Below, one piece after another: positions 1 through 64,000 of a DNA stretch of 64,000 nucleotides (positions are counted from its first letter, which is position 1; each line of letters opens with the position of its first letter). Origin of the DNA: an uncultured Acidimicrobiaceae bacterium (lineage in GTDB: Bacteria; Actinomycetota; Acidimicrobiia; Acidimicrobiales; SZUA-35); NCBI GenBank assembly GCA_947259095.1, contig CAMYLA010000002.1:86093-150092 (forward strand). The letters are read 5' to 3'. The notes below the pieces were generated by a model. That model was not told the origin of the DNA. It saw nothing but the letters and a program-made list of their open reading frames with translations, and ran no database searches. Made by a program: the position numbers and the translations under genes.

Positions 1-1
1 G

Positions 2-742
2 GTCGAGGACGACGTCGTCTGGATGCGTACCGTCAGCGGGCCGGTCCGGGTTGACGTGATCTATCGCCGGGTCGACGACGCCTTCCTCGATCCCGACGTG
101 TTCCACCCCGAATCGGTGCTGGGGGCGGCCGGGCTCATCTCGGCCTGGCGAGCCGGCAACGTGGCGCTGGCAAACGCCCCCGGAGCCGGGGTTGCCGATG
201 ACAAAGTCATCTACTCCTATGTGCCGGACCTCATCGAGTACTACCTTGGAGAGAAGCCGATACTGGCCAACGTCGAGACCTGGCGGCTCCACGAACCGGA
301 TCACCGGGCCCACGTGCTGTCGGATCTGTCGCAGTTCGTGTGCAAACCGGCAAACGAGGCCGGCGGCAAGGGGGTGACGATCGGCTCCCAAGCGACCGGG
401 GTCGAGCTCGAAGAGCTGAGGCGCCAGATCGAAGGCGACCCCCGAAACTGGATCGCCCAGCCCATCCTGGAGTTGTCGACCGCCCCCACCATCGTCGACG
501 GCCGGGTGGTGCCCCGCCACATCGACCTCCGGCCTTTCATCCTCAGCGGCCAAAGACCCTACGTGACCGCCGGAGGCCTGACCCGGGTGGCCATGCGGGA
601 GGGCTCGCTGATCGTCAACAGCTCCCAGGGGGGCGGGAGCAAGGACACCTGGATCGTCGATCCGTCGGTCGGATGCTCCAACCCGGACCTCGATCCCGAT
701 CCCGACCCCGACCTTGATTCCGACCTCGATCCCGACGCCTAG
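2..742 (+). CDS. Circularly permuted ATP-grasp protein, C-terminal part (5' end outside window)
   Basis: Open frame runs to the window start; KPANEAGGKGV and WIAQPILELSTAPT...RHIDLRPF motifs; followed by an alpha-E gene as usual; Asp-rich tail DPDLDPDPDPDLDSDLDPDA. Confidence 0.8.
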   Translation, partial: VEDDVVWMRTVSGPVRVDVIYRRVDDAFLDPDVFHPESVLGAAGLISAWRAGNVALANAPGAGVADDKVIYSYVPDLIEYYLGEKPILANVETWRLHEPDHRAHVLSDLSQFVCKPANEAGGKGVTIGSQATGVELEELRRQIEGDPRNWIAQPILELSTAPTIVDGRVVPRHIDLRPFILSGQRPYVTAGGLTRVAMREGSLIVNSSQGGGSKDTWIVDPSVGCSNPDLDPDPDPDLDSDLDPDA

Positions 743-750
743 GAGGCACC

Positions 751-1746
751 GTGTATCACCCGACGTCATCGCCACTCCTGCTCTCCCGGGTCGCCGAGAG
801 CGCCTACTGGGCCGGCCGTTACCTGGAGCGGGCCGAGGGTACGGCCCGGCTCATTCGTTCCCACTCCGATCTGATCATCGATCTGCCTCGGAGCGCCACG
901 CTGGGGTGGCAGCCCCTGCTGGCCGTGCTCGGCCTGGAAGCTGAGGACCAGGCGCTCGGGACGGCGGGCGGGCCGGTGGCGACCGAGGAGCGGGTGGTGG
1001 CCCTGCTGGCCGCCGACCCCGAGATGTCGAGCTCGGTCGTGGCCTCGGTCGACGGGGTCCACCGGAACCTCCGACTGACCCGGGCCGTCATGCCGATCGA
1101 TGCGGCCGAGGTGTTGACCGAGCTCCATGACTTCGTGTCGGACAGCGCCGGTCTGGCCGTCGACCGCAAGACGAGGACCGACTGGCTGTCAGCGGTCATC
1201 CGCCGCTGCCAGACCCTGACCGGCATCCTGTCCGACACGATGAGCCATGACGACGCCTACTCGTTCTTCACCATCGGGCGGCAGCTGGAGCGGGCCGACC
1301 TGACATCGCGGGTGCTCGACGTCCAGGCCAACGTGTTGACCCACCGCTGTGGCGACGCCCTGGAGCCCTATCTGGACATCTCGTGGTTCGCCGCCCTCCG
1401 CTCGGTCAGCGCCCTCCAGGCCTTCCGGCGCTCCGGGCTGCCGGCCACCCCCGAGGCCAAGGTCAGCTTTCTGCTGCGGGACGTGAAGTGCCCCCGGACC
1501 GTCGAGTCGTGTCTGGTGGAGACCGCTCGGTGGTTGTTGGAGATCCCCGGCCACGGCGAGCCCATGGCCCGATGCGCCTCGGCCCAGGGCCTCCTCGAGC
1601 AGGCCGATGCGGCGGCCCTGGTGTCGACGGGACTGCACGACTTCACCGACGAGCTGCAGCTGGCCGTCGGTCAGATCCACCAGTCCATCGCCACCAGCTG
1701 GTTCGAGCCGGTACGAACCACAACCCGACGCTCGGTTTCGGGCTAG
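751..1746 (+). CDS. Alpha-E domain protein (DUF403-like)
   Basis: LLSRVAESAYWAGRYLERAEGTARLI, typical alpha-E start; directly follows ATP-grasp gene. Confidence 0.85.
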   Translation: MYHPTSSPLLLSRVAESAYWAGRYLERAEGTARLIRSHSDLIIDLPRSATLGWQPLLAVLGLEAEDQALGTAGGPVATEERVVALLAADPEMSSSVVASVDGVHRNLRLTRAVMPIDAAEVLTELHDFVSDSAGLAVDRKTRTDWLSAVIRRCQTLTGILSDTMSHDDAYSFFTIGRQLERADLTSRVLDVQANVLTHRCGDALEPYLDISWFAALRSVSALQAFRRSGLPATPEAKVSFLLRDVKCPRTVESCLVETARWLLEIPGHGEPMARCASAQGLLEQADAAALVSTGLHDFTDELQLAVGQIHQSIATSWFEPVRTTTRRSVSG

Positions 1747-1952
1747 CGGTCCGGGAAGTCGGCCAATCACGGCCACCGTGTCGGTGTCGATCAACCCCTC
1801 GAACGCGAACCGAGGCCTGCACCCGACGGCGCCTCACGCCTTTTCTGTCGTGCGACCACCATGTCCTAACCTCGATGGGATGCGTCGATCGAGGTGATGG
1901 GCGTAGGACGTTGGCTTCGACGTTGGCAACGACGTTGGCAAGGAGGACCCAG

Positions 1953-3584
1953 ATGCCCGGTTCGACCAAAGTTCGAGAACTCGACGCCGTCGTGATCGGA
2001 GCCGGCTTCTCCGGCCTGTTCATGAACCATCGGCTACGGGACACCCTCGGGCTCGATGTCCAGGTGATCGAGGCCGGCAGCGACGTCGGGGGGACGTGGT
2101 ACTGGAATCGCTACCCCGGCGCTCGTTGCGATTCCGAGGCGTACATGTACTGCTTCGGCTTCGACCGGGACCTGATGCAGCAGTGGGAGTGGAGCGGGAA
2201 GTATCCCGAGCAGCCGGAGATCCTCCGTTACCTCGGCCATGTGGCCGATCGCTTCGACCTCCGACGCAACACGTCGTTCAACACCCGGGTGCGCTCGGCC
2301 CACTTCCACGAGGAGAGCAACCGCTGGGACGTCGAGACCGATGCCGGCGAGCGCTACCGCAGCCGCTTCGTCATCACCGCCATCGGTTGCCTGTCGACCG
2401 GTCAGATCCCCGACTTCCGCGGTCGAGACACCTTCACCGGTGAGGCCTACCACACCGGAGCCTGGCCCCATGAGGGGGTCGACTTCGCCGGCAAGAAGGT
2501 CGCCGTGATCGGCACTGGGTCGAGTGGGGTGCAGTCGATCCCGGTGATCGCTCGGCAAGCCGACCACCTGACCGTGTTCCAACGGACCCCGCAGTACATG
2601 ATTCCGGCCCGGCACGGCAACGTCGACAAGGCGGTGCTCGACGAGATCAAGAAGGAGTACGACACCATCTACGACAAGGCCCGCCACTCCACCGGTGGGT
2701 TCCCCTACGACGTCCAGGATCGCTCCGCCTTTGACGTCGAGGACGCCGAGCGGCGACGGATCCTCGAAGAGGGCTGGGAGATGGGTGGCTTCAAGTTCAT
2801 GTTCAGCACGTTCTCCGATCTGCGGACCAGCTTGACCGCAAGTGAGCTGGCCGGGGAGTTCATCCGGGGCAAGATCCGCGAGACGGTCAACGATCCGGAG
2901 CTGGCCCAGAAGCTGTTGCCCCTCGATCATCCCTTCGGCTCGAAGCGGATCCTGATCGACACCGACTACTTCGAGACCTACAACCGCGACAACGTCGAGC
3001 TGGTCGACATCAACGCCGAGCCGATCGTCGAGATCACCGAAACCGGGATCACGGCCGGCGACACCCATCACGACGTCGACGTCATCGTCTACGCCACCGG
3101 GTTCGATGCCATGACCGGATCGTTCAATCGCATCGACATCCGCGGCCTCGACGGCCAGCGGTTGAAGGACAAATGGGCGGCGGGGCCCCGGACCTATCTG
3201 GGGTTGACCTCGGCCGGGTTCCCCAACCTGTTCATGATCACCGGGCCCGGCTCGCCGTCGGTGCTGTCGAACATGCCGATCTCGATCGAACAGCACGTCG
3301 AGATGATCTCCGGCATCGTCTCCCATCTCGACCGCAACGAGCTGGAGTTGATCGAGGCCGAGGTTCGAGCTGAGGATGCCTGGGTCGAGCACGTGAACGA
3401 GGTGGCGGAGCCGACCATGTTCATGCACGCCAACTCGTGGTATCTCGGGGCCAACATCCCGGGGAAGCCGAGGGTGTTCATGCCCTATGCCGGTGGCGTC
3501 GGCGCCTACCGCCAGCACTGCGACAAGGTCGTGGCCAACGGCTACGAGGGCTTCACCCTGAGCCCGGGTTCGGTGAAGGCCTAG
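1953..3584 (+). CDS. Flavin-containing / Baeyer-Villiger-type monooxygenase
   Basis: ATG 1953 preceded by AGGAGG; GAGFSGLFMNHRL and GTGSSGVQ Rossmann motifs; GGTWYWNRYPGARCD. The longer 1383 ORF start is not supported. Confidence 0.85.
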   Translation: MPGSTKVRELDAVVIGAGFSGLFMNHRLRDTLGLDVQVIEAGSDVGGTWYWNRYPGARCDSEAYMYCFGFDRDLMQQWEWSGKYPEQPEILRYLGHVADRFDLRRNTSFNTRVRSAHFHEESNRWDVETDAGERYRSRFVITAIGCLSTGQIPDFRGRDTFTGEAYHTGAWPHEGVDFAGKKVAVIGTGSSGVQSIPVIARQADHLTVFQRTPQYMIPARHGNVDKAVLDEIKKEYDTIYDKARHSTGGFPYDVQDRSAFDVEDAERRRILEEGWEMGGFKFMFSTFSDLRTSLTASELAGEFIRGKIRETVNDPELAQKLLPLDHPFGSKRILIDTDYFETYNRDNVELVDINAEPIVEITETGITAGDTHHDVDVIVYATGFDAMTGSFNRIDIRGLDGQRLKDKWAAGPRTYLGLTSAGFPNLFMITGPGSPSVLSNMPISIEQHVEMISGIVSHLDRNELELIEAEVRAEDAWVEHVNEVAEPTMFMHANSWYLGANIPGKPRVFMPYAGGVGAYRQHCDKVVANGYEGFTLSPGSVKA

Positions 3585-3708
3585 CTGGGCCTCGCTGCGG
3601 CTGATGCGGGGTTTGGCCGGACCTTGACCGCAATAGCTTGACCGCAATAGCTATTGACATCATGACCGCTCCGTCGTACGGTGACGGTACGCCCGCACAG
3701 ATGGGGCC

Positions 3709-4299
3709 ATGGGGTCGGCCGGCGACGAGCAAATGACGCCCGCGAATACCGTCGGCCACCATCGTAGGCAGTACCCGGCCAGCGGATGTTGCGGCCGGAC
3801 CGGACAGAAACAGCGAGGACTCGCTTTGGAGAAGTCAATCACCACCAGCCGCACCGTCGAGCGTCCCATGGAGACGGTCGCCGACCTCCTGGAAGAGGAT
3901 CCCGTCAAGTTGTTGACAGCGGCAACCGATGCGGCAACCACCGCGGCGAACGAGGTTGTCGTTCATCTTGAAGGCGATTGGCGCTGGTTCGATGTCAACG
4001 AGTCGGTCGAAGCCGAGATCGGCACCATCGAACGATCCGGATCGATGGCACGACTGCCCTTGTCCTGGAAGGCCGACAAGCACAAGCGACTGCTACCCAG
4101 CCTCGACGGGCACCTCAGCCTCTACAGTCTGTCCAAGCAACACACCGAGATCAGTTACACGGCCACCTATGCCCCACCGTTGGGCCTGTTCGGCGGTGTC
4201 GAGGACTTTCTCCTCGGTCGACGGATTCTCGAGTCCGTCCTGGGCCGGCTGCTCGATGACCTCGTCCACTACATCCACGACCAACTACCCCAAGGCTGA
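3709..4299 (+). CDS. SRPBCC-like hypothetical protein (start uncertain, TTG 3826 possible)
   Basis: ORF with TVERPMETVADLLEEDP... and a C-terminal amphipathic helix typical of polyketide cyclase/SRPBCC-like proteins. Confidence 0.5.
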   Translation: MGSAGDEQMTPANTVGHHRRQYPASGCCGRTGQKQRGLALEKSITTSRTVERPMETVADLLEEDPVKLLTAATDAATTAANEVVVHLEGDWRWFDVNESVEAEIGTIERSGSMARLPLSWKADKHKRLLPSLDGHLSLYSLSKQHTEISYTATYAPPLGLFGGVEDFLLGRRILESVLGRLLDDLVHYIHDQLPQG

Positions 4300-4353
4300 C
4301 CATTGCCGAAGAGACGGGGAATGTCCTGCTGCCCGGCTTCGGTCATCTCTCGG

Positions 4354-5367
4354 TCACGATGTCAGTCCTCCCGCCTGTGGCGATCGAGCATCGTCTGCTT
4401 GCTGTGCAGCGCAGTTCGCGGCCAAACGTCGGAGGCCTTCGGCAAGCCCGACGCTCGGTTCCCATCGTAGAAGCTTGCGTGTCGTGGCCTGGTCGAACCA
4501 GTGGGCCGTGCCGAGTTGTTCCGCCAGAAAGCGGGTCATGGGTGGGTCGCTCTGAAGCCGCAGCCCGTTCCAGACGAGCTCGGCGGCAGCGCCCAGGGCC
4601 TTGGTGACCGCAAGTGGGAGGTGCCGGGTTGGTGGCTCAACCCCCGCCGCAGAACAAATGCTGCGAAGGAGCTCTGCCACCGGCCTCGGTTCCCCATTCG
4701 AGACGACGAGGGCTCGGCCGTGTGCTCGTTCTGCGTTATCGATCGCAGCCACGACTGCGTCGGCAGCATCGTCGACATATGTCGTGTCGACGAGAGCCGC
4801 CCCACTGCCGACCAGGCGCAGGCGTCCGGCCAGCGCCCGTTGCACGATCCGCTCGACGAGCTGGGTGTCATCAGGGCCCCACACGAGGTGAGGACGGATG
4901 GAGACGACGGCCAGACCGGGCCGATCCGCCTGCAACATCAGGATCTCGGCGCTCGCCTTGCTTCTGGCATATCGGCTACGAGCCCTGGATGGTTCGGCCG
5001 GAGCCGCTGCGGCACCGACCTGGGGGGCGCCGACGTAGGCGACCGAGGGTGATGAGATGTGCACCAGCCTCGTCACTCCCCCATGTCGGGCAGCAGCGAT
5101 CACATTGGTGGAGCCGCCAACGTTCACCGCTTCGAAGTCACGCTGCGACCCGACGGGAGAAACCCGGGCCGCGAGGTGCACAATGGCGTCGATACCGGCC
5201 GCAGCCGCAGTAACGGCTGCCTGGTCGGTGATGTCGCCGAGGATCTCACGACAGTCGAGTCCCGAAGGTCGACGTTGGAATACCGTGACGTCGTCGCCCC
5301 GCGCCAGCAGTGTCCGAGCAACCGCCTTGCCGAACATGCCACTGGCCCCGGTCACCAGGACGTTCAC
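4354..5367 (-). CDS. oleD: NAD-dependent 2-alkyl-3-oxoalkanoate reductase, OleD-like
   Basis: GTG start overlaps oleBC stop (GTGA); MNVLVTGASGMFGKAVARTLL Rossmann; YARSKASAE SDR motif; neighbours oleBC/oleA. Confidence 0.8.
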   Translation of the reverse strand: MNVLVTGASGMFGKAVARTLLARGDDVTVFQRRPSGLDCREILGDITDQAAVTAAAAGIDAIVHLAARVSPVGSQRDFEAVNVGGSTNVIAAARHGGVTRLVHISSPSVAYVGAPQVGAAAAPAEPSRARSRYARSKASAEILMLQADRPGLAVVSIRPHLVWGPDDTQLVERIVQRALAGRLRLVGSGAALVDTTYVDDAADAVVAAIDNAERAHGRALVVSNGEPRPVAELLRSICSAAGVEPPTRHLPLAVTKALGAAAELVWNGLRLQSDPPMTRFLAEQLGTAHWFDQATTRKLLRWEPSVGLAEGLRRLAANCAAQQADDARSPQAGGLTS

Positions 5368-7991
5368 AGCCGTCGCACCCTGCCACCGGCCAGCACCGAT
5401 TCGGCCCATGCGGCGATTCTCAGGCGTTCGATCTTGGAGTTGTGGCGGCGGTCGACGGGGAGCTTTCCCGTGGTCAGAACCGCTGCAACATCGGTCGGGA
5501 TGACCGCCCGCACAGCCTCGGCCAGCTGCTCGTCGGCAACGACGTCTGTGGTTGGCTCGGTTGTCGCCACAACGAGCACCAGCTGCTGGGTGCCTGCGGG
5601 GCCAACGCCGACAGCGGCCGCCTGTTTCACCCCGGCGGCACGCTCGGCTCGGTGCTCGATCCCCACGGGGGTCAAGGGCCCATCGGAGCTGAGAACGAGA
5701 TGCGACATGCGCCCCTCGATCCAAAGCCGACCCGCTTCGTCGAGGTGCCCAACGTCACCGGTGCGATGCCAACCCGCTCGTCGTGCACTGTTCTGGGTGG
5801 CCCAGAGGGCGTCATAACCGTCGCTGGCATGCGCCGCCCGGACACAGATCTCGCCGGTCACGCCCGCCTGTTCGGCAAAGTCCCACGTGGACCGACCGGA
5901 CCCGTCGATGGCGCTCACCGCGAGCTCCACCCCCTCGATCGCCGGCCCGACACAGACGCCGTTCCCCGGCCCGGCCGCATTGATTTCGTCGAGCGTGACG
6001 TTGGTCACCGGCATCACCTCGGTCATCCCATACGGGGTGTGGATCTCGGCGCCGACGAAGTGCCGCCCGACCGAGCGAAGCATGTCCGGTGACACCGGGG
6101 CCCCTGCACATGCGACCGCTCGCAACTGCGCCAATGCGGCTTCCTGGCGGGGATCCAGCCCCTCGGTGGTGGCAACGATGTTGGAAAGGGCGGCCGGCGA
6201 GGCGAAGGCGATGGTCGCCCCAATCGAGTCCGCCGCGTTGGCGAAGCCGTGAGCGTCGAGTGTGCCCGGCGACGAGACGTCCATTGCCGGCACGACCGAA
6301 GTGACACCCAACGCCGGCCCGAAGATGGCGAACGGGGCGAATGCGGCGACCAGCCGATCGCCCTGACCGATGCGGTACGTGGCGACGAGCGCATCACGCT
6401 GCGCCTCCAGTTGCCGGTGGCGATAGATGACACCCTTGGATGGTCCGGTCGAGCCCGAGGTGAACACCACTGCCGCGAGATCGTCGGGGCCGGTTGCCCA
6501 TCGAGGCTCATGTGCCGGGCCGACCTCGATGGGCTCGGCCAGACTTGCCTGTACACGCAGTGGGCGGGCCGCGGTCCGCGGCAACGTCGTCAGCGACAAC
6601 GCCTTACCAGACAGGTTGAGGCCTCGCGCCAAGGTCAGCCCCCGCCAATCGGACACGATGTAGTCCGGTCGTGCGCCACGAAGGGCTCGAGCGATGCCGC
6701 GTACGCCGAGCGCGGCATCGGCGGCGACGACCACAGCGCCCACCCGCCAGCAGGCGTACACCAGCTCGACGAGATCGATACCTGGTGGAATCAACGGCGC
6801 GACCCGGTTGCCGGGTTCCACACCGGCGGCGGCGAGTCGGCCGGCGACAACGTCGACGCGGCGTGCGAGCTCGACAAAGCTCACACTCCTGGCTATCCGG
6901 GCGGACCCGTCGGGGTCCATCTCGGCAACTGCGACGGCGTCGTCGTCGCTTCGACGCTCGAGAGCCGACCACAACCTGCTCGCATCGTCGCCGCCGCGGC
7001 CACGGTGTGCGGAGGGCGATGTGGCTGGGGACGAGGTGGCTGGGGGCGGGGTGGCTGGGGGCGATGTCGCTGTCGGCAAGGCGATGGTGTCCAGCCAGGA
7101 GAGAATCACGCCCGCAGCCTGGATGTCCTCCATCACAAGGTGGCCGGCCTCGGGGTACCGGTGTACCGACGCATGGGGCAGCCGTTGGCGCAGGTCGGCC
7201 AGGAAAGCTGTTGAGAAGACGGGATCCTTGGCACCCCAGAGCAGCAGCGACGGAATCTCTGCGAAACGGTTCATCCGGCTCGCGATCTCGTCGAGGGTGG
7301 CGTGGGTTTGGTGCTCGGGGGTGAACGGTATGTCGTCGACGAAGTGGCCGATGCCGACCCGGCTGGCGGGGTTCGGGTACGGCGCAGTGAAGGCTTGACG
7401 AACGGCCATGGGCAGGGAAGGACGGGCCAACCCGAGAGCCCCTCTCAGGAACGCAGGGGTGGCGACACAACTGGCGCGCAACGTGGCCCGGGTCCGGACC
7501 GCCTGGATCAGAGGCGGTATGCCCACGTCCTCGGGTCGGGCGACACCGGTGTTCAGGAGAACGAGCCCCGCGATCTTATCCTGGTGGGCGAGCGCCCAGC
7601 CGAGCGAGATGGGCCCTCCCCAGTCGTGGGCGACGGTGACGACCGGGCCCTCGATGTGCAACGCGGACGTGACCGCCCCGAGGTCGGCGATGTGACCCGC
7701 GAGCCGCCGGTTGTCCCCGGTCCGCTCGGAGAATCCCATGTTGAGCGCATCCGCTGCGACGACGCGCCAGCGACTCGACGCAGAGGCGAGCTCACGCCAG
7801 GCGTAGGACCACGTCGGGTTCCCGTGAACACACAACAGTGTGCCGACCGGATCGACGACGCCGTTGTCGAGCACATGCCAGGTGCGGGTCCGGCCCCCCG
7901 CATCGTTGGTCGAAACCAATCTCGACCAGCTGGAGTCCCATCCATCGAGGCCTGGAGGGGGCGTCGTGGCTCGCTGTGGATTGGAGGTCAT
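5364..7991 (-). CDS. oleBC: OleBC fusion: alpha/beta hydrolase (beta-lactone decarboxylase) + AMP-dependent beta-lactone synthetase
   Basis: N-half VAHDWGGPISLGWAL hydrolase; C-half VFTSGSTGPSKGVIYRH AMP-binding motif; Thr/Pro-rich linker. Confidence 0.85.
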   Translation of the reverse strand: MTSNPQRATTPPPGLDGWDSSWSRLVSTNDAGGRTRTWHVLDNGVVDPVGTLLCVHGNPTWSYAWRELASASSRWRVVAADALNMGFSERTGDNRRLAGHIADLGAVTSALHIEGPVVTVAHDWGGPISLGWALAHQDKIAGLVLLNTGVARPEDVGIPPLIQAVRTRATLRASCVATPAFLRGALGLARPSLPMAVRQAFTAPYPNPASRVGIGHFVDDIPFTPEHQTHATLDEIASRMNRFAEIPSLLLWGAKDPVFSTAFLADLRQRLPHASVHRYPEAGHLVMEDIQAAGVILSWLDTIALPTATSPPATPPPATSSPATSPSAHRGRGGDDASRLWSALERRSDDDAVAVAEMDPDGSARIARSVSFVELARRVDVVAGRLAAAGVEPGNRVAPLIPPGIDLVELVYACWRVGAVVVAADAALGVRGIARALRGARPDYIVSDWRGLTLARGLNLSGKALSLTTLPRTAARPLRVQASLAEPIEVGPAHEPRWATGPDDLAAVVFTSGSTGPSKGVIYRHRQLEAQRDALVATYRIGQGDRLVAAFAPFAIFGPALGVTSVVPAMDVSSPGTLDAHGFANAADSIGATIAFASPAALSNIVATTEGLDPRQEAALAQLRAVACAGAPVSPDMLRSVGRHFVGAEIHTPYGMTEVMPVTNVTLDEINAAGPGNGVCVGPAIEGVELAVSAIDGSGRSTWDFAEQAGVTGEICVRAAHASDGYDALWATQNSARRAGWHRTGDVGHLDEAGRLWIEGRMSHLVLSSDGPLTPVGIEHRAERAAGVKQAAAVGVGPAGTQQLVLVVATTEPTTDVVADEQLAEAVRAVIPTDVAAVLTTGKLPVDRRHNSKIERLRIAAWAESVLAGGRVRRL

Positions 7992-8072
7992 CGTTAGCGA
8001 CCTATGCTAAAGGGTCCCGTCACTTGGACACGATCGCAAGCCGCTGTTTCCGCAACGGAAGGGTACCTTTCC

Positions 8073-9104
8073 ATGTCCGCGCCCCAGTCCCGGTATTCAG
8101 AGGTTGCCATCACCGGCCTCGCCCATGTCGATGCCGACGTCACCGTCACGTCACAGTCGATCGAAGATCAGCTGTCAGCCACGTTCGCCCGGTTCGAGAT
8201 GCCGGGCGACCTGCTCCAGAGTCTGACCGGCATCGACGAACGCCGCTTCTGGAGCCAAGGCATGGTGCCAAGCGATGCCGCGGTACTCGCCGCCGAAAAG
8301 CTGATCGCCGAGGGTGACGTCGATCCTGATGCGATCGGCCTGCTCATCAACACGTCCGTCTGCCGCGACCATCTCGAACCGTCGACGGCAAGCATCGTGC
8401 AGGGCAAGCTCGGCCTCGGGCGCAACTGTATGAACTTCGATGTCGGCAGCGCCTGCCTGGGTTTCCTCAACGGGGCGAATATCGCATCGGCGATGATCGA
8501 AAGAGGCGACATCGAGCATGCGCTCATCGTCGACGGCGAGGACTGTCGCCAGATCGTCGAGGCCACCGTTGCCCGGCTGCAACGCACCGACATCGACGAA
8601 GGCACGTTCCGAGAACAGTTCGCCTGCCTCACGCTCGGATCGGCGGGGGTTGCGATGTTGCTCTCGAGAGCCGGTTCGACCACCACCGGCCCGCGCTACC
8701 TTGGCGGACTCAGCGTGTCGGCTGCAGAGCATCACGCCTTGAGCATTGGGGATCCGGAAGAAGGACGGACCGACGCTCACGCCCTGTTGATGGCCGGTCT
8801 TGACCTTGCCGAGGACGGCTGGCAGGAAGCACAAACCGAGTTCGACTGGGCGACCGATTCGGTGGCGATGGTCGCCGCCCATCAGGTGAGCCGGGTCCAC
8901 ACCGACATGCTCATCGACCGACTCGGTTTCGACAACGACAGAGTTCCCCGCACCTATCCCGTGTATGGAAACACCGGCCCCGCATCGGTGCCGACGGTCC
9001 TCTCCAAAGAGGCCGATGCCGGTCGGATCAAATCCGGGGATCGAGTGATCCTGACCGGGATGGGGAGCGGACTCAACGCCTCAGCCGTCGAGGTCATCTG
9101 GTAG
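8073..9104 (+). CDS. oleA: OleA-like thiolase / 3-oxoacyl-ACP synthase III
   Basis: FDVGSACLGFLNG active-site Cys region; YGNTGPASVP; divergent from oleBC. Confidence 0.85.
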   Translation: MSAPQSRYSEVAITGLAHVDADVTVTSQSIEDQLSATFARFEMPGDLLQSLTGIDERRFWSQGMVPSDAAVLAAEKLIAEGDVDPDAIGLLINTSVCRDHLEPSTASIVQGKLGLGRNCMNFDVGSACLGFLNGANIASAMIERGDIEHALIVDGEDCRQIVEATVARLQRTDIDEGTFREQFACLTLGSAGVAMLLSRAGSTTTGPRYLGGLSVSAAEHHALSIGDPEEGRTDAHALLMAGLDLAEDGWQEAQTEFDWATDSVAMVAAHQVSRVHTDMLIDRLGFDNDRVPRTYPVYGNTGPASVPTVLSKEADAGRIKSGDRVILTGMGSGLNASAVEVIW

Positions 9105-9387
9105 TCACGCTGCCACCGACGACGGCGACGGCGGTGGGGCCTGCACGGTGGACGGGTGGTCTATGACCGGCGTTCACCACGGCGACGCCAGTGGCACCAT
9201 CGTGGCACGGCCTCAGGCCGCCAATTCGACGTGAGCACCACCGGAGCGCCGACTGGGTGGTGAAGCAGTCGACACACAGCCGACCCGCCCTATATCGATG
9301 CCGGTGGTGCCTGGGCCCGGCCTGTCCAAGGCCCACGTCTTACGAGCTCTTCCCGTGAGATAGGTTGTCAGCGAAAGGAGAAGACGC

Positions 9388-10197
9388 ATGGACGAGGAGT
9401 TTGCAGCCGCGGCCATGAGCATCTATGCCGGCGACCTCGACGGCCTGGCCGATTTGCTCGCCGCTGATCCAGGGCTTGCCACTCGTGAATCTTCGGTTAG
9501 TCATCCGACCCTGCTCCAGCTCGTGGCTTGCGAGGAACCAAGGATCGCAGACCCTGTTGGTGCCGCGCGGCTGCTGATCGAGGCAGGCGCCCCGACCTCC
9601 TACCCGCTGATCTCGGCAGCTGGCTGCAATGCTCGGTCGGTGTTGGAGTACCTGCTTGGCGCGGGAGTACCAGTTGATGGCGAAGAACCGTGGACCCCTC
9701 TCGACGAGGCCTTGTACTGGAGCAACCGCGAGATCATCTCATTGCTGGTCGACCGAGGAGCCAAGGTCCGCTCGCTGCGAGCAGCCGCAGGATTGGGCAA
9801 TGTCGACGCGGTCAGGCAATTCTTCGACAGCGGAGCGCTCTCGGGCAACGCAGGTCCGATCCTGTCACCATTCCCCAGCAGCATCCCCGAGGCAGCTGCA
9901 AACCTTCCCGATGCCATCATCGACAATGCATTCGTAATGGCGGTCAACAACGGACAGCTCCGGGCCGCCGAGTATCTTCTCCAGCATGACGCCCGGGTGA
10001 ATGCAATCCCACCCGGCTACCACTGGAACGGCACAGCGCTTCATGCCGCTGTCTGGAGAGGCAACCGGGAGTTGGTCGAGTGGCTGCTCTCGGTGGGCGC
10101 CGATCCAAACATCCGTGATGGTCTGGCGAACAGTGACGCCATTGGATGGGCCAACCACCACGACCACCCAGAACTGGTGGGGCTTCTCGCCCGATGA
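9388..10197 (+). CDS. Ankyrin repeat protein
   Basis: Several ankyrin-like units (TPLDEALYWSNREIISLLVDRGAKV; TALHAAVWRGNRELVEWLLSVGADPNIRD). Confidence 0.8.
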   Translation: MDEEFAAAAMSIYAGDLDGLADLLAADPGLATRESSVSHPTLLQLVACEEPRIADPVGAARLLIEAGAPTSYPLISAAGCNARSVLEYLLGAGVPVDGEEPWTPLDEALYWSNREIISLLVDRGAKVRSLRAAAGLGNVDAVRQFFDSGALSGNAGPILSPFPSSIPEAAANLPDAIIDNAFVMAVNNGQLRAAEYLLQHDARVNAIPPGYHWNGTALHAAVWRGNRELVEWLLSVGADPNIRDGLANSDAIGWANHHDHPELVGLLAR

Positions 10198-10314
10198 CGA
10201 TCATCCCCGACCCGCATAGGAGCGCACAGCGGTACGGCTGCCGCCCTCGGTCTCATCTTCGACCAGATGCTGACCGAGTCGTCGGAGGTGAGCAGAGCCG
10301 CGAGCGCAGACTGC

Positions 10315-11601
10315 TCAGTCAGTTGGTTCCCGCTGCCCTGGCCATAGCCGATGATGATCGAGGGCCTGGACGAGGCGGTCGTAGCCGATGCGCTCCTGTT
10401 CGAGGCGAACGTTGTGACCATGGCGGTCGCAGCGAAGATCATCGTAGAGCTGCGCCTCCTGGGTGGTGAGGCGGGGAAGATCCCGAATTTCGGGCTTGGA
10501 CTCGCAGCCCCAGAATTGACGGTGGTCGAGCAGGGTCCGGCCGTCCATCAGGAATGACTCCACATGACTGAATCGGCGGCGAACCTCGTCGAGGATGGCA
10601 AAGCCGTGGGTGTCGATATCGCCCCAGTACAGAACCCGCCGCCGCTCCAACCAGGCGGCGGACGCAAAGCGCTCTGTGCCGAATCCACCGCCCCACAGCA
10701 CCATCGCATCGGCACATTCCGGGAAGGCCAGGAAGTTGATCTCGTTCTCGACGACGTAGACACGGCTGACGGCCGGGTCAAGGATGGCGAACGTTTCGCT
10801 GTCCAACGAGACGTCCTGTGTCGGCGGTAGTCCGCCGGCGGCGAGGACGGATCGCCCTGGATCGAGCACCCGGAAACGGACCAGGTTCGGCTTCGTTCGG
10901 AAACCAAGTCGCCGTTCGAATCCTCTCGCTCCGGTTGCCCCGGGTTCTATGACTGCGGCGGGCAGCCCGTGATCTATGAGCTCGGACAGCACCGCCCGAT
11001 GGGTCTCGACGAACTTCGTGTCGATGCCCGGCAGGTCGACCTGTCGAAGGTAGATCCCCGGGCCGACGTTGGCTTCGATCCAGTCGATGAAGTCGAGCAG
11101 CTTCTCCCACACGGTGGCGTGATCAAGTGCAACCAACGGTCGCTTGCCGACCCAGGTCAACAATGGCGGACGGCGTCGTCGGGTCTCGGCCAGCACCTCT
11201 TCGAACAGCGCTGCCTCTCGCCGGCGACCGACAACGGTCAAAGCGTCATCCAACGAGTCGAGCCAGGCTTCGGCCGGTACATCGTTGGCGCCGAGCACAC
11301 GATGGTTGACCCGGCGACGGACGATGCGAATCCGATCGGCCGCGTTCAACCCCGCTATCCAGGTTCGGACATCCTCGAACCGCTCGACCAGATCAGCGGA
11401 GGCCGGCCGCTTGAGACGAAGGCGATAGGGGAACACCAGCCGGCTGTCGGCATCGCCCACTTCGGTTCCACTCATCAGCGATCTCAGCAGCAGGCCGCGG
11501 TCCCACAACCGTTGGACCTGGACCTGCAAATCGGTCTGGTCGGTCCAGGCCGACACCTGCGGGCGACGAGGTCGCCGGGGCCGCGAAGACGAAGGGCTCA
11601 A
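10315..11601 (-). CDS. jetD: Wadjet JetD (DUF3322/DUF2220, Toprim-like)
   Basis: VVENEINFLAFP and YWGDIDTHGFAIL Toprim-like motifs; TTG start overlaps jetC stop (TTGA). Confidence 0.85.
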   Translation of the reverse strand: MSPSSSRPRRPRRPQVSAWTDQTDLQVQVQRLWDRGLLLRSLMSGTEVGDADSRLVFPYRLRLKRPASADLVERFEDVRTWIAGLNAADRIRIVRRRVNHRVLGANDVPAEAWLDSLDDALTVVGRRREAALFEEVLAETRRRRPPLLTWVGKRPLVALDHATVWEKLLDFIDWIEANVGPGIYLRQVDLPGIDTKFVETHRAVLSELIDHGLPAAVIEPGATGARGFERRLGFRTKPNLVRFRVLDPGRSVLAAGGLPPTQDVSLDSETFAILDPAVSRVYVVENEINFLAFPECADAMVLWGGGFGTERFASAAWLERRRVLYWGDIDTHGFAILDEVRRRFSHVESFLMDGRTLLDHRQFWGCESKPEIRDLPRLTTQEAQLYDDLRCDRHGHNVRLEQERIGYDRLVQALDHHRLWPGQREPTD

Positions 11602-14600
11602 CCGGCTCGTCTGGCCTTCTCGGCCCGGTATTCGGCGATGGTGAGCGTACGCAGCTTTGATGAACGACCGTCGCTGTTGTCGACGAAGCCAACGCTCGAC
11701 ACGAACGGTTCGATGATATGGATCTTCTGCAGAGGTGTGACTATCAACAACTGTAGGTTCAAGCGCTCGAACAGCTGCAGGCCGTACTGGGCGGATTCAT
11801 CCGAGCCACGGCCGAAGGCCTCGTCGATGGCCACGAAACGGAAGGATCGCGATCGGGCTTCGCCCCACTCGAGCCCGAACTGATAGGCCAGACTTGCGGC
11901 CAGGATGGTGTAGGCCAGCTTCTCCTTCTGCCCGCCGGACTTGCCGCTCGAATCGGTGTACAGCTCGTGCTCGCTGTCGTCCTCCTGCCACCGCTCGCTG
12001 GCGGCGAACAAGAACCAGTTACGAACGTCTGTGACTTTGGCCGTCCATCGCCGGTCCGCTTCGGTAAGTCCGGTACGACCTTTGAGCCGCTCGATGATGG
12101 CCTTCACCTGCTCGAATTTGGTGTCGGAATACAGCTCGTCCGCCGATTCGTTCAGGGAACCCTCGGTGCAAGCCCTGAGCTCTCGGCGGAATTCCCGGAC
12201 CTCGGAATCGGTCGTCGGGTCGGCCACCAGGGCGATGTAACGGCCGGGGTTGTAGTCGATCTGGGTCAGCGAATTGTTGATCACCCCGATCCGCTCGCTG
12301 ATGATCGCCGCCTCGCGGCTGAGCTGGGACTGGAAACCTGCGACCTCGCGAATGGTGTTGGTGTTCAACAGTTCCTTGAACTGCTCCTCGAACCGCGGCA
12401 GTCCGTCGTCGGTCAGCTCGACCAACATGGATCGAAACTCCTCACCCGCTTCGACAGATGCATCGACCTCCGCCGTTTCCGCCGGGTAGTCGGCCCGGTA
12501 TGCATTCATCGCGGTCACGATCCTGTCCTGCAACCGACCGAGCCGTTTGTCGATGGCGTCGATCTCGTTCTGCAGGCGGGTTCGCACCGTGGATTCGATG
12601 GAGCCGACCGATCGGAGTTGGAGTGGGCGACCGTCGAGCTCGGCCTTGAGGTGAACTGCGACCGCCTCATATCGTCGACGGTGGACCTCGGTTTCCGGTA
12701 GGTCGAGGGCAGCCTGGGCTTCGGCTCGATGCTCCTCATCGGCCGCCACCCGGCTGCGGATATCGGCTGCGTCGCCGACCAGCCGTTGCCACCGCTCGTC
12801 GGCATCGGTCCGTCGATGCTCGGTGGCCGACAGCTCCTCCTGGAGCCGGCGCAGAACATCGGACGAGGCTTCCAGCTCGGCCACCTGCCGCTGCAGGTCG
12901 TCGATGGTGGTGGCCAGTGATCGCCAATCGATGTCGTCATAGGTTTGGTAGGTGCCAAGGGCTGCCACTGCGTCACGTTTGGCTCGAAGCTCGCCTTCGG
13001 CGGTATCGATGTCGGTCAGCCGGGCGCCGAGCCGACCGAGTTCGGCCTCCAGCGTTGTCCGCTCAGCATCGAGGGCGGCGATCTTCTCGTCGTTGGTCCA
13101 GCCGAGCACAAAGCGTCGCCGGTCACCGATGTGGTGACGATCGTCCTTCTCGTGGCGCCCACCCCCGCCTTTGATCTGCCCGGTTGCGGTGATGGCCCGA
13201 CGCTCTTTGCGGAACCGGGCCTGGTCGTCGCAGCACACGTAGTCGAATCTGCGGATCAGTTCGCGTTCGATCCATTCATAGAACCCGGAGTCGTGTTTGA
13301 TCTCCAGCTTGCGGACCAGCGAATCTGGATCGGAGGCCGCGGTTTGGCTCTGCTGGTTGGTGTCGGGCTTGACCCGGAAGTAGACCAGACGACCCCGGAG
13401 GTTTGTCTCATCCACCCAGGCCGCCACCCGGCTGTAGTGGTCGTCGGCGACCAGCAACGACAGCCCGAAATTGTGGAGCACACGCTCTGCGGCCGGCTCC
13501 CAATTCGAGGCCGATTGCCTGACCTGCACGTGCTCGCCGACGAACGGCAGATCTTCGGCCGACAGTGAAAGTGCATCGCACAGCACCTGACGCAAGCGGA
13601 TCTGCGCGGCGGGAATGTTGCTCCGCCGCTGACGGAGATCGTCGATCTCGGCTTGCAGCTCGTCGTGATTGGTCCGCCCGTTGGCAAACTCGCCACCAAC
13701 GACCGCTTTGTCGGTGGACAAGTCGGCGCTCTGCTGATCCAACGAGCCCCGTAGCTCGTCGAGGGAGCGCGCGGTCTGGATGAACTGGTCTCGATCCTCG
13801 GGGTGGGAGCGTGAGAGCTGATCCAGTCGGTGGCCATATTCCTCGGCTCGCTCCCGTCGTCGAGCGCGTTCGGTGGTCTTGGTGGCGATGTCGTTGCGGA
13901 GCTGTTCGAGCCGGCCGCCACCGCTGGCGGCGATGCTCCCCTTCAGGCGCTCCACGTCGGACTGCAACTCCCGTCGGGCCGCATCGGCGTCGGCGACCGC
14001 CGCCTGCTTCTTGGTCAGGTCGGCGGTCAGGGAGGCGAGGCGGGTGCCGAGCAGTCGAACCCGCTCGGCCTGCATGTAGGACTCCAGTGCATCCCGATCG
14101 GCTCGTAGATCATCGGCCTGCTGCCCCTGAGTCTGGTAGCGGTCGACGTCGGCCAGGATCGGGGTGAGCAGTTCGATCTGCCGTTTCGCGGTCAGGACCG
14201 CGTCGTGAGCCCGATCGAGATCCTCGAAATGGTCTATCAGCGATGTGATCCGGGCCTCGACGTCGAACGGTTGGAGCATGTGGCTGCGGACGAAGTCGGT
14301 GAGGTTGCCGACCGACTTCATCGACACCGTCTGGTGGAACAGGTCAAGGGCCTGGTCGTTGTCGATCCCGAATCGGCGGCGAAACCAGGCACCGTACTCG
14401 GGGTAGGTGTTCGATGTCTGGGCCCCTCGATTCCGCAGGCGCCGGCTCAGCGTCGGCATGCTGCCGTCGAAGTTCACAAAGTCCTCGGCGATGCTCAGAT
14501 CAGCGTCGATGGCCACGTAGAGGCGGGCCGGAGGACCCTCCAGAGAGCGAAACCAGAACACCTGAGCCAACGTGACCGTTTGGCCATAGCCCTCGTTGTG

Positions 14601-14978
14601 GAACACCCCGAGAATGGCCGAGTATGAGGTCTTGTCTCGAAGCGCCACCGGTTTCGACGAGCCCGAGTGGTCGCTGCGCTCCGACTTGTAATAGCCGAGC
14701 ATGTACGTTTCGAGGGAGCGTTCTCGGGTCTCTGCCCCGGCCGCCTTGTTGTAGGCCACGCGGTGGGACGGCACGAGCAGCGTGGTGACGGCGTCGACCA
14801 AGGTGGACTTCCCCGAGCCGATTTCGCCGGTGAGCAAACCGTTGCGGCCATTGATCGGCACAACCCACGGCCGCTTGTCGAACGTGCCCCAGTTGTAGAC
14901 CTCGAGCCGCTGAAGGCGAAACCCGGCCCGCGAGTCATCGGCCACGAATTCCAGCTCTCCCACAACCGCCTCAGCCAT
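11598..14978 (-). CDS. jetC: Wadjet JetC SMC-like ATPase
   Basis: Walker A GEIGSGKSTLVDAV, coiled coil, FRFVAIDEAFGRGSDESAQYGLQLF Walker B; overlaps jetB end by 8 nt. Confidence 0.9.
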   Translation of the reverse strand: MAEAVVGELEFVADDSRAGFRLQRLEVYNWGTFDKRPWVVPINGRNGLLTGEIGSGKSTLVDAVTTLLVPSHRVAYNKAAGAETRERSLETYMLGYYKSERSDHSGSSKPVALRDKTSYSAILGVFHNEGYGQTVTLAQVFWFRSLEGPPARLYVAIDADLSIAEDFVNFDGSMPTLSRRLRNRGAQTSNTYPEYGAWFRRRFGIDNDQALDLFHQTVSMKSVGNLTDFVRSHMLQPFDVEARITSLIDHFEDLDRAHDAVLTAKRQIELLTPILADVDRYQTQGQQADDLRADRDALESYMQAERVRLLGTRLASLTADLTKKQAAVADADAARRELQSDVERLKGSIAASGGGRLEQLRNDIATKTTERARRRERAEEYGHRLDQLSRSHPEDRDQFIQTARSLDELRGSLDQQSADLSTDKAVVGGEFANGRTNHDELQAEIDDLRQRRSNIPAAQIRLRQVLCDALSLSAEDLPFVGEHVQVRQSASNWEPAAERVLHNFGLSLLVADDHYSRVAAWVDETNLRGRLVYFRVKPDTNQQSQTAASDPDSLVRKLEIKHDSGFYEWIERELIRRFDYVCCDDQARFRKERRAITATGQIKGGGGRHEKDDRHHIGDRRRFVLGWTNDEKIAALDAERTTLEAELGRLGARLTDIDTAEGELRAKRDAVAALGTYQTYDDIDWRSLATTIDDLQRQVAELEASSDVLRRLQEELSATEHRRTDADERWQRLVGDAADIRSRVAADEEHRAEAQAALDLPETEVHRRRYEAVAVHLKAELDGRPLQLRSVGSIESTVRTRLQNEIDAIDKRLGRLQDRIVTAMNAYRADYPAETAEVDASVEAGEEFRSMLVELTDDGLPRFEEQFKELLNTNTIREVAGFQSQLSREAAIISERIGVINNSLTQIDYNPGRYIALVADPTTDSEVREFRRELRACTEGSLNESADELYSDTKFEQVKAIIERLKGRTGLTEADRRWTAKVTDVRNWFLFAASERWQEDDSEHELYTDSSGKSGGQKEKLAYTILAASLAYQFGLEWGEARSRSFRFVAIDEAFGRGSDESAQYGLQLFERLNLQLLIVTPLQKIHIIEPFVSSVGFVDNSDGRSSKLRTLTIAEYRAEKARRAG

Positions 14979-15666
14979 GGTGATGACCTCCGTCCCCCTG
15001 CCGACCATCTTCGCCACCGTCGCGTAGCCGGGCGGCGTATTCGGCGAGGCGCTCATTGAACTCCGAGAGCCATTGCCCATCAACGTAGGCCTTCAAGATT
15101 CGTTGCACCTCATATCGGGGCGACTGACCGCCGGTGCTGGCCCGCTTGTCGAGTCGCCGCAGAAATCCGAGTTCAATCACTCGGTTCAGATGGCGTTCGA
15201 CGTTGTCGACGATCTTGGTTTCGTTTGTGGTCTCCGGGGTGAAAAGGCGGACGAGCTCAACGATCTCCTCCTGGGTCAGGATGAGGCGGGTTTCGCCGCC
15301 GCCGGAGCTGTCGAATTCGGCGAGCCGTTTCCGAAGCAGCGCCAAGAGCAGGCTGACCGGGAAGCTGAGCGATCGGCGAGCCATCAACCGGGGCACCGGT
15401 GAGACCTCACCTTCGGGGACCTCAACGGACCGGAGGTAGGCGTACCCCTCGGCCTCGTCGATGACCAGCACCAAGCCGAGCACGGCCATGTGGTCGCGGA
15501 CCTGGGGCTGCAACTTGTCGAGCAAGGCCCAGACGTCAGGTTTGCGGTTGCGATGGATCGGGCCTTTCAGCAGCGACACCGCAACCAGCGGCAAGCCGTC
15601 CTTGACCTGATGTGTGTTGATTGGGTCGGCCTCGGGGCCAGCGGTCGAGTGAGTCATCTCGGTCAT
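14971..15666 (-). CDS. jetB: Wadjet JetB (DUF4194)
   Basis: ATG 15666 overlaps jetA stop (ATGA); position between jetA and jetC; MksE-like features. Confidence 0.85.
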   Translation of the reverse strand: MTEMTHSTAGPEADPINTHQVKDGLPLVAVSLLKGPIHRNRKPDVWALLDKLQPQVRDHMAVLGLVLVIDEAEGYAYLRSVEVPEGEVSPVPRLMARRSLSFPVSLLLALLRKRLAEFDSSGGGETRLILTQEEIVELVRLFTPETTNETKIVDNVERHLNRVIELGFLRRLDKRASTGGQSPRYEVQRILKAYVDGQWLSEFNERLAEYAARLRDGGEDGRQGDGGHHHG

Positions 15667-17147
15667 CGGGCACCGACGAAGATCACTCGGGGAATTCGGG
15701 CTTGTCGAACGAACGTCGACCCGACGGGGTTGTCCACGTCCCACAAGATGATTTCCTCTTGTTCGTCATCGATGACCGCGTCGAAGGTTGAGTGGGCCAA
15801 CTCGAGGTAGGCCACGATTTCGGCAAGCCCTTGCTCAACCGGTTCGAGCCGGCAAAGCTCACCGAGGCTGACCTGACCCCGGCGCCGCAACAGGCGACGG
15901 ACCTTGGCGGTCAGGGCCGCTTTGTCGATGACGAACTGAGTGAAAAGGGCGTCGGGATCAACATCGAGGCCATCAGCGTCATCGAAGGTCACGTCGGCCA
16001 ACCGTATGGCACCCTCCGGTCCGGCCAGCGGCCGTTCCATCGGCAGGTTGATGTCGGCGGTGGGGAGTTCGATCTCGATCACCTCGCCCGATGGCGGTTC
16101 ATCGCGGACCGCCAAGGCGGTCGCTTCGATATTGTGCAGGATTTCCATGATGCGTCGATTCTCGAGCCAGGCCTGGTCATCGAGGAACCGGCGGAGTTGC
16201 TTGGACAGCTGGGCCACGGTCCGCTGGGCGTGCTCGCCGGCTTCGAGCCAATCGTAATGGAGACGCCTGGTTCGAGGATCGGGGTTGAGGGTGGCGACGG
16301 CCTCGAGGGCGAGGACGTTGTCGAGCAGTTCGGTCAGTTCGTCCTGACGAGTGGTCGACATGAGGTAGTCCCAGAAGGCGCTGAAGTTCCGGCCCTGCTC
16401 GGAGCCGCTTATGGCATCTCGCTCGCCGATGATCTCGGCCAGCAACGTCCCCTTCGAATCGGTCCAGGACGCAATCTGCTCTCGAACACTTCGATCGAGA
16501 ACCCGGAAGTTCTGCTCGACTTCCCGGAAGTCGCTGAGCAGTTCCCGAGCGGTCTGGGTGAACTGTTGGAAGCGGTCGCGCAGGGCCGTGTCGTCGAGTA
16601 TCGGGACGTGCCCGGCGTCGATCTGGGCGATCTCGGCGTCGATCTCGGCCCGGCGGCGCTCCAGCTGACCGATGCGAACCGAGGGGTCGGCCTGGCTGCC
16701 TTCGGCCATCTGACGCAGCAGTTCGAACAGGGTCAACAGCCGAGACTCGGTGCCGACGAACGAGCGGATGGTGAGGTTGGACAGCCAGCCGATCGTCTTC
16801 TCCGTGGCCGGGGTCAGATCGAAATGGGGCTGATCCGAACCGTCGATGTAGTACTTGCGGAGCCAACCCTGGTCGGCATCGGACCAGTCATTCAGGTAGG
16901 CGGCGGCCGACTTCGGATACCGGTCGGCACCGAGTTGTTCTCGGAGCGAGTAGAGCAGATCCTCGAGTGCCTCGACCAGTTCCGGTTGGGCGATCTCCCG
17001 CCGGTTGGACTCCACGAACGCTCGATTGAGAAAGGCGATGGTCAGCGGGGCGTGAGTGGACGCCAGCAGACGCCATGCCGGGTGCTTCTCGCGCAACGTC
17101 ACGAGCGTGTCGTAGTCGAGGGCCTTGGCCGGGGACGCCTCTACCAC
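15663..17147 (-). CDS. jetA: Wadjet JetA (DUF3375)
   Basis: MVEASPAKALDYDTLVTLREKHPAWRLLASTHAPLTIAFLNRAF; first jet gene; GTG overlaps upstream stop by 7 nt. Confidence 0.88.
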   Translation of the reverse strand: MVEASPAKALDYDTLVTLREKHPAWRLLASTHAPLTIAFLNRAFVESNRREIAQPELVEALEDLLYSLREQLGADRYPKSAAAYLNDWSDADQGWLRKYYIDGSDQPHFDLTPATEKTIGWLSNLTIRSFVGTESRLLTLFELLRQMAEGSQADPSVRIGQLERRRAEIDAEIAQIDAGHVPILDDTALRDRFQQFTQTARELLSDFREVEQNFRVLDRSVREQIASWTDSKGTLLAEIIGERDAISGSEQGRNFSAFWDYLMSTTRQDELTELLDNVLALEAVATLNPDPRTRRLHYDWLEAGEHAQRTVAQLSKQLRRFLDDQAWLENRRIMEILHNIEATALAVRDEPPSGEVIEIELPTADINLPMERPLAGPEGAIRLADVTFDDADGLDVDPDALFTQFVIDKAALTAKVRRLLRRRGQVSLGELCRLEPVEQGLAEIVAYLELAHSTFDAVIDDEQEEIILWDVDNPVGSTFVRQARIPRVIFVGAR

Positions 17148-19459
17148 TTGGCCGCTCTCAGATAGTCATTGAGGGTGTGGGCGTCGAAGGCCTTCGGATT
17201 GAAACCCGGTGGTAACCACTCGGCCAGGTCCTGGTAACCCCACGGACCGCCGCAGTCCTCGGGCGGACAGGCACGCGCTCCGTCGAGGCAACCGAACTCG
17301 GGGAGCTCCGATCGATCGCCCGACTGCTGTAGTCCCTCGACAACAAGGCGATGTTCCCAGCCATCGCCGAAGTCGTAGAGGTAGATGAAGTCGGAACCCG
17401 GGGTCACCACGTCGCACAGCCGCAACGTCAACTCGTCGTGGTCGGCTTCGAAACCGAAACCGTCGCCGGTCGGGCCTATGGATTCCCCGCCGAACTCAAA
17501 GCTGTGGAGATGGCAGTCGTACCAGCCGAACCCGAGCTGCAGCAACTGGTGGAGCAAGGCGAACGTGGCGTCGACCGGGAGGCGGAACCGGCGCCAGATC
17601 TGTGGGGTGATGTCGTTCAGCGACGCCCGGATCACGAAGTAGTCGCCGTCGAGGGAGGCCGGATCAACCGGACCGATCTTCTGGGCATCTCTCACGACGC
17701 GGAGGTGAGGTCCTCCGACTTCAGCGGCTGGGAAATGGCTGCCAATGACCTCGCCATCAGTGAATCCGATTTCGGCGAATTGGTGGCTCAAGATTGCGAA
17801 CGGATCGAAAGCCGCCGCCGAGTGCCTGAACCGATCCCGTGCACGGTAGCGGTCAAGATCCAGCAGCCTTCGTAGCTCCCTGGCCTTGTTGGCGATGGTG
17901 GTGGCGGCACCGGACAGGCGGTCGGTGATGTCCGAGGCCGGCATTGCCAGCGAATTCCAGCCTCCGGGGATGTCGTTCAGCTGAGCCACGCCGTAGACCA
18001 TGGCGGACGCCCAAATATCGGTCTTTCCTCTGGCCAGTGGTCGGCGGGGATGCCGTGCAGCATCGGACACCAGTCGGCGAACCAAGGTGACGAACTCGTC
18101 ATCGAACAATGTCAGCGCCGCCGTCGACGCGGTTGCGGCAATGGCCTCGACCCGGTCGAGCAGCTGCGGGTCTATACCCGATGTATCGAGTGGCTCCGGG
18201 TGGTCGACGGCTGGGCCGGCCGTGCTCTCGGTGCCTGTGCCGCCGGCACGCGCTTCCAGCTCGGCGTGAAACATCGGAGTGATCGAGTCGACGGCGCTCA
18301 ACGTCGCCTCCGTGTCCGACTCGGACCAGCCGTTCTGCTGGTGCGCCCAGCGGACAAGCAGTCGAACGAGGTCTGGCAGCTCGGCCATGTCCTCGGGGGG
18401 CAGGATTGCTCGTGCTGTGGCGAACTGGAGGAAGGCCACCGTGACCCGAGGGCTCCATCGCAGCGGATCGCCGCCCATGCGGTCGACGGCGAAGTCCACC
18501 ATGAGCGGCGCCATCACCCAGGCCGACATGGCGTACTCGGGGGAGTTCTTTTCAACCCAGCGACCGAAACGCTCTACAACCTGCTGGCGTTCGGCTGATG
18601 AGACCGGCGGCTCTTCAACCATCGGGTGCGGGTGAGCGTGGAGCAGATACTCGAGGAGCGGTCGGCCGGTGAGCAGCTCGTCGTCGTCGAGGGCCTCCGC
18701 GGCCCCGATGGTGTGATCGAACACCCAGAGCGCATGTTCAATGACGCCGAGCGCCTCCTCGACGGGGACGTCGTCGATGGTGACGATGTCATCGGCGGCG
18801 GCGGCTTGAGCCACTAGGTCCTCGACGTCGGGAACGACTGTTGCGGCGATGGCCATCGACCCTTCAACCGCATCGACGGTGATCATGTAGCCGGGTACCT
18901 CGCCGGTGGTCACGCCGGGATAGACCAACGACAACAGGTACTCGGTGAGGTCCCCGAAGCGATAACCGAGCTTGGTGGCCGCAGTGATCCGAGCGGTCCC
19001 GAGCAACTCGAGCTCCGCCGAGTGACCAGGCAGTTCTGACATCAGCTCCGCCGTCCATGGAGCGAGGTGGCGGCCGTACACGCTCAAGGCATAGGCGGCA
19101 TTGACATATCCCGGCCGGCCGGACCGGGCGCCCTGCTGGATCATCTCGCAGGCGAGCTCGGCCGTGGTCTCATTGGAGAGGATCAAGCCAAGCGCCGTGG
19201 TTGTGGCGCTGGCGGTGGCATCGAGATCGATCGGTATGGCATCATCCACGATCTGCAGCAGACCGACCAGTTCATCGAATGCCTGCTGGATATCCGACGG
19301 CAGCTCGTCAGGGTGGCGTGCTGCAGGTGCCGACCTCGTCAGTCCCTGGTCACCGGGAAAAAGACTGCCCTGCACACCAGCACTCATCGGCCGCTGCCGA
19401 CCGTCGGTGGATCGTCCCATGCCGCTATCATCCCCTGCCCGACCAAGGCTCCTGGCCAT
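17141..19459 (-). CDS. pRiA4b ORF-3-like domain protein, coupled to jetA
   Basis: C-terminus IRASLNDITPQIWRRFRLPVDATFALLHQLLQLGFGWYDCHLHSFEF...YLYDFGDGWEHRLVVEG; TAG stop lies inside the jetA start region. Confidence 0.8.
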   Translation of the reverse strand: MARSLGRAGDDSGMGRSTDGRQRPMSAGVQGSLFPGDQGLTRSAPAARHPDELPSDIQQAFDELVGLLQIVDDAIPIDLDATASATTTALGLILSNETTAELACEMIQQGARSGRPGYVNAAYALSVYGRHLAPWTAELMSELPGHSAELELLGTARITAATKLGYRFGDLTEYLLSLVYPGVTTGEVPGYMITVDAVEGSMAIAATVVPDVEDLVAQAAAADDIVTIDDVPVEEALGVIEHALWVFDHTIGAAEALDDDELLTGRPLLEYLLHAHPHPMVEEPPVSSAERQQVVERFGRWVEKNSPEYAMSAWVMAPLMVDFAVDRMGGDPLRWSPRVTVAFLQFATARAILPPEDMAELPDLVRLLVRWAHQQNGWSESDTEATLSAVDSITPMFHAELEARAGGTGTESTAGPAVDHPEPLDTSGIDPQLLDRVEAIAATASTAALTLFDDEFVTLVRRLVSDAARHPRRPLARGKTDIWASAMVYGVAQLNDIPGGWNSLAMPASDITDRLSGAATTIANKARELRRLLDLDRYRARDRFRHSAAAFDPFAILSHQFAEIGFTDGEVIGSHFPAAEVGGPHLRVVRDAQKIGPVDPASLDGDYFVIRASLNDITPQIWRRFRLPVDATFALLHQLLQLGFGWYDCHLHSFEFGGESIGPTGDGFGFEADHDELTLRLCDVVTPGSDFIYLYDFGDGWEHRLVVEGLQQSGDRSELPEFGCLDGARACPPEDCGGPWGYQDLAEWLPPGFNPKAFDAHTLNDYLRAAKW

Positions 19460-19463
19460 GTCC

Positions 19464-19537
19464 CACGATAGCCAGGCCTCTCACCGTCTCACGATAGCCA
19501 GGCCTCTCACCGTCTCACGATAGCCAGGCCTCTCGCC
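19464..19537. repeat. 26-bp direct tandem repeat, about 2.8 copies (CACGATAGCCAGGCCTCTCACCGTCT)
   Basis: Copies at 19464, 19490 and a partial at 19516; 5 bp upstream of the ATG at 19459. Confidence 0.9.
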
Positions 19538-19794
19538 AAGTGAGTGGAGTCATTCGTCCTCGTGACAACTCGGTTGGCGTCCACTGGGCCACGATGTCGC
19601 CGGATTGCAGATCCCCGGGCCAGGTGCTCGAGCCAGACGCCGATTATCGGAAGACCTCCTCGGTCGTGAAGTGGACATCGCCGGCGCCGATCATCGAGAT
19701 CTTTGGCGTCCGTTGTGTGCCGGTCGGCGACACTACGACCAGGCCTCCTCCCAGATCTTTGTGGATGGCAAGGCAATCGAGCTTTGCCGATGCG

Positions 19795-20785
19795 CTAGTT
19801 GAGGGGGTCCCGAGCGCTTCGCAGGTCGTATTGCAGCCAGGCGTTGTCACAGGTCAGCCAGTCCGACCGTTTGTAACCCTCGGCGCAGCCGGTCGACGGG
19901 GTCCATGATCCGCTCGACAACGTCCGACCATCGCTTGTATCGATCTCGAACTGGTCAGCGACGATGTGGTCCACCACCACCGCGTTGGGCCAGCCGCCGC
20001 TGTTGCTGCGGATACCGACCGAATCGAAATTCAGACTCTGCTCCGGGCCGTACAGGTGCAACTAGTTGTCGAACTCGGTTCCGAGCTCCCAGGTCTCCAC
20101 GGTTGAGCCGTTGACGGTCAGGCTGATGGATTCGCCACCGAGCCTACCTTTTGCCCTGACCCTGATGACCCGGTACTTGGGGAAGCCGACGTTGATGCCA
20201 TAGTCGAAACAGGCGTTGTCGCAGGTCAGCCAGTCGGACTGTTTCACTCCCTGGCCGCAGCCGCGTGCCGAATCCCACGAGCCGGAGGACAGTGTGCGCC
20301 ATCTGCTCGAGTCGTACCTGAGGCCGCCGGCAGTGACGTGGTCGACGACTACCGCGCTAGGCCAGCCGCCGTTGTCGTTGCGAACCCGCAACGACTCAGC
20401 GGTCTCGCCGGGAGGCATGCGGTAGTAGAAGGTCTGGAAATCGGTCCCGAGTTGTCGCAGGACAGCCAGTCCGACTCTTTGAACCCGATGGCGCAACCGT
20501 TGGCCGAGTCCCAGGAGCCGGACGACAGCGTATCGGGGTCGCTGGAATCGTGACGTCGGCCGTACAGGTCGACCCAATCGACGACTACCGCCTTGGGCCA
20601 CGAGCCGCTGTCATTGCGCACCCGCATCGACAGGACCTCCACCCCGGCCGGAATCTTGTAGACGAAGCTTTCGAACCACGGGCCGGTCAGCTCCCATTAC
20701 GCCACCACCGAATCGTTGACCAGCAGGTCAACGTTCTCCGTGCCGAGCCGGCCGCGAGCCCTCACCACGATCTCGGCATCGGCGG
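19795..20785 (-). pseudogene. Decayed protein with about three CBM60-like modules
   Basis: Repeats of RARGRLGxExxxLxVNxSxV...WELG...VRNDxGGWPxAVVVDxV...TLSSGSWxxxxGCxxGxKxSDWLxCDN; in-frame TAA (VVA*WELTG), internal deletion/frameshift after SDWLSCDN, in-frame TAG (TEFDN*LHLYG). Confidence 0.65.
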
Positions 20786-20940
20786 CCTGGCCCAACAGGC
20801 CGACGTGTTGCTTCTGGACGAACCGCTGACCGGTCTCGACGTCTCGGCGCCTGGTCGTCACCGGCTACGCCGCCGACCGGACGGAAACTGAGCTGGTCGA
20901 ACTGGATGACGCCCAGCTCGACCAACTGGAGGCGCTGAGA

Positions 20941-21972
20941 ATGGCGGCCCGCGGCACCGGGCCGTCCCGGGGTCGGATCGGAGCCGCCGGTCGAGCGCTC
21001 GAGCCGGTGCTGTTTCCCGAGCGTCTCGATGGGATCCTGGACGGGAGCAGCAGGCTGTCGGTTGCGCTCCACGGCAAGCTGCACGGCCTCCCCTGCTCGG
21101 CCATGACGTATCGGGGCCGGTTGGTGATCGACCGCTTCGCCGTGGCACTGCTCCCCACCCTGGCCTCGACTCCCAAGGTGCCGGCCGCGGCTTGCCGGCC
21201 GGAGGTGGTTGCGCTCGGGGTCGAGCACTATGACGTGCCAACCGACCCAGGTCTGCATCGACTCGGCCGGGCGATCCCCGAGAGCGAGGCGCTCGTCGCG
21301 CAGTATCAGGACGAGGCGCTGGCCTGGGCCGACACCAGCATGTCGGTCTTCGCCGACCGGCACCGCCAACTCGTCCCGGTACGGGCCCGACGGGCCGACC
21401 TGCTCCGGCAGGTGGGTGACGAGCAAGCGGTCGTCGACATGTACCGGGAGAGCTTCGAGGCCACCCCGACACCGGAGACCTTCCGCCTGTTCGTCGAGGC
21501 GGCTCCCCGCCCCACGGAGGCGCGGCGAAAGGCCATCGATCACGTCCTGAGCCTCCTCCCGATGATCGACGACGAGGATGGTGAGCCCGCCGAGCCAACG
21601 ATCGGCAGACCGATAACCAGCCGCGCCGCGACTGGTGCCGTCGCCGTACTGCTGGCGGCCGGCGACGACCACCAAGCCTGGTCAGTGGCCCTGGTCCACG
21701 GTGCAACCGACAGCGAGTGGCGGCGAATGGCCGAACAACGGCAGATCTCCGACCCCGAGTCGGCCATCTCGGTGATGGCCCTCGAAACCGAGCGGGCCAT
21801 TGAGCGGAAGGACCGATCGGGCTATCGAACGGCGGTCCAGCTGCTGGAGCGGATCGAGCGACTGGCCACCAAGGCGAACAAGCCGGAGCTCCACCGTGAT
21901 CTGGTCGATGAGATCACCATCCGCCACCACCGCAAATCGAGCCTCATGGCACTGCTTCGCGCCGGCAACTGA
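20941..21972 (+). CDS. Chimeric ORF: CHAT-like N-part joined to TPR/SWIM-protein-like C-part
   Basis: LSVALHGKLHGLPCSAMTYRGRLVIDRFAVALLPTLAS resembles a CHAT N-region; C-terminus LVDEITIRHHRKSSLMALLRAG resembles SWIM-associated tails. Confidence 0.45.
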   Translation: MAARGTGPSRGRIGAAGRALEPVLFPERLDGILDGSSRLSVALHGKLHGLPCSAMTYRGRLVIDRFAVALLPTLASTPKVPAAACRPEVVALGVEHYDVPTDPGLHRLGRAIPESEALVAQYQDEALAWADTSMSVFADRHRQLVPVRARRADLLRQVGDEQAVVDMYRESFEATPTPETFRLFVEAAPRPTEARRKAIDHVLSLLPMIDDEDGEPAEPTIGRPITSRAATGAVAVLLAAGDDHQAWSVALVHGATDSEWRRMAEQRQISDPESAISVMALETERAIERKDRSGYRTAVQLLERIERLATKANKPELHRDLVDEITIRHHRKSSLMALLRAGN

Positions 21973-22040
21973 ACTCCTGGACCAGGGCCGAGCGACCGTG
22001 GGCTCGGCGGCTCAGCGCATGGTGTGGCTCCTCGTCGCCC

Positions 22041-23687
22041 TCAGGGGGTCCGGCCGGTGAGGGCGACGAGTTCGGTGTCTGCGTCGAACTGAAATCGGTG
22101 AGCGGTGACGACTGCGCTGCCTTCGTCGATGTGCTCGTCGACGAAGGTCTCGTAGTTCACGATCCGGGTCGAGTCGGTGATGATGTAGACGTGGGGATCG
22201 GCCAACACGATGTCCATGACGGAGCCGTCGCCCAGCGATGCGACCCGCTGCTCGTACTGGGGTGAGGCGACGAACCAACTTCCGAAGAACATGTCGATGT
22301 CCGGGATGGCCTGTAGTTCGAGCGGGCCGACGAGACGAAGGACATCCGGTGCCTGGAGGAAGAAGGTCCCGTCGGGGTCGAGCTGATCGAGTTCCTCCAG
22401 GTAGGCGATCGTCCTGGCGGACTGGTCGTTGTTGCGATCGTTGGAGATCGCCAGGTCGGCGGCGCCGGCCACGGCCACCACGCCCAGGAGAACAGCAGCG
22501 CCGAGTGCCACACGACGTCGCTCCGGGGGCGGTTGGAACACGGCCATGGCGGCGAGGGAGAAGACAACCGAAGCCGGTACGTAGAACGGCATGTGGAGAT
22601 CGAGCGCAGCGTAGGACAGGAGCACGGCCGCGATCCCCCCGGAGGCGACCAGGATCCAGCGGGATCTCCGATCGGTGGTCACGACGGCGACGAGGCCGAC
22701 CACGGCCCCGGTCAGGAAGAGCAGGGGGTGGGTGACCTCTATCTTCTCGATGGCGAGACCTATCGACCGGCGCGAGTCTGCGAGTTCGTCGCTCAGCGCC
22801 CGCATGTTCTCCTTGGAGAAGACGACGGGGTCGATCATCGAGAATCGGGTGAGGAGCACGACGTCGTTGTCGGACCATCCCCGGGCCGCCATTGCCGGGG
22901 AGACGCCCGGAAAGTCGTCGAGACCCGGACTGTCGCTCAGGGTGCCCCTCGTGGCGTTGTAGTCCAGGTACTGTGCCCACGCTTCGTTGCCCTCGTACTT
23001 GGCCTGCTGGTGGACCCAGCCGATGGCGGTGATGGCGGCGGCGACGGCGAGGAAGCAGGCGTGGGCCCGCTTTCGCTCCAGCGGTGGACGACCGAAGGCG
23101 AGCCACGGTCCGGCCACGAGGAGGAGAACGGGCACCATTTCCGAGCGGAGAAGACCTCCGATTCCGACCGCCACACCGGCGACGGCAGCCCGGGTCGACC
23201 ACCGGTCCGGTTCGCCCGAGCTGGCGTGGAGAGCGATCCCGGCACTGATGAGCAGTGCGGCGGTGGACGAATACTGCATGGTCATCCAGAGTCGGAGCCC
23301 GATACCGATGGCGACCGCGGCGGCCATGGCCCATCCGAACAGGGTCTGCGAGGCCCGGTGCGCCAGGAAGGCATACAGGAGCAGCATCCATGCGGCCAGC
23401 TGCATCGCCAGATGGAGTCCGATGTACCAAGGTACGTGCTCGGCCCACCGATACAGCCAGACCAGGGGATCGGTCAGCAGCGGGCGGACCACAACAAGAT
23501 CGCCGACCGGCTCACTCCAGAGGGTCCCATTGAGGCTCAAGTGGTAGTAGACGTCGTCGGGACCAGCGAACCTCGGATTGGTCAGCGACACCAGCAGGAA
23601 CAAGACCAGGGTCGGTACCACGACAGCGACACGAAACGGACGAACCTCGATTCCGCTCGACGTTCGCGCCTTCAACCGTGCCCACAT
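22041..23687 (-). CDS. Polytopic membrane protein (GT-C-like, hypothetical)
   Basis: Many hydrophobic helices after FRVAVVVPTLVLFLLVSLTNPRFAGPDDVYYH; start placed at MWARLKAR. Confidence 0.6.
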   Translation of the reverse strand: MWARLKARTSSGIEVRPFRVAVVVPTLVLFLLVSLTNPRFAGPDDVYYHLSLNGTLWSEPVGDLVVVRPLLTDPLVWLYRWAEHVPWYIGLHLAMQLAAWMLLLYAFLAHRASQTLFGWAMAAAVAIGIGLRLWMTMQYSSTAALLISAGIALHASSGEPDRWSTRAAVAGVAVGIGGLLRSEMVPVLLLVAGPWLAFGRPPLERKRAHACFLAVAAAITAIGWVHQQAKYEGNEAWAQYLDYNATRGTLSDSPGLDDFPGVSPAMAARGWSDNDVVLLTRFSMIDPVVFSKENMRALSDELADSRRSIGLAIEKIEVTHPLLFLTGAVVGLVAVVTTDRRSRWILVASGGIAAVLLSYAALDLHMPFYVPASVVFSLAAMAVFQPPPERRRVALGAAVLLGVVAVAGAADLAISNDRNNDQSARTIAYLEELDQLDPDGTFFLQAPDVLRLVGPLELQAIPDIDMFFGSWFVASPQYEQRVASLGDGSVMDIVLADPHVYIITDSTRIVNYETFVDEHIDEGSAVVTAHRFQFDADTELVALTGRTP

Positions 23688-23836
23688 CCCGGATGAGCAT
23701 AGGGGTGTCGCCGGCGCCTCGACTGTTCCGATAGATTCCGATCTGCGGCGTGGCGCGGAGGCGACGACAATGAAGCTGGCACTCTTTCCCCTGAGCAGGC
23801 ACATGGCTGAGGAGGAGCTCTTGTCTCCTACCGCTG

Positions 23837-24580
23837 CGTGCGGGATCTGCGGTGACCGTCGGAAACGCCGGTCGTCGACCTGCAGCATCGTCCCACGGTG
23901 ACGCTCCTGCGATGCCATCTTTGCAACGCAGTTTCTGCCTCCCGCATTCCGACCGAGCAGGCTCTCGACGCGTACTACGAGAACTTCTACGAATCGCAAC
24001 GGCCGTACAGCTCCTCGGTACCGGTGTCGAGCGGGTCGACATTCTGGTGATCGAACACGAGGACGAGCTGGCCCAATCGGATGACCCGAGAGTGACCCTG
24101 TCGCAGCGACGAACACCCGAGCCGTTGCCGGACCAGGAGTTCGACTTCGTCATCGCCGGGGCCGTTCTCGAGCACGTTCCCGACCCGGGCACGATCCTCG
24201 TGCAGCTCTTGGACAGCCTCGTACCGGGTGGGATTCTTACGCCAGGACACCCTATGTCGTCCCGATCATGCGGTTGCTTCGCCCGTTCCGAGTGGTGTGG
24301 GATTTCATGTATCCCGCACACCTCCACGACCTCGGACCGGACTTCTGGAACACCTTCTTCTCCGAAACGATGCCAGGCTTGCGGTTCGAACTGCTGCAGT
24401 CGAAGCCTTCGATAGTCGAGTTGTCACTGAAGCACAACCTGATCAAGAGCACGGTCGCCCATATCTTGAAGGCCCCGTGGTATGTCCTGAAGAACCGCTA
24501 CCGAATGGTCGGTGGGTGGGAGGTCTTCGTCCAGAGTCCAACCGCCCGGGGTTCGCCAGCAAGACGCCGGCGAGCATGAT
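23837..24580 (+). pseudogene. Frameshifted class I SAM-dependent methyltransferase
   Basis: Pieces in different frames: CHLCNAVSASRIPTEQALDAYYENFYES; FDFVIAGAVLEHVPDPGTILVQLLDSLVPGGIL; VVPIMRLLRPFRVVWDFMYPAHLHDLGPDFWNTFF. Confidence 0.65.
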
Positions 24581-24604
24581 CGCGCGAAAGCGGCAGGCGA
24601 GCTC

Positions 24605-24830
24605 TCATCCGTTGACCTCTGTTGGCCGGGGGATACCTTGGTTGACCGGCGTCAGTGGCACCCCGGTGGCACGAGTGAGCCTGTGACGTGACGACGGAAG
24701 TCCTCGGGCAGATCCTCGACCTCGATCATTTTGGGCCCGGATCATGGCGCGCTGTTCCTCGTCGGACATCTGTCGCCACTCGCTCGCCGGCACCCACTGG
24801 AGCTCCCATCCACGTGGCGCCAGGCTTCCT
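24605..24830 (-). pseudogene. Decayed third copy of the 55-aa PASEWRxMSD gene
   Basis: GWELQWVPASEWRQMSDEEQRAMIRA, frameshift, then IEVEDLPEDFRR; start Met replaced by Trp codon. Confidence 0.7.
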
Positions 24831-25186
24831 CAGCCGGTCCTCCGAAGCCGGCGACGCATCGAAGTCACGAGGAGACAGACCAGCCCAGATCCGCCGAGCC
24901 CGCTCCACAACCCGAGGGGTCACTCGGCATCAACGGCCTCACGCTCGGCCCGCCAACCCTCCTACCACTGGATCGCATCCGCAGCTGACATCGTGCGGTC
25001 GGTCTGCAGCCGAGCACGTTCGATCATCGTGAGTTCGCGTGCCTCTTGGCCGGACATCCCTCGGTCGTTTCGAAGGCCGGTCACCCTGCGATCGTGCCAG
25101 GTGCCATCAGACCGCTGTCGGGGGCGAGCAGCGAGGCCGGTGGACGGGGCCCGGCACAACCGCATTCGCTGCTGAGCGTGGCACGA

Positions 25187-25218
25187 GCTCGTTGGCTCGT
25201 TGGCTCGTTGGCTCGTTG
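25187..25218. repeat. Tandem repeat (GCTCGTTG)x4
   Basis: Read directly. Confidence 0.9.
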
Positions 25219-25301
25219 ACCGATCCGGCCCAGTGTCGCTGAGAGGCTCGGGACTCCGGCCATCACCAGCACTACGCTACAGTGGGAGCGAGAGTCCCAC
25301 G

Positions 25302-25556
25302 ATGCCACCTGCTGACACGACCATCGAAGCCGCCAGACTGCAGCGGCAGATACTGGCCAGCAAGACCGCGGACGAGCGGGCGGCGATGGCCATGGAAATG
25401 TCCGAACTCGTTCGACAGCTCGTGATCGACGGGATACACCTCAGACACCCGGCGATCGCCCCGAACGAACTCACGGTCAAGCTGATCGAGCGACTCCACG
25501 GCCGAGAGCTGGCCGAGGCCGTCCAGGCATCCGGCTTCCTGCGTCATGGAGGCTGA
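25302..25556 (+). CDS. Small protein preceding nucleotidyltransferase (TA-like pair, first gene)
   Basis: 84-aa ORF MPPADTTIEAARLQRQIL...; overlaps next gene by 11 nt. Confidence 0.65.
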   Translation: MPPADTTIEAARLQRQILASKTADERAAMAMEMSELVRQLVIDGIHLRHPAIAPNELTVKLIERLHGRELAEAVQASGFLRHGG

Positions 25557-26103
25557 ACTCCTCCGAACCGTTGTCGACGCCCTCGAAGCCGCCAGCATCC
25601 CCCACATGGTGACCGGATCCCTGGCCAGCGCCATCCACGGTCAACCGCGAGCGACCCGAGACATCGACCTCGTCATCGATCCCGAAGGCTCAGCCGTAGC
25701 GCTTCTGGTCGCCGCCTTCCCCGCCGAGCGGTTCTATGTCGGCGACGTCACCAACGCTGTTGCGCATCGTGACATGTTCAACGTGATCGACGTTACGACC
25801 GGCTGGAAGGCGGACCTGATCATCCGAAAGAATCGACCGTTCAGCCTTGAAGAGTTTGCTCGCCGACGACCGGCAATCATTGCCGGAGTCCAGACCTACG
25901 TGTCGACACCCGAGGATGCGATCCTTTCGAAGTTGGAGTGGCACTCGATGTCCGCATCCGACATCCAGCGGCGAGACGTGATCGAGATGATTGTCGCCAA
26001 CCTCGACACGCTCGATCGTGAGTACCTCGACCAATGGGCGGCGAAACTCGGCATCGCAGAAGTCTTCGGTACGGTCTGGAACGAAGCACGAGGCGAGCGC
26101 TGA
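25546..26103 (+). CDS. Nucleotidyltransferase-like protein (AbiEii/DUF6036-like)
   Basis: MVTGSLASAIHGQPRATRDIDLVIDP NTase motif; STPEDAILSKLEW. Confidence 0.75.
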   Translation: MEAELLRTVVDALEAASIPHMVTGSLASAIHGQPRATRDIDLVIDPEGSAVALLVAAFPAERFYVGDVTNAVAHRDMFNVIDVTTGWKADLIIRKNRPFSLEEFARRRPAIIAGVQTYVSTPEDAILSKLEWHSMSASDIQRRDVIEMIVANLDTLDREYLDQWAAKLGIAEVFGTVWNEARGER

Positions 26104-26395
26104 CCGTCTCGACCACGAGACCAGCTGTGCAGGTGTTCGTACTTCAGCGCCTCGGCGGCGATCCCTGGACCGGACGGGGGTCGTGGCTGGTTCACTCTGA
26201 CCGGCCTACGTCGAACTCTCGACAGACCCGAGACGGCGGCCGCCCCAGGGGCAGTATGACACCACAACGAGCTCTGGATCATCCCACCAGCCATCGGCCG
26301 CCTTGGCCTCGATCCGTGGAATACCGTGGCCGAACGACGGCAGGTAGCAGTACGGCACCCGGACCTCGTCGACAAACGTCTAGTACGCCACGGAG

Positions 26396-26795
26396 TCACA
26401 CACCTCGAGGTGTGCACAGCAACCCGTGGTCGCCCTGGATTCCCTCGGCATCGGGGAGCCTCCGACCCGGCTCAGCCGGCTCGATCATCTCGCCGGTCAC
26501 GGGGTCCATCGCCCCGAGACGCTGAACGTTCGAGTCATAGACTTCGATCTCGTCGTGTAGCTTGTCCCCATTGGTAGAACCTCTGGTTCGAACCGGTCAG
26601 GCCGTTGGTCCGGATCGAGCCACGATATCGCTGGAAGCTCTGCCAGATCGATGACTCGGACGGCGACGGGTTGATGATCCGCTTGCCAGAATCGTCATCA
26701 TCCTGGCCACCGTCCCGGGCACCGGCTCCGTCGGTGGCCGACTGCGGTTCCGGTTCAGCTGCCGCCGCCGACCGAGCGGGATTCTTCGACAGCAT
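26396..26795 (-). pseudogene. Colicin E3-like ribonuclease toxin domain, one-base frameshift
   Basis: RFYQW then +1 shift to DKLHDEIEVYDSNVQRLGAMDPVTGEMIEPAEPGRRL; matches E3 pattern YEWDxxHGELE...LGxxDPxTG. Confidence 0.65.
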
Positions 26796-26961
26796 TGCCG
26801 ACTAGCGGTCGTCGCGAGCTTCCTCGACGGCGTTCCTCACCGCAGCGCGGACCTCGCTCGCCGGGTCATCAGCGAGCTCAGCCATGCGCCCACGGATTCG
26901 CCAGTGACCGGAGTGAACCACCGTTGACCCCGACTCTCGGTAGTCCTCTGACCTGGTTTCT

Positions 26962-27019
26962 TGGCGGAGAGAGGGGGATTCGAACCCCCGGAACTGTGAG
27001 GGTTCAACGGTTTTCAAGA
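26962..27019 (-). repeat. tRNA-Ser 3'-half fragment (att-like), copy A
   Basis: tggcggagagagggggattcgaacccccggaactgtgagggttcaacggttttcaaga, same as intact tRNA at 57771 up to the anticodon loop. Confidence 0.9.
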
Positions 27020-27140
27020 GACAGCGGCCCGAGAGGTCGACTCGCCCTCGAACGGGCCAGCTTCCAGCCCTTGCAAGGACCTCCAGACCATCATCCGTTT
27101 ACCGCTGTCGACCGCCGAGGCCTACCATCACCCGACGCCA

Positions 27141-27158
27141 GTGGCACCACGGTGGCAC
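27141..27158. repeat. GTGGCAC-N4-GTGGCAC motif
   Basis: GTGGCACCACGGTGGCAC. Confidence 0.85.
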
Positions 27159-27304
27159 AAGCGAGCGACGACGCTATGCGCTGTGAGGAAGCGAAGAGCC
27201 CATGCCGCGACCGGGGCCAGCCCTGGCCGCCTCGGTCAGTGTCGGTGACGACCAGGCAGGTCGGCGGCTGCGCAAGGACTCGGAGGCGTCGCCTCGCCGG
27301 TGGA

Positions 27305-27646
27305 TCAGCGGACCATCGGCCCGGACGGCGGCACACGGTCGATCGCATCGACCTCGGCCCGGGCCTGGGCCATTGCCACTGCGGCGTCATGGGCCTCGCC
27401 GGCAGTGCGGGCGTCCGAGGGGTGGGGCGGTGGCGGGGAGGCCACCTCCTTCTTCGGGATGATAAGCCAGGCTGCGACATACACGATCGGGAGCAGGGGG
27501 AACGTCAGCAAAGAACCGGCGATAATCCCAACCCGAACCCAAACCGGGTCGATCCCGACGTACTCGGCGATACCGCCGCCGACACCGGTCAGGCCGTCGT
27601 GGGTACGGGTCAATCTGCGGACGGGAACGGGGGTAGTCGATGCCAT
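27305..27646 (-). CDS. PspC domain protein
   Basis: RLTRTHDGLTGVGGGIAEYVGIDPVWVRVGIIAGSLLTFPLLPIVYVAAWLIIPK. Confidence 0.85.
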   Translation of the reverse strand: MASTTPVPVRRLTRTHDGLTGVGGGIAEYVGIDPVWVRVGIIAGSLLTFPLLPIVYVAAWLIIPKKEVASPPPPHPSDARTAGEAHDAAVAMAQARAEVDAIDRVPPSGPMVR

Positions 27647-27853
27647 GGTGACATCCTTGCCCGAGCAGAGCCGAGGGGGTATCGGGAAGGACCCCGATTC
27701 GACCCCGAGAGACCCCGAGGTCGATGTCGGGGATCACCAAGGCCCCCGGCTTGCGAACGAACGGCACCAGCAGCGCCTTCAAACAGTGACGCTGCACAGC
27801 AAGGTTGACCCCGTCACTCAGTGAGGCGCTTGGGCACCGACGGCCTGGCTCGA

Positions 27854-28387
27854 TCAGTCCAGCTCTGGCCGGTCGGAGTGGTCGTCCGGACCAGGCGTCT
27901 GGTCGGAGACAATGTCGCCGTCAACGTCGTAGACATCTCGGCGGCGAGGGTTCCCGAACGGGCCGAAGGGTCCGAACGGGCCGCCGTCACCTGCTCCGCC
28001 GAGTCCCGCAACCCGAACGTCGACTCTGCGCCGAAAGAAGGCGATGATCGGTGGCCTCAGGACAGCTCGAATCGGCGGGATCAGCAGTGCAAGACCGACA
28101 CCGTCTGTCAGGAATCCCGGTGTCAGCATGAGGGCCGAGGCGAAGAAGATCATGGCTCCGTCGGCCAGATCGTCGGTTGGTATTCGGCCGCCCTGGAGGC
28201 TGCCTCTGACCCGGCGGATCACGCCTATGCCTTCTCGGCGGACCAGAAAGGCTCCGGCAGCACTGACCGAGATCACCAGAAGGAGCGTCAGAGCCCAGCC
28301 GAGTTCTCCGGCGACCTGGGTGATCAGCCAGATCTCGGCAACCGGTAAAACGATGAAAGCAACGAACAACCAGATCACAACTGTCAT
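27854..28387 (-). CDS. FxsA family membrane protein
   Basis: PVAEIWLITQVAGELGWALTLLLVISVSAAGAFLVRREG...GFLTDGVGLALLIPPIR. Confidence 0.8.
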   Translation of the reverse strand: MTVVIWLFVAFIVLPVAEIWLITQVAGELGWALTLLLVISVSAAGAFLVRREGIGVIRRVRGSLQGGRIPTDDLADGAMIFFASALMLTPGFLTDGVGLALLIPPIRAVLRPPIIAFFRRRVDVRVAGLGGAGDGGPFGPFGPFGNPRRRDVYDVDGDIVSDQTPGPDDHSDRPELD

Positions 28388-28457
28388 GGTAGATCGGGAA
28401 CACTTGTGGCACCTGGTCGCACCTGCGGCGGCGGGGAACCATGACGTATGGTGGCGC

Positions 28458-29321
28458 ATGAAGATCGGAGCGGTACTTCCCCACAACGAAATCGGCAGTG
28501 ACCCGGGCGCCATCAAGGCGTACCTGCAGGGCGTCGAGGAGCTCGGAATGACCCATCTGCTGATCTACGACCACGTGATGGGAGCCGATCCGGACCGATC
28601 AGGAGGCTACAGCGGGCCGTATGACAAGGACACCGCATTCCATGAGCCTTTCACGTTCTTCGGTTTCGCCGCTGCGGTCACCAACTCGATCGAACTGGTG
28701 ACGACCGTGCTGATCCTTCCCCAGCGACAGACGGTATTGGTGGCCAAGCAGGCGGCGGAGGTGGCCATCCTTTCGGAGAACCGGCTTCGGCTTGGGGTTG
28801 GCACCGGTTGGAACAGGATCGAGTATCAAGCGCTCAACGAGGACTTCACCAATCGAGGTGTCCGCCAAGCGGACCAGGTCGAACTGATGCGGAAACTGTG
28901 GTCATCGGACGCCTTCAGCTACACCAGCAACTTTCACACCATCGACCAGGCCAGCATCAATCCGAGGCCAAGCCAATCGGTGCCGATCTGGTTCGGCGGT
29001 TCCGCCCCGGCGCTACTGAAACGATGCGCACTTCTCGGCGACGGCTGGATGCCCCTGGGAGGGGCCAATGACAAGTCAGCAGCCTTGCTCGATCAGATCC
29101 GCGTGCACCGCGAAGCCGCCGGCCGCTCGATGGACGATTTCGGTGTCCAGGCCCAAGCACAGTGGGCCGGCGGCGACCCGGACCGATGGACGACACACGC
29201 CAAACGATGGCGGGAAATCGGCGCGACCCATCTGGCCGTCGCCACCCACAACGCCGGCGAAACCGACGTCGACGGCCACCTCACCCGCATCGCCCAGTAC
29301 CGAGACGCCATCTCCGACTGA
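28458..29321 (+). CDS. LLM class F420-dependent oxidoreductase
   Basis: MKIGAVLPHNEIG; TTVLILPQRQTVLVAKQAAEVAILSENRLRLGVGTGWN. Confidence 0.88.
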   Translation: MKIGAVLPHNEIGSDPGAIKAYLQGVEELGMTHLLIYDHVMGADPDRSGGYSGPYDKDTAFHEPFTFFGFAAAVTNSIELVTTVLILPQRQTVLVAKQAAEVAILSENRLRLGVGTGWNRIEYQALNEDFTNRGVRQADQVELMRKLWSSDAFSYTSNFHTIDQASINPRPSQSVPIWFGGSAPALLKRCALLGDGWMPLGGANDKSAALLDQIRVHREAAGRSMDDFGVQAQAQWAGGDPDRWTTHAKRWREIGATHLAVATHNAGETDVDGHLTRIAQYRDAISD

Positions 29322-29325
29322 GTCG

Positions 29326-29369
29326 AAGCTCCGGAGGAGCTTCTCTGGGAGTTCGCCTCCGGCGAACTC
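29326..29369. terminator. Two consecutive perfect hairpins after the LLM gene
   Basis: AAGCTCC-GGA-GGAGCTT (29326-29342) and GAGTTCGCC-TCC-GGCGAACTC (29349-29369). Confidence 0.6.
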
Positions 29370-29489
29370 GATGGCTCACCAGGGGTACCGGAGAGCCCAA
29401 TTCTTCCTCGCTACTTGACCCGCACCGTTCCGCCAGCGGCAAGCAACAGGGATTTTCGGTCGAGTGGCGAAGCGGCTATGCCTTAGGGC

Positions 29490-30155
29490 ATGGATGTGAG
29501 AACAGCCGTCAAGAGTCGCTACTCGGTGCGCGGCTACCGTCCCGATTCTGTCCCCGATGAGACAGTTCGGGAGGTTTTTGAACTCGCTCGGCTGGCGCAG
29601 TCGGGAACCAACAACCAACCTTGGCACATCGCTGTTGTCAGCGGGGCGGCCTGTGATGATCTCCGACGACGCCTATGTGCTCGGTTCGACGCCAGGGACT
29701 CGGGTGAGCGGGACTTCGCCGCTCCGGCCGATCCTTTGCCCGATGCGTTGATGGAGCGACGCAGAGCCTGCGGATACTCCTACTACGCCACCATGGGAGT
29801 GGAGCGTTCCGACCGAGAGGGTCGGGCGGCTATCGCCCGCAAGAACTTCGAATTGTTCGACGCCCCTCACGCCGCATTCTTTTCCATGCCACGGACGCTT
29901 GGCATCTCCGGAGCCGTCGATATGGGGATCCTGCTGCAGACGGTGACCTTGCTCATGTTCGATCGGGGAATCGGATCGATCGCACAAGGTGCGTTGGCCA
30001 ACTACCCCGACACTGTGCGAGAGGTGGCCAAGATCCCTGAGGACAACGGCATCGTTTTCGGCATGTCATTCGGTTATGAAAACCCCGAAGCGCTGATCAA
30101 CACGGTCCGAATGCCCAGAGAATCGCTGGACGATATCGCCAGCTTCGTCAGCTGA
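29490..30155 (+). CDS. Nitroreductase family protein
   Basis: VKSRYSVRGYRPDSVPDETVREVFELARLAQSGTNNQPWHIAVV. Confidence 0.88.
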   Translation: MDVRTAVKSRYSVRGYRPDSVPDETVREVFELARLAQSGTNNQPWHIAVVSGAACDDLRRRLCARFDARDSGERDFAAPADPLPDALMERRRACGYSYYATMGVERSDREGRAAIARKNFELFDAPHAAFFSMPRTLGISGAVDMGILLQTVTLLMFDRGIGSIAQGALANYPDTVREVAKIPEDNGIVFGMSFGYENPEALINTVRMPRESLDDIASFVS

Positions 30156-30485
30156 GATCCGGGAACCGGCGGGGAACCCCGAACCTTGTTGGCGGATCCG
30201 GGGGCGAACGCTCCAGCGACACCGGGGACTCGGTGCCACTGGACCGTCACAATCTGCGGTCAAGACTCACTCAAAGGGAACAGGCAGACATCGCCCGCAA
30301 GCCCCTGAACAGGTGAACGCTTCCAAGGCACCATGCTCCAAGAATGCTGGCGCCCGACGCCCCAAACACATCCTCGACAACCACCCAACCAACAACACAC
30401 CATCACCACCGAACACAGAACCCAACTGTCACCTCAACCCCCGGCCCGGAAGGTGACAGTCTCCGGAAGGTCTAGTGTCGAGTGA

Positions 30486-31442
30486 ATGCGGGTCCTGGTC
30501 GAGGTCATCATCAGTGGGCTGGGGCTCGGTTCGATCTATGCCATCGTGGCGCTCGGATTCGTCGTCGTCTACAAGACGACCAACGTCTTGAACTTCGCCC
30601 ACGGCTCGTTGGGGGCGGCCGGAGGTTTGGCCCTCGCCTCCTTGTTGAGCGATGGGGGCCTCGGTGTGCCGGCCCTGGCCGGCCTCAACCCGCTGACCCG
30701 ATTCGGTGACACGCTCTGGGGTTGGGGGCTCAACCTGGTGCTGGCCATGATCGTCGGTGCCGTGATCGGGATCATCGTCGAGCGTGTCGCCATTCGGCCG
30801 ATGATCGGCCGGTCGCAGTTCGTGCTCATCATCGCGACCATCGGTATCTCGATCGCCCTGCAGACGGTGATCGACCGGGCCCCGGTGGCCCGGAACCTTC
30901 ATGTGCCGTGGGGGGCCGGAAGCTGGAGCCCGGGTGGCGTGACCGTCCCCAAATCGGCAGTGGCGTCGATCGCACTGGCCGGGCTCGGTTTCGGAGCGCT
31001 CGCCGTGTTCAACCGCACCCGCCTCGGCTTGAGCGCCCGGGCCGTGGCGTCCGATCGGGAGGCGGCCATGGCGAACGGTGTCGACGTCGGCCGGGTCTAT
31101 ACCGTCACCTGGGCCATCGCCGCGGCGCTAGCGACCCTCGCCGCCGTCGCCTTCGCATTCGCTCCCCGGGGAACCGGATCGCTGAGCACGTTGGGGACAC
31201 CGGCGCTCTTCTTCCGCGCCCTGCCCGTGATCGCCATCGGTGGGTGGGATTCCTACCACGGTGCCTACCTCGGCGGCCTGGCCATCGGACTGCTCCAGAT
31301 CGCGGCCGGTCGCTACCTGTCGAGCCACGAATCGATTCTGGGCGCCGGCTACCCGACGATCCTGCCCTACCTGGTCATGATCGCGGTGCTGCTGGTCCGA
31401 CCGGCCGGGCTTCTCGGCCAGCGCACGGTCCGTCGGGTCTGA
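30486..31442 (+). CDS. Branched-chain amino acid ABC transporter permease (LivH-like), orphan
   Basis: ISGLGLGSIYAIVALGFVVVYKTTNVLNFAHGS; no livM/F/G/K nearby. Confidence 0.85.
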   Translation: MRVLVEVIISGLGLGSIYAIVALGFVVVYKTTNVLNFAHGSLGAAGGLALASLLSDGGLGVPALAGLNPLTRFGDTLWGWGLNLVLAMIVGAVIGIIVERVAIRPMIGRSQFVLIIATIGISIALQTVIDRAPVARNLHVPWGAGSWSPGGVTVPKSAVASIALAGLGFGALAVFNRTRLGLSARAVASDREAAMANGVDVGRVYTVTWAIAAALATLAAVAFAFAPRGTGSLSTLGTPALFFRALPVIAIGGWDSYHGAYLGGLAIGLLQIAAGRYLSSHESILGAGYPTILPYLVMIAVLLVRPAGLLGQRTVRRV

Positions 31443-31805
31443 TGTGGTGGTCGAACGACCGCGGCCCCCGGGGTGGTTGATCACCCTGGTGTCGGGGCGA
31501 GGGGAGCGGCACCGTGACGGTCTCGTGCCGAGAGGATGGGGCCGCACGCCGATCGATGTGCGTGAGGCCGACCGCCGGGGCCACGGCCACGGGTTCTGGC
31601 AAGCGGAGCCATGGATCGTCTGCTCCACCCGTAACCGGCACCGCAGAAGCGAAAAGCCGGCGGTCACGCGATCGTCGAGACGGGGCATGGATCCTCCGAT
31701 CGCTAAACCAATCGCTCCTCCCCAACACCTCATGGGCCGACTGTGGCAACCCCATCGGCGGACGAGTCGCCATCAAGAAACTGAACGACGAGCGAGAGCG
31801 GTCTA

Positions 31806-32108
31806 GTGTTCGTGAACAACGCCGGTCGTTCGGTGACGCCAGAGAACTACGGGAAGGTCTGGAATCGGGCGAAGGCTGAGCTATGGCCAACCGGTCATCA
31901 GCTGGCAGCCACGAACCCATACGACCTCCGTCATTCAGCGGCTACGGCGATGCTCCGGGCCCACGTCCCGTTGCCCGAAGTGGCTCGCCGGCTCGGACAT
32001 TCGGTGGACATCCTTCTTCGCGTCTACGCCGGCGTCTTTGATGACGAAGTGGAGCGATCAAATAGCTTCATCGACGCTGAGTTCGCACGGCAGGCGGTCC
32101 GACGGTAA
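31806..32108 (+). pseudogene. Truncated tyrosine recombinase/integrase (C-terminal catalytic part only)
   Basis: YDLRHSAATAMLRAHVPLPEVARRLGHSVDILLRVYAG has HxxR, GHS and Tyr; N-terminal domains absent. Confidence 0.8.
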
Positions 32109-32115
32109 TCCACGG

Positions 32116-33246
32116 TCATGGACCGGCGGTGGTGCTCGGTGCTGTCGAGGTGCTGGCCATGCACTCGCTGTGATGCTCGTCGGCCGGCAGTGGACCTCCG
32201 GGCATCGAGTACTCGGATGCGCCCTGGGCGACTGCGACGTCGACCCAGCACCAACCGGGAACCTCAGCGAGAAAGAACGCTACCGGTGCCGGGGCTGCGG
32301 TCCGAAGGAGGTCGGTCACGATGACCGTCTCATCGACCGGCGAACCATCGATCGACTTCTCGCTCAACATCACCTCCGTTGCCTCGATGCCTACGAAGCC
32401 GTAGATGACGGTGGCGCCTCCGAAGCGGGCCGACCACCCGTGGCTGTTGCAGCGACGGTCACCGGCCCGGCCATCGACATCGAGGCGGAAGCACGTGAGG
32501 CGGCCGTCGTTCGCGTTCAGCGGATAGTCGGGCGGAACGAAGGCGATCAACTGATACGGAATGCCGTCTGCGGAGGTTGCCTCGACCACGACCTCCTCGA
32601 CGGCATCGGGTACCTGGCCGCCGATGACAGCTGCGGTCCCCAGTGTGCGATTCAGCTCAGCCCACTCGTCCGGACCGGCGAGTCTTGCGCTCGCTGCGAT
32701 CGCGAGCACCTCGTCATCAGAGATGGTGTCTCCCCACATGAGCATCACCCACCGCTGCTGGTCGTCCGGCCACATGACCGCAGTTCCGTAGCTGACACCG
32801 TCGTCCCACAGTGGAAACAGGTAGCCGGTTTGACCATGGAGAGCCACCTCTTCGGCACCAGGAATCCCGTCGGTGTCGGGTCCGTCGAGAGAGGTGGTGA
32901 TGCGGAGCGGACCATCGAAGAGATCGTTCGGGTTGGACTCGTGCTGGTAGACGACCATTCGTCCGGTGTCGAGTTCCTGAACAATCGCCGGGCCGAAGCC
33001 GTCTGGTATCTCGCCAAGCACCCACGCACCGGCACCGATCTCGCCGGCCGTGGCTCCCGGATTGGACGAGGAAGGGGGCTGTGTCCCAGTGGTCGCGGGC
33101 GGCGCCGTGTCCGTTGTCGGCTTTTCCGCCGGGGAAGCCTCGATCTGGGTGCTGTCATCGGCACCACAAGCGGTGAAGGCGAGAATCGCACTCATGGCAC
33201 AGCAAGCTGCGGTGAAGATCCTGGTTCTACCGATGCCAGTGTTCAT
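32116..33246 (-). CDS. Putative lipoprotein, hypothetical
   Basis: Signal/lipobox-like AILAFTACGADD; low-complexity Thr/Pro region. Confidence 0.65.
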   Translation of the reverse strand: MNTGIGRTRIFTAACCAMSAILAFTACGADDSTQIEASPAEKPTTDTAPPATTGTQPPSSSNPGATAGEIGAGAWVLGEIPDGFGPAIVQELDTGRMVVYQHESNPNDLFDGPLRITTSLDGPDTDGIPGAEEVALHGQTGYLFPLWDDGVSYGTAVMWPDDQQRWVMLMWGDTISDDEVLAIAASARLAGPDEWAELNRTLGTAAVIGGQVPDAVEEVVVEATSADGIPYQLIAFVPPDYPLNANDGRLTCFRLDVDGRAGDRRCNSHGWSARFGGATVIYGFVGIEATEVMLSEKSIDGSPVDETVIVTDLLRTAAPAPVAFFLAEVPGWCWVDVAVAQGASEYSMPGGPLPADEHHSECMASTSTAPSTTAGP

Positions 33247-33332
33247 GGGGTGTTCAGCGACCTGCGCCGCTCCCAGCCGGCGGACCCTTTGGGGCCGACA
33301 AGCTCAAGTTGCAACGCTGTGACCTGGGGTTT

Positions 33333-33390
33333 TGGCGGAGAGGGGGATTCGAACCCCCGGAACCTGTGAGGGTTCAACGGTTTTCAAGAG
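33333..33390 (-). repeat. tRNA-Ser 3'-half fragment, copy B
   Basis: tggcggagagggggattcgaacccccggaacctgtgagggttcaacggttttcaagag. Confidence 0.9.
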
Positions 33391-33509
33391 GCAGATCCCC
33401 TACTCTCGAAACGCCAGCTGCCAAGCCAGAGTACGGCCCCAGTCGGCTGCGACGGGCTCGCATCCGTCGACCGCCATGGACCGGTGCAGTCCTCGGTGGG
33501 CCCGTGCCA

Positions 33510-33527
33510 GTGGCACCACCGTGGCAC
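33510..33527. repeat. GTGGCAC-N4-GTGGCAC motif
   Basis: GTGGCACCACCGTGGCAC. Confidence 0.85.
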
Positions 33528-33544
33528 GCTCGACCCTGCTGCTT

Positions 33545-33712
33545 CTAAGCGCTCCGTCGAAGCGACTGGTGGTTAGCCAACATGTCCTCGACCTCGCGAC
33601 GGAAGTCTTCGGGCAGATCCTCGACGTCGGTGATCCCTGCTCGGATTAGGGCACGCTGTTCCGCGTCCGACATCTGCCGCCACTCGCTGGCCGGCACCCA
33701 CTGCAGCTCCAT
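33545..33712 (-). CDS. Small conserved 55-aa protein, module copy 1
   Basis: MELQWVPASEWRQMSDAEQRALIRAGITDVEDLPEDFRREVEDMLANHQSLRRSA; paralog at 37584-37751. Confidence 0.75.
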   Translation of the reverse strand: MELQWVPASEWRQMSDAEQRALIRAGITDVEDLPEDFRREVEDMLANHQSLRRSA

Positions 33713-33772
33713 GACCCCCACACTATCAGAAGCGCCTCTCGCGGGAAGTCTGCGACGTAGGCTGAGCCCTCC

Positions 33773-34045
33773 ATGCTCTTGATCGCGGCTCACGTCCTCG
33801 GCGACATCGAACGCTGGTGGACTGGCCACGGCCGGAATCTCTCGGGCTCGGAGATCGGGGACCTCTACCGACTCCTGCACCAGGCCTCGGTCGAGGCCCA
33901 GGCTGCCTGGTCTCTCCTCCCCGATCGGGGCGACGGGACCCGCATCTTCTCGATCCGGGCCGCGCTCGTTCCCATCTCTCTGCTCCTTATCGAGCAAATC
34001 GACAACGTCATCGTCCTGGACATTCGGATCCCGACCCAGCGGTGA
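33773..34045 (+). CDS. Small conserved 90-aa protein, divergent partner, module copy 1
   Basis: LLIAAHVLGDIERWWTGHGRNL...YRLLHQASVEAQAAWSLLPDRGDGTRIFSIR; paralog at 37782-38087. Confidence 0.75.
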   Translation: MLLIAAHVLGDIERWWTGHGRNLSGSEIGDLYRLLHQASVEAQAAWSLLPDRGDGTRIFSIRAALVPISLLLIEQIDNVIVLDIRIPTQR

Positions 34046-34351
34046 ATACCCGACAGCGGAACTGCGGCCGTCCAGCAAGATGTCATCGGTCGACAACCTG
34101 GACAACACCGTTCCTTCGACCGTCGCCAATGTGGCCGCCCAAGCCGGACCGACACGGGTCACGATCCCGAGCCGGCCACCCTCGATTCGGCCGAGCCAAG
34201 ACGTTGCGGTGATGGCCAGAGAAAGTCAGATGGGTTGGCTCATCGACTGACCGACGATGACCTTCGCGAACTCGCGCTGCCCCCACCCACGGCGCCAGTT
34301 CAAACAACATCGCAAGCCCCAACTGTCCACCACACCGGTTGAACACAGATC

Positions 34352-34369
34352 ATGCCACGGTGGTGCCAC
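34352..34369. repeat. GTGGCAC-type motif, inverted orientation
   Basis: ATGCCACGGTGGTGCCAC, about 85 bp left of tRNA fragment C. Confidence 0.85.
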
Positions 34370-34451
34370 TGAAATACGATATTCCGTGACGCTCGCCCAC
34401 TCACCGACATGACAGGTTCCGCCGCCGCAACGCCCTGACCAGGCGAAATCA

Positions 34452-34508
34452 GCGGAGAGACGGGGATCCGAACCCCCTAACCTGTGAGGGTTCAACGGTT
34501 TTCAAGAG
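34452..34508 (-). repeat. tRNA-Ser 3'-half fragment, copy C (diverged)
   Basis: gcggagagacggggatccgaaccccctaacctgtgagggttcaacggttttcaagag. Confidence 0.85.
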
Positions 34509-34627
34509 GCGACGACCTAGCCCTCGAAATCCTCATCTACCTCGCCTAGAACCCGGCGATGGCCCATGAAACGGGCTTGCGCCATTGACCGTTGTTGACC
34601 CAGAGCGGCCGCGGTCGACCGACGCCA

Positions 34628-34645
34628 GTGGCACCACCGTGGCAC
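34628..34645. repeat. GTGGCAC-N4-GTGGCAC motif
   Basis: GTGGCACCACCGTGGCAC. Confidence 0.85.
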
Positions 34646-34976
34646 GATCGACCAGGCGCCATCAATGTAGGAGTTGGTCGTGCGATCAAGTCCTGCGGAG
34701 CGACCGAGACCCTTGCCGCTCGCCATCACGACGAATCTGCCTTGACGGCCGTTGGCGTCGCTTGCTTGAGGTTGACGGAACCCCGGAGAAGGTTTGGCGG
34801 GATCGGCACTGAGAACCGGGTCGCTCCTGTGTCCGATCGCCGGGTCGACATCAGTATCGCCCAGCCAGACGAAATCGCCTGCGGTGCAGTCCGAACTCAA
34901 CGACCAGTACACAGAATCACGCTACTCCAATTGCTTATACCGTCTTCGAGTCGCCAAACTCTCTGTAGGAGATGAG

Positions 34977-35816
34977 ATGACTATGAGCGACCGGCCAACA
35001 CTTGCCTACAACGCGATCACACCGAAGTTTGGGTCGGAACTGATCGACGTCACGCTGCTCGAGATGAGCGACGAAGACGTCGAAGCGCTGCAACAACTGG
35101 CAGCAGAGCGAGGCATTGTCGTCGTCCGCGACCAAGAGATGTCAATGCAACAGCAAGCCGATTTCGCTCATCGACTCGGGCCGTTGTCGATTCATCAGAC
35201 CGGTGAGTCGGAGCTTCCTCCAGAGCTGTTGCTGGTCCAGAACGACGAGAACTCCAAGCGCGCGGTCGGGGGTGCTTGGCACTCGGACATCTCCAGCGAA
35301 GAACGGCCACCTGCACTCTCGATGCTTCGCATGGAGGTCGTGCCTTCCTCAGGTGGCGACACGCTCTTCGCCGACATGTACCAAGCGTTCGAAGCGTTGT
35401 CGCCGGAGATCCAGGCGCTGGCGAAGAGGCTCACGGCCCGACACGACTCCAAGGGGCACCATCTCTACCTGCGGGGGATCAAGACGCTCAAGGAGTTGCC
35501 GTCAAACGTGCATCCGGTGGTTCGAACGCATCCCCGCACGGGTCGCAATGCGCTCTACGTGAACTCGTCGTTCGTTGGTCGTCTGATGGAAACGACCAAG
35601 CTCGAGGGCGAGGCCATTCTGGCGATGCTGTACGAGCACATTGCCTTGGGCGTCTCATTCCACTGCCGCGTGAAGTGGAAACCGAACACGGTCGTGTTCT
35701 GGGACAACCGATGCGTTCAGCACTTCGCAACGTTCGACTACTTCCCCGAGCTTCGACGGGGGTATCGAGCCACGTCCATCGGTGGGGCTCCGTACCTCGA
35801 CCCTGCTGCGGGCTAG
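34977..35816 (+). CDS. TfdA/TauD family alpha-ketoglutarate dioxygenase
   Basis: WHSDISSEERPP HxD motif; VFWDNRCVQHFATFDY distal His; RRGYRATSIGG. Confidence 0.88.
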   Translation: MTMSDRPTLAYNAITPKFGSELIDVTLLEMSDEDVEALQQLAAERGIVVVRDQEMSMQQQADFAHRLGPLSIHQTGESELPPELLLVQNDENSKRAVGGAWHSDISSEERPPALSMLRMEVVPSSGGDTLFADMYQAFEALSPEIQALAKRLTARHDSKGHHLYLRGIKTLKELPSNVHPVVRTHPRTGRNALYVNSSFVGRLMETTKLEGEAILAMLYEHIALGVSFHCRVKWKPNTVVFWDNRCVQHFATFDYFPELRRGYRATSIGGAPYLDPAAG

Positions 35817-36018
35817 GCTAGGCAGCCGCCTCAGGCCACCACGCCTTCCGAGCGAAGACGGGCAAGCTCTTAGTACGCCGGCGCCCCAGACGTTCGGCTG
35901 TTCGTCACCCCGACCGAACAGGAAACGTCGACCAGGCTGCCACCGATCTCGGCCCAGTGCCCGCCGAGCAGCCCACGCTCAGCGGCCCGATCCCTCGATG
36001 GGGAGCGCTACGGGTGGG

Positions 36019-36744
36019 CTATGGGATACCGACCATCTCGGTGGTTGATCGGAAGATGAGTCGAGCGTCGGCGTCGAAGTACTGCTCGATGCCATCGCTC
36101 TCGTACAGCTCGAGGTATCGGCGCAGCGCGCCCTTGTCCGGGAAGTAGAGCTCGGCCATCCCGACGTAGGGGTCGACGGCTGGTTGATCGGAGATACTCA
36201 CCACATAGCGGAACCCTCCGGCCTGCTCCATGGCGCCCGCCACGTTCGGCGCATGCACGTTGAGCCAATGATCGGTCAACGTTTGATGATCCGCCTCCGC
36301 CTTTGCCGTCAAGATCGTGGTGACCTTGAGGAAGCCGCTACGTGTGCACGGGAACGGCTCATTCAAGTCATTTGGCGTCAGCTGCAGGTCACCATCGACG
36401 ATGACATACTCGGTCGTCGGCCATCCGACATACGGCTCGGCCTTCTGCTGGAACGTGTCACGAGGCGTAGTGCCGTGCGGAGTCTTCTCACGTGGGTACG
36501 GAGCATCAGTCCAGATCTGGGCGACACCATCCCACACCTGCTCCCCGGATGGCACGGGGTTGTACAACGTCGCGATGTAGCGAGGGGCAGCGGCGCTGGT
36601 GCTGACCGCCGCCTGGTTCTGCCGAGCCAGAACGGCCGGCATGTGGTTGGCAAACCAATTCACCACCAATTCGTCGCGGGTGACGCCCGGCCGCCGACTG
36701 ATCAAAAACTGCATCTTGGTGCCAGGTGTCGCCATCACGTTCAT
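36019..36744 (-). CDS. EthD-domain protein
   Basis: FLISRRPGVTRDELVVNWFANHMPAVL; second repeat LTDHWLNVHAPNVAGAM. Confidence 0.7.
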   Translation of the reverse strand: MNVMATPGTKMQFLISRRPGVTRDELVVNWFANHMPAVLARQNQAAVSTSAAAPRYIATLYNPVPSGEQVWDGVAQIWTDAPYPREKTPHGTTPRDTFQQKAEPYVGWPTTEYVIVDGDLQLTPNDLNEPFPCTRSGFLKVTTILTAKAEADHQTLTDHWLNVHAPNVAGAMEQAGGFRYVVSISDQPAVDPYVGMAELYFPDKGALRRYLELYESDGIEQYFDADARLIFRSTTEMVGIP

Positions 36745-36912
36745 GCCCCAAACCTATTCCTGCCGTCGCCTCGCGCTGAAATCGATACCTCTGCTCTGAG
36801 GCGCACCGGTGGCTCGCTGCCCCAATGCACTCGGCTTGGCACCCGCCCTTTTGGCACGCGCTGTTGATATTCGCTGTTTGATACACACCCGGCCCATCAG
36901 CCGACATGGAGC

Positions 36913-37212
36913 ATGAGCATGACACTCGATGAACAGTTGGAGGTACTCGCCGAGTACTGCGCCAATGGTCGGCGGCGGGCGCTCGAGCTCGGCAAGCGAG
37001 GACCGGTGAGGTTCGTCGGTGACCGTGTACTACATCCCGAGATCGTGAAGGCGTACTGGCGGACCGGTTTCTACGTCTTCGAGGGGCTCATCGAAAGCGA
37101 CGAACTCGCCGACCTCCGACCGGTCTCCTACATGAAACGGACGATACGCGGCCTCGGTGATGAGCGCGATCGCTTCCTTCTCGTTGGCACCCGCCGCCGG
37201 CTCATCGACTGA
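36913..37212 (+). pseudogene. Truncated phytanoyl-CoA dioxygenase-like N-terminus
   Basis: EIVKAYWRTGFYVFEGLIESDELADLR then loss of homology at the att-associated repeat. Confidence 0.55.
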
Positions 37213-37313
37213 CCGACGATGACCTCCGCTGACCACTGTTGCCCCCTTGACCGGACTGCGGATCGGCGAGGTCGGCAGCCACAGCCGTCCATCACACTAG
37301 GTGAATACCGACC

Positions 37314-37331
37314 GTGCCACGGTGGTGCCAC
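37314..37331. repeat. GTGGCAC-type motif, inverted orientation
   Basis: GTGCCACGGTGGTGCCAC, about 80 bp left of tRNA fragment D. Confidence 0.85.
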
Positions 37332-37410
37332 CGGACAACGACTGTCCGTGACGTTCTACCACTCACCGACGTGACTAGCGCGGTCACCGCAACGCCGTGA
37401 CCTGGGGTTT

Positions 37411-37470
37411 TGGCGGAGAGAGGGGGATTCGAACCCCCGGAACCTGTGAGGGTTCAACGGTTTTCAAGAG
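37411..37470 (-). repeat. tRNA-Ser 3'-half fragment, copy D
   Basis: tggcggagagagggggattcgaacccccggaacctgtgagggttcaacggttttcaagag. Confidence 0.92.
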
Positions 37471-37583
37471 GCAACGCCTGCATGCCAAATGCGCCGACGT
37501 ACAGGCCAGAACTCACCTCTGACGCCGGGATTCAGACTGTTATCCGTTCGCCGCTGTTGACCGTCGGGAGCTGCAGCGGACCG

Positions 37584-37751
37584 CTACGCGTTGCGAGGGA
37601 GCGCTCGATGCTGGGCCAACATGTCCTCGACCTCTCGACGGAAATCCTCGGGAAGGTCCTCGACCTCGGTGATCCCAGTTCGGATCATGGCCCGCTGCTC
37701 GTCGTCGGACATCTCCCGCCACTCGCTCGCCGGCACCCGTCGCGATTCCAT
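37584..37751 (-). CDS. Small conserved 55-aa protein, module copy 2 (not in the ORF track)
   Basis: Manual translation: MESRRVPASEWREMSDDEQRAMIRTGITEVEDLPEDFRREVEDMLAQHRALPRNA. Confidence 0.75.
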   Translation of the reverse strand: MESRRVPASEWREMSDDEQRAMIRTGITEVEDLPEDFRREVEDMLAQHRALPRNA

Positions 37752-37781
37752 ACCCATAGGATACCTCCAACGCCCATCGGC

Positions 37782-38087
37782 ATGAGATCAGATCCCGTAT
37801 CCTGGGCCGCCGCGCTCCTCATCGCAGCCCACGTCCTGGGCGACATCAACCGATGGTGGACCAAGCACGGCCAACACCTCACCGACGGTCCGGAACTCAG
37901 CGAGGTCTACCGCCTTTTGCACCAGATCTCGATCGAAGCCGAGGCTGCCTGGTCCTTGCTTCCCGAACGAGGTGACGGAACACGCGTTTTCTCGATACGG
38001 ACCGCATTGCTCCAGATCTCACTGCTCCTCATGGAACGGGGAGAGGATGTCGTCGTCATCGACTTGCGGATTCCGACCGAGCGCTGA
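37782..38087 (+). CDS. Small conserved 101-aa protein, divergent partner, module copy 2
   Basis: LLIAAHVLGDINRWWTKHGQHL...YRLLHQISIEAEAAWSLLPERGDGTRVFSIR. Confidence 0.75.
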   Translation: MRSDPVSWAAALLIAAHVLGDINRWWTKHGQHLTDGPELSEVYRLLHQISIEAEAAWSLLPERGDGTRVFSIRTALLQISLLLMERGEDVVVIDLRIPTER

Positions 38088-38159
38088 GGACAGCGTCGGC
38101 CAAGTCGCAGGCTAGCCGACCAAGACAGACCTAAGAATCCTCCGCCGAATTATGGGCAG

Positions 38160-38300
38160 CGGTGTGGGGTGGGGGTGCGAGGCGCGGCCGAGGGGCTCGC
38201 TCGGTTGTTCGAGGCGATGTCCGCGTTGCTTGATGAGCGTGAGCGGCGGGTGGTGGCCCAGATGCTGGGTCGGGGTGGTCAGGCCCGACCTCAGCGTTGT
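38160..38300 (+). mobile_element. Remnant of ISAzo13-like transposase N-terminus
   Basis: LARLFEAMSALLDERERRVVAQMLGRGG resembles LFEAL..LDERQRRLLAA.EARALGRGG. Confidence 0.5.
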
Positions 38301-38667
38301 CTTCGACGTCGTCGTCAAGATGGGCTTGGGCCCAGCCAGGTTAGGCCGTCTTAAGTCGATCTGTAGAGCTCGACTTTGTACTTGAAGGTTAGTCGCCCGA
38401 GATGCTCAATCGAGCTTGTCGACTTCGTCTGGTGGCACAGGGGAGTGGATGTTGACGCCGGAACCCTCGACAGCTGGCGTCTTCTGCGACAGGAGATCCA
38501 AAGCCTCTTCGATTGTGATGTCGTCGTACCGACCGGCAAAGAGAGTGCCTGGGAAATGAACGTGAGGGTCCAATCGTCTCCAGGCGGAACACATGGGGAT
38601 CGTGCACGCTCGTTGCGGCTGCCGACAGCATTGTTTGTACCGTTCGTTCCCTGGAGGCTCTCGCCTC

Positions 38668-38682
38668 ACCGGTTTTCAAGAG
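38668..38682 (-). repeat. tRNA-Ser anticodon-arm fragment, copy E (minimal)
   Basis: accggttttcaagag followed by gcagcgcc as in the other right flanks. Confidence 0.6.
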
Positions 38683-38800
38683 GCAGCGCCCTCGCGGACG
38701 ATGTCCCACCAATCCGGCGTACCGCAGCCTCGGATCCGTCCGACGGCTGATCGGAGGTTGACCCTGGTTGACCGCCGCGACCCGAGGGTGGCCGGCGCCG

Positions 38801-38818
38801 GTGGCACCACCGTGGCAC
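38801..38818. repeat. GTGGCAC-N4-GTGGCAC motif
   Basis: GTGGCACCACCGTGGCAC. Confidence 0.85.
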
Positions 38819-38855
38819 AGCCCGCGTCCGCGGTGACGCGCCGAGGTGGAGGGAT

Positions 38856-40229
38856 CTACGCTGGCCAACGCGTGCTCGACCTCGCGACCGAGTCCTCTGA
38901 GAGGTTCTGGGCCTGGTGGTCCCGGACTGGCTCATGGTGCGCTGCCGAGTGAGCGGCCATGGCGACCACGAGCAGTGACATCGTGATCGCCTGCACCCAG
39001 ACCACCGTCTCCAGAGACCCCGACCACGACACCAGCAGTGTCTGGACCACCGCAGCCCCCAACATCAGGTGGCCCCGCCGATGGCGGCCGGCCGCGAGAT
39101 CGACCATGGCCAGGAAGTTGGCCACGGCCAGGAGGGAGGTGGCCAGAACGTACGGGCCGAGTAGCGACCCGGCCCCGGCGTAGGCGTCGGAGAACAGGAG
39201 GCCGACCACCGGGCGGCCGAGGGTCCAGAACCCGACGGTGGCGATCGCCCCACCACCGGCCAGGAGGGCGACACCGGCGCGGACCAGCCGTCGGGTCGTG
39301 GCCGCCTCGACCCCGGTCCGGGCGCCGACCGGGAACACCGCGGTGACGATCGACCAGCTGCCCAGGTGGACGGCCCGGCCGAGCAGGGCGACCACGGCGT
39401 AGGTCCCGGCCTCGGCGGCATCGAAGCGCTGCTTGACCAGGAGCAGGTCCCCGTGGCTGATGGTGATCTGGGCGATGAGCAGGACGGTGGTCGCCCCGGC
39501 GGCCTGGGCCAGCCCCGGCGTTCGATGCGATCCCGGCCCCGGCCTCGTCGGCCGGACCAGGGCCCGGGCCACGATCAGCGAGGCCAGCAGCGAGGCGAAG
39601 AGCCCGGCCGAGACACCGACCGGGCCCCAGCCGGCGGCCACCAGAGCGCAGCTCATCGCCACCCGCACCACCATCTCGACCAGGAACGAGCCGGCGAGGC
39701 GGCCGAAGGCCATCCGGCCCTGGAGGATCCCCCGGTCGACCGCCTGGGCCAGGAACAGCGGGAGGCTCAGACCGAAGATCACCAGCGCGGTCGGGTCGGC
39801 GACCTTGAACCCGGCGGCCAGACCGTCGGCCCCGAGTGCGATGGCCAGGGCGAGGACACCGCCCATGGTCCAGGCCGTCCGTGTCAACCGCTGTCGGATC
39901 GCCATGGTGGCGTCAGGGTCGGACCGGGCCAGCGCGGCCGAGCCGTACCGAGCCGCCACCAGCTGGAGGCACCCGGCCAGGGCGGTGACCACCAGCAGCA
40001 GGGTGACGATGAGCGACGCATCCCCGAACTCCTCGGGCGTGAGCCATCGGGCCAGCAGGGCATTGAGGGCATAGTTGCCGGCCCCGGACACGGTCATGGC
40101 CCCGGTCAGGAGGGCACCGCCGGCCACGACCCGCCGGTGGCCGACCGAGGTCGTGAATTGAGGGTCGGCCTCGGTCGGCCGGATCTCGTCGGTTCGGGTC
40201 ATCGTCGGTCCAACTGGCTCATGAGGCAC
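38856..40229 (-). CDS. Polysaccharide/oligosaccharide flippase (Wzx-like)
   Basis: Polytopic; GNYALNALLARWLTPEEFGDASLIVTLL; C-terminal tail encoded inside att-associated repeat remnant. Confidence 0.75.
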   Translation of the reverse strand: MPHEPVGPTMTRTDEIRPTEADPQFTTSVGHRRVVAGGALLTGAMTVSGAGNYALNALLARWLTPEEFGDASLIVTLLLVVTALAGCLQLVAARYGSAALARSDPDATMAIRQRLTRTAWTMGGVLALAIALGADGLAAGFKVADPTALVIFGLSLPLFLAQAVDRGILQGRMAFGRLAGSFLVEMVVRVAMSCALVAAGWGPVGVSAGLFASLLASLIVARALVRPTRPGPGSHRTPGLAQAAGATTVLLIAQITISHGDLLLVKQRFDAAEAGTYAVVALLGRAVHLGSWSIVTAVFPVGARTGVEAATTRRLVRAGVALLAGGGAIATVGFWTLGRPVVGLLFSDAYAGAGSLLGPYVLATSLLAVANFLAMVDLAAGRHRRGHLMLGAAVVQTLLVSWSGSLETVVWVQAITMSLLVVAMAAHSAAHHEPVRDHQAQNLSEDSVARSSTRWPA

Positions 40230-40269
40230 CAGATTGGCCGGCCAAGGTCTGGGGTGATGCCGGGGCCGG

Positions 40270-40342
40270 TCAAGAAATCCTCAAGACCGTCCCAGGCCGC
40301 GACCTTGATCCGATCTTGATCGAGTCCCACCCGACCCCTTGA
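40270..40342. promoter_or_regulatory. Divergent TTGA direct repeats, 11-bp pitch
   Basis: TCAA at 40270 and 40281 (minus strand box); TTGA at 40305, 40316 and 40339. Confidence 0.55.
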
Positions 40343-40384
40343 GGTGGCTCCGTCACGGTCGATGGCAGAGAGCGGGAGGCACCG

Positions 40385-41626
40385 ATGATCCACCTACGCC
40401 AACGACGTGAAGCAGACCAAACCGGCACCGAGAACGGGCCGACGCCGGCGGAGGCGCTCGACGTGCTCCTGCTGGGAACCCACGGCCAGGCCAACATCGG
40501 CGACGAACTGCTGCTGGAGACCTTCCTGGCCCAGCTCGGGCCCGACCACCACTACCGGGTCAACTCCTATGACCCCGCGGCGACCCGAGGCCGGTTCGGG
40601 GACCGCTACGACATCGAGGTGTTCGACACCGCCGGCGACCGCCTGAGCCTGCTGGGGCACCTGCGGCGCTGTGATCTGGTGGTTTTCGCCGGGGGCTCGA
40701 TCGTCAAGGAGCTCGGTACGACCACGGGGCGGAGGCGGCACGCCACCCTGGTCATGCTGCTGGCGGTGGTGACCGCAGCTCGGCTCGTGGCCCGCCGGCC
40801 GGTGCTGATGAGCAACATCGGCGTCGGGCCCATCGGCACCCGGCCCGGTCGGGTGCTGGCTGGGCTCGTTCTCCGACAGGCGTCGCTGGTCGCCCTGCGC
40901 GACGCCGCGTCCTACGAGCACTGTCGGCGGCTGGGCTGTGTACCATCCCGGCTCCGACTGGTGCCCGACGCGGTCTGGGCCAACGACGGGGCCGCGCTGG
41001 GGGCCGGGTCGACCCCGGCCGAGAGGAGCGGGGGCAGGCTGCGGATCGGTCTGAACCTCAATCGCGACATCGCCGCCGCCGAGCGCTGGGACGACCTCCT
41101 CGACGAGCTGCGCCAGGCGCTCCTCCGGATCGCCTCGACCCGGCCCATCGAGATCGTTGGCCTGCCGATGCAGACCGGATTCAAGGCCGATGACGACCTC
41201 GAGATGCTCCGGGCCTTCCTGGCCTCGCTCCCCGACATCCCGTCCTCGGTCCGGGCCGCCGGCGACCACGCCGAGATCACGACCCGGGCCGCGGGCTGCG
41301 ACGTCGTGGTAGCCGAGCGCCTCCACGCCCTGGTCATCGCCGCCATCATCGGACGCCCCGTGGTCGCCCTCTCCTACGACCCCAAGGTGGACCAGCTGGT
41401 CGCGCAGCTCGACCTGACCGAGCGGGCGGTCGACGTGAACGAACCGTTCGATCCGGCCCGCCTGGACCGGATGATCGCCGAGGCGGCCGACGACCGGTGC
41501 GAGGGGGCCCGCCTGGCCGCCGCCGCCGCAACCAAGCGCGACACCCTCGATCGCTACTTCGCCGACATCCGGCGGTGGCTGGCCCGGCCCCGGGCCGTGG
41601 CCGGCTGGTCCGACCTGGGCCGCTGA
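40385..41626 (+). CDS. Polysaccharide pyruvyl transferase family protein
   Basis: GTHGQANIGDELLLETFLAQL; VVAERLHALVIAAIIGRPVVALSYDPKVDQL. Confidence 0.85.
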   Translation: MIHLRQRREADQTGTENGPTPAEALDVLLLGTHGQANIGDELLLETFLAQLGPDHHYRVNSYDPAATRGRFGDRYDIEVFDTAGDRLSLLGHLRRCDLVVFAGGSIVKELGTTTGRRRHATLVMLLAVVTAARLVARRPVLMSNIGVGPIGTRPGRVLAGLVLRQASLVALRDAASYEHCRRLGCVPSRLRLVPDAVWANDGAALGAGSTPAERSGGRLRIGLNLNRDIAAAERWDDLLDELRQALLRIASTRPIEIVGLPMQTGFKADDDLEMLRAFLASLPDIPSSVRAAGDHAEITTRAAGCDVVVAERLHALVIAAIIGRPVVALSYDPKVDQLVAQLDLTERAVDVNEPFDPARLDRMIAEAADDRCEGARLAAAAATKRDTLDRYFADIRRWLARPRAVAGWSDLGR

Positions 41627-41633
41627 GACGATC

Positions 41634-44600
41634 ATGCCAGCCATCCGACGTCCCGGTCCGATGCCGGTCCATCACCGCATCGCCGTGGTGGTCGGGCTGA
41701 TCTACTACATCTCGAGCCTCATCGTCTTCCGCGACGTGCTGGTGGCCCTGCCCTCGCTGCTGGCCGGGGATGCGGTGATCAACGGCGACGAGCTCGTGCC
41801 CTACTTCAACCCCCGAACCCAGCTCCTGGACCAGGCCAAGGGCGAGTTCTCCGAGCTCACGAACGGCTTCGAGTTCCGGGTCCGCTACTCCTTCCTGACC
41901 ACCTGGGTCCGCCACCACCAGGTGCTGCCCTTCGCCCTGCTCCTCGCCCTCCCGACCACCGTCTTCGCCGCCTACCTGACCGTGTCCTGGTTCGTCCGGC
42001 GGGTGTTCACGTCGCTCTCGGCCACCACGGTCGCCCTGGCCGCCGCATTCCCGACGGGGCTGATCTACGCCATCGTCATCTACGCCAAGATCACCCACTT
42101 CTACACCCTGGTGGCCGGCCTGTGCCTGATGATGATCTCGGTCCTGGCCATGCTCTACGGGCTGCTCTTCGCCCGGGAGCGATGGGTTCGGCCCATGGTG
42201 GTGTCGTGCCTGGTGGCCCTGTTCAACCCGGCGGTCCACTACCTGATCCTGTTCGCCCTGTTCCTCACCCTGACGGTGGCCACGCTGCTGCTCGGGGAGC
42301 TGGCCCGCTGGATCCGGCGGCGCCGGCGGTCCCGCCGTCGGCCCGGGCCCCGGCTGGCCCCGCTCGCTCTGGTGCGGGGACCGGGCCGGAGGGAGCGGCT
42401 CCGGGCTGGCCTGGCGGTTGCGGCCGACAGCACCACCGGGCGCAGCGCGCTGGCCATGCTCCTGCTGCTGGTGGTGACGATCATGCCCTACGGCCTGTTC
42501 GTGAAGTTCATCGCCCTGCGGGGGGTCGAGAACCTGGCCGAGACCGTCCCCGGCGACTACTACTTCATTCGGGACGCCTCGGTCTCCCTGGCCCACATCC
42601 TGTCGTGGGACCTGGCCGGGATCATGGACAAGATCCTCTTCGGCGACTATCTGGCCAAGCGGCCCCGGGTTCCCAACCTGGTCTACACCCTGGTGGTCCT
42701 GGCCCCGATCACCGTGCCGGCGATCCGGCGCTCCCTGTTCCGGAGCCGGCCCCACCGCCAGCTCCTTGGTGTGATCCACGTCAATCTGGCCTTTGCCGTC
42801 TGGGCCACCGTCGGCTACGCCAACCCGAGCTGGTTCCCGACCTTCCACCGGTCGCTGGCCGCCACCACCCGGGCCCTCTACGCCACCGAGTCACCGGTCG
42901 GCGACCTGACCCTCGGCGTCTCCAGCACCGTCGTCCAGGTGCTGCGCTTCCCCCACCGCTTCCAGCTGATCCTGTTCGTGCTCGGCCCCCTCCTGATGAC
43001 CCTGCCCCTGGCCTGGGCCATCGAGGGCCTGAACGGTCGCTTCGCCTCAACCGCGAGCGACCGGGCCGGCGGCGAGAGCTCGACCTCGATCGTCACCCGG
43101 GTCTCGTTGACGGTGGCGCTGGGGACCGTGTTCTTCCTGCCGCTGTTCTCCAACGCCAACTACCGCCAGGTCTACGGCTCCGGGAACTTCGCCCACTTCG
43201 CCTCCCCCTACCCGGTCGGTGATCTCCAGGAGATCAAGGAGGTCCTGGACGAGCTCCCCGAGGGCAAGACGGTGGTGCTGCCACCGACCGAGACGTCGAA
43301 GCTGGTGGTCGACACCAACGGCATCCCCCACAAGTTCATCGACAAATTCTACATCTACTACCTCGACCGGCCGAGCTTCTACTACGGCCTCACCGGGGAC
43401 GCGGGCAACAAATTCGAGTTCTTCCTGTTGCTCCGCAGCCTCTACTACCAGCAGGACTGGTGGATCAACGTGGCCCGAGACATCGAGCTCGACTACATCG
43501 TCTTCAACAAGCAGATCCAGAACAACCGGGGCGTCGGCGCCGAGTACCTGCCCGACATCGAGCTCTACCTGCGGGAGCAGATCGAGGCCAAGCCCGACCG
43601 CGTCGAGGTGGTCCACGAGAACGAGAGCTTTGTCCTCTACCGGGTCGACACCGAGCGCCGCCGACACCGCGACGTGTTGCTGTTCGACACCGGTTGGAGC
43701 GACTTCCTCGATGCCGTCTTCGCCCGGCTCGACCTGAGTCGCTGCTACGACCTCCAGTACATCTCGACCTACGAGGGACCCCCCGAGGACGGCCGGCGGG
43801 TCCACCTGGTGGCCAGCGACCCGACCGACGCCGGGCTCGACCTCTGGGCCGCTCGTCACCCCGAGCGGTTCTTCGTGCCCAACTCGAGGATCTTCGCCTT
43901 CAACCCCGACGTGATCGCCAGCAGCTACTACCTCTCGCCGATGTTCCGCCTGTTCCTGTTCTTCTCCGACACCCGGTGGAACCGGACCGAGATGATCACC
44001 CCCGGGATCTTCGGCACCCTGCGGGGCTCGTTCATCGGCGTGCCCCGACCGACCCGCTTCACCGTGCCGGTCTCGGTCGACGAACCGGGCCGCTACCGGG
44101 TGTTGATGCGGGCTGCGGCCACGGCCAACGAGCTCGACGTCGTCGTGACGACGCTCGACTACGCCAAGCGCCGCGAGCTCCGCTCTCCCCCGGAGGCCCT
44201 GCAGCTCTTCGCCCCGGACGAGGTCTACGCCCCGGACCGGGTCGCGATCGACGCCTCCGGCTACCGGGTCTCCCAGCTCGAGTCGATGATCCCGGACCGG
44301 CTCGTTCCGGTGAACCTCCGTTACGACTACTTCGACCTTGGCACGGTCGAGGCCACCTCGGGCCCCCACACCTTCGTGATCGACAAGATCGATGCCAACC
44401 CGATGCTGGTCGAGGGCCTCCTCCTGGTCCCGGAGGCGGCGGACACCAGCGTCGCGGCCGATGAGCGGGTCGAGCTGGTCGGCGCGGTCTCGGACCTCGA
44501 GTGCGCCGAGGAGAGCGAGGTCCGCCAGGGCCCCCGCGATCCCTACCGCTATCTGCCTTCGAGCGAGAACGGGCCCCATGCCGACCTCACCGACGAGCAG

Positions 44601-44783
44601 CTGTTGGAGCTGCTCGGGCTCGAGGCCCTGGCCCCACCGGCCGGCGACGGCCTGGGGGGCCGTTGGGCCCACCTAGGGATCACCGTGCTGATCCTCGGGG
44701 CGTGCGTCCTCCTCGTCCGCTCGCGGACCCGTGTCGACCCGGACGGGATCGCCGACGACGAGAGCGCCGGCGGCGGATCTTGA
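41634..44783 (+). CDS. Large polytopic membrane protein (GT-C-like), 1049 aa
   Basis: N-terminal multi-TM, long extracytoplasmic C-domain, terminal TM LGITVLILGACVLLV. Confidence 0.65.
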   Translation: MPAIRRPGPMPVHHRIAVVVGLIYYISSLIVFRDVLVALPSLLAGDAVINGDELVPYFNPRTQLLDQAKGEFSELTNGFEFRVRYSFLTTWVRHHQVLPFALLLALPTTVFAAYLTVSWFVRRVFTSLSATTVALAAAFPTGLIYAIVIYAKITHFYTLVAGLCLMMISVLAMLYGLLFARERWVRPMVVSCLVALFNPAVHYLILFALFLTLTVATLLLGELARWIRRRRRSRRRPGPRLAPLALVRGPGRRERLRAGLAVAADSTTGRSALAMLLLLVVTIMPYGLFVKFIALRGVENLAETVPGDYYFIRDASVSLAHILSWDLAGIMDKILFGDYLAKRPRVPNLVYTLVVLAPITVPAIRRSLFRSRPHRQLLGVIHVNLAFAVWATVGYANPSWFPTFHRSLAATTRALYATESPVGDLTLGVSSTVVQVLRFPHRFQLILFVLGPLLMTLPLAWAIEGLNGRFASTASDRAGGESSTSIVTRVSLTVALGTVFFLPLFSNANYRQVYGSGNFAHFASPYPVGDLQEIKEVLDELPEGKTVVLPPTETSKLVVDTNGIPHKFIDKFYIYYLDRPSFYYGLTGDAGNKFEFFLLLRSLYYQQDWWINVARDIELDYIVFNKQIQNNRGVGAEYLPDIELYLREQIEAKPDRVEVVHENESFVLYRVDTERRRHRDVLLFDTGWSDFLDAVFARLDLSRCYDLQYISTYEGPPEDGRRVHLVASDPTDAGLDLWAARHPERFFVPNSRIFAFNPDVIASSYYLSPMFRLFLFFSDTRWNRTEMITPGIFGTLRGSFIGVPRPTRFTVPVSVDEPGRYRVLMRAAATANELDVVVTTLDYAKRRELRSPPEALQLFAPDEVYAPDRVAIDASGYRVSQLESMIPDRLVPVNLRYDYFDLGTVEATSGPHTFVIDKIDANPMLVEGLLLVPEAADTSVAADERVELVGAVSDLECAEESEVRQGPRDPYRYLPSSENGPHADLTDEQLLELLGLEALAPPAGDGLGGRWAHLGITVLILGACVLLVRSRTRVDPDGIADDESAGGGS

Positions 44784-44794
44784 GCGAGCCTTGA
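44780..44794 (+). promoter_or_regulatory. TTGA direct repeat, 11-bp pitch
   Basis: TTGAGCGAGCCTTGA, overlapping the stop codon of the upstream gene. Confidence 0.5.
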
Positions 44795-44840
44795 CGATCG
44801 CTTTCCCCTGGCCAGAAGGGGCGATCGTAACGTCGGTGGC

Positions 44841-46784
44841 ATGAGCTACGACGGTTATCTGCGTTGGCGCCAACACCCGGCGTCCCTGACCCCCGACCTC
44901 TCGGTCGTCATCCCGGTGTACGACGAGGCCGAGCGCATCGTTCCCACGATCGCCTCGATCGTCGGCCACCTCGCCGGCTCCGATCTCGAGTTCGAGATCG
45001 TGGTCTCCGACGACGGGTCGACCGACGGCACCCCGGATCTGGTCCGGGGCTTGGGCCTGCGCAACGTCGTGGTGCTCGACCCCGGGGTGAACCGGGGCAA
45101 GGGGGCCGCAGTGCGGGCCGGCGTCCTGGCCGCCGGCGGTCGGCTGATCCTGTTCACCGACGCCGACCTCTCGACCCCGATCGAGGAGCTCGACACCATG
45201 ATCGAGGCGGCCCGAGAGGCCGACGTCGTCATCGGTTCCCGGGCCGCCAAGGGCGCCGAGGAGGCCGAGAAGGGCCCGGTCCGTCGCCTCCTCAGCTGGG
45301 GCGCTCGGCTCCTGGCCCGGACCGGGCTCGGCCTCGACGTGACCGACACCCAGTGCGGGTTCAAGCTCTTCCGGCGCGACGCCGCCCGGGCCCTGTTCGC
45401 AGCCCAGCGCATCGACGGCTTCTCCTTCGACGCCGAGCTCCTCTTCCTGGCCGCCCGGCTCGGCCTCCGGGTCGAGGAGGTCCCGGTCCACTGGGTCGAC
45501 GCCCCCGGGTCGACCGTGCCGGCGGTGCGGGCTGCGATCGCCTTCGTCGGCGACGTGATCCGGATCCGGCTGGGCGCGCTGGCCGGCCGCTACCCCGGTC
45601 CGGGCCCGGAGCGGGAGCCCGGCCTGCGGCTGGCCGTGGTCACCGCCCTGCCCCCCTCGACCGCCACCCTCAACGAGTACGGATACCACCTCGTCCACCA
45701 GCTGGCCCGCAAGCCAGAGATCTCGGAGCTCGTGGTGCTGGCCGACGACGGCAACGGGCTGCCCGAGTCGTCGCCGATGTGCCGGGTCGAAGCAGCCTGG
45801 CGCTTCGACTCGCTGTCCACGCCGTGGCGTCTGTGGCGGTCGGTCCGACGGGTGAGGCCCGACGTGGTGCTGTTCAACGCCCACTTCACCTCGTTCGGAA
45901 CTAGCAAGCCGGCGGCCGCGCTCGGGCTGGCCATGCCGGCGATCCTACGGCTGACCGGGACCCGCACCATCGTGCTGCTCCACAACCTGGTCGACTGCGT
46001 CGACCTGGACGCCGCCGGCTACGGCGGCGGTCGGGTCCGGCGGCGGGCACTGACTGCCATCGGACGGGGCCTGACCCGGGTGATCCTCCGAGCCGACTGG
46101 GTGGCCACCACAATGCCGACCTACGTCGAGACCCTCCGCCACCGGTACGGGGCCGAGAACGTCAGCCTCGTGCCCCACGGCACGTTCGAGACGCCGACGG
46201 CCCCGCCTCCCGAGACCGGCGGGCCGGGCCACCGGATCCTCACCTTCGGCAAGTTCGGCACCTACAAGCGGGTCGAGGAGTTGCTGGTCGCCTACCGGCT
46301 GCTTCAGGACCGGGGCGGCCACGACGATGTCGAGCTCGTCATCGCCGGAACCGACAGCCCCAACGCACCCGGCTACCTGGCCGCTCTGGAGGCCGGCTGT
46401 GCCGATCTGCCCGGGGTCCGCTTCACCGGCTACGTGGCCGAGGACGACGTCGCCGACCTGTTCCGGGAGTCCTCGGTCGTGGTGTTCCCCTACACGGCCA
46501 CCACCGGCAGCAGTGGGCCGCTGCATCAGGCCGGCGCCTACGGCCGAGCGGTCGTGGCCCCGAGGGTCGGGGACCTTCTCGAGCTGATCGAGGAGGAGGG
46601 CTTCGCGGCCGAGCCCTTCGTGCCCGGCGACGCCAAGAGCCTGGCCGACGCCCTGGCCGCCGTGCTGGACGACGAGCGACATCGCAAGGAGCTCGGTCGA
46701 CGCAATCACGCGGCCGCCGTCAGCCTGCCGCTGTCCGAGGTCTGCGACCAGCACGTGGGCCGGGCCCTCGCGCTCGCGGCCTGA
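44841..46784 (+). CDS. GT2-GT4 fusion glycosyltransferase
   Basis: N-half DLSVVIPVYDEAERI...VSDDGSTDGT (DPM/ALG5-like GT2); C-half FGKFGTYKRVEELL...FRESSVVVFPYTATTGSSGPL (GT4). Confidence 0.85.
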   Translation: MSYDGYLRWRQHPASLTPDLSVVIPVYDEAERIVPTIASIVGHLAGSDLEFEIVVSDDGSTDGTPDLVRGLGLRNVVVLDPGVNRGKGAAVRAGVLAAGGRLILFTDADLSTPIEELDTMIEAAREADVVIGSRAAKGAEEAEKGPVRRLLSWGARLLARTGLGLDVTDTQCGFKLFRRDAARALFAAQRIDGFSFDAELLFLAARLGLRVEEVPVHWVDAPGSTVPAVRAAIAFVGDVIRIRLGALAGRYPGPGPEREPGLRLAVVTALPPSTATLNEYGYHLVHQLARKPEISELVVLADDGNGLPESSPMCRVEAAWRFDSLSTPWRLWRSVRRVRPDVVLFNAHFTSFGTSKPAAALGLAMPAILRLTGTRTIVLLHNLVDCVDLDAAGYGGGRVRRRALTAIGRGLTRVILRADWVATTMPTYVETLRHRYGAENVSLVPHGTFETPTAPPPETGGPGHRILTFGKFGTYKRVEELLVAYRLLQDRGGHDDVELVIAGTDSPNAPGYLAALEAGCADLPGVRFTGYVAEDDVADLFRESSVVVFPYTATTGSSGPLHQAGAYGRAVVAPRVGDLLELIEEEGFAAEPFVPGDAKSLADALAAVLDDERHRKELGRRNHAAAVSLPLSEVCDQHVGRALALAA

Positions 46785-46816
46785 GTTCGACGGGCACCCG
46801 TCCCAGGTGACCGAAC

Positions 46817-46853
46817 TTGACCGGATCTTGATGCTGGGTCGAGCAGGGCTTGA
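46817..46853 (+). promoter_or_regulatory. TTGA direct repeats, 11- and 22-bp pitch
   Basis: TTGA at 46817, 46828 and 46850. Confidence 0.55.
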
Positions 46854-46902
46854 GGTCAGGCCGTCACCATTCGAAGCATCGACCAGACGAGGAGCACATC
46901 CC

Positions 46903-47268
46903 ATGTCAACCGCAACCATCATCCCCTCCCCCACCGGCTCGACAGCCGGAGCCGACCGACCCGGGCTCATGCTGCCCCGACGCCTCGACGTGCACGAGGT
47001 CGCCCCCCTTCGGGCCCGGCTGGATCGACTCGGCCTCCGACCGGGCCAGCTCGTCACCGTCGACGGCTCGGCGGTGACCCACGCCGACCGCGCCGGCCTC
47101 GCCGTCCTGGTCGAGGCTCGGGAGCGGGCCGAAGCGGCCGGGGCCGACATCGTCCTGTGGAGGGCCAGCACGACCCTCCGGATCGCGATGGAGCTGACCG
47201 GCCAGCGCCGAGCGCCGCGGCGAGACGACGCCGACCTCCCCGTCGCCCTGGACCGGGAAGCGGCCTGA
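46903..47268 (+). CDS. STAS domain protein
   Basis: GQLVTVDGSAVTHADRAGLAVLVEARERAEAAGADIVL. Confidence 0.75.
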   Translation: MSTATIIPSPTGSTAGADRPGLMLPRRLDVHEVAPLRARLDRLGLRPGQLVTVDGSAVTHADRAGLAVLVEARERAEAAGADIVLWRASTTLRIAMELTGQRRAPRRDDADLPVALDREAA

Positions 47269-47549
47269 TGGAGACGATCACCCTCCGGGGCGACGTCGAC
47301 CCGGTGGCCGCCCTGGAGCTGCGAACTCGACTGAGCCAGGCCACCCGGGAGCTCCGTCCCGTCGTCGAGGTCGACCTGACCCGGGTGACCAGCATCCACG
47401 CCTCCGGCGTGGCTGCCCTGATCAGCGCGGACCGGCACGCCCAACGCCGGCGGGGCGAGCTCCGCCTGCGCCCACCCCTGGCGGCGCGGGCTCGACGCGA
47501 GCTGGCGTTGGCCTCGTGGTTCCACGTCGTCGGCCTCGATGTCGTCTGA
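47268..47549 (+). CDS. STAS domain protein
   Basis: VVEVDLTRVTSIHASGVAALISADRHA; start overlaps previous stop (TGATG). Confidence 0.75.
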   Translation: METITLRGDVDPVAALELRTRLSQATRELRPVVEVDLTRVTSIHASGVAALISADRHAQRRRGELRLRPPLAARARRELALASWFHVVGLDVV

Positions 47550-47648
47550 TCGACGTCGAGTTCCAATGGCACGACCGAGCCGGCCGGAGATGGCATCCTA
47601 AAGGACCATGATGCCGCTACCAGTGGGCTCCGGTCGGGGCCGGACACC

Positions 47649-49541
47649 ATGACCGACCGGTCACGGATCCAGGGCCTGGCCCGGTCCGACGCCTTCGTCA
47701 ACGCCCCGGTGGCCTACTCGATCCTCGACGCCGACGGCCGGCAGGTGGGAGCCAACGCCGCCTTCCACGACCTGTTCCGAACCGAGCAGAGCCTGGTCCG
47801 GGTCGAGGACATCACCCACCCCGACGAAGTCGAGCGGACCTCGACCTACCTCCGCTCGCTGGCCGACGGGGAGTCGGACCGGGTGGTGGTCGACAAGCGC
47901 TACCTCCGGGCCGACGGCACCGTCTTCTGGGGTCGGCTGACCGCGACGCCACTGCTCGACGACGCGGGCCGACCGGAGCTGCTGCTCGGGGTGATCGAGG
48001 ACATCACCACCCAGGTGGAGGCCCTGGTCCAGCTCACCGCGGTGTCCGAGGCCAAGTCCGAATTCGTGGCCCGGGTCAGCCACGACCTGCGGGCCCCGCT
48101 CCACGGGATCAGCGGGCTGGCCGAGCTCCTCGGCCGCCGGACCGCCGACGAGGACGATCGCCGCCTGGTCGACGGCATCGTCCGGGAGACCGAGGCCCTG
48201 CAGGTCCTGGTCGACGACCTCCTCGATCTCTCACGGGTCGAGGCCGGTCGCATCGCGCTCAACCCGGCGGTGTTCTCGCTGAGCCGCTGCATCGAGAGCT
48301 CGGTCGGGCTCCTCCGGGCCCGAGCCGAGGAACGCGGTCTGGAGCTGGGGGTCACGATGGCGCCGGGTGTCGACGGCGACGTCTTGGGCGATGCCGACCG
48401 ACTCCGTCAGGTCCTCGTCAACCTCGTCGACAACGCAGTCAAGTTCACCCGTTCGGGTTCGGTCCGGGTCGACGTCGTCCCGGCCGGCGGCGACGAGGTC
48501 GACATCGAGGTCAACGACACGGGCCCGGGCATCGGTCCCGATGAGATCGAGCGGATCTTCGAGGCCTTCGCCCAGTCCCATGACGATCAGAGCGGCACCG
48601 GGCTCGGGCTGACCATCTCCCGGGACCTGGCCGAGGCCATGGGCGGCTCGCTGACCGTGCGATCCCAGCCCGGCGCCGGCTCGGCGTTCACCCTCCGGCT
48701 GCCCCTGCCCCGCAAGGACATCGCCGATGCCTCCTCCGAAACCCGGAGCCCGGGCGATGGCCGGCGGGGCCGGCCGACCGTGCTCGTCGTCGAGGACAGC
48801 CCGGTCAACCGCCTACTGGTGGCCAGCCAGCTCGACCAGCTGGGCTACGACCACGACCTGGCCATCGACGGACCCCAGGCCCTGGAGGCGGTGGCGGATC
48901 GCCCCTTCGACCTCGTCCTCATGGACTGGCACCTACCCGGCATCGACGGTCTCGAGACGACCAGACGGCTGCGCCGATTCGAGGAGCAGAGCGGGCGGCC
49001 CCGGGTGCCGATCGTGGCCGTCACCGCCCGGACCATGTCGGGCGATCGCCAGCGGTGCCTCGACGCCGGCATGGACGACTTCGTGGCCAAGCCGGCGGGC
49101 CTCGACGACCTCGGCCGGGCGCTGCGCAAGTGGCTGCCCACCGACCCGTCGCCGGCCGGGGAGGCCGTCGAGGGCGGCGACGACGGCGAAGCGGTCACCG
49201 ACCTCGAGGCACTCGAGCGGCTGGTCGACGAGCTCGGTGACGGCTCGATCGTGGCCACGCTGATCGGGACGTACCTGTCCGAGCTCCCGGGTCGGCGCAA
49301 CGCCATCTGCCACGGCGCGGCCGCCGGCGATCTGGAGCAGGTCCGCCGGGCCGCCCACACCCTGAAATCCACCAGCGACGTCGTCGGCGCCACCGCTCTG
49401 GCCGAGCTGTGCAGGGAGCTGGAGGGCCGGGCCGTGGCCGGCGACGGCGCCACGGACGATCTGGTCCGACGACTGGACGAGGCGGCCGACGCCGCCACGA
49501 CAGCACTGCAAGCCGTCCTCTCCAAGCTGGCGGGCCCGTGA
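47649..49541 (+). CDS. Hybrid histidine kinase PAS-HisKA-HATPase-REC-Hpt
   Basis: FVARVSHDLRAPLHGISG; GTGLGLTIS; VLVVEDSPVNRLL...LVLMDWHLPGIDG; AAHTLKSTSDVVGA. Confidence 0.9.
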   Translation: MTDRSRIQGLARSDAFVNAPVAYSILDADGRQVGANAAFHDLFRTEQSLVRVEDITHPDEVERTSTYLRSLADGESDRVVVDKRYLRADGTVFWGRLTATPLLDDAGRPELLLGVIEDITTQVEALVQLTAVSEAKSEFVARVSHDLRAPLHGISGLAELLGRRTADEDDRRLVDGIVRETEALQVLVDDLLDLSRVEAGRIALNPAVFSLSRCIESSVGLLRARAEERGLELGVTMAPGVDGDVLGDADRLRQVLVNLVDNAVKFTRSGSVRVDVVPAGGDEVDIEVNDTGPGIGPDEIERIFEAFAQSHDDQSGTGLGLTISRDLAEAMGGSLTVRSQPGAGSAFTLRLPLPRKDIADASSETRSPGDGRRGRPTVLVVEDSPVNRLLVASQLDQLGYDHDLAIDGPQALEAVADRPFDLVLMDWHLPGIDGLETTRRLRRFEEQSGRPRVPIVAVTARTMSGDRQRCLDAGMDDFVAKPAGLDDLGRALRKWLPTDPSPAGEAVEGGDDGEAVTDLEALERLVDELGDGSIVATLIGTYLSELPGRRNAICHGAAAGDLEQVRRAAHTLKSTSDVVGATALAELCRELEGRAVAGDGATDDLVRRLDEAADAATTALQAVLSKLAGP

Positions 49542-50080
49542 AGGGGGTGGTGTTCAACGTCGTCGAGGAGGTCGTGACCGAGCTCTACGACGCCGAGACC
49601 TGGGACGACCTCCTGGCCGCGGCCGGGGTCGACGGCGCCTATACCGCCCTGGGCAACTACGGCGACGACGAGCTCCTGGAGATCGTCAACGCTGCGGCGA
49701 CGGCGACCGGCCTCGCCCCCGACGATCTGTGGCGCACCGTTGGCCGGCTCGCCCTGCCAAAGCTCGCAGCCCGCCTGCCCGAGCTCGTCGCCGAGGCCGG
49801 TGACGCCCGGAGCTTCCTGATGGCGGTCAACGACATCATCCACCCTGAGGTCCGAGCCCTCTATCCGGAATCGGTGCCGCCGGTCTTCGAGTTCGAGGTC
49901 TCGCCGGCCGGGCTGCTGGTCCGCTACCGGTCGACCCGGCGGCTCGACGCCCTGGCCCAGGGGCTGATGATCGGCTGTGGCGACCTCTTCGACGAGGTGG
50001 TCCGCGTCGAGCCGACCGACAGACCGACCGCCCCCGACGAGGCTCTGTTCTCGGTGCGCTTCGAGGGATCGGGGCCGTGA
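49538..50080 (+). CDS. H-NOX (heme NO/O2-binding) protein 1
   Basis: MKGVVFNVVEEVV; NDIIHPEVRALYPESVPP proximal His; YRSTR = YxSxR; GTG overlaps kinase stop. Confidence 0.88.
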   Translation: MKGVVFNVVEEVVTELYDAETWDDLLAAAGVDGAYTALGNYGDDELLEIVNAAATATGLAPDDLWRTVGRLALPKLAARLPELVAEAGDARSFLMAVNDIIHPEVRALYPESVPPVFEFEVSPAGLLVRYRSTRRLDALAQGLMIGCGDLFDEVVRVEPTDRPTAPDEALFSVRFEGSGP

Positions 50081-51003
50081 CGACGCCCGGCGGCGAGGAG
50101 CCCGGCGGCGGGGACCCCGACGACTCCGCCGCCCTGGAGCGGCTGCGGCGCCGCTACGAGCGGGAGCGCCGGGCTCGGCTCGAGGCCGAGGCCATCGCCG
50201 AGCAGGGCCTTCGTGAGATCTACGCCGCCAACCAGTCCCTCGACCGGCGGATCGCCGAGCGCACCCGGGAGCTCGAGGAGTCGACCCGGCGGGTCCAGGC
50301 CGCCAGCGAGGCCAAGAGCGAGTTCCTGGCCCACATCGGCCACGAGCTGCGAACCCCCATCAACGGCATCACCGGCATGCTCGAGCTCCTCGACGGGGTG
50401 GCCATGCCACCGGAGGCGAGGGAGTGGCTGGCCTCGGCCAGCCAGTCGGGGGCCCACCTCCAGCGCCTCGTCGATCGGATCCTGTGGTTCATCGAGCTGG
50501 AGGCGACCGACCTGACGGCCGAGGCCGCGTCCCGTCCCGTCGAGGAGTTGCTCGACCGCGTGGCGGAGCGCTGGCGGCGGCGCTGCGTCGGGGCCGGTCA
50601 GCTGCTGAGCGTCGAGCTGGCCACGCCGCTCGGGGCGGCCGTGGCCGCCACCGAGGAGCTGGAGCGGGGCCTCGACGAGCTGCTCGACAACGCCGTCAGC
50701 CACGCCTCGGCCGGACCGGTCCGGCTGCGGGCCACGACCCTCGGCGACGAGGTCCGCCTCGAGGTCGAGGACCCGGGGCCGGGCATGGAGGCCAGCGTGG
50801 CCGCCACCGCCCCGGACATGCTCGATCCCGGGGAGGACCCGACGACCAGGCGGAGCGCCGGGGCCGGTATCGGCCTGGCCCTGGTCCGGCGGGTGGCGGC
50901 GGCCCTCGGTGGTCGCTTCGGGATCGAGCGGGCGGACACCGGAGGCTCGATCGTGTGGCTGACCGTCCCCGCAGCCGACCCTCGAGACCTCCGGAAGGAT
51001 TGA
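50077..51003 (+). CDS. Histidine kinase next to H-NOX 1
   Basis: FLAHIGHELRTPINGITGML; GAGIGLALVRRV; GTGA overlap with H-NOX. Confidence 0.88.
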   Translation: MTTPGGEEPGGGDPDDSAALERLRRRYERERRARLEAEAIAEQGLREIYAANQSLDRRIAERTRELEESTRRVQAASEAKSEFLAHIGHELRTPINGITGMLELLDGVAMPPEAREWLASASQSGAHLQRLVDRILWFIELEATDLTAEAASRPVEELLDRVAERWRRRCVGAGQLLSVELATPLGAAVAATEELERGLDELLDNAVSHASAGPVRLRATTLGDEVRLEVEDPGPGMEASVAATAPDMLDPGEDPTTRRSAGAGIGLALVRRVAAALGGRFGIERADTGGSIVWLTVPAADPRDLRKD

Positions 51004-51006
51004 GCT

Positions 51007-52965
51007 TCAGCGGTCCCGCACGTCCAACCGGTAGCCGACCCCCCGGACGGTCTTGATGTGGGACCGGCCATCGAGATCGATCTTGCGCCGGAGGTTGGCG
51101 ATGTGGACGTCGACGACGTGATCGTCCCCGACCCACGTCGGCCCCCAGACCTGCTCCAGCAGCATCTGTCGGGAGAAGACCATGTCGGGCCGCCCGATCA
51201 GCGCCGCCAGCAGGTCGAACTCGATCCTGGTCGGCGACACCTCGGCGTCACCGACATGGACCTCGCGGGCCAGCAGATCGACCCGGAGATCCCCGACCTC
51301 CCGCCGATCACCGTCGGCGGGCCCGGTCCCGACCGATCGGGGCCGGCGCAGCATGGCCTGGATGCGGGCCACCAGCTCCCGGGGGGAGAAGGGCTTCACC
51401 ATGTAGTCGTCGGCCCCGACGGCCAGACCGACCAGGCGATCGACCTCCTCGTCCCTGGCCGTCAGCATGACGACGTAGGCGTCGCTGAAGGTCCGTAGGC
51501 GGCGACAGACCTCGATACCGTCGATACCCGGGAGGCCGAGATCGAGCACAACGACGGTCGGTTCGGCCTCCTCGGCCAGCTCGAGCCCCTGCTCGCCGTC
51601 GGGGGCGACGACCACCTCGTAGCCCTCGCGGGCCAGGACGGCCTCGAGCATCTGTCGGAACTCGGGCGCGTCCTCGACGACGAGTACCGACGCGGCCGGT
51701 GGCCGTTCCGATTCTGGCCCCCGGCCATGGCTGGTGCCGGTTCGGTTGGTCGGGTCGACTGGGCTCGAGCGCAACACGGCTCCACCATCGAGGAACCCGA
51801 CGGGCCGACGGGTCGAGACCTCCTCGGCGGCGCCGAGCTGCGGCTGGCCGAGCTCCACCTCGGCCCCCAGCGGCCCCGGCTTGGCGATGGCGTAGCCCTG
51901 GACGAGGTCGCAACCGAGGTCGATGACATGACGGAGCTCGGATTGGGTCTCGATGCCCTCGGCCACCGTGACGATGCCCATGCTCCGGCACAACTCGACC
52001 ATCGAGCCGACGACCCGGCTCTGGGTGGCCGACCGGTCGATGTCGCGGATGAGGCCCATGTCGAATTTCACGACATCGGGCCGTAGCGAAGCGAAACTGG
52101 TCAACCCGGCGTACCCGGCCCCCAGGTCGTCGAGGACCAGTTGGAAACCCGCTCCTCGGAGGTCGGCCAGCCTGGCGACCCCCGGACCCGTCGGGTCGAG
52201 AGGGGCCCGCTCGGTGATCTCCAGACCGACCCGATCGGCGAACGCCCGGAGGGGCGCCGATTCGTCGAGCAGCATCGGATCGTCGAGCGATTGCGGCAGC
52301 AGATTCACGAAGACCCTGCTGTCGGTTGGCTCCCGGGCCAGGTCGGCAGCCACCCGGTTGCACACGATCCGGTCGAAGTCGGCGTGACGGTCGAGGACCG
52401 AGACGGCTTCGATCAGCTCCGTCGGCGAATGGAACGCCGGATGATCGCTCCGAACCAGGGCCTCGTAGACCATCACCCGTCCCGCAGCCGGCGAGTACAG
52501 CGGCTGGTACACCACTCGAACCGCTTCGAGGGCCGACGTCAGGTCGCACTCGAGCCCGGCCCGGTCGGAGGGCTCGATCGGGGGCTCGGTCTGGAGTGCT
52601 TCGACGATGCAGGCGACGAGGGTATCGGTCGGGCACGGCTTGGTCAGGAAGCGGAACACCCGAGCCTCGTTGACGGCGGCGATCGTCGCTTCGACCGACG
52701 CCTGCCCGCTCAAGACGATGCGACGGACGGACGGGAACTCGCTGCGCACGATGGTCAGGAAGGCTGCACCGGTCAGGCCGGGCATCCGCTCATCGGAGAC
52801 GACGACGTCGACGGGCCGACGACGCAGGATCGACAGCCCCTCCTCCGCGGACGTGGCGGTCAACACGGTGAACGGCTCCGATCGCATGGCGATCCGGAGT
52901 GCCTCGGTCACGTCAGCTTCGTCGTCGACGAGGAGGACCGTCGGGTTGGTCGTTGCGCCGGTCAT
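51007..52965 (-). CDS. REC-EAL-REC-OmpR-type wHTH protein
   Basis: Two REC domains (VLLVDDEADV, VLVVEDAPEF), EAL domain with EALVR/FVNLLP/EITE/DDLGAGY/KFD/AEGIET, C-terminal wHTH VDVHIANLRRKID. Confidence 0.85.
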   Translation of the reverse strand: MTGATTNPTVLLVDDEADVTEALRIAMRSEPFTVLTATSAEEGLSILRRRPVDVVVSDERMPGLTGAAFLTIVRSEFPSVRRIVLSGQASVEATIAAVNEARVFRFLTKPCPTDTLVACIVEALQTEPPIEPSDRAGLECDLTSALEAVRVVYQPLYSPAAGRVMVYEALVRSDHPAFHSPTELIEAVSVLDRHADFDRIVCNRVAADLAREPTDSRVFVNLLPQSLDDPMLLDESAPLRAFADRVGLEITERAPLDPTGPGVARLADLRGAGFQLVLDDLGAGYAGLTSFASLRPDVVKFDMGLIRDIDRSATQSRVVGSMVELCRSMGIVTVAEGIETQSELRHVIDLGCDLVQGYAIAKPGPLGAEVELGQPQLGAAEEVSTRRPVGFLDGGAVLRSSPVDPTNRTGTSHGRGPESERPPAASVLVVEDAPEFRQMLEAVLAREGYEVVVAPDGEQGLELAEEAEPTVVVLDLGLPGIDGIEVCRRLRTFSDAYVVMLTARDEEVDRLVGLAVGADDYMVKPFSPRELVARIQAMLRRPRSVGTGPADGDRREVGDLRVDLLAREVHVGDAEVSPTRIEFDLLAALIGRPDMVFSRQMLLEQVWGPTWVGDDHVVDVHIANLRRKIDLDGRSHIKTVRGVGYRLDVRDR

Positions 52966-54134
52966 GTCGTCGGCCGTGCCAGCGGCTTGATCCTGGGCAC
53001 CTGCGTGGCCGGAGCCAGCACGCAGATCGGCTCGATCACGCCGGCGCTGGCCGCGAAGGCCCTGATCCGGCCGATGAGGGCCGATGTCAGCGCAGTACCG
53101 GCCCCGGCCAGTTTCGGCCCATCGGCCAGCAGGACGTCGGCGTTGAGCGTCATGCCCGCCGCCAGCTGATCGACGGTCACCGCGAGCTCGACCAAGGCCT
53201 CGGTGTCGGCCCGGACCGAGGCCAGCGCGGCCATGAGCGCGGGTGCCGGTGGATCGGCGGACTTCTGGATGGCATCTCGGGCGGCCTGACGGGGGCGCCC
53301 GCCGGCGACCAGACCGTCGTACCGGACGGCGACCCGGAGGATCTCGGCACTCAGCTCGGCGTCGGTCCACGTGGCCAGGTCGGTGTCGTTGCGGATCGGG
53401 TCGGGTCGCACCTGGGACGCGATCATGTCGGCGACGGTCTCCAACCTCGGGATGTTGCCGAGGAGGTCGGCGGCCAACTCCGCATGCTGGGGAGCGGGCC
53501 CACCGTCGCCCCCGTCATCGCTCGCCGGCATCACGACGAACCCGATCTGGGAGAGCATCGTGGCCAGATCGAGGTCCCATGCGACGGGACGATCGAGTCC
53601 CTCGCTGATACCCCGGACCGTCTCCCGGAGCCGCATCGTCCGGCTGTAGGCGCCGGCGCTCACCAGGCCCAACACCTCCGTCAACATCGAGACAGTGCCA
53701 CTGAGGGTGTTGTCGAGCAGGTCCCGCTCGATCGTCTTGAGCCGAGCCGGCTCCAACGCCTCATCGAGGCTCTCGATCAGCACGTCAGGTGGGCAGGGCT
53801 TCGTCAGGAAGCGGAAGATCTTGGCGTCGTTGATGGCGGCGATGGCCGAATCGAGATCCGACTGGCCCGACAGCAGGAGTCGAGGCACCTCGGGATGTCG
53901 GGCCCGGAGCGTCGTCAGGAGGTCGGCCCCGGTCATGCCCGGCATCCGCATGTCCGACAACACGAGGTCGAAGGGCGGACCCCCGTCCGCCTCCTCGGCC
54001 TCGTCGAAGAGGCCAAGGGCCTCGGGACCAGATTCGGCGGTGGTGACGTGGAATCGTTTGCGCAGGTTGAGCTTGATCGCTTCGAGCAACTCGGGTTCGT
54101 CATCGACGCACAGCACGCGGGGTTTCACGCTCAT
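52962..54134 (-). CDS. REC + degenerate HD-GYP-like protein
   Basis: REC VLCVDDEPELL; YSRTMRLRETVRGIS...ATMLSQIGFVVMP replaces HSxx...LHDIGKIxIP. Confidence 0.7.
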   Translation of the reverse strand: MSVKPRVLCVDDEPELLEAIKLNLRKRFHVTTAESGPEALGLFDEAEEADGGPPFDLVLSDMRMPGMTGADLLTTLRARHPEVPRLLLSGQSDLDSAIAAINDAKIFRFLTKPCPPDVLIESLDEALEPARLKTIERDLLDNTLSGTVSMLTEVLGLVSAGAYSRTMRLRETVRGISEGLDRPVAWDLDLATMLSQIGFVVMPASDDGGDGGPAPQHAELAADLLGNIPRLETVADMIASQVRPDPIRNDTDLATWTDAELSAEILRVAVRYDGLVAGGRPRQAARDAIQKSADPPAPALMAALASVRADTEALVELAVTVDQLAAGMTLNADVLLADGPKLAGAGTALTSALIGRIRAFAASAGVIEPICVLAPATQVPRIKPLARPTT

Positions 54135-55369
54135 ACCGTTGTGGACTCCTCGGTCAGGGCAGATCCGGCCTCGATGATGGCGACCGCAGCCGCCAGTTCG
54201 TCGTCGATCCGTGTCCGGTAGGGCGAGCCGAAACCGTGGAAGGTCGAGCGCCGCTGGGCCAACACACCCGCCAGCCGGACGGCCTCGAGCGCCGAGAGCG
54301 CCCGCCCCGCCTCAACCGGCTCAGGCCAGTTCCCGAGCTCGGGACGGTCGTGGCCGTCGGCGACCAGTAGTACTGCGTCCGACGGGAGCCCCCAGACCGA
54401 CAGGAGGTGGGCTCCCAGGTCGGGGTGTCCAACACCGAACAGCTGCCGCTCGGCGTCGATGAGCTCGATGTCGCACCGCTCGGCCAGGGCGTAGGCTTCG
54501 GTCAGCCTGCCGGGGAGTTGTCCGATCTCGACCAGCAGCCCGATGTAGCCGAACAGGCCGCCGAGGCCGGCGACGACGGCATCGCTCGGCCGGGCGAGAC
54601 GAGCCGCCAGGACGCTGACGGTCTCGACGTGGGCGGCCAGTGACTCCGGATCGCAGCCGGGGATCGACTCGGTGGCCAGAAACGAGCGAGCGACCTCGGC
54701 CGACAGGATCAGCTGCGATATCGCGGTGAGCCCGATCCTGGTGACCGCCTCCTGGAGGTCACCGACCGGATTCCCGCCGGAGAAAGCGGAGTTGGCCCAC
54801 TGCATCACCTTGGCCCCGATCGCCGGGTCCCTACCGACCAGTGCCGCCACCCGATCCATCGAGGCGTTGGCGTCAGCGGCCAGCTCGAGTAGCTGGGCGT
54901 ACAGCACGGGTGGTGTCGGCAACGCCGAGATCTCGCCGATGGCGGCCAGGATTGCCGGATCGGCGACGTACCGGCGGTGGCGCACGGCGTCGGCCAACGC
55001 CTCGGCCAGGGTGTCCCGGTCACACGGCTTGCTCAGCCATCGATGGGCGACCGGCACGGACGTCATGACCAGATCGACCCCAGCCTCGCCGGACAGCACG
55101 TAGCGGACGATCTCCGGGTGCTCGGCCCGGATCCGCTCGAGCAGGTCGGCCCCGGTCAGGCCCGGCATGCGCATGTCGGTGACGACCACATCGACGGGCT
55201 CGGTGGCCAACAGCGACAACGCCTCGTCGGCACCGACCGCGAAGAGGAAGCGGTAGGTCCGGCGGAGCCTGCGCAGCGCGCCCTGCAACCCGGCCAGCAC
55301 GCCGTCGTCGTCGTCGACGAACAGGACGACCGGCAGATCGGTCACGCCGCCCGTTTCCTCGGCAGCCAC
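54131..55369 (-). CDS. REC-HDOD protein
   Basis: VLFVDDDDGVL; LPTPPVLYAQLLELAADANASMDRVAALVGRDPAIGAKVMQWANSAF. Confidence 0.85.
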   Translation of the reverse strand: MAAEETGGVTDLPVVLFVDDDDGVLAGLQGALRRLRRTYRFLFAVGADEALSLLATEPVDVVVTDMRMPGLTGADLLERIRAEHPEIVRYVLSGEAGVDLVMTSVPVAHRWLSKPCDRDTLAEALADAVRHRRYVADPAILAAIGEISALPTPPVLYAQLLELAADANASMDRVAALVGRDPAIGAKVMQWANSAFSGGNPVGDLQEAVTRIGLTAISQLILSAEVARSFLATESIPGCDPESLAAHVETVSVLAARLARPSDAVVAGLGGLFGYIGLLVEIGQLPGRLTEAYALAERCDIELIDAERQLFGVGHPDLGAHLLSVWGLPSDAVLLVADGHDRPELGNWPEPVEAGRALSALEAVRLAGVLAQRRSTFHGFGSPYRTRIDDELAAAVAIIEAGSALTEESTTV

Positions 55370-56658
55370 AGGTGAAAGGTGGTGCCCGAACCTGGATCGA
55401 CGTCGAAGTCCAGCCGGCCCCCGTGCTTCGAGACCACGATGTTGTGAGCCAGGGCCAGGCCCTGACCGGTCCCTCGTCCGGGCTCCTTGGTGGTGAAGAA
55501 CGGCTCGAAGACCCGCTCCCGGATCTCCTCGGGGATTCCTCCCCCGGTGTCGGCGATGTCCACCGCCACGCCGTCGGCCTCCGCCCGGGACCGGATGGTG
55601 ATCCGGCCGAGACCACCCGACTCGGCGACGACGTCACCGATGGCATGAGCTGCGTTGACCACCAGGTTGATCAGGACCTGACCCAAGTCACCGCGGTTGC
55701 AGAGCACGTCCGGGATCTGGCCGAGCTCCAGGTCGATCTCGGCCACGTACCTGTACTCGTTCTTGGCGACGGTGAGCGTCGTCTCGATCAGCTGGTTGAG
55801 GTCGGCGGGGGCCAGATCGTCTTCGCCGGGATGGGAGAACTGCTTGAGGGCCTTGACGATGCTGGAGACCCGCTCGATACCGTCGAGGGTTCGAGCAATC
55901 GCCTTCGGCACCTCGTCTTCGACGAACTCGATGTCGATCTCCTCCTCGAGCTCATCGATGGTGGCGACGAGCTTCGGCCCCGTTGGCTCCCCCTGTGCAA
56001 GTGGCTTCAGCTTGCGATATTCCACGACCAGGCCCGTCAGATCCTCGAAGGCGTCGCCGATGAAGCGGGCGCTGTCGCCGATGAACTGGATCGGGGTGTT
56101 GATCTCGTGGGCCACGCCGGCGGCCAGCTGACCGATCGACTCCAACCGCTGGGCGTGACGTAGCTCGACCTCGAGTTGCTTTCGTTCGCTGATGTCGGTG
56201 GCGACGCAGACCGCTCCGACCACCCCGCCGTCCTCGTCGCGCAGCAGCGACGTCGTGAGCAGAACCGGGACGGGTCCGCTCCTCGCCGATTGGAGCTCCG
56301 CCTCGCGAGGACCCAGGCACAGGTGCTCGAGCGCCGGCACCCAGTCCGACCAGGTCGGTCCCAGGAGGAGATCGAACAGGCAGGTGCCGACGAGCTCGTC
56401 GTCGTCTAGGCCGCTCATCCTGGCGGTCGTGCCTCCGACCGAGGTGATGCGACCATCGACATCGGTGATCATCACCGCCGACGACATGCTGGCCAGCACG
56501 TTCTCGAGAAAGACCTTGCTGTCCCGCAACTCGCACTGGGTCACGTAGAGCGATCGGGTCTTGTCCTCTATCATCCGCTCCAGGACCCGGTTCTCGGCCT
56601 GTGCTCGTTCGAGCCGTCGCTCCAGCTTGGCCACTCGCTCCTCGGCCGGGTCGGTCAC
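55342..56658 (-). CDS. PAS histidine kinase
   Basis: [55 protein letters not shown]. Confidence 0.88.
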
Positions 56659-57254
56659 GCTCGGGCCGAGACGCTCTCGGTCGCGACCTGTCCCGGGCCG
56701 GTGGCCGACGCTCCGACCGCGTCTCCGGATCGGACCAGGAACGAACCGCTGGTTCCCGCCGTCGACCGTCGCTCGTACCCGACCGGGACCCCGTACCAGT
56801 CGGCCAGACCGTCGAGAAACCCTTCGACGAGGGCGAAGAGCCCGAAGTCGGACTCGTAGTTCAGGGTCAGCACCCCCGGGCCGTGCTCGACCGCGCTGAA
56901 TCGGGCTGGGCTGGCCTCGGGATCGAGCTTCCGGACCTCGGTGTGGATCACCGTCTCGAGGTTCAACAGCAACGAGTGGGGATCGTCCAGCCCCTCGAGA
57001 AGGGTGGGCACCGACCGGGCAAGAGCCGGGAAGGAGTGCCTACCGAAGGCTCGGAGGAGCGGCTCGACCTCGACCTCGTGGGTCGTCACTGCGGTGTCAA
57101 CCAGGGCCAGCAGATCGCTGGCCGGGTAGTTGCCAGGGCCCACGAACGGCTCGGCGGTCTCCAGGTCCGTGGCGTCGACGAGGTCCTCGAACGCATCGGG
57201 ACCGTAGGTTTGGTCGACGAAGTCAGCCAACAGCTTGAAAATCGAACCCTTCAT
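56655..57254 (-). CDS. H-NOX-like protein 2 with altered YxSxR
   Basis: MKGSIFKLLADFV; ETVIHTEVRKLDPEASP; YESDF in place of YxSxR. Confidence 0.8.
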   Translation of the reverse strand: MKGSIFKLLADFVDQTYGPDAFEDLVDATDLETAEPFVGPGNYPASDLLALVDTAVTTHEVEVEPLLRAFGRHSFPALARSVPTLLEGLDDPHSLLLNLETVIHTEVRKLDPEASPARFSAVEHGPGVLTLNYESDFGLFALVEGFLDGLADWYGVPVGYERRSTAGTSGSFLVRSGDAVGASATGPGQVATESVSARA

Positions 57255-57294
57255 GGAGCCTCCTCGTGCCCAGCACTCTTCTGCACAGGGACAC

Positions 57295-57639
57295 TTAATC
57301 ATCGGCAATCAGGGCCTGGAAGTTGATGGAACCTATCGGACTCCTCGGCTTTCGTTCCGTTGTAGGCGCTCGGGATTCTGGCCCGTTGCGCAGATCCAGG
57401 GAGCCGATGATCGAAGCTCCCGCAATCTCGAACGGGCGCGGATCACAGGTGTGGAAGGACTCGAGGAGTGCCGCTCGAAGCTCGCTGGCGGGAAGTAACG
57501 AGCGGTCACCCGACGAGGTCGCGAGGTCGACGTCGTGGCCGCGGTTCAGCCCTGCCACCAGCCGATGCTTGACCGAGGCGCCGATATCGATCCCTCCGTC
57601 GTCAGACACGTCAGGATCGTATCCTCCGACCCGAAGCAC
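57295..57639 (-). pseudogene. Fragment resembling RGARIxGxLDL-type oxidoreductase/pentapeptide-like protein
   Basis: LPASELRAALLESFHTCDPRPFEIAGASIIGSLDL. Confidence 0.35.
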
Positions 57640-57716
57640 GAGCCTGCTTGTCGGCGGAAAGAAGGGTCAGGGCGGGTGGCCATGGAGCCCGAGAAGCGCC
57701 CAAACTCACGTTGCCA

Positions 57717-57734
57717 GTGGCACCACAGTGGCAC
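57717..57734. repeat. GTGGCAC-N4-GTGGCAC motif beside intact tRNA-Ser
   Basis: GTGGCACCACAGTGGCAC. Confidence 0.85.
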
Positions 57735-57770
57735 GGGTCCGTTTCGCCCGGAGGGCTACACCCTCGAAAC

Positions 57771-57860
57771 TGGCGGAGAGAGGGGGATTCGAACCCCCGG
57801 AACCTGTGAGGGTTCAACGGTTTTCAAGACCGACGCAATCGTCCACTCTGCCATCTCTCC
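57771..57860 (-). tRNA. tRNA-Ser(UGA), 3' CCA encoded
   Basis: GGAGAGATGGCAGAGTGG...GTCTTGAAAACC (anticodon TGA)...GGGGGTTCGAATCCCCCTCTCTCCGCCA; paired acceptor, T stem and long variable arm. Confidence 0.95.
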
Positions 57861-57932
57861 GTGAACGAGGTTAGCGGCGTTTCGGGGCCGGTGGGAGGTT
57901 GCCGGCCGAACGGGACGGCGGCTCGAGACCGG

Positions 57933-59381
57933 CTACACACCAACCCCGGGGACACAGAAGGCGGCGTCTTCCGGCTTGCTGTAGGTCCGGGTCGTGATCG
58001 GGCACAGTTCGGCGAAGATGGTCTCGGCCGGGACTTTCTGGGGGCCTTCGTATTGGGGGCGCATCTTGAGCGCCGGGCCGTCGACCGGGGCGTTGCCGTC
58101 CGGTCCTCCGTCTGTGAGGTAGCCGAAGCCGCAGCCGGTCGGGGTGTCGGCATCGATTGCGAAGTTGACGCAGTTGTCGATCCACAGGTCGGCCACATCG
58201 CTGTTCCATGCCCCCCACCAGTCACCGTGGGTGGTCGATCCGGGCGTTGCTTTCGACACGCCGAAGGTGGTCGGGTCGACGTCGGAGGACAGGTACCAGC
58301 CTTCGGTGGTCTCACCGATCTCGACCTTGTAGTTCACGAAGTATTCGAGGTTGGGCAGGATCCGGTCGTAGGGGGCGACGCAGTTGCTGCTGTACCAACC
58401 GCCGGGCGGTGGTTGGAAGTTGGTCCAGTCGGCGGGATCCTCGCCGTTCCAACACTGGTTGAACTTCACGTTCATCTCCAACACGACCCGGGGATCGTCG
58501 TCTACGCCGTACTCCTCCTTGAACTTGGAACCGTTGCAGACCGGGATGGTGTGGTCTCCCTCGTAGGAGGCGGTGGAGAAGTTGTCGCTGCAGACGAAGG
58601 TCAGCTTGCTACTGACACCGCCCTCGGCCTCCGGCACGGTGTTGAGGTTTTCGGTGGCGATCAGCGCCGCCTCATCCGGGTACTTCTGGGCTTCCCCCCG
58701 GGCCCGTCCTTCACCCTTGTAATACACGACAACCCGCTCCGGGATCCGCACATTGCCTTCGGCGTCGAACATGGCCGGCACCCAGTAGCCGGTCCGGTTC
58801 AGCTCCTGACCGTTGCAGGTGCTCGATCCGGAGTTGAGCAGCGAGTCGAAGGTGGTGAAGGCGTTGATGTCGGTATTGCCGAAGTGCATATGGAGATGCG
58901 ACGCCCCCGGCTTGCCGGGGAACAGCAGGGGGTCGTCGTAGCTGAAGTGGGAGAACTCACAACCGGCGCGGAACTGACCGCCGGCCGGGATGGGGAACGC
59001 CTGCTCGGGGTTGCCGCCGGGGCTGTCGAGGTACTCCTGGCGGGGCCCGTAGTGGTCGGTCAGCGTCAGCTGGTCAGACGGCGTTGCCAGGTCCGGGCTT
59101 GCGTCGTGGTTGGTGTTGCGAACCGAGGCCGCCTTGAGCATCGCCAGGTTCGACTCGTAGTTCAACGAGCTGGTCGAGGCCGCAGCTTCGCCATCGCCCC
59201 CCGTCTCCTGGGAGCCGATACTCAGCGGTCCGGCCGCATCGACCCCGTCGGCTTCATCTCCTGAGCCGAGCCCGACAAGTCCGGGACGAATCAAGACCAC
59301 CAGGACCGCCAACACCAGGAGCCCGCCGGCACCGAGCATGAAGTAGTATGGGCCTCGCCGTTCCGCTAGGTCCTCGAACAT
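57933..59381 (-). CDS. DUF1996 domain protein, membrane anchored
   Basis: GGQFRAGCEFSHFSYDDPLLFPGKPGASHLHMHFGNTDINAFTTFDSLLNSGSSTCNG; N-terminal TM. Confidence 0.85.
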   Translation of the reverse strand: MFEDLAERRGPYYFMLGAGGLLVLAVLVVLIRPGLVGLGSGDEADGVDAAGPLSIGSQETGGDGEAAASTSSLNYESNLAMLKAASVRNTNHDASPDLATPSDQLTLTDHYGPRQEYLDSPGGNPEQAFPIPAGGQFRAGCEFSHFSYDDPLLFPGKPGASHLHMHFGNTDINAFTTFDSLLNSGSSTCNGQELNRTGYWVPAMFDAEGNVRIPERVVVYYKGEGRARGEAQKYPDEAALIATENLNTVPEAEGGVSSKLTFVCSDNFSTASYEGDHTIPVCNGSKFKEEYGVDDDPRVVLEMNVKFNQCWNGEDPADWTNFQPPPGGWYSSNCVAPYDRILPNLEYFVNYKVEIGETTEGWYLSSDVDPTTFGVSKATPGSTTHGDWWGAWNSDVADLWIDNCVNFAIDADTPTGCGFGYLTDGGPDGNAPVDGPALKMRPQYEGPQKVPAETIFAELCPITTRTYSKPEDAAFCVPGVGV

Positions 59382-59449
59382 GGTCCGCCACCATCTGCCA
59401 AAAGGGCCGTCACCTACAAATGAATACCAGGCCCCGGCCCGAATGTCAG

Positions 59450-61354
59450 CTATAGCCCGGTGCCGGGAGCGCAGTAGGCCGCATCCTCCGGCTTGCTGTA
59501 CGAACGCTTGGGGTTCGGGCACAGCTCCTGCATCAGTGTTGCCGCCGGGACCTTGTTCGGACCGTTGTACTGTGGCCGCAGCTTCAGGGCCGGCCCACCG
59601 GCCGGAGCCGATCCGTTCGGGCCGCCGTCGCTCAGGTAGCCGAACCCGCAGCCGCTGGCGGCGCCGGACCGGTAGTTGACGCAGTTGTCGATGAACATCT
59701 TGTTGATGTCCTTGTTCCAGCCGCCCCACCAGTCACCGTGGGAGGTGGTCCCGCCGGCAGCCTTGGAAGCCCCGAACGACGTGGCGTCGACGTCGGATGA
59801 GAGGAACCAGTTGCTGGTGTTCTCCCCCGGCTCGACCCGGTAGTTCACGAAGTACTCCATGTTCGGCAGCGTGTGGTTGAACTCTCCGGTGCAGTTGCTG
59901 CCGTACCAGCTGCCGCCCGGTGGCCGGAAGTTTTTCCAGTCGGCCGGGTTCTTGCCGTTCCAGCACTGGCCGAACTTCACGTTCATCTCCAGCACCGCGG
60001 TGCCGGAACCGTTGCAGCTCGGCATGGTGTTGCCGGCCGCCCCGCCATTGCTCGAGTACTTGTCGCTGCAGACGAAGCTGTACTTGCCGGACACCCCGCC
60101 CTGGCTCTCCGGTTTGGCGTTCAGGTTCTCGGTGGCGATCATCGCCGCCCCGGCCGGGTACGGCTCGGCCTTACCCCTGGCCAGACCCTCACCCTTGTAG
60201 TAGACGACAACCCGTTCCGGGATGCGCACATTGCCGTTGCCGTCGATGATGGCCGGAGCCCAGTAGCCGGTTCGGTTCAGTTCTTGACCGTTGCAGGTGC
60301 TGGAACCGGAGTTGATCAGCGTCTCGTAGCTGCTGAAGGCGTTGACGTCGGTGTTGCCGAAGTACATGTGTAGGTGGGCGGCGCCGGGTTTGCCGGGAAA
60401 GACCAGCGGATCGTCATAGGAGAAGTGGGAGAACTCACAGCCGGTACGGAACTGACCGCCGTTGGCGACCGGGAACGCCTGCTCGGGGTTGCCGCCGGGA
60501 TTACCCAGATACTCGTTTCGGGGTCCGTACAGGCTCTGCAGGTTCAGCGAGGCAGACGGTGTGTTCCGCTGGGGGCTGTTGTCGTGGTTACGGTTCCTGA
60601 CCGACGAGGCCCGGATCAGGTCGAGGTTCGACCGGTAATCGAGCGACACGTTGGCCTGGGCGGCGGGCTTCGGGGCTGCGGTCGAGGGTGGGGCGGTGGA
60701 GGCCGTCGGTGTCGGAGTTGCGGTCTCGGTGTTGCCGTCTCCGGCGCCGCCGGCGGCCGGGGCTTTCGAGGAGGGGCTGGCTTCCCCGGCCGGTGCGGTG
60801 CCCTCGGCCGGCGCCGAAGCATCGCTGGCGGACTCGGTTGACGACGAGGTCGCCTCGCTGGCCGCTTCGCCGGCCGCTTCGCCGCCCGCTTCGGTGGTGT
60901 CGGTGTCGGTGTCGGTGGACGCAGCCGCTTCGGCTTCGGTGCCCGTTGCGTCGATGGCCGACGGATCACCTTCGACGGCCTCGATCCGGCCGGTGGTCTC
61001 GTCGACGTTGGCCACCAGGGTGCCCGCCGAGTTGAGCTGCTCCGGTGGCGACTGCTCGTCGATACCGATCTCGATCTCCGTCAGCTCGGCCTCGGTGAGA
61101 GCGTCCTCGGGAACGTCGGTGGTATCGGTCAGGGTCGACGGGCTGAGGAGCGAGACGACGACCCAGATCCCGACGCCGACCAGAAGGGCGAGACCAAGTT
61201 TGTAGGCCGTGCCGCCGACTCGTCCTTGCTTCGTGGCGCCATCGGGCTGCACCTCGATCGTGGTGGCGTCCGGCTCGACCTCGATCGTGCCGCCGGTATG
61301 GGTGGAGGGCTCGAACACGTTCTCATCGAGTGGCGACATCTCTTGTCCCGTCAT
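59450..61354 (-). CDS. DUF1996 domain protein, paralog of 57933-59381
   Basis: Same motifs (FRTGCEFSHFSYDDPLVFPGKPGAAHLHMYFGNTDVNAFSSYETLINSGSSTCNG), long acidic Ala/Thr/Ser linker. Confidence 0.85.
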   Translation of the reverse strand: MTGQEMSPLDENVFEPSTHTGGTIEVEPDATTIEVQPDGATKQGRVGGTAYKLGLALLVGVGIWVVVSLLSPSTLTDTTDVPEDALTEAELTEIEIGIDEQSPPEQLNSAGTLVANVDETTGRIEAVEGDPSAIDATGTEAEAAASTDTDTDTTEAGGEAAGEAASEATSSSTESASDASAPAEGTAPAGEASPSSKAPAAGGAGDGNTETATPTPTASTAPPSTAAPKPAAQANVSLDYRSNLDLIRASSVRNRNHDNSPQRNTPSASLNLQSLYGPRNEYLGNPGGNPEQAFPVANGGQFRTGCEFSHFSYDDPLVFPGKPGAAHLHMYFGNTDVNAFSSYETLINSGSSTCNGQELNRTGYWAPAIIDGNGNVRIPERVVVYYKGEGLARGKAEPYPAGAAMIATENLNAKPESQGGVSGKYSFVCSDKYSSNGGAAGNTMPSCNGSGTAVLEMNVKFGQCWNGKNPADWKNFRPPGGSWYGSNCTGEFNHTLPNMEYFVNYRVEPGENTSNWFLSSDVDATSFGASKAAGGTTSHGDWWGGWNKDINKMFIDNCVNYRSGAASGCGFGYLSDGGPNGSAPAGGPALKLRPQYNGPNKVPAATLMQELCPNPKRSYSKPEDAAYCAPGTGL

Positions 61355-61518
61355 GAAACCGCAATACTAGATCGCCGGCAGCGGTGGGCAACGTTTCTCA
61401 CCGTCGTATCTCTGCGAACGATGGCTGCGCTCCACGCCAGATGCCCTGGCGCTGGCCCCGGAACCGTGGCCGACCGTATCCCGTGCCGCCCCGGCCCGGT
61501 TTGTGGGAGGCTGGCCTG

Positions 61519-62493
61519 GTGCCCGAAATGTGGATCACACTGCGGACGCCGAACCGGCGGCCCCTGACCGTGCTGGTCGACGCCCCGCTGGTGGTGGGGC
61601 GCGAATGTGACGGCCTGATCCTCGCCGATCAGCGGGTGTCCCGGCGCCACACCAGTTTCGAGCCGACCGGCGGGCAACTGCAGGTCGTCGACCTGGGGAG
61701 CTCCAACGGCACTGCGGTCAACGGGCATCTGATCTCCGAGCCGGTGCTGGTCGGGCCCGGCGATCTGGTCACGATCGGCAACACGATGATCTCGATTCAG
61801 ACCAGAACCGAGGGGGAGAGCCCGATCGGTATGTTGCCGACACGGCTGGCCCGAACCGCCACGCCGTCGATCAAGACCTCGATCGAACTGGTGGCCGAGT
61901 CGATCGATCAGGGCGAAAGCGGCAGCATCGTGGATGCCGAAGTCATCGGGGTCGAGGCCGATCCAGGGACCCTCACGGTCGTCTTCAGCGACATCGAATC
62001 CTCGACCGAGCTGGCGGTTGCGATGGGCGACGCCGACTGGTTTGATCTCCTCGGCAAACATCACAGGCTTGTATCGGCCCAAGTCGAGGCCCATCAAGGC
62101 CGGATCGTGAAGAATCAGGGTGACGGCTACATGCTGTGTTTCCGCAGCGCCCGCCAGGCCCTCCTGGCCTGCATCGGGATGCAGCGGGACCTCGAACGGC
62201 AGGGCCCGGCGATGATGGCGGCCGATCCCGACTCCCCGTTGCGGGTCCGCATGGGCGCTCACACCGGCGAGGTCATGATGCAGGACGACGGGGATCTGTT
62301 CGGCCGGCACGTGATCGTTGCGGCCCGGATCGGCGCCCTGGCCACCGGAAGCCAGATCCTCGTTTCCAACCTCGTCAAACAGATCGCCGAGCCTCGAGGC
62401 GACATACCGTTCGGTGCCGCCCAGGAAACCCCGCTCAAAGGCATCGACGGCCTCACCCTCGTCCACGACGTCGACTGGGCCGCATTCGTCTGA
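61519..62493 (+). CDS. FHA domain + class III adenylate/guanylate cyclase
   Basis: LVVGRECDGLILADQRVSRRHTSFE...LGSSNGTAVNG; VVFSDIESSTELAVAMGD...KNQGDGYMLCF. Confidence 0.88.
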   Translation: MPEMWITLRTPNRRPLTVLVDAPLVVGRECDGLILADQRVSRRHTSFEPTGGQLQVVDLGSSNGTAVNGHLISEPVLVGPGDLVTIGNTMISIQTRTEGESPIGMLPTRLARTATPSIKTSIELVAESIDQGESGSIVDAEVIGVEADPGTLTVVFSDIESSTELAVAMGDADWFDLLGKHHRLVSAQVEAHQGRIVKNQGDGYMLCFRSARQALLACIGMQRDLERQGPAMMAADPDSPLRVRMGAHTGEVMMQDDGDLFGRHVIVAARIGALATGSQILVSNLVKQIAEPRGDIPFGAAQETPLKGIDGLTLVHDVDWAAFV

Positions 62494-62516
62494 CCAGGGT
62501 CGGCCAACGCTGCGCC

Positions 62517-62570
62517 GTGGACCCGTGGACCCGTGGACCCGTGGACCCGTGGACCCGTGGACCCGTGGAC
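62517..62570. repeat. Tandem repeat (GTGGACCCG)x6
   Basis: Read directly, six perfect 9-bp units. Confidence 0.95.
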
Positions 62571-62617
62571 GATAATGGCGATGCTTGTGCGACGCGGTCG
62601 GTGCTAGGTTGCAGGTC

Positions 62618-63109
62618 ATGAATTCTGGAGGGAAGATTTCAATCGCGCTCTTGTTGACGTTGGCCTTGATCGGCGCAGCCTGCGGGAGCGATTCGGACGA
62701 CACCGAGGCCGGCGAGGGGGCAACCGAGACCACCGCCGGCGACGGTGATCTGCAGAACGCCTGCCCGGCCGACGGCTGCATCGTCGATTTCGCCGGGGTC
62801 GCGGCAGCCGGCGACGAGATCGAGGTCACCTGGGAGCTGAACTTCGCTCCCGACATCAACAACAACCACATCCACATCTATTGGGACAACTTCACCCCAG
62901 CCCAGGTGAGCAACGACGCCACCGATCGTGGCGTCGACCAGGGCGAATGGGTCCCGACCGATCTCGGCCCGACCTACGTGACCGACGGTGCGGCGTCCAC
63001 CTCGGTCCGTGAGGATTCCACCACGCTGTGCCTGGTGGCCGCCGATCGCGACCACAACGTGATCGACGAGGGAACCGAGATCTGCCGCGATGTGAGCGAG
63101 CTGTTGTAG
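62618..63109 (+). CDS. Small lipoprotein
   Basis: LLTLALIGAACGSDSDD lipobox. Confidence 0.75.
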   Translation: MNSGGKISIALLLTLALIGAACGSDSDDTEAGEGATETTAGDGDLQNACPADGCIVDFAGVAAAGDEIEVTWELNFAPDINNNHIHIYWDNFTPAQVSNDATDRGVDQGEWVPTDLGPTYVTDGAASTSVREDSTTLCLVAADRDHNVIDEGTEICRDVSELL

Positions 63110-63115
63110 CGACCG

Positions 63116-64000
63116 ATGACCGCCCCCGGCAGTACCGAACCGACAGCGATCGGTCGGTATGAGCTCAGCTCAACGCTGGGGATCGGCGGATTCGCCAAGG
63201 TCCATCGAGCGTACGATCCGGCCCTCGATGGCGATGTCGCGGTCAAGATCCTGCTGTCGCTGTTCGTGGACAACGACGACATCCGCCACCGGTTCCTCCA
63301 GGAAGCCCGCCTGCTGCGACGGGTGGATTCGCCGAACCTGATCCGGGTCTACGACATCGGCGAGCTCGATGACGGTCGGCCGTACTTCGTGATGGAGCTG
63401 GCCGAGGGTGGCGCCCTTGCCGACAGGCTGGTGGCGAGAACCGGCAGTGCGCTCGACCGCGGCTCGATGGGCCAGGTGATCGAGGCCCTGGCTGTCGGGC
63501 TTTCGGCGCTGCACACCGCCGATGTTGTCCATCGCGACATCAAGCCCGACAATCTGTTGATCGCCGGTGGCGGCCACGACGACACCACCCAGGTCGGCGC
63601 CTCGATCCTGGCCGATGGGGAACGGCTGTTGATCGGCGACCTCGGCCTGGCCAAGGATCATCAGCAAACCTCGGCCGGACCGACCGTCTCCGGCGGCACA
63701 CCCTTCTATCGGCCTCCGGAGCAGATGACCCCAGGCGCCCCGATCACCCCGGCAGCCGACATCTACGCCGCCACCGCCGTCGTGTGGTACCTGCTCACCG
63801 GTGCCCATCCGCCGGAGACAGCGGCGGTCCCGGCCCAGCTGACGTCGATGCCCACGGCCTGGCAGCCGGTGTTGGAGCGGGGCCTGGAGCACGATCCGAC
63901 CCTGCGCCACGCCACCATCGAGGAGTGGGCCGCCGAGGCCCACAATGCTGTCGAGGCGGCACCGGCCACCGGCTACGACCCGGTCAAGGTCGGCGACGCC
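63116..64000 (+). CDS. Ser/Thr protein kinase (3' end outside window)
   Basis: YELSSTLGIGGFAKVHRAYDPALDGDVAVKIL; VVHRDIKPDNLL; GDLGLAKD; no stop before window end. Confidence 0.9.
   Translation, partial: MTAPGSTEPTAIGRYELSSTLGIGGFAKVHRAYDPALDGDVAVKILLSLFVDNDDIRHRFLQEARLLRRVDSPNLIRVYDIGELDDGRPYFVMELAEGGALADRLVARTGSALDRGSMGQVIEALAVGLSALHTADVVHRDIKPDNLLIAGGGHDDTTQVGASILADGERLLIGDLGLAKDHQQTSAGPTVSGGTPFYRPPEQMTPGAPITPAADIYAATAVVWYLLTGAHPPETAAVPAQLTSMPTAWQPVLERGLEHDPTLRHATIEEWAAEAHNAVEAAPATGYDPVKVGDA

Follow-up and report, generated by a model that had tools for sequence, protein, structure and literature searches.

The question raised by this locus is what is represented by two short intervals which are both bounded by att copies and begin with the same pair of small genes. 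The window (the whole stretch of DNA analysed, 64,000 nucleotides) belongs to contig C2 of an Acidimicrobiia MAG and contains a tandem island array at a tRNA-Ser(UGA) gene. An earlier note on this DNA had described the intervals as integrase-less minimal mobile cassettes, possibly with a toxin–antitoxin (TA)-like or a directionality pair mobilised in trans.

Island array at the tRNA-Ser(UGA) gene

The 3′-half core of tRNA-Ser(UGA) was found six times in the window and not once in 100 shuffles. Five cores (27001, 33371, 34489, 37451 and 38663) form the array, the sixth being the intact tRNA gene that is its target (Table 1). In a search of the organism's own genome, the intact tRNA-Ser core was confined to contig C2. 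The att copies are accompanied by a direct-repeat arm site, GTGGCAC-N4-GTGGCAC, of which nine were observed in the window against 0.07 expected, and all nine own-genome matches to its GTGGCACCACNGTGGCAC form lie inside the window. The spacing of these sites is regular, approximately 139 bp inside the left core and 137 bp ahead of the right core. A search of IMG/VR viruses for the att-plus-arm pattern gave seven matches, all of them chance-like. An assembly artefact was rejected because the copies differ by 21–27% in DNA and the same order is present in an independent MAG. Element 2, located between the two intervals, carries a TauD-family dioxygenase and an EthD-domain protein. It should also be noted that the cargo of neighbouring islands is varied, with Wadjet, VapBC, MazF/PemK-like and Fic genes.

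Table 1. Positions in the window of the att copies, arm sites, gene pairs and associated features.
Feature	Position	Strand	Basis
Decayed 55-aa gene inside arm site at 24655	24664..24805	-	tblastn, E down to 5e-11
att copy, left end of 27.0–33.4 kb element	26964..27020	.	Core and arm evidence
Arm site of 27.0–33.4 kb element	27141-27158		
Tyrosine integrase, C-terminal fragment	31782..32108	+	PF00589
att copy 1 (tRNA-Ser 3′ half, anticodon loop to 3′ end), interval 1 left end	33333..33390	.	
Interval 1 left arm site	33510..33527	+	Arm-site pattern
55-aa protein (antitoxin-like), copy 1	33545..33712	-	ORF, conservation, selection; 60-aa family homology
Shared divergent promoter region (putative), copy 1	33713..33772	.	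TANNNT 6–9 nt ahead of both starts
90-aa protein (toxin-like), copy 1	33773..34045	+	ORF, conservation, selection; structure model
Interval 1 right arm site	34352..34369	-	Arm-site pattern
att copy 2, interval 1 right end and next element's left end	34451..34508	.	Core matches
Element 2 left arm site	34628..34645	+	Arm-site pattern
Element 2 right arm site	37314..37331	-	Arm-site pattern
att copy 3, interval 2 left end	37411..37470	.	Core matches
55-aa protein, copy 2	37584..37751	-	ORF, conservation, selection
90-aa protein, copy 2	37815..38087	+	ORF, conservation
Truncated att, interval 2 right limit and next element's left end	38669..38682	.	Core listed at 38663
Left arm site, element after interval 2	38801..38818	+	Arm-site pattern
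55-aa gene remnant after arm site 38801..38818	38864-38891		
Intact tRNA-Ser, anticodon TGA (target gene of array)	57771..57860	-	ARAGORN

The two intervals and their gene pair

Both intervals are 1.1–1.2 kb in length, and each opens with the 55-aa gene on the minus strand, from which the 90-aa gene diverges. In interval 1 the two att copies are complete and an arm site is present at either end. The two small genes are its only gene content, with no recombination or conjugation genes, and for this interval the description as a small att-bounded unit lacking an integrase is upheld. The pair is likewise present in interval 2, but there the right att is truncated and the left arm site has been lost, and interval 2 is a decayed copy. 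In its 90-aa gene the conserved start codon is now GCG, with an in-frame ATG at 37782 which would yield 101 aa. Copy 2 is thus without its start codon, its arm site and a complete right att, and at least one unit is dying. Remnants of the 55-aa gene were also detected just inside arm sites at approximately 24.7, 27.2 and 38.9 kb.

Between the two copies in the window the DNA identity is 79% for the 55-aa gene and 73% for the 90-aa gene, with most differences at third codon positions and dN/dS values of 0.14 and 0.24, respectively. Across the pair copies dN/dS ranges from approximately 0.05 to 0.36 where computable. Both genes are under purifying selection. The spacer shared by the divergent genes measures 46–63 bp in this genus, and a TANNNT motif lies 4–9 nt upstream of 10 of the 12 starts of six pairs (no more than 3 across 5000 shuffles), a placement which suggests leaderless transcripts.

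All six full copies of the pair, distributed over four genomes (the MAG of the window and three others), are paired and divergent, and in the three other MAGs, too, the pair adjoins tRNA-Ser att copies. Over the four genomes the adjoining fragments are apparently from two tRNA-Ser isoacceptors. The order att-arm-55aa-90aa of the window is repeated in a second MAG (L019). Genome G192 contains the pair twice, in both cases with a VapBC-type pair and then a tRNA-Ser 3′-half fragment after it. In G203 an intact tRNA-Ser att lies approximately 15 bp past the 90-aa gene; visual inspection of this unit had suggested a decayed left att, which was not significant in an ungapped test. Viral contigs and phage and plasmid records gave no relatives at meaningful E-values, the phage records having been searched with the 90-aa protein only. 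Given the pairing, the att linkage and the selection seen, the pair was found neither as single homologues unlinked to att nor free of purifying selection, the two observations which the earlier note had named as speaking against its reading.

Homologues and structure predictions

Profile comparison revealed homology of the 55-aa protein to a 60-aa family found across the class (HHalign 96.8%, E 2e-10, collinear), and the 60-aa family searched against the own genome gave a reciprocal match to the 55-aa protein. This family is patchy, being present in 16 of 376 class genomes. At 15 of the 16 loci examined the 60-aa gene is followed by a co-directional gene of approximately 100 aa, the exception having an in-frame stop, and the two genes overlap by 4–8 nt at 14 of the 16. 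None of these operonic loci of other genera lies near a tRNA-Ser att; one of the 16 is located approximately 60 bp from a tRNA-Thr. The overlapping two-gene operon lends independent support to the suggestion that the pair may be TA-like.

In a full-length global profile test of the 90-aa protein against the partner family, the score exceeded that of column shuffles by 4.1 sd and that of local shuffles by 3.5 sd (0/200 in each case), with some unrelated real protein segments matching the scores of some 90-aa members. HHalign and glocal alignment gave no signal for the same comparison. The 90-aa protein thus appears to belong to the partner family as a diverged member, the link being moderate. 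The partner family had no match in Pfam, including PF05016, at E 1.

Neither protein of the pair had a match above cut-off in Pfam or NCBIfam, and neither resembled a known excisionase there. Matches of the 55-aa protein below the cut-off were to DUF3106, DUF7167, NarM and CD1375. PADLOC gave no match for the 90-aa protein, and a BFVD fold search returned no coherent family. The 55-aa protein is three-helix, and its model had no convincing neighbour in the PDB. The 90-aa protein was modelled as alpha-alpha-beta-beta-beta at a pLDDT of 65, and the first four PDB matches of this model in Foldseek were ParE/RelE toxins, all weak (E 0.3–1.4, best 0.29; TM approximately 0.5). The model differs from the beta-alpha-alpha-beta-beta-beta ParE/RelE fold in lacking the N-terminal first strand. 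The 90-aa family had no match in Pfam even at E 10, PF05016 being the ParE/RelE model. At the sequence level the 90-aa family aligned with ParE in register, but the profile test was not significant; an alignment of the partner family to ParE was also not significant.

Tyrosine integrase

The C-terminal fragment at 31.8 kb is the sole tyrosine integrase found in the window, and a PF00589 search of contig C2 gave nothing beyond it. Relatives of this integrase are present in sister species near tRNA-Ser sites. In G199 the distance is 3.4 kb, on the 3′ side of tRNA-Ser(UGA), and the integrase gene is truncated by the end of its contig; in G200 the neighbours are tRNA-Ser att repeats. In G199, G200, G202 and G208 they are present and the pair is absent; G192 and G203 have the pair and no integrase of the fragment's family. 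Within the genus the pair and the integrase relatives are thus mostly in different genomes, a comparison weakened by MAG incompleteness. The relatives at tRNA-Ser sites make mobilisation in trans by an integrase from elsewhere plausible.

Interpretation

The explanation given the greatest weight, at roughly an even chance, is that the intervals are CIME-like mini-islands without an integrase, carrying a new TA-like pair whose operon order has been rearranged to divergent. Both intervals would be part of an array of tRNA-Ser(UGA) islands formed by tandem accretion, interval 1 being a minimal element of two sites with arm repeats, one two-gene module and no recombinase. The pair is probably an undescribed TA-like family, in which the three-helix 55-aa protein would be the antitoxin-like and the alpha-alpha-beta-beta-beta 90-aa protein the toxin-like partner. 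The overlapping operon seen in other Acidimicrobiia gives way in this genus to divergent genes, both of which seem to have a leaderless promoter of their own, and the pair could autoregulate at the shared spacer. Loss of an island would be made costly by the pair, and decayed islands would therefore stay in place. Excision or insertion of the islands could be carried out by a tyrosine integrase of the fragment's family that a different element provides.

Classical CIMEs are 1.2–13 kb in size and carry cargo (PMC5704250; PMC7563491). As in these, interval 1 is att-flanked, has no integrase or transfer genes and is arrayed at the 3′ end of the target gene (PMC5704250; PMC7563491), and the array shares with them the position of its most decayed elements at a distance from that gene. 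The arm repeats, the actinobacterial host and the recurrent two-gene module are particular to the present case. Type II TA systems are resembled in the two small adjacent genes and the overlapping operon of the class-wide homologues, whereas the divergent order in this genus, which is not a co-transcribed operon, is atypical for type II pairs. TA pairs also adjoin the recombination site of the mobile element in the Tn3 family (PMC7157771), but those elements have their recombinase genes and belong with known TA families, whereas in the present case no recombinase is intact and the family is undescribed. Arrays of integrase-less units potentially movable in trans are likewise formed by CALIN and integron cassettes (PMC11389934), from which the present sites differ in being tRNA-Ser 3′ halves with arm repeats and no attC.

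A rather unlikely alternative is that larger islands were reduced by deletion to the present intervals and that the pair is ordinary cargo (for example for immunity, phage exclusion or regulation) with no addiction role. The right ends of interval 1 and element 2 match at 75–83%, which fits interval 1 as a deletion derivative; copy 2 is in decay, the most decayed elements of CIME arrays are those farthest from the target gene (PMC7563491), and nearby islands hold the varied genes mentioned above. However, the purifying selection on both genes across copies, the intact pair never being split and the patchy, tight two-gene operons of the homologues do not favour ordinary cargo.

It is improbable that the pair takes part in recombination control of the island, with a directionality factor and the regulator of that factor having been kept beside attL. 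Phage switch regions have divergent small genes adjoining att, which the pair resembles, and immediately inside the left arm site there is a 55-aa gene, intact or as a remnant, at 24.7, 27.2, 33.5 and 38.9 kb and in L019. This reading is disfavoured by operonic homologues unlinked to tRNA-Ser att, by the pair and the integrase relatives hardly coinciding in the genus, by the lack of an excisionase match and by the pair in G192 and G203 not being at the same arm. Least probable is a dedicated minimal mobile cassette of pair and att arms moving repeatedly in trans, to which the complete interval 1 and the tRNA-Ser att neighbours in four genomes would be suited, but intact ends are kept by one of the two window copies only, the divergence between the copies implies no recent movement, the G192 pair is accompanied by VapBC and the left att of G203 is not significant.

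The reading as CIME-like islands with a TA-like pair also has a bolder form, to which little probability is given, in which the pair, two att copies and the arms would make a complete self-maintaining element of approximately 1.1 kb, moved in trans by the integrases of other tRNA-Ser islands, as an addiction-held, tRNA-targeting analogue of a MITE. If the reading as mini-islands is right, an undescribed two-gene TA-like family would be available for comparison in both operonic and divergent arrangements. The array would also be a simple case of decayed, integrase-less islands retained in the chromosome by their own pair, and the persistence of tandem island remnants at tRNA genes would be testable with a module of approximately 500 bp.

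Island array at tRNA-Ser(UGA)

The window (C2:86093-150092) belongs to a 150 kb contig of a 6.4 Mb assembly. Its full att copies each span the tRNA anticodon loop to the 3' end, and no tRNA-Ser 3'-half copy occurred in shuffled sequence. Arm sites follow the left cores, except that the left arm direct repeat has been lost after core 37451, and precede two right cores; at some left ends a second pair of repeats, GTTGACC-N3-GTTGACC or similar, lies between core and arm. All arm-pattern matches in the genome fall inside the window. This arrangement of cores and arms has the layout expected for tyrosine integrase sites, and the region forms a tandem island array.

Coordinates of features at the tRNA-Ser(UGA) island array and of a motif in related islands
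Feature	Position	Strand	Remark
Intact tRNA-Ser(UGA)	57771-57860	minus	sole intact tRNA gene of window
att copies (tRNA-Ser(UGA) 3' half), core starts	27001, 33371, 34489, 37451		sequence copies
Truncated att	38663		right boundary of interval 2; belongs to next element
Left arm sites, GTGGCAC-N4-GTGGCAC	27141, 33510, 34628, 38801		~139 bp after left cores
Right arm sites, inverted GTGGCAC-N4-GTGGCAC	34352, 37314		~137 bp before two right cores
Array element	27.0-33.4 kb		att to att
Array element, interval 1	33.4-34.5 kb		att to att
Array element, TauD and EthD genes	34.5-37.5 kb		att to att
Array element, interval 2	37.5-38.7 kb		att to truncated att
Last array stretch	38.7-57.8 kb		up to intact tRNA-Ser(UGA)
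Tyrosine integrase C-terminal fragment	31.8-32.1 kb		window
Motif of type GCGGTCCTAATGCGAC(T/A)AAGTTCGAACC	L012 1537-1583, 3146-3192; L021 about 4310-4280 (reverse); L073 just upstream of 11166

The window yielded no intact tyrosine integrase. Relatives of the integrase fragment in the genus include one 3.4 kb 3' of tRNA-Ser(UGA) in G199 and one near tRNA-Ser att repeats in G200. In G208, the same type of core-plus-arms site lies at a distance of 8.2 kb from the intact tRNA-Ser(UGA); such islands and their integrase thus recur at tRNA-Ser in the genus. Contig C149 of G200 has a 2-kb interval with a Fic/DOC gene between two tRNA-Ser att copies (L073 9152-11166), another small att-bounded unit with cargo different from the pair.

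It should also be noted that an arm-type direct repeat, opposite in orientation to the other right arms, adjoins the intact tRNA gene (57717-57734), and that a similar repeat (GTGTTCC-N4-GTGTTCC) occupies a roughly equivalent place in G208 (L052, just upstream of 13375). On the minus strand, between arm sites 9191 and 24655, lies an operon for Wadjet-type anti-plasmid defence (10315-17147; JetD, an SbcC/AAA_29-type protein, a DUF4194/MksE protein and a DUF3375 protein), which was therefore probably carried by an older island belonging to this array. Modules in several islands are flanked by the tabulated motif or close variants, possibly a further type of site for recombination or an element end.

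The two intervals and their gene pair

In both intervals att is followed by the 55-aa gene (minus) and the divergent 90-aa gene (plus). The earlier note had proposed an integrase-less minimal mobile cassette. Interval 1 is indeed a small integrase-less unit, complete with both att copies and both arms in 1118 bp, that may be mobile; interval 2 has no left arm site and its right att is truncated. Cis-mobilizable elements (CIMEs) keep att sites without recombination and transfer genes, and are mobilised once a functional element has accreted (PMC5704250, PMC7563491); the small units of the window fit this definition. The right end of interval 1 (34237-34508) shares blocks of 75-83% identity with that of the neighbouring element (37199-37470), so that interval 1 may derive from a larger island that underwent an internal deletion. 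The 55-aa gene has also left remnants just inside the arm sites at ~24.7, 27.2 and 38.9 kb, so that it was probably ancestral at the left end of the island family.

The two copies share 79% and 73% DNA identity, differ chiefly at third codon positions and give dN/dS values of 0.14 (55-aa gene) and 0.24 (90-aa gene), in line with the purifying selection expected earlier. In interval 2 the conserved start codon of the 90-aa gene is GCG, with an in-frame ATG at 37782.

Among 199 genomes of the order, both genes were present only in the window's own genome and congener G192; G203 came from a genus-level search, and L019 (JAOTYQ010000356.1) from scanning one genome per GTDB species (85,462), which also recovered G192. 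These carriers are MAGs or draft assemblies, and because several are incomplete, absences are read with that reservation. The comparison set is six copies, no more, and in all six the genes are paired and divergent. The predicted linkage to tRNA fragments was also borne out. The L019 order is that of the window, with a tRNA-Ser att, an arm repeat 124 bp further along and then the 55-aa and 90-aa genes. In G203 the pair is directly followed by an intact tRNA-Ser att, and the arm repeats have a variant sequence. G192 has two pairs, with an antitoxin/PIN-toxin pair behind each, and next a tRNA-Ser 3' half that appears to derive from another isoacceptor. TANNNT lies 4-9 nt before 10 of the 12 starts of pair genes (maximum in shuffles 3), like actinobacterial leaderless genes.

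Further toxin-antitoxin genes were observed as tRNA-Ser island cargo. In G192 (L012 1640-3959) these are two PIN-domain toxins of VapC-like type, both accompanied by a ribbon-helix-helix antitoxin, and in G208 (L052 2259-2781) a MazF/PemK-like toxin gene preceded by a small gene.

Homologous operons and possible function

Neither pair protein had an above-cut-off match in Pfam or NCBIfam, and the 90-aa protein had none in PADLOC. Viral contigs contained no relatives of the pair, and phage and plasmid records none for the 90-aa protein. A weak order-level match of the 55-aa protein led to a 60-aa protein in genome G067, with which 16 of 376 genomes of the class gave a match, reciprocally including the window's own copy. 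The 55-aa and 60-aa profiles are collinear over 47 columns (HHalign probability 96.8%, E 2e-10). Of 16 loci examined outside the genus, 15 have a co-directional ~100-aa gene, always of one family, directly downstream of the 60-aa gene, with an overlap of 4-8 nt in 14 loci; at the remaining locus a stop interrupts the 60-aa gene, and truncated partners account for two of the 15. In sequence searches the ~100-aa family had no Pfam match and no noteworthy one in NCBIfam or PDB, and it was confined to the same order in a phylum-wide sample. Together the two genes (L004, L084-L099) form an undescribed operon family, patchy in Acidimicrobiia, and patchy two-gene operons of this sort would be typical of toxin-antitoxin systems. 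One copy (L096) lies ~60 bp 3' of a tRNA-Thr.

HHalign and glocal alignment gave no resemblance between the 90-aa protein and the ~100-aa family. Full-length global profile alignment, which pairs DGTRVFSIAIALLPISLLLIERGDD-IIVWDIRI with YRVLIGAGTLVPAFAVTGQLADDGAVELFSLDIDL, scored 4.1 sd above column shuffles and 3.5 sd above local shuffles (0/200 as high in each), a signal that carries some choice of method since this mode was run after the other two. The AlphaFold2 model of the 90-aa protein (alpha-alpha-beta-beta-beta, pLDDT 65) has ParE/RelE toxins as its top four PDB neighbours (E 0.3-0.8, TM 0.37-0.51); neither the 90-aa nor the ~100-aa family was significant against same-genus ParE sequences, and a ParE/RelE fold is suggested as a lead only. 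The 55-aa protein is modelled as three helices and has no convincing PDB neighbour.

A directionality role, the other function raised in the earlier note, is less likely, because operonic homologues occur away from tRNA-Ser att sites and the pair and the integrase relatives are mostly in separate genomes. On family, profile and model evidence the pair is called toxin-antitoxin-like, with putative toxicity, neutralisation and autoregulation, and it would stabilise the tRNA-Ser islands.
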